From IMG/VR virus record IMGVR_UViG_3300030085_004057, positions 1-22,340 of that record: 22,340 bases of DNA; one strand, given 5' to 3'. How positions within the stretch are numbered: the first letter of the stretch is position 1; every line of letters begins with the position of its first letter. This DNA is from a virus. The position numbers and the translations under genes are program-made. The notes beneath the pieces were generated by a model that was not told the DNA's origin, did not search any database, and saw only the letters and a program-made list of their open reading frames with translations. This document shows positions 1 to 22,340 of the stretch, one piece after another.

Positions 1-3000
1 GTTGGTGTTCCGACAGCGGTTCCCCAATAGTTTGCATTAGCAGCGGTAATTGTAAGATCCTTTACAAGCAACTGATTGACAATTGCTTCCTTCATTAAAT
101 CTCTAACTTTTTCAAATGCGGTGACAGACTGAAGAATTTCACCGTCAAGACCATTAGTGGTAAATGATGTTCCAGCAGCATTAAAGTATTGCTTGAGGAA
201 CTTACGAGCATAAACATTGCCGCCAGTGTGAACATCCAATGCCATGGCATCAACAAAAAGTCCGAGATCACGCTTGCACTTCGCTTCGCCAGTTCTATCA
301 GATCCGATAGTCTCAGTAGGAAGACCAGCAGTAGATCCTGCAGCAATAGCAGCAGTAACAATACCTGTAAGAGTTGTGATCGCAGAGGTTACGTTAGCAC
401 ACAAAGGAGCACCAGCAGGATCAGGAGTGATCGTGCTATCGGTAACTGTCAGTTGATTTGTGAATGCCAGGATCATGTTGTCCTTAGCAGCATTGAAAGC
501 ATCATTTGATGCTAACTCTTCACCAAGTAAACCATTAGTAAGAGGATTGCCCTGATCATCAAAATACTGAAGGGCAAACTTACGAGCATACTCATTACCA
601 CCGTTAACAAGATCTAGTGATGTATAATCAATGAACAATCCGATGTCACGCTTACACTTGGTCTCCACTGCGGGATCAGCAGTATTTGATCCTGCCTGCA
701 TGGTGGTCCAAGCGTTATCAATAATCTCCTGTCTGTTCTGCTGAATGAGTCTATAAGCGTCCTTAAAGCGATAATCACTCGCGGTTGCGGGATCCCCTGG
801 ATAAACGAAATCAGGATAGTCTACGGCGATCTGAGCGGCACCTCTGTCAACCAATTCCTTACGGTTGGTCATGATCAGACGGTAAGCATCTCTATATCTG
901 CTATATCCGTTGGTCTGAGGATCATTAGGATAGTAGAAATCGGGATGCTGTAGAGAAATTTCGGCATTTGCTCTATCAATAATCTCAAACTTATTAGCAT
1001 TAATTAAGTTGGCACCATCTCTATGTCTATTGGCACTAACTGGTCCTTTGGTGGGATCTGTCCAAATACCAACATTTCTAATGGGTCGCGTTGCAGATGG
1101 ATTTGCAGTATAATATGTAAGAATTGTTGTTAAATTATCAATTGTTGATTGAACATCAGCACAAACTGCTGGATCATTATTAGTCAGAGTTCCATTGGGG
1201 TTATTAATTGTTGCTCTGAAACTATTTGATGTTGGAACATCATAAATTTCAAATTTGTCATTAAAATTGACATTTGCAACAGAATTTGTTACACCAGAAA
1301 TATGAACATACTTTTGATCAGGATAAGTCGTTCCACTAACAGTAACTGCTAATCCATGGTCACCATCAGTAGTAACAGTCATCATACCAGCGTCATATGA
1401 AATGCCAGTGATATTTTGTGTTTGATATGGTTCTTGGAATACCTCATTTAAAGCAATCATAACAGATGTGTTTGAAGTATCTGTTGGGAAATTTCCGTCA
1501 TTAGTAGACAATGAAAATACTGCTCTAGCTCCATCAAAGTCAGCAGAAATATCTGCCATCTTTGTGGATTCAATTTGGTTATCTAAGAAGTTCAGTCTAG
1601 CAGCGCCAGATCCTCCATAAGCTTTGATATTAGCAGTTCTTATTGTTGAAACTTCATATTTTTTAAGTACAATATCAGATTCTACATTGATATCTGGAAG
1701 TTGAATGATAACTTCATTTGCATTTGCATTGTCAGCAAGACCAATACTAAATGGTTGTCCAGTTACAGTATCTTCAAAATCTACATCATTTTCAACTGCA
1801 ACTTCGCCAAATAATTTAAATCCAAGTGGATGAGTAGTTTCATCAACATATTGCTTATAGTCACTTAAACTTCTTGTACTTCTAATAACATAGGAGAAAT
1901 CTTGGAAATAGTTACTATCAGTAATTTTTTGAGAAGATGAACTAATCTTACCAAGATCGGAGTCATAAAAACCGACTTTGCCGATAAAAGAGTTGACTAA
2001 ACCGACAATATCTGGATTAGTTACATATTCAACTGTAGATGTATACTGATTAATTTGACCACTCAATACATCACCTGTTTTTAACTCTCCTCTAACAACA
2101 AGAAGATTTAATAAATAAATTTCATTTCCAATTAATTTAATTTCCTGAACTTTACCCTCAAATCCACCAGTTGTTGTTACGACTTCTGCTAACTTATAAG
2201 TGTTGCTTCCTAAACCCTTAACAATAACTTTTTTATTGAATAGTAATGATTTACTAAGGGTTCTATCAGAAGTAAATTGACTACCATTATTATTAAACCT
2301 AACAGTCTTAACTTTACCAATGTCAGTACCTTCAGCGTAAATTTTTGCATCAGTATCCACAGCAGTGATTGTATCAGTCTCTGCATAACCATCCCCAGGA
2401 TCATCTATTGTTACTGAAATAATTCTTTCATTGACAATAACAGGCGTTAATTTTGCACCAGATCCAGTAGTAGTATTGATGAATATTTTAGTTGATGCGG
2501 AATATCTAGATCCACCGTTTAACACGATAACAGAAGAGACCGATCCAGAAATTAATGTCAATTCACCTCTAAAATCATCTAATAAACTATGCGTAACTCC
2601 TTCAATTTTAGGAAGTTTTTTATATCCCTCACCACCATCAATTACAGAAATACTTGAGATTGATCCAGTTGATGTCAATGATGTAGTTTTATATGAAACT
2701 AAGTTTAACCACTCAGTCACTTCTGGTTGGAATGGAGCAAAAAATTGGAACCTAGTAGAATCTACGATCTTGACATTTTGTGTTCCTGCGGGAAGTAAAA
2801 GAACACTAAAATATTTTTTATTATTAAGAACTCCGTTCTTTTCATCATAATAATATACTCTTGATACATTAGTATCCAACAGAGCTACTTTTTCAATAGT
2901 TGCTGATGCACCTGGAGTTCCTGGTGTTCCAACATATGTGACATTCGCCAATGTATTAACATTAGAAGAGTCTTCGGAGAAAATCAGATTATGATTCAGG

Positions 3001-6000
3001 TTAGATCCATCACTAAGATCAAATACATATTTACTTCCTCTAATAAATCTAAACTGAAGATCTCTCGCATAATAATTTCCTGTTCCTGTAGGATCAATTT
3101 CCCAATATACACTTTTTCCTGTTACATCAGCAATATCTATTGGTCTACCAGTTGGTGTTGATGTATCAGGAATATTAATAGAATTTGTAATAGTTCCTGA
3201 AGTTACTCTTACATCAATTTTTGAGTTTACTTTATCAATTTGATAAACTACACCAGCAACACCTGGACTAGTAATTGCATCACCAACAGCAATTCTATAA
3301 TCTGGTTGATCATCTGGAATATGTAAGGTTACTGTATTTGTTGTAGCATGTAATCTTAGAGGAGTTGAAAATTGATTTCTATCAACCGTAAGTTGACCAG
3401 AATTTGTATCAATTGCTGTAATTTTTAAAATTTCATCATTAATTTTAATATAATCGTTTTCTCTGAATAATGCTGCATCAGGAGTGTAAATATTGATGTT
3501 AACTGAATTAAAAGCAACATTAGCAACCAATCTTGAGGTGACTGATGGTTTATTGTAAGTAATTGTTTGATAATCAGATACTCTTACCTTGAAGTTTTTG
3601 GTAATATTGACATTATCTAAATCTAATGATAAAGTTACTAAATCATTCTCAGAGAGACCGTGTGGTTCTGAGGTTTCTGCAGTAACTGCAAATTTTGTGC
3701 CCATATATTGAGGGGCACTAACATCAATCGGCCACGGTGCTGTTGGAATACCGTTTGTAGTAGGTATAGACTGCCCTGGAACAACTTGATATGAAACTCT
3801 AGGAACATTTTTTCCATTGACTTCAAAAACTCTTCCAAAAAGTCTAGATCCTTCTGTATCTGTGTTATCAATATATAAAAAATCGTTATTTTTGAAGGTA
3901 TTTCCAGATTCTGTTACAGTAAATGAATCTACAGATCCCCTCTCAACACTTCCAACTACTAAAGATGCATCAAATCCTTTGGAAGGAGTATTTGATGTTC
4001 TAATTCTTCTTGCTCCTGTAGGAATATTAGAATCATTACTTTGATCAAATTCAAGATTGTAATTATTTTGAGCAGGGACTGATTGAAAACTTTCACCAAC
4101 AATATATGGATAAACACCTGACCCAAAACTGTTTACTGTTAGAAAATAACAATATCTACCATCAGGATACTCTGGTGTTTTACAAAAACGACCATTATTA
4201 AAATCTAACGTTCCATTACCCTGGACAAACTCATAGTCATCTACAAAAGCACCTAAGGGGTATTTTGTTGTATTTGGTCTGGTTGCTGAAACAGAAGATT
4301 TTAGGGCATATGAAGATGTTTGTCTAGTAATCGGACTATTCTCATTTACAGGATTACTATAACCATATGGACCATAAATTGGATTTCCATCATACGCCCA
4401 ACCTAGAATAGGAGAATGGACATATCCAGAAGGTTTCTCTCCATAGTCATTACTGACACCTAAAACATTATCTACTAATTCACTTCTTAAAATCTTTGGA
4501 TTTTGTGCATATCCATATTGTAATGCATACGCAGCATTTCTACTTGCATATAAGTATCCATTTCCGAGATCAGATCTTACTTGTGTTGCAGGAATCCAAT
4601 TTTCATTGGCATCTAAAAAATATTTTGTCTTAAATACTCTGTCAAAAGACCATTTTTTGACATTAGCAGTAGCAAAAACTCCAGAACCTTTTGATACAAT
4701 TCTTACTTGGATTGTGCTTCTATCTGTATAATCAGTACCACCATTAAGAACGATAATTCCAGTAACTTGATTATTTGTTACCTCGGCAATAGCAAACGCA
4801 CCTTTACCTCTCCCAGAGGTATCAGTAATTTCTACGTTTGGAGTGGCAACATAATCCTGTCCACCAGAAGCAACTGTAATAGTTTTAATTTCACCATTTC
4901 TGAGATGAGCATCTTGAGTAACTGATGCTGTTGCATTAAAACCATAAGTTACTTCAAGTTCATGATCTGACGTATAATCAGATCCACCATTGACTACAGA
5001 AATATTTGTAACTTTGCCATCTACAATATCTGCGTTAAAAGTAGCTCCGTTTCCAGTAGCATTTTTTACTCTGAAAATTGGTTGAATGTTCTCCTCAAAT
5101 CCAAAACCAGATTGTGCAATACTCACACTGTCAATTGGTCCGAAAGCAACTTCCTCATAGTCTTTAGGACTAAATGCTTCAACACCATTGACGAATAAAC
5201 CAACGGGTTTGCTTCCAACGGTTTGAACTTGTGTATTTTTTTCTTGAACTAATGGAAATGACTTAAGAATATTTTGATTTCTGATATCAAATCCAGTTCC
5301 AGTAAAACCACCAATTGGGTGTCCAGGAAGTCCTGCACTTGTTACATAAGCATACTTTGAATCTTTAAAAACAGCAAAAACTTCAGTGGGGATGTCTTTT
5401 ACCGCATTATTAATTTGAACATCAGAACTAGATGAACGAGTCCCAACCTCATTTAGTATCCAACTAGTAAACTGTGGTCTAGAATCCGAGGCACCATCTT
5501 GAGACAGTGTAATTCTTTCACCATCTTCAAAATAATTGGAACCATCTATAATATCAACTTCAGAGAGAACTCCAAGAACTTTCAATCTTATCTGATCTTC
5601 CACTTCAGTTTTACCTGGAGGATATCCAAAAATATATTCAGTAGTACGAACTTCTTGATTAATAAAATGTGCTGCAGCGTTAGTTCCATATACTCCTCTA
5701 CCACAATCAATAAACTGATTGAAGGTTTTGGTTCTATATGTAATAAACTCTCCATCAATCTCAATTACACCATTTGATTTTGGAAAACTAAGAGTACTAT
5801 CAACAGTAATTACCGTATCTGTGGCAGAAATATTACTTCTAAGAATAGATTCTTGTGGGATATCAAATGGTTGTGAGTCTAGTACATTCAATCTAACTTC
5901 ATAGATATTTTTAGAACCAGAAGAATAGTTTGAGATATTATTGATTAATAGATCATCAATAATAGCAGTTGCTTGAATGACACCACTAGCATCAGTTTGT

Positions 6001-6770
6001 CTAACTTGAGCACCGACCAAATCATACGGATTTCCCTGAATTGCTTCAACTTTAATAATATCATCAACAGTAAAATCAGAATATGAAGCTTTGATTACTC
6101 TATCTTTTGGATAGCGAATAGTAATTTCTTCATCAAATAATGCTCTAAAAAGGAATTCAACAGAAAGATCTGTTCCTTTATAACTGTAGAAGTCTTTGAT
6201 ATTTCTGATCAGTGTATCTTTGCCAATCTGATCCGAAATATTTTCATGTGGGAATCCAGCAAGATATTGCTCTTCGTAGTTCTTTAGGACAAAGAAGAGA
6301 ATTAAATTTGAATAATTTGTTACAACAGCATCAGCAGCATGACTTTGAGCAGTGCTAGTCTGAACCGTAGTCTTCTGATTATCAAATGTTGTAGTCGCAG
6401 TAAACCCTCTCTTACATCCAGTAAGAGTTCTTGTTGAAATATTTACAGATTCGTACTGAATAATCTCACTACCAATTCCAATAACACCACCATCAGTAGA
6501 GAGACCATCAATTTTATCTACAACAATGGAAGTAGCACTATCATCAATTGCAGATTCTAATTTATAAGTTTTAACTAGATTAAACTTTCTCAGGTTGTCA
6601 ACATTAGAATATTCCAGAAAATTATTCTGAATATCCAGAACACCACCAGATACTTCTAATGACTTATAATACTCTTCAAAGAATTTTACAAAAGTAGGAA
6701 ACTCATCAACAATGAAACTTGGTAGTTGCTGATCAACTAAATCTGATATTGTTAACTTATTAAAATTCAT
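1..6770 (-). CDS. giant virion structural protein, probably baseplate-associated (C-terminus outside window)
   Basis: This frame starts at the ATG at 6770, one base after the gp6 stop, and stays open for 2256 codons to the left edge, where the end is missing. The N-terminus (MNFNKLTISDLVDQQLPSF, then FPTFVKFFEEYYKSLE) and a segment near residues 190-240 (KDTLIRNIKDFYSYKGTDLS) resemble large cyanophage structural proteins. Two related beta motifs with acidic-aromatic strands (IGSEIIQY, IDGEFITY) occur in the first 370 residues. Residues 500-720 and 1330-1430 contain repeats of the type I-x(5-7)-GG-x-x-Y. Around residues 1225-1315 lies a cupredoxin-like domain, and near the visible end are tandem 43-residue and paired 74/75-residue repeats. 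The position after gp25 and gp6 matches T4 gp7, but the length and repeats differ, so I do not assign gp7. A role in the baseplate or a fibre is inferred. Confidence 0.9.
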   Translation of the reverse strand, partial: MNFNKLTISDLVDQQLPSFIVDEFPTFVKFFEEYYKSLEVSGGVLDIQNNFLEYSNVDNLRKFNLVKTYKLESAIDDSATSIVVDKIDGLSTDGGVIGIGSEIIQYESVNISTRTLTGCKRGFTATTTFDNQKTTVQTSTAQSHAADAVVTNYSNLILFFVLKNYEEQYLAGFPHENISDQIGKDTLIRNIKDFYSYKGTDLSVEFLFRALFDEEITIRYPKDRVIKASYSDFTVDDIIKVEAIQGNPYDLVGAQVRQTDASGVIQATAIIDDLLINNISNYSSGSKNIYEVRLNVLDSQPFDIPQESILRSNISATDTVITVDSTLSFPKSNGVIEIDGEFITYRTKTFNQFIDCGRGVYGTNAAAHFINQEVRTTEYIFGYPPGKTEVEDQIRLKVLGVLSEVDIIDGSNYFEDGERITLSQDGASDSRPQFTSWILNEVGTRSSSSDVQINNAVKDIPTEVFAVFKDSKYAYVTSAGLPGHPIGGFTGTGFDIRNQNILKSFPLVQEKNTQVQTVGSKPVGLFVNGVEAFSPKDYEEVAFGPIDSVSIAQSGFGFEENIQPIFRVKNATGNGATFNADIVDGKVTNISVVNGGSDYTSDHELEVTYGFNATASVTQDAHLRNGEIKTITVASGGQDYVATPNVEITDTSGRGKGAFAIAEVTNNQVTGIIVLNGGTDYTDRSTIQVRIVSKGSGVFATANVKKWSFDRVFKTKYFLDANENWIPATQVRSDLGNGYLYASRNAAYALQYGYAQNPKILRSELVDNVLGVSNDYGEKPSGYVHSPILGWAYDGNPIYGPYGYSNPVNENSPITRQTSSYALKSSVSATRPNTTKYPLGAFVDDYEFVQGNGTLDFNNGRFCKTPEYPDGRYCYFLTVNSFGSGVYPYIVGESFQSVPAQNNYNLEFDQSNDSNIPTGARRIRTSNTPSKGFDASLVVGSVERGSVDSFTVTESGNTFKNNDFLYIDNTDTEGSRLFGRVFEVNGKNVPRVSYQVVPGQSIPTTNGIPTAPWPIDVSAPQYMGTKFAVTAETSEPHGLSENDLVTLSLDLDNVNITKNFKVRVSDYQTITYNKPSVTSRLVANVAFNSVNINIYTPDAALFRENDYIKINDEILKITAIDTNSGQLTVDRNQFSTPLRLHATTNTVTLHIPDDQPDYRIAVGDAITSPGVAGVVYQIDKVNSKIDVRVTSGTITNSINIPDTSTPTGRPIDIADVTGKSVYWEIDPTGTGNYYARDLQFRFIRGSKYVFDLSDGSNLNHNLIFSEDSSNVNTLANVTYVGTPGTPGASATIEKVALLDTNVSRVYYYDEKNGVLNNKKYFSVLLLPAGTQNVKIVDSTRFQFFAPFQPEVTEWLNLVSYKTTSLTSTGSISSISVIDGGEGYKKLPKIEGVTHSLLDDFRGELTLISGSVSSVIVLNGGSRYSASTKIFINTTTGSGAKLTPVIVNERIISVTIDDPGDGYAETDTITAVDTDAKIYAEGTDIGKVKTVRFNNNGSQFTSDRTLSKSLLFNKKVIVKGLGSNTYKLAEVVTTTGGFEGKVQEIKLIGNEIYLLNLLVVRGELKTGDVLSGQINQYTSTVEYVTNPDIVGLVNSFIGKVGFYDSDLGKISSSSQKITDSNYFQDFSYVIRSTRSLSDYKQYVDETTHPLGFKLFGEVAVENDVDFEDTVTGQPFSIGLADNANANEVIIQLPDINVESDIVLKKYEVSTIRTANIKAYGGSGAARLNFLDNQIESTKMADISADFDGARAVFSLSTNDGNFPTDTSNTSVMIALNEVFQEPYQTQNITGISYDAGMMTVTTDGDHGLAVTVSGTTYPDQKYVHISGVTNSVANVNFNDKFEIYDVPTSNSFRATINNPNGTLTNNDPAVCADVQSTIDNLTTILTYYTANPSATRPIRNVGIWTDPTKGPVSANRHRDGANLINANKFEIIDRANAEISLQHPDFYYPNDPQTNGYSRYRDAYRLIMTNRKELVDRGAAQIAVDYPDFVYPGDPATASDYRFKDAYRLIQQNRQEIIDNAWTTMQAGSNTADPAVETKCKRDIGLFIDYTSLDLVNGGNEYARKFALQYFDDQGNPLTNGLLGEELASNDAFNAAKDNMILAFTNQLTVTDSTITPDPAGAPLCANVTSAITTLTGIVTAAIAAGSTAGLPTETIGSDRTGEAKCKRDLGLFVDAMALDVHTGGNVYARKFLKQYFNAAGTSFTTNGLDGEILQSVTAFEKVRDLMKEAIVNQLLVKDLTITAANANYWGTAVGTP
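63..665 (-). repeat. paired CKRD-(I/L)-GLF domain repeat in the giant ORF
   Basis: Two homologous domains of 74 and 75 residues lie at 444-665 and 63-287, with a period of about 126 residues. Shared features in order are KCKRD, GLF(I/V)D, LD(L/V), GGN-x-YARKF, QYF, TNGL-x-GE and NQL at the end. I remember CxRD...GGN domains of this kind from other cyanophage structural proteins, but this is not checked. Their function is unknown. Confidence 0.8.
747..1004 (-). repeat. tandem 43-residue protein repeat (2 full copies plus start of a third)
   Basis: Two adjacent in-frame copies, each exactly 129 nt, lie at 876-1004 and 747-875 in the giant ORF. Both share the pattern N-x(2)-E-(I/L)-(I/V)-DR, then PDF-x-YP-x-DP, ending in YR-x-DAYRL. 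A third copy begins at 746 (IQQNRQEIIDNAW) but changes into other sequence after about 15 residues. The copies have diverged strongly at DNA level, so the duplication is old and kept at protein level. Confidence 0.85.
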
Positions 6771-6771
6771 T

Positions 6772-8625
6772 TTACGCTACTTCTTTGAACATTGAGAAAG
6801 TACTATCTGATAATGCAAGATTTAAATAAACCTCACGAACTGCAAAGATATCATCATTTTTAGGAACAGCAGTAATGTAAATATTGTTATCAGCATCACT
6901 ACCACTGATAATTTGAAGTTGGTTAATTAGCACCTTTCCTTCATCATAATTAACATTGCCAACATCATCAATCAGGACTACTTTACTTGCAGTAATTGAG
7001 TCAATAGTATATATTCTTAAAACTCCATCCTCTGTATCTTCAAGATATACATCAATGTTATCATACCCACTAATTCTAAATTTAGTACTGGTAATCGTAG
7101 GTGTGCCATCGCAAAATTTTGCAAATGAATTTACATAACACAGAAGATATTGAGCTTTAGCACTAAGTGCAGGAACTAGTTTTTTTCTAAGACGAAACTC
7201 AGTATTGTTTCCAGTAATAGATTGCTGAGCAGAATCAACTACTGTAGTAACTTTACTCTTCCTAATAACACCACCAAATTTACTAAGATTTGCAGATTCA
7301 TCATATTGAGTCAGATTATCAATAACTAAATTTCTAAGTTGCTCTTGAGTTAAATTTGTTTCCGTCTGGTTATAGAAAATTTTAGATAATACTAAAACAT
7401 CAACAACAGAGGGATCAACAATGATAGGAGTTACAGATGCAACTGTAAACTTCTTTAATTTTGATAAAATATCATTTTTTGTCGAATTACTCAAAATATC
7501 GCTATATTTTGGTTTAATAGCAATCTTTACACGTCCATATTCTGGCGGTTCTTCAGTTTCACCACCATATACAATAATATCTGCAATTGAAGAGTAAATT
7601 CTTTGTGTAATGATCTTATAATCATCTAATGTTACTGCTCTATTCTGTGCAGCATAGAATTTAGGAGCATTTGATTTAATCAATTCGTCAGACTCAATAT
7701 CATCACCCCCAGTACTACCACTTTTTACTGTAACGTTAACTCCTGTTATAACACGGGAACTATTCTCATCATAAAGTTCTCCAGAAAATACAAAATCCTT
7801 AATATCATTGGCAGTTTGACCAGATGTTGTTAAATATGAAACTTCAATAACTTGACCATCCTTTAATGCTTTTCCAAGGACTCCATCGCCAAAAATTAAC
7901 TCATATCTGCTGTCATTAATTTCCTGAACAAAGAACACAGGATCATTTGCAGAAACATCTAAGATATTAGATACTTTTTCAAAAACTTCTTTATTAGATG
8001 CATTTGCATTTTCTCTCACTGATACTCTAATTGTCTCAGTATCAATATTTCCAGTTGGAATTACGAATTTTTGATTTGGAATTGTATCATCTACAACAAA
8101 TGAAAATGTTAAGTAAACACCCTCCAAGATGTTTAAATTGCGATCATCATCTCTATTGCTGATACGGCAAATATTATTGACAACAGGACTTACAACGTCC
8201 TCAAGAACTGCAAATTGAAATGTCTCTGACCTAGCATCTACATTTGATGCAATAAAACAATTCCCCTTCTTCAGCGTAAGGAATCTTGGCACCAATCTTT
8301 GGTCAATTGCGGCAACAGAACTAAAATCAACTTTTAACTCTACAACAGCAGTGGATGAAGTTCTGGATTTTGCAGTATACCCTAACTGTTTCGCAATTCT
8401 TACAATATTATCTCTTAATGATGCTGATGATAAGAAATTTTCATTAGCTGCCATCGTTGTATTGAAGGCAGTGTAATAGGTATTGTACGCCAAAAGATCA
8501 ACCACTGATGACAGGGTTGATCCTTCAAAATCATAATCAGTAAAATCGGTATTACGCCTCAAATATTCAACCAGAGCAGCTCTGATATCAGCGTAATCTA
8601 GAGAACTAACTTGTGCGAATGCCAT
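6772..8625 (-). CDS. gp6: baseplate wedge subunit gp6
   Basis: This 617-residue protein is close in length to T4 gp6 (660). The N-terminus (SLDYADIRAALVEYLRRNTDFTDYDF, followed by a helix with STLSSVVDLLAYNTYYTAFN) is characteristic of gp6 of T4-like cyanophages. A central region around residues 230-400 (FGDGVLGKALKDGQVIEVSYL, SGSTGGDDIESDELIKSNAP) matches the Baseplate_J/gp6 core. In T4, gp6 dimers form the inner ring linking the wedges around the hub. The start lies 3 nt after the gp25 stop and its own stop is 1 nt before the giant ORF, so the three genes form one tight baseplate operon. No clear Shine-Dalgarno site is seen, so translation is probably coupled to gp25. Confidence 0.95.
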   Translation of the reverse strand: MAFAQVSSLDYADIRAALVEYLRRNTDFTDYDFEGSTLSSVVDLLAYNTYYTAFNTTMAANENFLSSASLRDNIVRIAKQLGYTAKSRTSSTAVVELKVDFSSVAAIDQRLVPRFLTLKKGNCFIASNVDARSETFQFAVLEDVVSPVVNNICRISNRDDDRNLNILEGVYLTFSFVVDDTIPNQKFVIPTGNIDTETIRVSVRENANASNKEVFEKVSNILDVSANDPVFFVQEINDSRYELIFGDGVLGKALKDGQVIEVSYLTTSGQTANDIKDFVFSGELYDENSSRVITGVNVTVKSGSTGGDDIESDELIKSNAPKFYAAQNRAVTLDDYKIITQRIYSSIADIIVYGGETEEPPEYGRVKIAIKPKYSDILSNSTKNDILSKLKKFTVASVTPIIVDPSVVDVLVLSKIFYNQTETNLTQEQLRNLVIDNLTQYDESANLSKFGGVIRKSKVTTVVDSAQQSITGNNTEFRLRKKLVPALSAKAQYLLCYVNSFAKFCDGTPTITSTKFRISGYDNIDVYLEDTEDGVLRIYTIDSITASKVVLIDDVGNVNYDEGKVLINQLQIISGSDADNNIYITAVPKNDDIFAVREVYLNLALSDSTFSMFKEVA

Positions 8626-8628
8626 TGA

Positions 8629-9033
8629 TTATATCTTTGATGAAGAAGTTAACGATAATGTAGTTCTGAATAATTGGGGCGAAGTATCTGGAATAGTATA
8701 AACAATTTGCACATCATAAGTATATTCCGCTTCATTCAAATCTACTATGACTTCTAGTAAGTTAACTCTAGGTTCATATTTAGAAATTAACAGTGATACT
8801 TCATTTTTAAGTAAACCAGCGGTGGCAAAATCAAAAGGTTCAAACAATAAATCAGGAATTCCACTACCAAACGACGAGTTAAAAAATTTCTCGCCCTTCC
8901 TATAGGAAAATAAGTTAAGAAGAGATCTCTTAATTGCATTCTCATCCTTGAGAATGTTGAGATCTTTTCTTAACGGGTTGATTTTGAATGTATAACTCAA
9001 GTCCCTATAGGATCTTGATGGTTTCAACGCCAT
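8629..9033 (-). CDS. gp25: baseplate wedge subunit gp25 (GPW/gp25 family)
   Basis: This is a 134-residue protein, against 132 for T4 gp25. It has the family layout: an N-terminal strand followed by NAIKRSLLNLFSYRKGEKFF, then FGSGIPDLLFEPFD, and the conserved EPR core motif in ISKYEPRVNLLEVIVDL. The fold is shared by gp25 of phages, contractile injection systems and type VI TssE, where it joins the gp6 ring to the sheath base. A late promoter motif (GATAAATA) sits about 20 nt upstream of the ATG. The gene is followed after 3 nt by gp6, as expected for a wedge-assembly operon. Confidence 0.95.
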   Translation of the reverse strand: MALKPSRSYRDLSYTFKINPLRKDLNILKDENAIKRSLLNLFSYRKGEKFFNSSFGSGIPDLLFEPFDFATAGLLKNEVSLLISKYEPRVNLLEVIVDLNEAEYTYDVQIVYTIPDTSPQLFRTTLSLTSSSKI

Positions 9034-9052
9034 TTGATAGTAGATTTTTCAA

Positions 9053-9184
9053 TTATTTATCACGATTTTTGTCATCTTTCTTTTTTTGAGATTTTTTCAG
9101 CAGTCTGTCAGAGTCAATTTGAGTGATTAGAGTCATCCCAGACTTAATAAAGTCTTTACTTTTGTCAGTCGGTGAGTTTCCCAT
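9053..9184 (-). CDS. small Lys-rich protein, 43 aa
   Basis: This ORF runs from an ATG that lies inside the 3' end of the 160-residue gene (20-nt overlap) to a TAA just before gp25. It encodes a very hydrophilic peptide: MGNSPTDKSKDFIKSG, a short middle part, then a C-terminus of almost only Lys, Asp, Gln and Arg. There is no membrane segment and no recognised motif. It fills the gap between two genes in a cluster otherwise without spacing, which supports it as real. No Shine-Dalgarno site is visible, so it would depend on coupling. The charged tail resembles small phage assembly proteins, but that is only an impression. Confidence 0.45.
   Translation of the reverse strand: MGNSPTDKSKDFIKSGMTLITQIDSDRLLKKSQKKKDDKNRDK
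9054..9061 (-). promoter_or_regulatory. T4-type late promoter (GATAAATA) for gp25-gp6
   Basis: The minus strand reads GATAAATAAT, matching the ATAAATA core of T4 and cyanophage late promoters (recognised by gp55 sigma with gp33). It lies 20 nt before the gp25 ATG, so the leader would be only about 8-10 nt. It overlaps the end of the small upstream ORF. Confidence 0.7.
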
Positions 9185-9647
9185 CGGTTTTTTGTGTAGT
9201 TTTTACAATTTCGTAATCATTTCCAAGAATTTCTTGCATCATTGCATCATTCCAATGTGCATAATATCCAGATTTTGCCAAAATTTCGCGATGTTGACGC
9301 AATTTTGCTTTTGATTGACACAACATTAAGTTGTACTTACCATTATTTGTCTGAATTCCATTAAGAAAAGTATGATAATTGGCACAATCTTCCAAAAATA
9401 TGAATTCTGGGTAGATTGTGTTGTAAATTTCACACCACATTTGGATAGCGTCAGCATCCAGATAATCTTCAACGACAAAAATGACGACATCACACCCTTT
9501 AATAGGCATGATATCGTCAATCGGTGCTTCCACAACCTTATATGAAGCAGTTGAAGAGTAAGGACAGATAGAAAAATTTCCTAATTCTGGTCGGACTTCG
9601 GAAATTTTAGCAATCCAATCCTTAATATGCTCTTCAATCTCAATCAT
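9165..9647 (-). CDS. conserved-looking hypothetical protein, 160 aa, in the baseplate cluster
   Basis: The protein starts MIEIEEHIKDWIAKISEVRPELGNFSICPYS (split here only for description), with WI near residue 12 and CPY near 28. The middle has a hydrophobic strand (CDVVIFVVED) and a D-A-I-Q-M-W-C helix. The C-terminal part (LRQHREILAKSGYYAHWNDAMMQEILG) is basic and aromatic. The WI...L...CPY order vaguely recalls DUF1415, but the remainder does not clearly fit and I do not assign it. The ATG overlaps the upstream 31-residue ORF stop (ATGA), so the two are translationally coupled. Its place just before gp25 suggests a role in tail assembly. Soluble; no signal or membrane segment. Confidence 0.8.
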   Translation of the reverse strand: MIEIEEHIKDWIAKISEVRPELGNFSICPYSSTASYKVVEAPIDDIMPIKGCDVVIFVVEDYLDADAIQMWCEIYNTIYPEFIFLEDCANYHTFLNGIQTNNGKYNLMLCQSKAKLRQHREILAKSGYYAHWNDAMMQEILGNDYEIVKTTQKTDGKLTD

Positions 9648-9739
9648 TCTTCTTTTTTCTTGTCTGGATGCTCTTGATCAGCAGGTCTACGTCCTACGAC
9701 GTAACCATAGGTCTTTGGTGCTGGAGTTTCTTCGCTCAT
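9644..9739 (-). CDS. very small hypothetical protein, 31 aa
   Basis: The ORF begins MSEETPAPKTYGYVVGRRPA and ends in a charged stretch of Lys and Glu. Its ATG overlaps the stop of the 48-residue gene (ATGA) and its own stop overlaps the ATG of the 160-residue gene (ATGA again). This double overlap leaves no unexplained bases and is the main support for it being translated. Function unknown; it could serve mainly to couple translation between its neighbours. Confidence 0.6.
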   Translation of the reverse strand: MSEETPAPKTYGYVVGRRPADQEHPDKKKEE

Positions 9740-9882
9740 CTTCCTTGTCCGCGATAACGTTTACGGGCTCCGTTACGGGAGCTTGCACTGTATTTAGTAT
9801 GCTGACCATCTCCCTGGCGCGTTTTTTTGGGCTTTGACTCAATGTTAGCGTTGCCACCAGTAAGTGAAGGGCGTTTTGCCAT
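9736..9882 (-). CDS. small basic protein, 48 aa (SKPKKTRQG...YRGQGR)
   Basis: A strongly basic 48-residue protein: MAKRPSLTGGNANIESKPKK, then TRQGDGQHTKYS and a C-terminal RKRYRGQGR. The KPKKTRQGxGxHxK...KRYRGQG pattern is one I remember as a conserved small protein in T4-like cyanophages, with no assigned function. An AGGA element 6 nt upstream of the ATG gives a usable ribosome site, unlike most neighbours, which fits it being the first gene of the 48-31-160-43-gp25 chain. An extended -10 promoter lies about 25-30 nt upstream. Nucleic-acid or scaffold binding is plausible from the charge, but not shown. A longer ORF in another frame (9687-9893) overlaps it and is rejected. Confidence 0.8.
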   Translation of the reverse strand: MAKRPSLTGGNANIESKPKKTRQGDGQHTKYSASSRNGARKRYRGQGR

Positions 9883-9905
9883 GAATTCCTCAAATGTACC
9901 TTGAT

Positions 9906-9914
9906 ATTATATCA
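9906..9914 (-). promoter_or_regulatory. possible extended -10 promoter (TGATATAAT)
   Basis: In the 38-nt gap between the 1456-residue gene and the 48-residue gene, the minus strand has TG-A-TATAAT, the extended -10 form used by host sigma-70. No good -35 is needed or seen. It would drive the small-gene chain ahead of gp25. Confidence 0.35.
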
Positions 9915-9920
9915 CATCAA

Positions 9921-12900
9921 TTATGCTTCTGCAACACTAATGATTTGGATTTGTGTTCCTCCTGATTCATTTCCATTAGAAGGATTAGAAACAATTACTT
10001 CAGCAGGACTGCTTGAATTCTGGGAAGGACTTGGAAGACCACCAATGTAAGATGCACCTCCGCCACCACCACCGCCGAAGTAACCACCCTCGTTAACATC
10101 ATTATCCCATCCACCACCGCCGCCACCGCCGCCGTAGTAACCGAATCCACCAGCACCACCGTCTCCATCAATACCTCCGCCTCCTCCTCCAGATGAGAAG
10201 AATGCACCATCACCTCCTCTACTAGCAGATAGATCCCCGCCAGCATTTCCACCTGTTCCACCAGAACCACTCTTATAACCGCTTACAGAACCACCAGTGC
10301 CCCCATAAGAAGTATTTAAATTTGAACCAATAGAACCATTAGGTAATCCAGCTTTACCGCCTGCAGGTTCTGATGGTCTGGGTAGACCGCCAGCCCCTGA
10401 TTCGCTTCTAGGATTACCTTGATATCCACCTTCTGCTGCAAGCATAATACAGTTATTACCTATCGCAGATGTTCCATGGAAGACTGCTGCATATCTAGTG
10501 TCATAATGAAGTAAATATGGTTGTCCAGCTTTTGCAGTAAATGTTCCCTGAACATAAGATCCTTGTCCACCATTACCTGGGGGTGTTCCACCACGAAGTC
10601 TTATAGTGACAATATAATCCTTTGCAGATGGAGTTAAGAATGCAGGTTCTGACAATGTAGTTGTACTAGAAAGACTAGTAATATCTACTGATGTTCCACT
10701 AACAGTGCCAATAATTTCTAATGACCCAGGAACGGTCATTGAAATGACTGCTAGACCATTTTGACTAGCTCCACCATGACCACTAACGTGCTCTGGAGGT
10801 AATGAAGCAGGAACGGGCGCTGCACCACCTGCAGTTCCTGTATTACCTACACTAGCACTGGTATATGCTAGAGAGATAGAACCTGATCCTCCTGCTCCAC
10901 CACCGCCAGTACAGTTACCATTACCATCTCCGCCAGCACCAGCGCCGCCCGAAACTCCTGATCCACCTCCACCGCCACGGTTACCTTGGTTTATGCCAGA
11001 ACCGCCGCCAGCGCCGCCTCCAAATCTTCCAGAAGTACCACTAACTTGACCAGTGTTTGGACCTGTTCCAGCACCGCCACCTCCAGTACCTCCACCGCCG
11101 CCACCTTGTCCATTCTGACCAGCACCACCACCGCCACCTACGATAGCTGAAAGACCATTAAAAGTAATTTCAGATCTTTGACCGCCACGACCAGCACCAT
11201 ATCCTGCCTGACCTGTTGGAGATCCCTCTCCAGTAGAACCTACAAATACTGATATAGTTCTTGTCGCTGGTGAATAATCATATCTCTTTACATCAAAACC
11301 ATTACAATAGTCTCCTTGACCACTGGAACCAGTTCCACAGGAATTATCAGTTTTCCATCCATAAGCACTATTGGATCTGTAAGTTCCCCAGGTATAAGCG
11401 TAGGTTCCAACAATTATATAACCATCTTCATTTGGTGCATATGTTCCATCATATACCAGAGTTCCTTGCCACAAAATTTGTAATTGTCTTACACCATTGA
11501 TACCAACGGTTTCTGGTCCCCCAGTTCTAGTATACCAACCATTTTGAGTATTAGTACAAGATGGTTTTTCAACTAAACCACCCTGACCCGTTTTTACTAC
11601 CACATTGGTATATGAAGAACCTGATGTAGTGCTAGGTATAGTGACTGTTCCCGTCGCATATCCTCCACCACCACCGCTAAAACTTCCTGTAGGACATTCA
11701 CCGACACCTTGCCCGCCAGCGCCCCACAACCAATAAGTAAATCCAGTTGCACTGGTGGGAACTGTAACGCTAGTTTCGCCAGTCTGTGTAATATTATATA
11801 CTTGTGATCCAGCAGCTGTAACTAATGTCACAACTTCTTCTGTAATTTTACTGGCACAAAATTCATTAACAAGTTTACAGCGATAAGTATCACTATTATT
11901 AGAACTTGATACTGTTGGTGTGGTATAACTTTCACTTGTAGCACCAGTAATATCGGAGAACGTAGTTTCTCCAGATCCTCGCTTTTGCCATTGATATGAA
12001 ATTGTCTGCCCAGAAACGCCAACGATTGCTGCCTTAACATTAAAAGTTGCTGTTCCTGACTGCAATACAACAGATCTTGGTTGAGTAATTAAATCAATGT
12101 ATGCTGGTTCGATTACAATTCTAGAATTTTGTTGCTCTTCACCAGCATCACCACGATTGGGATGAGTAGATCCTCCAAATGCACCAGTAGTTCCAACTGC
12201 AGTGGAATGAACAAAACCAGATCCTCCTGCTCCGCCTCCACCAGCCTGTGGTCCTTTGCCAGGGTTATTGCTACTGCCATCATATCCATCATGACCGCCA
12301 GCACCTCCACCGCCGCCATAATATCCACCACCGCCGCCACCGCCTCCAGCGGCAGAGTATGATCCAGAATTAGATCCTCCAGATCCACCAGATAGTGCAG
12401 ATCCCGCACTACCATTAGTGCTGCCTCCAGATGATGTAGCACCGCCAGCACCACCTAATGATTGAGTGGCACCATACCCTCCTTTAGCAGAAATTGTTGA
12501 TAATGTACTATTGGATCCATCGGATGCCACTGTACCACCACCAGCACCACCAATAACTTTTGCACCTCCATTATGACTAAAACTACCTTGAACTGTAGTA
12601 TATTTTGTACAAGGATATGAAATTGTTTGAATATCCTGGTATTCAATAGTCCAGGAACAACTAGCAACATAACTTGAATATCCATTATCATTCCTGCGGA
12701 ATGCAAGAACCATCCATTGCGAAGTTTTAGTTAGTTGAAACGTATCAAGATAAAATCCAGGACAAGCACCACCAGCAGCAGTACAACTACTAGTACTTAC
12801 TTGCAAGGTATATTGACCACTAGGCATGGTACTATCGAATCCAATAATATAATATCTTGCAGGTGGTTGAATATTGTATATCACACTGGTATTACCATAC

Positions 12901-14291
12901 CAGTTAAGATAATTATTACTTCTGGTTGCATTATCATATGAATGAGAAAATCCACCACTTTTACGGACACTATTATCAACTGTTTGATAACAAGTAGTCT
13001 GATATGGCGATTGATAATAATAAGAATATGATACTGTTTGTTGAGCACCACCACAAGTAGATGAAGTGTTTAAACTAGCGCCTCCAGCACCGCCTGCAAT
13101 AGCGAGAGCATTAGCATGAGATACCGAAGTATCAAAGATACCTGCATACCCTCCTCCTGCCTCTGCATAGCGCCCAGAGTCTGATGTTCCTGCAGAACCA
13201 CCACCTGCATTCATCTTAATTTTATAAATGTCGGCACCAGAAATAGGAATATCTACATCAGTATATCCACCCTTTGATCCACATGTTCCTTGACCCCAAA
13301 GGTGAGCACTAATCTTATTACGATCATTTTCTAATGATGTAATACTATAATCAACGGCATTAGATGGATCAAATACTAAAGCACCATGTTCTTCAAAACT
13401 CCAATACTCAATATTATTAATTGCTGGTTGAATTCTAAAGTCAGCACCACTAACTGCCATGATAACTGAATTACTAATTACATCAACTGCATCAGAATTA
13501 CTAAAAATAACTCTGTATTCATCACCATTGTTAGCAGTATCTTGAGCTGATGTTGTATATTCTACCGTAGTTCCACTAGCCTGTCCTGTTCCACTAGCAC
13601 CAGCAATATCAGCGAACGTAGTTGTTCCCGATAACCTGACTTGCCATTTAAAATCAAATGTGTCACTGGTAATTGTGGCAACTGCATCAAAAGTTTTTGT
13701 AGTTCCCTGTGGAATAACAATTCCTAACGTAGGTTGAGTTGTAATCTCTATCTCTCTAGTAATGCTTAATGTTGCATTGTTTGAAGTGATTGGAGATGTG
13801 ACTGCATCTACATGAGAAACTTGACAGCGATATTCTGTATTATTATCTGCTGTCACAGTTACCCCAGAAGGTACTGTAAAAGTAGTGCCAGTCTCACCAG
13901 CAATATCAGTGAATGATCCACCAGGCAATTTTTTCTGCCACTGAAACGTCAGTAGGGATTCATTAAGTTTATTTGTGGCAACGGTGGCAGTCAACACGAA
14001 CGACTTTTGAGCACTCTCAACTACATCAAGATCTGACGGAGATATAAGAACAGTATTAATTGCTTGTATAAGATCTTCAATACCTCCAGTTCCACCTCCT
14101 GTTCCTGAAGGTGGATTATCGGGATTGCTAACATCTGCACCAGAACCACCAGTGGCAGATTCTGCCATGGCAATATCTTGATTACTTACATCAAAATACT
14201 CGACAGGATGAATTGATCCCAAGGGAACACGACGATCCTTTGGAATTAATCTTTTCTGTTCACTGTATGGTTCGTGGTGGTGTTTTCTCAT
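9921..14291 (-). CDS. 1456-residue Ig-like / glycine-rich protein, probable tail adhesin
   Basis: Visible order: His-rich N-terminus (HHH at residues 4-6); two Ig-like domains, about 80-178 (FQWQKK ... YRCQV) and 180-282 (FKWQVR ... YRVIF); glycine-rich block I about 330-730; a third Ig-like domain about 733-825 (YQWQKR ... YRCKL); glycine-rich block II about 850-1185; glycine-rich block III about 1230-1456. Blocks I and II are each interrupted by a Cys- and Tyr-rich insert (about 405-575 and 905-1010). Runs such as GGGGGGGGYYGGGGGAGG suggest polyglycine-II sheets like those in gp38-type adhesins of T4-like phages. The ATG overlaps the PAAR gene stop (ATGA). Inferred role: receptor binding or virion surface decoration. 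Composition is odd because many GGN codons make the plus strand CCN-rich. Confidence 0.85.
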   Translation of the reverse strand: MRKHHHEPYSEQKRLIPKDRRVPLGSIHPVEYFDVSNQDIAMAESATGGSGADVSNPDNPPSGTGGGTGGIEDLIQAINTVLISPSDLDVVESAQKSFVLTATVATNKLNESLLTFQWQKKLPGGSFTDIAGETGTTFTVPSGVTVTADNNTEYRCQVSHVDAVTSPITSNNATLSITREIEITTQPTLGIVIPQGTTKTFDAVATITSDTFDFKWQVRLSGTTTFADIAGASGTGQASGTTVEYTTSAQDTANNGDEYRVIFSNSDAVDVISNSVIMAVSGADFRIQPAINNIEYWSFEEHGALVFDPSNAVDYSITSLENDRNKISAHLWGQGTCGSKGGYTDVDIPISGADIYKIKMNAGGGSAGTSDSGRYAEAGGGYAGIFDTSVSHANALAIAGGAGGASLNTSSTCGGAQQTVSYSYYYQSPYQTTCYQTVDNSVRKSGGFSHSYDNATRSNNYLNWYGNTSVIYNIQPPARYYIIGFDSTMPSGQYTLQVSTSSCTAAGGACPGFYLDTFQLTKTSQWMVLAFRRNDNGYSSYVASCSWTIEYQDIQTISYPCTKYTTVQGSFSHNGGAKVIGGAGGGTVASDGSNSTLSTISAKGGYGATQSLGGAGGATSSGGSTNGSAGSALSGGSGGSNSGSYSAAGGGGGGGGYYGGGGGAGGHDGYDGSSNNPGKGPQAGGGGAGGSGFVHSTAVGTTGAFGGSTHPNRGDAGEEQQNSRIVIEPAYIDLITQPRSVVLQSGTATFNVKAAIVGVSGQTISYQWQKRGSGETTFSDITGATSESYTTPTVSSSNNSDTYRCKLVNEFCASKITEEVVTLVTAAGSQVYNITQTGETSVTVPTSATGFTYWLWGAGGQGVGECPTGSFSGGGGGYATGTVTIPSTTSGSSYTNVVVKTGQGGLVEKPSCTNTQNGWYTRTGGPETVGINGVRQLQILWQGTLVYDGTYAPNEDGYIIVGTYAYTWGTYRSNSAYGWKTDNSCGTGSSGQGDYCNGFDVKRYDYSPATRTISVFVGSTGEGSPTGQAGYGAGRGGQRSEITFNGLSAIVGGGGGAGQNGQGGGGGGTGGGGAGTGPNTGQVSGTSGRFGGGAGGGSGINQGNRGGGGGSGVSGGAGAGGDGNGNCTGGGGAGGSGSISLAYTSASVGNTGTAGGAAPVPASLPPEHVSGHGGASQNGLAVISMTVPGSLEIIGTVSGTSVDITSLSSTTTLSEPAFLTPSAKDYIVTIRLRGGTPPGNGGQGSYVQGTFTAKAGQPYLLHYDTRYAAVFHGTSAIGNNCIMLAAEGGYQGNPRSESGAGGLPRPSEPAGGKAGLPNGSIGSNLNTSYGGTGGSVSGYKSGSGGTGGNAGGDLSASRGGDGAFFSSGGGGGGIDGDGGAGGFGYYGGGGGGGGWDNDVNEGGYFGGGGGGGASYIGGLPSPSQNSSSPAEVIVSNPSNGNESGGTQIQIISVAEA

Positions 14292-14593
14292 GCCATAAAC
14301 ACATTAGGAGATCCTACAATGATTGGAAATTTACCTGTGATACCTAATGCTAGATCACCCAGACGTTCAGAAGCAATTACATTTGTAAAGCACTTAGGAG
14401 ATCCAGTGATGACAGGTGCAACATGTGTCTTACAGCACTTAGGGCAAGGAACGATCTCTAAGTATGGTGCTGTCGTATCACCAATCTTACTTGCTGCCTT
14501 TGCGTTAATAAAGACATTGGGAGATCCCGTTGCTTGCACAGGAGTGTTACAACGATTTAGATATGCATGACCGATTGTACTTGCTGCTCTCAT
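14288..14593 (-). CDS. PAAR-motif spike tip protein (T4 gp5.4-like)
   Basis: The 101-residue protein has two or more PAAR-type repeats: GSPNVFINAKAASKIGDTT in the middle, GSPKCFTNVIASERLGD later, and GSPNVFMA at the end. Possible metal ligands are in HAYLNRC near the start and in CPKCCKTH in the middle. PAAR proteins fold into a metal-stabilised cone that caps the central spike (gp5 in T4, VgrG in type VI systems) and sharpens it for membrane piercing. Length matches T4 gp5.4 (97 aa). Its start shares one base with the stop of the 335-residue gene (TAATG) and its stop overlaps the adhesin ATG, so all three are co-translated. Confidence 0.9.
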   Translation of the reverse strand: MRAASTIGHAYLNRCNTPVQATGSPNVFINAKAASKIGDTTAPYLEIVPCPKCCKTHVAPVITGSPKCFTNVIASERLGDLALGITGKFPIIVGSPNVFMA

Positions 14594-15600
14594 TATTGTA
14601 CCTTTGAGGGAGTAGTGACTTTCATGTTCTTAGCAGTTTCTGGGAATGTTTGATTATAACGTTCTCGCTGTTCTTCTGGTGTTCTCTGCCTGTCATTAAT
14701 CAAATCATTCAGAATTTTATTATAATCGTTATTACTGTTATTTACCACATGAGTAACTGTATGAATATCAGTTCCAGTGGCGGTAGAACTACTATATCCC
14801 ATGTCCGACAAAAGTGAATTTGCCTGCGATTGACTAATACCTGCATATACACCATAATTCACAGCAAGTACCCAATCTACTTTAATTTTAAATGTAAGCG
14901 TTGTAAACTCTCGTTGGTCAGGAATAAATTTATATAAATTATCAAACTTCTCAGGTAACTCATATAGACTCTTAGCCTCATAAGTGCCGCCTTCATAATC
15001 ATTCGTATAACCGAACTCATTGCGACAGAATACAGCAGCATTATATGAACCCTTAACAGAAAGAGTGTTCCAATGATTTACCGTGAACGTATGACTTGAC
15101 TGACGTTCCTGTCCTCCACCATCTGCACTAGTATTGAATACAAATTGGAATGTACCACTCGGTGCAGCATTTTCAATAAACTCTACACCACCACCTCTAC
15201 CATCTGCTTTCGCTAATACATCACGGGTAAACCAATCACCAAGTTCACTCTGTGCAATTGCATTATTTTGAGGTCCTTGATCATCTACCCAATATACTCT
15301 TGTCGGCACCCGTGCAACATGAACACCAAAATAAGAATTACCACCATTCGGAGCACTAGTGCTTGTACCAGTTCTAACGTTTGAGGTTCTATAATTACTA
15401 CTTCTACTATAACCTCCTGCACCGTCCTCTTGAGTCGTAGGAGTACGAGTGCCGTTTGAATTTGCCTTTAATTCAAAGTTAAAACTATTGTATAGATTAA
15501 CATCAGGAATAATAGGAGTCTCTACTGCAGATCTGCCGTTATAGGTTTCCTCTGATCCTGGACCCTCGTTATATTTACTGTAAATGTATGTGTTGCTCAT
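14593..15600 (-). CDS. hypothetical protein, 335 aa, probable virion/baseplate protein
   Basis: Not recognised as a named family. The N-terminus (MSNTYIYSKYNEGPGSEETY) is Tyr-, Ser- and Gly-rich. Residues 50-95 are low-complexity Ser/Thr/Gly/Arg, and beta-type segments (VARVPTRVYWVDD, GTFQFVFNTS, TFKIKVDWVLAVNYG) dominate residues 90-260. The C-terminal 50 residues form a charged helix (NKILNDLINDRQRTPEEQRERYNQ, listed in part). There is no signal or membrane segment. It is coupled to the PAAR gene by TAATG and to the upstream 61-residue ORF by ATGA. Context immediately before the spike tip suggests it belongs to the baseplate or spike. A late promoter motif lies 131 nt upstream of its ATG. 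Confidence 0.8.
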   Translation of the reverse strand: MSNTYIYSKYNEGPGSEETYNGRSAVETPIIPDVNLYNSFNFELKANSNGTRTPTTQEDGAGGYSRSSNYRTSNVRTGTSTSAPNGGNSYFGVHVARVPTRVYWVDDQGPQNNAIAQSELGDWFTRDVLAKADGRGGGVEFIENAAPSGTFQFVFNTSADGGGQERQSSHTFTVNHWNTLSVKGSYNAAVFCRNEFGYTNDYEGGTYEAKSLYELPEKFDNLYKFIPDQREFTTLTFKIKVDWVLAVNYGVYAGISQSQANSLLSDMGYSSSTATGTDIHTVTHVVNNSNNDYNKILNDLINDRQRTPEEQRERYNQTFPETAKNMKVTTPSKVQ

Positions 15601-15782
15601 TTGTTCTCTAGTTCAGATACCTTGGTGTGCAAATAGTCTAGAGTGTCAGTCAGTTTCTCATATTCTTCTGTTCCAGGTCTCTTATATGTCAACTCTGGAT
15701 TAATGAGTTTTGCTACTACAATCTCCAGATTATTTATGCGCTCTAGTACCTCCTCAAAGTCAAAATATTCCTCATTCGCCAT
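15597..15782 (-). CDS. small coiled-coil protein, 61 aa
   Basis: I chose the ATG at 15782 (MANEEYFDFEEVLERINNLE) because it has a strong GAGGGG ribosome site a few bases upstream and a short overlap with the upstream gene. The frame could open at 15893, but that extension is Arg-rich shadow of the 66-residue gene. The protein is acidic with heptad-like spacing (VLERINNLEIVVAKLIN and YLHTKVSELENK), suggesting two helices or a coiled coil. Its stop overlaps the 335-residue gene start by ATGA. Function unknown. Confidence 0.7.
   Translation of the reverse strand: MANEEYFDFEEVLERINNLEIVVAKLINPELTYKRPGTEEYEKLTDTLDYLHTKVSELENK
15731..15738 (-). promoter_or_regulatory. candidate late promoter (CATAAATA)
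   Basis: The minus strand has CATAAATAAT inside the 61-residue gene, matching the late ATAAATA core and nearly the same as the gp25 promoter. It would start a transcript for the 335-residue, PAAR and adhesin genes. Because it lies in coding sequence it could be chance. Confidence 0.4.
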
Positions 15783-15972
15783 ACACTTCCCCTCTATGTA
15801 ATACCTCTGAGACAAACGCGGTAGCCTCCTTCTTAGTCTGCCAGGCTTTCGCTCTGGAAAGCTCCGCCGTCCAGGTGCTAATAGACTCTCCACCTTCCAT
15901 CCAGTAAATATAAGGCTCGCTCACATACCTTGAAGAATTTACCTCACGCACATACCATTTCTTATTTGCCAT
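15772..15972 (-). CDS. hypothetical protein, 66 aa
   Basis: The ATG at 15972 (MANKKWYVREVNSSRYVSEP) follows a GAGGAG ribosome site at good spacing, so I prefer it to the upstream start at 15996. The sequence is Trp/Tyr-rich at the N-terminus (WYVREV, YIYWMEGG) and has an alanine/lysine helix (RAKAWQTKKEATAFVSEVL) in the second half. The arrangement of short beta strands then a helix looks like a compact alpha/beta domain. It overlaps the genes on both sides by 11 nt. No function can be given. Confidence 0.7.
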   Translation of the reverse strand: MANKKWYVREVNSSRYVSEPYIYWMEGGESISTWTAELSRAKAWQTKKEATAFVSEVLHRGEVYGE

Positions 15973-16156
15973 TCGTATGCTCCTCAAGTGTGTCAAGAAT
16001 ACTATCCATAGACTCTATATTTTCAATATCACTAATTAACTTAGCAATCTGTGTGCAAACTAACGGACGCTCTTGCCTAGCAGCAAATGCCAGTGCGTTG
16101 CGTAGGTTTGCTTCTGCTTCTTTCAGTGATTCTTCTACCTGATTACCTAATGCCAT
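15962..16156 (-). CDS. hypothetical helical protein, 64 aa
   Basis: Mostly helical: MALGNQVEESLKEAEANLRN followed by LAFAARQ and a second acidic helix (IAKLISDIENIESMDSILDTLEEH). One Cys at residue 34. The start shares a base with the glutaredoxin stop (TGATG), so it is probably translated by coupling. No family recognised. Confidence 0.65.
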   Translation of the reverse strand: MALGNQVEESLKEAEANLRNALAFAARQERPLVCTQIAKLISDIENIESMDSILDTLEEHTNGK

Positions 16157-16392
16157 CAGATTCTTCCCTCGTTTCGTAGTTTTGTAATAGTCTCGCTACA
16201 TCCTCCGATAAGCTTACCATCTTTCAGGACTCTGGGAAATGTACTCCCATACCCGAACTTTTCTGTAAATTGCTCTCGGCTAAAATCGCGATTCAGCGTA
16301 ACTTCCATATATTCTTCGCCAAGTCCTGTGAGAACTTTCTTAACATTCTCACAGTAAGGACAGTTTCTCTTTGAGTAAATTGTGTAAGTCAT
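16156..16392 (-). CDS. glutaredoxin
   Basis: A 78-residue, single-domain glutaredoxin. The active site CPYC is at residues 11-14 (SKRNCPYCENVKKVL), the cis-proline loop is TFPRV near residue 52, and GGCSET near residue 63 is the expected GG-(C/Y)-x-(D/E) glutathione-binding turn. It would reduce disulfides with glutathione in the cytoplasm. In T4-like phages, glutaredoxins or NrdC donate electrons to ribonucleotide reductase, supporting dNTP synthesis. Here it sits at the head of structural genes rather than next to nrdA/B, which are not in the window. The next gene overlaps its stop. Confidence 0.93.
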   Translation of the reverse strand: MTYTIYSKRNCPYCENVKKVLTGLGEEYMEVTLNRDFSREQFTEKFGYGSTFPRVLKDGKLIGGCSETITKLRNEGRI

Positions 16393-16410
16393 TTTCAGTA
16401 TACTAAAGGT

Positions 16411-16578
16411 TTATTCTACACCAAGGTCGTACTCTTCGTCAAGTTTTCTCTGAACATCAAATAGAACTTCCTCATACTCGCCCGCCTCATATTCATCAGC
16501 ATTCTCAATGGCGATCTCTAAGGCATTCAACATGACATCCATCTCATGCTCTGATAAGTCTAGATGAATATTTTCCAT
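16411..16578 (-). CDS. small acidic protein, 55 aa
   Basis: ATG at 16578 begins MENIHLDLSEHEMDVMLNAL, followed by an acidic stretch (IENADEYEAGEYEEVLFDVQ) and KLDEEYDLGVE at the end. Net charge is strongly negative and it is predicted helical throughout. The stop is 18 nt before the glutaredoxin start. There is no clear ribosome site, and the upstream 180 nt is gene-free. Highly acidic small phage proteins sometimes mimic DNA or bind host enzymes, but nothing here proves that. Confidence 0.65.
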   Translation of the reverse strand: MENIHLDLSEHEMDVMLNALEIAIENADEYEAGEYEEVLFDVQRKLDEEYDLGVE

Positions 16579-16717
16579 AATTGTTTTGGAACTACCGTAT
16601 ATAGCAATCGGGGTTTTTTGGAGAATTTTTTTGGGGGAAAATTTTTTATATGAAAGAGATTCTCTCGGGCGTTTGGGAACCTTTGTAGGTTAGGGTAGTT
16701 TGGGTTTTTTGGATTAA

Positions 16718-16750
16718 GGGCGCAACGCCCCCAACCCGCCTAAGGGCGGG
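16718..16750 (-). terminator. two adjacent GC hairpins in the 16579-16759 gap, possible terminator
   Basis: CCCGCC-TAAG-GGCGGG (16735-16750) and GGGCG-CAA-CGCCC (16718-16730) lie within 10 and 30 nt after the stop of the 60-residue HicA-like gene. There is no clean U-run, so rho-independent action is uncertain. The rest of the 181-nt gap has homopolymer runs (T7, G5, T6 around 16625-16650) and no ORF. Confidence 0.45.
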
Positions 16751-16759
16751 GGGACTGTG

Positions 16760-16942
16760 CTATGCTGCCACTGCTCGCCTGATGTCGCGGCGGATGTTCT
16801 GCAGTGCCCTGTGGTCTGATGCCGTCTTGCTAGTGGTGACGATTGCCCCGCTAGCGTGTTGCCAGATTAGGTGCTTTCCAGACTGCCGCCGAAGGGTGAA
16901 CTGTGATGCCCTCATCAGAGGGGTGACCTGATCGCGTGCCAT
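16760..16942 (-). CDS. HicA-like (YcfA) toxin-fold protein, 60 aa, no HicB partner
   Basis: The central segment, FTLRRQSGKHLIWQHASGA and then IVTTSKTASDHRALQNIRR, follows the HicA dsRBD-like pattern: strand, G-(K/S)-H, hydrophobic-W/Y, H-x-x-G, V, a TP/TSK turn, then a C-terminal helix. The His in GKH (residue 24) is at the position of the catalytic His of HicA mRNA interferases. Length is typical of HicA (55-65). No HicB-like ORF is adjacent. Possible roles are an early host-mRNA-degrading nuclease or a non-toxic RNA-binding relic. The ATG is 3 nt after the previous stop, so it is co-transcribed with the 74-residue ORF. Confidence 0.65.
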   Translation of the reverse strand: MARDQVTPLMRASQFTLRRQSGKHLIWQHASGAIVTTSKTASDHRALQNIRRDIRRAVAA

Positions 16943-16945
16943 AAA

Positions 16946-17170
16946 TCACTCGAAGGTAGGAATCTTGTCCAGTGCCTCCTGAGCATAGCAGCGGGAGTGG
17001 ATGGCGGCAATGGTCACAGCATCCGATCCGATCGCAGCGCCATGGTCACGGCGGAAGGTCATCTCATCGTCGTCGTTTGCCATGCGACCAGACCAGACGA
17101 TGGACTGATCATAGAGGGAGCAGGCGGGGGAGTAAATCATTGGGTTGTGTCGTTGGTGATATTGTACCAT
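16946..17170 (-). CDS. hypothetical protein, 74 aa
   Basis: Begins MVQYHQRHNPMIYSPACSLY; a second ATG at residue 11 would give 64 residues, and neither start has a good ribosome site. The middle has MANDDDEMTFRRDHGAAIGS, and the C-terminus is AIHSRCYAQEALDKIPTFE. It sits between a hairpin that follows the YETWN gene and the HicA-like gene, with only 3 nt before the latter. Unusual for an antitoxin, but it is the only same-operon partner upstream of the HicA-like ORF. Not recognised. Confidence 0.5.
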   Translation of the reverse strand: MVQYHQRHNPMIYSPACSLYDQSIVWSGRMANDDDEMTFRRDHGAAIGSDAVTIAAIHSRCYAQEALDKIPTFE

Positions 17171-17172
17171 GG

Positions 17173-17188
17173 GAGGGGGCGACCCCTC
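17173..17188 (-). terminator. GC hairpin overlapping the YETWN gene stop
   Basis: GAGGGG-GCGA-CCCCTC forms a 6-bp stem with a 4-base loop across the stop of the 82-residue gene. It lies between that stop and the next ATG. No T-run follows, so it may be a weak terminator or an RNA-stabilising element. Confidence 0.35.
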
Positions 17189-17435
17189 ACAGTTCCCACA
17201 GCATCTCGTTCATCTCGTCTGCATCAATGGCGGGGTCATCCCAACGCACACCGTCACCAGTGGCACCGAGGAAAGAACCGATTTGTCCATCCATCATACA
17301 GCGAACGAACTTGTCCCATGGTGTCTCCAGACCCTCGCGATAGGTGACACATGCCTTAGCAGTGTTGTAGAGGAATTCATCGTTGCCGATCCAGAGGGAA
17401 GCGTTCCAGGTTTCGTAGTTTGCCCAACCGTTCAT
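17187..17435 (-). CDS. conserved YETWN-motif protein, 82 aa
   Basis: The start MNGWANYETWNASLWIGNDE is a strong signature: NYETWN-x(2)-LWI-x-ND at the N-terminus is shared by a widespread family of short phage and cyanobacterial proteins with no known function. The middle has AKACVTYREGLETPWDKFV, and the C-terminus DADEMNEMLWEL is an acidic helix. It has its own TATAAT box 28 nt upstream with the shared AGTTCACACAA leader, so it is expressed as a separate unit. The promoter overlaps the end of the 37-residue gene leader region. A role in early host takeover is inferred from position only. Confidence 0.85.
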   Translation of the reverse strand: MNGWANYETWNASLWIGNDEFLYNTAKACVTYREGLETPWDKFVRCMMDGQIGSFLGATGDGVRWDDPAIDADEMNEMLWEL

Positions 17436-17446
17436 GGTGTTGTGTG

Positions 17447-17469
17447 TTGTGTGAACTGTGCTTATTATA
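17447..17469 (-). promoter_or_regulatory. promoter unit copy 1 (TATAAT-N6-AGTTCACACAA)
   Basis: TATAAT (17464-17469) is followed after 6 nt by AGTTCACACAA (17447-17457), just upstream of the YETWN gene. The upstream TCACA box found in other copies is absent here, and no TTGACA is present at 17-nt spacing. Confidence 0.65.
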
Positions 17470-17473
17470 AGGG

Positions 17474-17587
17474 TTAGGGACGCAGGAAGTCGGCGGTGGT
17501 GTCCAGTGCGTCTGCTGTCACAGTGCGGGCGGGGGTGCTGCTGTAGAACAGAATGCCCAGGGCAGCGATCACAATGATTTTAAACAT
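17474..17587 (-). CDS. small single-pass membrane peptide, 37 aa
   Basis: MFKIIVIAALGILFYSSTPA forms a hydrophobic membrane segment at residues 3-15, followed by a soluble tail ending DTTADFLRP. I remember similar peptides of this length (MFK..., ...TADF-x-RP) in other cyanophages, which supports it being translated. The stop is 5 nt before the TATAAT of the YETWN gene. A weaker copy of the leader motif (CTTCACACC) lies directly before its ATG but without its own TATAAT, so it is probably co-transcribed with the 63-residue gene. Function unknown; could act at the host membrane. Confidence 0.7.
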   Translation of the reverse strand: MFKIIVIAALGILFYSSTPARTVTADALDTTADFLRP

Positions 17588-17607
17588 GGTGTGAAGTGGT
17601 AGGATGA

Positions 17608-17799
17608 TCAGTCGCGGTCGGAAATGTTCCAACTGCCCCACTGTCCCTCGACTGCCTTGCCGTCACGGAATGCAGCACGAAGCAGGGCACGTTGCTTCTG
17701 ACGCTCCATCTCCTCGCGCATATACAACTCACCGATGCTAGCGAGATCGTCAGAGGATGCTAGGATGCCGTTGCCGTAGTCCTTGAGTTTCTTGGTCAT
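17608..17799 (-). CDS. small hypothetical protein, 63 aa
   Basis: MTKKLKDYGNGILASSDDLA begins the protein, followed by a charged helix (LYMREEMERQKQRALLRAAF) and a Trp-containing end (EGQWGSWNISDRD). Predicted mostly helical and soluble. It follows promoter unit copy 2, with 22 nt from TATAAT to ATG, and is followed after 20 nt by the membrane peptide. Not recognised. Confidence 0.7.
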   Translation of the reverse strand: MTKKLKDYGNGILASSDDLASIGELYMREEMERQKQRALLRAAFRDGKAVEGQWGSWNISDRD

Positions 17800-17804
17800 G
17801 TGCT

Positions 17805-17863
17805 TTGTGTGAACTGTGTTTATTATAAGGGGTCAGGAGCGGGGACGGCGGGCACCAGTGTGA
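17805..17863 (-). promoter_or_regulatory. promoter unit copy 2 (TCACA-N31-TATAAT-N6-AGTTCACACAA)
   Basis: TATAAT is at 17822-17827, AGTTCACACAA at 17805-17815, and TCACA at 17859-17863, 31 nt upstream of TATAAT. The TCACA lies in the end of the 74-residue gene, so it could be partly coincidence, but the spacing equals that of copies 3-5. Confidence 0.65.
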
Positions 17864-18057
17864 TAGTTCACCCATTGTCCCAAGGACCGATCACCAGACA
17901 GCAGCAGAGACACGATGTCACGCTTGCGGGTCTTGTAGGTGTACTCCATGCTGGGGGTCTTGAACCAGCGAACTTTGAACGTGCCAGTCAGGGGGTTTAC
18001 CTTGAGAGTCCAGACCGAGCGGGAGACGCTGGGGGAGATGCAGGAGACGTTAAGCAT
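17833..18057 (-). CDS. hypothetical protein, 74 aa
   Basis: I place the start at the ATG at 18057 (MLNVSCISPSVSRSVWTLKV) because it follows promoter unit copy 3 by 21 nt; the frame opens at 18102, upstream of the TATAAT, and those first 15 codons cannot be in the transcript. The protein has strands (VWTLKVNPLTGTFKVRWF), a basic stretch (YTYKTRKRDIVSLLLSGDRS) and a Trp-containing C-terminus. Alpha/beta, basic. No family identified. Confidence 0.7.
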   Translation of the reverse strand: MLNVSCISPSVSRSVWTLKVNPLTGTFKVRWFKTPSMEYTYKTRKRDIVSLLLSGDRSLGQWVNYHTGARRPRS

Positions 18058-18061
18058 TGCT

Positions 18062-18123
18062 TTGTTTGAACTGAAGTCATTATAGGCACAGGGTGGGGGC
18101 ATCAGCGCCCCCTAGTGTGACAC
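18062..18123 (-). promoter_or_regulatory. promoter unit copy 3 (TGTCACA-N31-TATAATG-N5-AGTTCAAACAA)
   Basis: TATAAT is at 18079-18084, AGTTCAAACAA at 18062-18072, and TCACA at 18116-18120 within the palindrome TAGTGT-C-ACACTA. The stretch ACCCTGTGCC directly before TATAAT is identical to copy 4. No TTGACA at -35. Confidence 0.75.
18095..18112 (-). terminator. GC hairpin after the 108-residue gene
   Basis: GGGGGC-(6 nt)-GCCCCC forms a 6-bp all-GC stem 11 nt after the stop at 18123. It lies inside the 31-nt spacer of promoter copy 3, so it can both end the upstream transcript and separate two units. No T-run follows. Confidence 0.45.
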
Positions 18124-18449
18124 TATGCCAGGCGCATACCAGAACGGAATTCTGTGGTGGCGTACTCGTCACCAGTCCACAGGCGGATGTACCATGTCCA
18201 GTCAGACTGATAGACGCACTCGCCGTGATGACCGAAGGCAGACAGCAGGGCATTCAGACGGGACTTGGTGGTGTTAGACTGCCAACCGCCATCAAACAGT
18301 TTCAGTGCCTCGTCTGTGATCTCAGCGATCAGGTTGCCATGCAGGTACACAGAGGAGACGCCATCGGCGTTGATCACTTCAGTGTTTGCGTTCTTCCAAT
18401 CGGTCTTGTGCTCAATGGCACGGTTCATCAGGAATTCAATCTTACGCAT
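18123..18449 (-). CDS. conserved phage protein, 108 aa (MRKIE...TTKSRLNALL)
   Basis: Start at 18449 (MRKIEFLMNRAIEHKTDWKN), 28 nt after the TATAAT of copy 4; the open frame extends to 18488 but that is upstream of the promoter. Family signature visible: NxxI near residue 9, an NT-x-V strand, YLHGN-x-IA, FDGGWQSNTTKSRLNALLSA, then a strand with WTWYIRLW. I remember this layout from short proteins in T7-like and T4-like cyanophages and other phages, all of unknown function. The WxSxTTKSRLNAL core suggests a conserved binding surface. It has its own promoter and a hairpin after the stop, making a single-gene unit. Confidence 0.85.
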   Translation of the reverse strand: MRKIEFLMNRAIEHKTDWKNANTEVINADGVSSVYLHGNLIAEITDEALKLFDGGWQSNTTKSRLNALLSAFGHHGECVYQSDWTWYIRLWTGDEYATTEFRSGMRLA

Positions 18450-18460
18450 GAGGTTCGTGG

Positions 18461-18522
18461 TTGTTTGAACTGAAGTCATTATAGGCACAGGGTCAGACGG
18501 AATGCGACCGACCTTGTGACAC
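18461..18522 (-). promoter_or_regulatory. promoter unit copy 4 (TGTCACA-N31-TATAATG-N5-AGTTCAAACAA)
   Basis: TATAAT is at 18478-18483, AGTTCAAACAA at 18461-18471, and TCACA at 18515-18519. From ACCCTGTGCC through TATAAT to AGTTCAAACAA it is identical to copy 3, while the spacer between the boxes is unrelated. Confidence 0.75.
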
Positions 18523-18527
18523 TTGTC

Positions 18528-18689
18528 TCACTGGTCGGCAAACATGCCCTCATGGGCATCCAGCACGAAGTCGATCACGTCATCGGTCGCAGACACGTTA
18601 AAGCGGTCGCAGAACCAGTCCAGCGCCATCTCAGGGGAAGGCATGGTGTCAAACATGAAATCTTGGAGTTCAGTCAGGCGGTCAGTCAT
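18528..18689 (-). CDS. small hypothetical protein, 53 aa
   Basis: Two in-frame ATGs exist, at 18707 and 18689. The first would lie only 6 nt after TATAAT, at or before the expected transcript start, so I prefer 18689 (MTDRLTELQDFMFDTMPSPE). The protein is acidic and helical: a Leu/Phe-rich helix, MALDWFCDRF, then a D/V-rich helix (ATDDVIDFVLDAHEGMFADQ). It has one Cys. Not recognised. If 18707 is used instead the mRNA would be leaderless. Confidence 0.65.
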   Translation of the reverse strand: MTDRLTELQDFMFDTMPSPEMALDWFCDRFNVSATDDVIDFVLDAHEGMFADQ

Positions 18690-18703
18690 CAGTTCGTTTG
18701 TTG

Positions 18704-18766
18704 TCATGTGACCATTATAAGCATAGGGTCTGGCGGTTCGCTGGTCCTAGTGTGCCACCTTGTCAA
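18704..18766 (-). promoter_or_regulatory. promoter unit copy 5 (GCACA-N31-TATAATG, diverged leader)
   Basis: TATAAT is at 18714-18719 and GGCACA at 18751-18756, again 31 nt from the box to TATAAT. ACCCTATGCT precedes TATAAT (ACCCTGTGCC in copies 3 and 4). The leader, ATGACAACAA, is a diverged form of AGTTCAAACAA at the same 6-nt distance. A TTGACA (18761-18766) lies 41 nt upstream, too far to be the -35. Confidence 0.6.
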
Positions 18767-18784
18767 CTGGAGCGAAGCGGCCGA

Positions 18785-19048
18785 TCAGTTTGTGTTACTT
18801 TCCTCCAGAATGTTTGGGTAGTATTCTTCTATCTCTGCGGTCAATTCTTTCTCCGAATACTTATCATAATTGTCGTTCAAATAATCATAAGCAAGTTGAC
18901 ACAATCCATCCATGTCCATACCATCAATGATTTGCTGAACTAAGTTTTCTTGAAGTGCAGAACGATCCATAAGATTTTTTGAGTTGACATAACAATACCC
19001 CACTGGGGAACCAATGGGGCATTTAGTGGACAGTTTACGAACTGGCAC
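18785..19048 (-). CDS. hypothetical protein, 87 aa, GTG start
   Basis: I choose the GTG at 19048 because AGGA lies 6 nt upstream, one of the few good ribosome sites here, directly after the previous gene's stop. N-terminus: KCPIGSPVGYCYVNSKNLMD, with two Cys around a Pro/Gly turn. The rest is an acidic helical region (VQQIIDGMDMDGLCQLAYDY, then NDNYDKYSEKELTAEIEEYY). It could start instead at Met27, giving 61 residues. The DNA is AT-rich again, marking the right edge of the GC-rich array. Function unknown. Confidence 0.65.
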   Translation of the reverse strand: MPVRKLSTKCPIGSPVGYCYVNSKNLMDRSALQENLVQQIIDGMDMDGLCQLAYDYLNDNYDKYSEKELTAEIEEYYPNILEESNTN

Positions 19049-19057
19049 AGGGGTCCT

Positions 19058-19201
19058 TTACATAAACTCCTGCATGTAGTAGTCAACAGTGACTTCAAAA
19101 TGTGCTGCCTTTTCTTCTATCTCACTGGCAAACTCTTCTGCTAACTTAGCGTCGTCTGAGTTAGTATCACCACAGAAGAGATCTAGAGTTGATTCATGCA
19201 T
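19058..19201 (-). CDS. small acidic hypothetical protein, 47 aa
   Basis: The frame is open from 19438, but its first half is a shadow of the 79-residue gene. The ATG at 19201 (MHESTLDLFCGDTNSDDAKL) lies 4 nt after that gene's stop and is the likely start; ATG at 19264 (68 residues) is possible but would overlap by 59 nt. The rest is an acidic helix (AEEFASEIEEKAAHFEVTVD) ending YYMQEFM. The stop is 9 nt from the next GTG start. Not recognised. Confidence 0.55.
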   Translation of the reverse strand: MHESTLDLFCGDTNSDDAKLAEEFASEIEEKAAHFEVTVDYYMQEFM

Positions 19202-19205
19202 AGAA

Positions 19206-19445
19206 TTAAACGGCAATTTTGCGAGTTTCGTTAAGTAACTGTCGTTGTGCTGTTTTGATTCCATGTAGGCAATCATACAGTTGATGTACATTAGCGATAT
19301 CAATTCCACCACTGGATTTAATATCAATCCGAGAAGCATCTGACCACTGGATGTTATTCTTCTTGTCAACAGTGGTTGTGTAATAGTTGCCATCTTTTTC
19401 CCAGTAGGCATAACCTTCACAGACAACGTAGTTTTCAATAGTCAT
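19206..19445 (-). CDS. hypothetical protein, 79 aa
   Basis: ATG at 19445 begins MTIENYVVCEGYAYWEKDGN; a GTG five codons upstream is possible. Beta-rich N-terminal half (YAYWEKDGNYYTTTVDKK), then NIQWSDASRIDIKSSGGIDI and a helix with a Cys (VHQLYDCLHGIKTAQRQLLN). The start is 11 nt after the 52-residue gene stop. Looks like a small alpha/beta domain; no family recognised. Confidence 0.65.
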   Translation of the reverse strand: MTIENYVVCEGYAYWEKDGNYYTTTVDKKNNIQWSDASRIDIKSSGGIDIANVHQLYDCLHGIKTAQRQLLNETRKIAV

Positions 19446-19456
19446 GGGTCTTAGTT

Positions 19457-19615
19457 TCACAGTGGTTGAACATCAAGATAGGTAATCTTATGCTTTTTGT
19501 ATTCTTTTTTGATCTTTTTGATAGCATTTTGATGAGTATTTGCTGTTACAAATCCTTCTTGATTTGTACCATCAGCAGTCTCAAAATAGTACTCAAATTT
19601 GTTTGAAGAAGACAT
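19457..19615 (-). CDS. small basic hypothetical protein, 52 aa
   Basis: MSSSNKFEYYFETADGTNQE, then GFVTANTHQNAIKKIKKEYK and KHKITYLDVQPL. The pattern of an N-terminal strand pair (Y-x-F-x-T-x-DG), a helix with NAIKKIKK and a last strand (ITYLDVQ) suggests a compact beta-beta-alpha-beta domain, like several small phage proteins. It is the first gene after the tRNA. The only promoter-like sequence just upstream is inside the 19644-19667 hairpin, so transcription probably comes from the control region above the tRNA. Confidence 0.65.
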   Translation of the reverse strand: MSSSNKFEYYFETADGTNQEGFVTANTHQNAIKKIKKEYKKHKITYLDVQPL

Positions 19616-19643
19616 TTTAGTCTTTGTAAAGTGTAATCAATTT

Positions 19644-19667
19644 GAGAATATTTAGTATAATATTCTC
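19644..19667 (-). repeat. perfect 9-bp hairpin just 3' of the tRNA
   Basis: GAGAATATT-(6 nt)-AATATTCTC starts 3 nt past the tRNA 3' end. On the minus strand it contains ATTATACT and CTAAATA, so it could also be a promoter or operator. Likely a tRNA 3'-processing signal or weak terminator. Confidence 0.6.
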
Positions 19668-19669
19668 TA

Positions 19670-19754
19670 TAGGACTAGTCAGACTTGAACTGACAAGGAG
19701 TTAATCTCCGACAGATTTTAAGTCTGTTGTGTTTACCAATTTCACCATAGTCCC
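19670..19754 (-). tRNA. tRNA-Leu (anticodon UAA)
   Basis: An 85-nt class II tRNA on the minus strand. Acceptor stem GGGACTA pairs with TAGTCCT (first pair G-U); the D arm contains AAATTGGTAAA; the anticodon stem is ACAGA/TCTGT with loop CTTAAAA, giving anticodon TAA; the long variable arm GGAG-ATTAA-CTCC is expected for Leu; the T arm is GTCAG-TTCAAGT-CTGAC. Discriminator A, with no CCA encoded. It reads UUA, a codon suited to an AT-rich phage in a GC-richer host. Two sigma-70 promoters lie upstream. Confidence 0.95.
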
Positions 19755-19814
19755 AAAAGTGTTAAGTATAAGTTTTCCACAGAACTGTGAAATTCTCAAA
19801 TACTTAACTTTTAA

Positions 19815-19900
19815 GATTTCTGAGGTTTTTATAAATTCTCAGTTTTCACATTTTCTGCAATTCTATAAGTTTTTCAGAATTCATAAAAACCTCAGAAATC
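19815..19900. repeat. 25-bp inverted repeat with 36-nt loop
   Basis: The left arm (19815-19839, starting GATTTCTGAGGTTTTTAT) and right arm (19876-19900, ending AAAACCTCAGAAATC) are complementary with a single mismatch. The repeat lies between promoter P2 and the tRNA, so the nascent transcript would form a long hairpin. The right arm almost touches the P2 -10. Confidence 0.85.
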
Positions 19901-19929
19901 ATCATACTGTAGAACTGGGCGGTTGTCAA
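19901..19929 (-). promoter_or_regulatory. sigma-70 promoter P2 (TTGACA-N17-TATGAT)
   Basis: Perfect -35 at 19924-19929, optimal 17-nt spacer, and a -10 with one mismatch at 19901-19906. It points toward the tRNA-Leu and the small-gene array. Host RNA polymerase would be expected to use it immediately after infection. Confidence 0.85.
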
Positions 19930-19978
19930 GTTTCTCGGAAAACCTCATAGGGACTGACCTTTGAAACCTCACAGAGTT

Positions 19979-20007
19979 ATTATATAAGGATCTCGCAGGT
20001 CTGTCAA
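19979..20007 (-). promoter_or_regulatory. sigma-70 promoter P1 (TTGACA-N17-TATAAT)
   Basis: A full-consensus host promoter: TTGACA at 20002-20007, 17-nt spacer, TATAAT at 19979-19984. It lies 78 nt upstream of P2 in tandem and drives the same minus-strand genes. Such a perfect match argues for strong immediate-early expression. Confidence 0.9.
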
Positions 20008-20113
20008 GTGCCAACTGTGAGAACCTTCTGACATATTTGTGAAGTTCTTATACATGGGGTTGACAATCGGTAGGATGCACGCTAAGACAGAAGTTCCTCC
20101 GCACATTATCAGG

Positions 20114-20158
20114 TATTCCACAACCTTTTCCACACACATTCCACAAGCATGTGGAAAA
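20114..20158. other. cluster of four DnaA-box-like sites
   Basis: TATTCCACA (20114-20122), TTTTCCACA (20126-20134) and CATTCCACA (20137-20145) on the plus strand and TTTTCCACA (20150-20158) on the minus strand are spaced 12, 11 and 13 nt. TTTTCCACA is the cyanobacterial DnaA box as I know it. The last two sites form the palindrome TTCCACA-AGCA-TGTGGAA. It could be a DnaA binding or titration site, an origin element, or an operator for P1/P2. Confidence 0.55.
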
Positions 20159-20229
20159 CGCAACTATATTAAAAATGACATTTATAATATACTCCAAATA
20201 CACTCTGTAGTAGCTCTGGAGTTACTCAA

Positions 20230-20997
20230 TCATACAAATCGTCGTCCTTCTACTGTCTTAAATTGCTCGGGTACAGGTTGATGATCAGTAATTTCTTTAA
20301 TACGATCAGGTTGCAATGCTACTTCATTTGGTGCATGTTGTCGTCTGATGTTCAATGTACGCTTACCATATACCCAACCAGTAGCAATATACTTATCATG
20401 ATCAGTTGGGTAACCACGATGTAAGTATGTCCATGTAGCAGGAAATATAAGAAACTTACCTGTTCTTGGTTGTACCTTCGTACCATCTATAAACTCAGTG
20501 TAACCACTACCATCAGGTACATCATTGAGATAGAAGATATATGTAAGACCACGATTCCATGTCTGTGTTTTGAATGTTTCACGATCAGTGCATCCAAAGA
20601 TGTGTTCATCAGAGTGCCAATCATACCCACGAGTGTTAGCAGGAGAATACTGAATCTGGAAACCACTATTCCTTACACCTTTATCACAATCATAGAATGG
20701 GAACAACTTACTATGTGTATCACCTAGCATGAATTCATATGCTGCCAGTGACATACTCAAACACTGCTTAAATCTTACGTTCTCATTCTTCCATGTAGGA
20801 TAGATTGTGGGGTCAGTGATGTTAAGATCGTATGAGTGTTTAATACTGTGGTCAGTACGTCCGCTGCGACCGAAACCACCATCTACCTTACGATCATCCT
20901 CTGTAAATCGATTGATAACATGCTTACAAAATTCAGGGCTCAGTCTCTCGCACTGTTCCGATAGGATTAGATTCTTGTCGATGTAATTCGAGTCCAT
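20230..20997 (-). CDS. 2-oxoglutarate/Fe(II)-dependent oxygenase, prolyl-4-hydroxylase type
   Basis: A 255-residue protein. The iron triad is visible: His128 and Asp130 in YDWHSDEH and His193 in TYLHRGYP, with Lys202 (DKYIATGW) as the likely 2OG carboxylate binder. The strand FLIFPATWTYLHRG and the GLTYIFYLNDV segment match the double-stranded beta-helix core of cyanophage P4H-like enzymes. It should use 2OG and O2 to hydroxylate a substrate, probably a protein or peptide; the substrate is unknown. The first ATG lies 65 nt inside the end of the permease gene, and the next Met is residue 82, so the overlap seems real. No ribosome site is obvious. Confidence 0.9.
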   Translation of the reverse strand: MDSNYIDKNLILSEQCERLSPEFCKHVINRFTEDDRKVDGGFGRSGRTDHSIKHSYDLNITDPTIYPTWKNENVRFKQCLSMSLAAYEFMLGDTHSKLFPFYDCDKGVRNSGFQIQYSPANTRGYDWHSDEHIFGCTDRETFKTQTWNRGLTYIFYLNDVPDGSGYTEFIDGTKVQPRTGKFLIFPATWTYLHRGYPTDHDKYIATGWVYGKRTLNIRRQHAPNEVALQPDRIKEITDHQPVPEQFKTVEGRRFV

Positions 20998-21901
20998 AAC
21001 GTTGGAATGTAAAGATTGCAGTAAATGTAATTATAAAAGCAATAGATGGTAGTAATAGTGTAGGGTTCTTTGCGCTCCAGTAGATATAATTGAATGTGCT
21101 CAACCCTAGTACAAACAACAGCATATAATACTTCCGAATGATTGTCAATAGCATATTACCAAATGGAGCAAATACTGCTACTACAGGCGCTGCTACTAAC
21201 CACATAGGATATACTTCGGGTGACATACTAGGTGCAGTATATAATACTCCCAACACTGATACTGCTGCCATTGTGATAATACTTACGTCTGTTGCTCGTT
21301 CCTCTCTCATGCCATAATATACACTCAACATAATGTAAATCATCATGTCAGATCCTGTTCCAAACAATGCAGCACATCCACCACCTGCAAATGAAAACAA
21401 TCCAATATGATACCACTTAGGTGCAACTATCCTCAATGTTCCATACTGTTTGGTGATCATGAAACTACCAACAAATGCCACTGCAAGAGTGACAAAGACC
21501 ATCTGGATAATATGAACTGGAATATAAGAATAGAATGCAGTAACACCAATAAAACCTATAAAATTAAATGCAACGTACAATGGAATAGGTGCATAAAACT
21601 TTAATCTATATGGTTTCCGCGTCATGATATAAATCGATGCGGATGTCATTCCTACTGCCTGAATTGCAAGTGAAAAATCCCGTGCAATTTGTGGTGTGAG
21701 ATCAGCATATAATGAAAGAACAGGATATGCTACCGCACCACCACCAACTGGAGTGAATCCTGCAACAGCAGCACCTATAATCATCATCACAGAATATAAC
21801 CAGTGTGTAAGATATACACCGAATCCTGTGGTAGTGATCACCAAATATAACCAGACAATATAAATCCCCGCAACAAAGGCGGGGAAGATCTTATTTCTCA
21901 T
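20933..21901 (-). CDS. TauE/SafE-family membrane permease
   Basis: A 322-residue protein with about 8 hydrophobic segments. Two repeat halves carry the Gly-rich family loops: VAGFTPVGGGAVAYPVLSL near residue 50 and FAGGGCAALFGTGSDMMIYI near residue 180. This pseudo-twofold pattern and length fit the TauE/SafE (DUF81) anion permeases, which export sulfite, sulfoacetate or other organosulfur anions in bacteria. The substrate here cannot be told. The start is 3 nt after the upstream gene stop, and the end overlaps the 2OG oxygenase, so the three genes form an operon. This looks like a host-derived auxiliary metabolic gene. The charged C-terminal 20 residues (LHRQESNPIGTVRETEP) lie in the cytoplasm or are an overlap product. 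Confidence 0.85.
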   Translation of the reverse strand: MRNKIFPAFVAGIYIVWLYLVITTTGFGVYLTHWLYSVMMIIGAAVAGFTPVGGGAVAYPVLSLYADLTPQIARDFSLAIQAVGMTSASIYIMTRKPYRLKFYAPIPLYVAFNFIGFIGVTAFYSYIPVHIIQMVFVTLAVAFVGSFMITKQYGTLRIVAPKWYHIGLFSFAGGGCAALFGTGSDMMIYIMLSVYYGMREERATDVSIITMAAVSVLGVLYTAPSMSPEVYPMWLVAAPVVAVFAPFGNMLLTIIRKYYMLLFVLGLSTFNYIYWSAKNPTLLLPSIAFIITFTAIFTFQRYGLELHRQESNPIGTVRETEP

Positions 21902-21904
21902 AAA

Positions 21905-22340
21905 TCATCTCTTGTAAAGGTAACCACCTGCCCAATCACATTTCTCCAATACTTCCTCACGCTGGGTGATAATACGAAGATCAAAGCGTACACCTTTAGC
22001 AGGTTGTTTGATAGATGCTGCCTTGTAAAGTTCACCAGTCTTCTTGTCAACAAATGCATGGACAGAATGTGAACCAGCAGCATTCATCATGATCTTGTGA
22101 TACTTACGACCAGTCTGAATGTAGAAATCATAATCACAAATGTCCTTATCAATCTTATCCAGGCACTCCTGATGATAAGCAGGATTAGATGAAGAAGGCA
22201 TCAGGAACTTGTGACGTGCATACGATTCCTTCATATAATTGTGGCGCAATGCATCACACAACATATAGCACCACTTGGTCACATTCAGTTGTAAGGTGTT
22301 CTGTGCATCACGCTGGGCACAGAAGTCGCTGAACTCTTGT
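21905..22340 (-). CDS. conserved phage protein of unknown function (N-terminus outside window)
   Basis: The frame is open to the right edge, giving 144 visible residues. The GTG at 22282 is not the true start, since coding continues upstream with FSDFCAQRDAQNTLQLNVTK. The C-terminal motif SHSVHAFVDKKTGELYKAAS followed by IKQPAKGVRFDLR is one I remember as strongly conserved in short proteins of T4-like cyanophages and other myoviruses. The N-terminal helix region (KWCYMLCDALRHNYMKESYA) has two Cys. Two nearby Met (KIMMNAAGS) precede the motif. No function is known. It is the first gene in view of the operon with the permease and oxygenase, 3 nt from the permease start. Confidence 0.85.
   Translation of the reverse strand, partial: QEFSDFCAQRDAQNTLQLNVTKWCYMLCDALRHNYMKESYARHKFLMPSSSNPAYHQECLDKIDKDICDYDFYIQTGRKYHKIMMNAAGSHSVHAFVDKKTGELYKAASIKQPAKGVRFDLRIITQREEVLEKCDWAGGYLYKR

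Follow-up and report, generated by a model that had tools for sequence, protein, structure and literature searches.

A Candidate Activator-Assisted Promoter Unit Ahead of Single Small Genes in T4-like Cyanophages

Introduction

According to the abstract of Doron et al. 2016, the cyanophage Syn9 reportedly uses a novel element for early-gene transcription, which is conserved among T4-like cyanophages, and its middle promoters are said to be host-like. The unit described here likewise stands before clustered Syn9 genes and is conserved among T4-like cyanophages, and it probably corresponds to the "novel early regulatory element" of that study, an identity that we presume from the description of the element and not from its motif.

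The early promoters of phage T4 combine UP, -35, TGn, and -10 elements (PMC2988021), and the cyanophage units resemble them in their host-type -10, in carrying information upstream of the -35, and in having conserved bases beyond the core. However, the upstream part is an UP element in T4 and a palindromic, sequence-specific dyad here, with a weak -35 or none. T4 middle promoters also join a phage-specific upstream element to a host -10, mostly without a -35, but their MotA box is centered at -30, in place of the -35 (PMC2988021), whereas the cyanophage element is palindromic and lies at -67 to -40. Cyanomyoviruses are reported to be without motA and asiA homologues (PMC2984593). T4-type phages also have PeSL cassettes (Arbiol 2010 and Comeau 2014, cited in PMC4503421), which likewise place a promoter and a stem-loop between single small genes of variable regions; the cyanophage unit adds a dyad upstream of the hairpin. 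For the ORFanage of S-PM2, the reported elements are limited to two stem loops and one early promoter, near g016 (PMC4503421).

The units bear on how T4-like cyanophages, which are without the known T4 early and middle transcription factors, choose their first genes. We put at about 70% the probability that each is an activator-assisted, probably early, promoter of one small gene, at which the host polymerase would sit on the -10 and a putative dimer on the dyad, a reading drawn from sequence comparison.

Gene Setting and Promoter Units

The window, i.e., the whole stretch of DNA analyzed, is a 22,340-base IMG/VR virus record whose gene content identifies it as a fragment of a T4-like cyanophage. 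Within the phage collection, 250 cyanophage records contain related DNA, which in S-ShM2 is located a few kb upstream of gp25 and gp6. The block at 16.7-18.8 kb consists of small minus-strand genes with a GC content of 0.50-0.55, versus 0.32-0.42 in the flanks, and a tRNA-Leu (TAA) gene (19669-19755, minus strand) lies upstream of this cluster. Two further features were recorded nearby, both on the minus strand: a 60-aa small gene (16760-16942) with weak similarity to the HicA toxin (Pfam HicA E 0.0016, below the cut-off; phrog_353 toxin E 2.6e-4), and the conserved non-coding string AACTACCCTAACCTACAAAGGTTCCCAA (16640-16720; in L007 near 8350-8445), which is shared with S-ShM2 and has a diverged version in S-PRM1.

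Six units, all on the minus strand, are present in the window (Table 1): four exact copies and one diverged copy of TATAAT-N6-leader, plus U6. An earlier note on this DNA had listed five TATAAT boxes, with coordinates that are correct for the plus strand although the units are read on the minus strand, and had placed a leader six bases after each. AGTTCA is found there exactly in four of the five, while U5 (18714) reads TATAAT-N6-ATGACAACAA, the ATG inside being the gene's own start codon. The report of (T/G)CACA exactly 31 nt upstream in four of the five was accurate: the pentamer is TCACA for the -10 at 17827, 18084, and 18483, GCACA for that at 18719, and TGGAC for that at 17469. TTGACA is indeed missing at -35 spacing, the best match in the window units at 16-18 nt being 3/6, so that of the sigma70-type features the -10 is found in all six units and the -35 in none.

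When scored with a position model trained on other phages, the whole units reach 16.7 (U1), 25.1 (U2), 19.8 (U3), 34.9 (U4), 34.0 (U5), and 41.4 bits (U6), values in excess of chance, as the window, once its dinucleotides are shuffled, yields 0.05 hits at 16 bits or more and 0.02 at 18 bits or more. The strongest of the six, U6, spans 19049-18971 and had been overlooked. Two window copies, U1 and U3, have weak dyads.

Table 1. Components of the six units and the genes that follow them, in window coordinates
Feature	Position	Strand	Remarks
U1 dyad TGTGACAGCAGACGCACTGGACACC	17498..17522	-	weak, dyad 2.4 bits; arm G lies 35 nt from the -10
U1 -10 TATAAT; predicted +1 17457	17464..17469	-	core 11.4 bits; register from leaderless relatives
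U1 5' leader AGTTCACACAACACACAACACC	17436..17457	-	from sequence; anti-SD complementarity none
U1 gene, 82 aa, DUF7249	17187..17435	-	Pfam PF23907 E 2.7e-36
U2 dyad TGGGACAATGGGTGAACTATCACAC, within end of upstream gene	17858..17882	-	dyad 9.7 bits
U2 -10 TATAAT; predicted +1 17815, leader AGTTCACACAAAGCAC	17822..17827	-	position model
U2 gene, 63 aa, function unknown	17608..17799	-	phrog_10986
U3 dyad GTATGCGCCTGGCATAGTGTCACAC, right arm good, left degenerate	18115..18139	-	dyad 2.4 bits; R1 E 9.5e-6
U3 spacer hairpin GGGGGC-GCTGAT-GCCCCC	18085..18114	-	-14.2 kcal/mol, z -2.1
U3 -10 TATAAT; predicted +1 18072, leader AGTTCAAACAAAGCA	18079..18084	-	core 16.3 bits
U3 gene, 74 aa, function unknown	17833..18057	-	phrog_7365
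U4 dyad CCGACCAGTGAGACAAGTGTCACAA	18514..18538	-	dyad 17.5 bits; R1 E 1.2e-5
U4 spacer, weak hairpin	18484..18513	-	-10.2 kcal/mol, z -1.6
U4 -10 TATAAT; predicted +1 18471, leader AGTTCAAACAACCACGAACCTC	18478..18483	-	core 16.3 bits
U4 gene, 108 aa, Kyano_Gp96	18123..18449	-	Pfam PF23790 E 3.7e-44
U5 dyad CGCTCCAGTTGACAAGGTGGCACAC	18750..18774	-	dyad 19.4 bits; R1 E 4.9e-7
U5 -10 TATAAT; predicted +1 18707 = A of ATG (leaderless)	18714..18719	-	ATG offset 12
U5 gene, 59 aa, predicted leaderless mRNA	18528..18707	-	phrog_10297
U6 dyad TGTGCCAGTTCGTAAACTGTCCACT	19025..19049	-	dyad 26.9 bits; R1 E 2e-8
U6 spacer hairpin CCCCATTGG-TTCC-CCAGTGGGG	18998..19024	-	-15.0 kcal/mol, z -4.5
U6 -10 TATTGT; predicted +1 18985, leader AACTCAAAAAATCTT	18992..18997	-	core 12.2 bits
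U6 gene, 61 aa, DUF7326	18785..18970	-	Pfam PF24012 E 2.3e-17

The Upstream Dyad and the Spacer Hairpin

Comparison of the upstream regions of homologous genes from ∼160 environmental phage loci identifies the TCACA box as the right arm of an imperfect dyad of ∼25 bp, with the consensus TGTG(A/C)CA(G/C)T(T/C)-N4-5-A(A/G)(G/C)TG(G/T)CACA. Given the +1 register derived from leaderless genes (see Start Sites and Leaders), this dyad occupies about -67 to -40, in place of the element at about -46 suggested before. Nor is the 31-nt spacing fixed, as it varies by ∼4 nt across the family: among 335 dyads, the -10 words follow TGNCAC by 29-32 nt and the longer arm TGTCCAC by 28-30 nt, and the distance from dyad to -10 in the relatives is held to 28-32 nt.

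A profile of 193 non-redundant units is informative at the dyad, at the -10, and in a block at +1, and it shows a weak -35 besides. About 20% of the family units have a -35 of at least 4/6 at 17-nt spacing, and thus the dyad is no strict replacement for the -35. The association also appears when the sites are drawn by the leader, as TATAAT-N6-AGTTCANACAA, and then scored for the dyad: of 77 distinct environmental sites of this kind, 46 have a dyad of at least 5 bits in place, compared with 0 of 77 controls, and the weakest of the remaining sites are degenerate versions of the dyad or chance matches. The idea of a phage promoter that recurs as a unit and whose upstream element is under constraint is supported, and a bound factor would be the best explanation of that element. 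A CRP/NtcA-type host site was considered and rejected by inspection, because the TGTG...CACA span is 24 bp and GTA-N8-TAC is absent.

A terminator-like hairpin is often found between the dyad and the -10. It appears in the leader-first consensus as a G/C hairpin with a T-run, which would be a terminator-like structure for the upstream gene, and it is present in U3, U4, and U6 and absent from U1, U2, and U5. The family spacers have a mean z of -0.88, versus -0.22 upstream. The spacers cannot be called unrelated, as they had been, because the box belongs to the 25-bp dyad and some of them, like those of U3 and U4, contain a hairpin.

This structure raises the question of whether the upstream element itself acts as RNA, that is, as a terminator or processing signal that ends the upstream transcript, with only the -10 serving as a promoter. 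The dyad arms are complementary and fold better than shuffles (mean z -1.43), and the terminator-like hairpin follows just downstream in many units. However, that hairpin is an element separate from the dyad, the spacing of the dyad to the -10 is constrained, and the arms of the window copies fail to form the predicted stem. Moreover, the arm bases show no pairwise covariation: the mismatch G..G is favored, occurring in 104 of the 193 units versus 62 with pairable bases, and two other arm positions are independent (p 0.55 and 0.82). Such variation of the arms, independent or contrary to pairing, speaks for DNA bound by a protein dimer rather than for an RNA stem, and we regard an RNA element as very unlikely.

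In S-PM2, one of the two reported stem loops, that after p038 (11369-11391), forms the spacer hairpin in a unit with its dyad at 11365; this stem loop was previously noted without the promoter (PMC4503421). Such a composite of promoter and hairpin between single small genes of a variable region is reminiscent of the PeSLs of T4-like phages (PMC4503421), and U3 and U4 are near-identical around the -10, as if the units were recombination cassettes whose similarity stems from recent copying or modular shuffling and not from regulatory selection. Yet the 193 units, which have low identity to one another, share just the dyad, the -10, and the +1 while their spacers differ, which indicates a motif under selection. 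The units may have a role in recombination as well, but we find it quite improbable that copying accounts for their likeness.

Distribution among Phages and Hosts

A profile built from 36 units detects 2-18 units in each of ten cyanomyoviruses, namely S-ShM2, S-PRM1, Sf-CH11, Syn9, S-PM2, P-SSM2, P-HM2, S-TIM5, S-CRM01, and P-TIM68, the first three of which gave loci to the motif set and are thus not fully independent. The same profile finds none in nine other phages (P-SSP7, Syn5, T4, KVP40, phiM12, HTVC008M, Ma-LMM01, P-SS2, and S-CBS2). At 20 bits or more, the position model reports 7-28 units each in Syn9, S-TIM5, P-HM2, S-CRM01, S-PM2, and P-SSM2, with 0-0.2 units in shuffles and 0 units in HTVC008M and phiM12, and when trained without the window and without Syn9, it still recovers the Syn9 units. 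The matrix scan of related cyanophages proposed in the earlier note was therefore borne out, with units before many other small genes and in 10 of 10 cyanomyoviruses. Syn9 has ten units, eight of them within its small-gene cluster at 43-53 kb, S-PM2 has 17 within 2-23 kb, and in P-HM2 the sites on both strands agree with gene direction. Among the Syn9 units are those near 44.8, 47.2, 48.6, 49.1, 51.0, 53.0, 127.5, and 148.8 kb.

Regarding the hosts, 42 of the 44 picocyanobacterial genomes searched yield no unit at E 0.02, and the dyad pattern has 0 hits in 4 of 7 picocyanobacteria. The host genomes show no sign of a regulon, and since the dyad is missing from them, it is unlikely that a host activator controls a regulon of its own through this site. 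Presence of the unit does not track the host either, given that podo- and siphoviruses of picocyanobacteria are without it, and the factor therefore probably belongs to the lineage of cyanomyoviruses.

Among the 44 host genomes, the dyad clearly occurs in just one, that of Cyanobium sp. CH-040 (L270, G005:C1:111500-131400), where three strong dyads are located within 16 kb (∼2560/2547, 16800, and 18354) in an island with an integrase and a type IIG restriction enzyme, one dyad lying upstream of the integrase. This is possibly a satellite or defense island wired to phage early regulation.

Proposed Mechanism and Promoter Class

In the mechanism that we propose for the variable small-gene region of a T4-like cyanophage, each unit would serve a single small gene as its independent promoter. 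A sigma70-type RNA polymerase from the host would read the TATAAT-like -10, mostly without a -35, and start 7 nt after it. A putative protein dimer on the 25-bp dyad (-67 to -40) would compensate for the missing -35 contact, from a position within reach of the alpha C-terminal domains or of sigma region 4. The hairpin between the dyad and the -10 would often terminate the upstream gene, and with its own promoter and a hairpin ending the gene before it, each gene would be a self-contained cassette. The mRNA would open either on an unstructured leader rich in A and C (AGTTCAAACAA) or on the AUG itself.

A dimer on the dyad might also act in the opposite sense, as a phage repressor that shuts the early genes after the first minutes, the -10 alone driving their initial expression. 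Early genes would then need no new phage activator, operators of this type are usually dyads, and the palindrome is phage-specific, the host genomes being without it. Nevertheless, the dyad is placed upstream of the -35 region at a distance held to ∼4 nt, which suits contact with the polymerase better than a block, and most units are without a good -35 that could account for strong basal activity. We consider repression unlikely and infer activation.

The promoters, which precede small genes of probable takeover function, likely belong to the early expression class, judging from where they lie in the small-gene cluster, from the lack of late motifs in that cluster of Syn9, and from the abstract of Doron et al. 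2016. The late motifs are an indirect sign: on the Syn9 plus strand, none of the 37 copies of NATAAATA falls in the small-gene cluster (43-54 kb), where ∼2.3 would be expected by length. The T4 late promoter has TATAAATA at the -10, and the TATAAT and TATTGT boxes of the window do not continue as TATAAATA. The proposal of a counterpart of T4 middle promoters was not sustained: nothing strong occurs at the MotA position, no element centered at -30 being found between the conserved -67 to -40 dyad and the conserved -10 and +1, apart from the weak -35; motA and asiA are reported to be absent from cyanomyoviruses (PMC2984593); and the copies are grouped among the small genes, a position that points to the early class.

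A point against the proposed mechanism is that an early gene cannot await a newly made phage activator unless this activator arrives with the virion. Comparison of gene content pointed to phrog_516, a 48-aa basic protein (window 9736-9882, minus strand) whose copies in Syn9 and in S-TIM5, a distant myovirus, share 65% identity and which also occurs in the siphovirus P-SS2. It was rejected as the virion or early factor, as it is missing from S-PRM1 yet present in the dyad-less P-SS2. The protein is unusually conserved, and its function is unknown.

A more specific conjecture, for which we see only an outside chance, is that T4-like cyanophages bring with them, or make immediately, an activator not yet described that has the dyad as its operator, that replaces the MotA/AsiA route, and that at least one host island (Cyanobium CH-040) could use as an infection sensor. 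The dyad, the searchable model, the predicted +1, and the sites in Syn9 and S-PM2 make the binder findable and the starts checkable against existing RNA-seq.

Start Sites and Leaders

A start codon is identifiable in 152 of the 193 units. Counted from the first base of the -10, the ATG is at an offset of exactly 12 in 39 of these 152, with one case at offset 11 and none at offset 13, and nearly all the other start codons lie 27-38 bases from that base. The class with the ATG at offset 12, about a quarter of the units with an identified start codon, must thus be leaderless or nearly so, and its register fixes the +1 where the leader begins, in agreement with the earlier note. The U5 copy appears diverged because it belongs to this leaderless class, and its first ATG is probably used, since phrog_10297 matches residues 3-59 of the product.

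Leaderless starts characterize the environmental relatives, and no such peak was seen in Syn9 or S-PM2. In these relatives (e.g., L029, L050, and L082), starts exactly 6 nt after -10 words generally number 158, versus ∼30 at neighboring offsets, and leaderless mRNAs may be common in their phage clade.

Shine-Dalgarno sites are missing, as had been noted, at most gene starts of the window and not just at those of the units; their absence is ruled out as a special mark of the leader because it is general to the genes of this phage.

In small-gene regions, the units serve to correct gene starts and to predict leaderless mRNAs. The promoter position and the DUF7326 match point to the ATG at 18970, which follows the first -10 base by 27 nt, as the probable start of the U6 gene, and the longer GTG ORF (18785-19048) was probably mis-called. 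The annotated starts of Syn9 gp61 and gp73 overlap the promoter in the same way as this GTG ORF.
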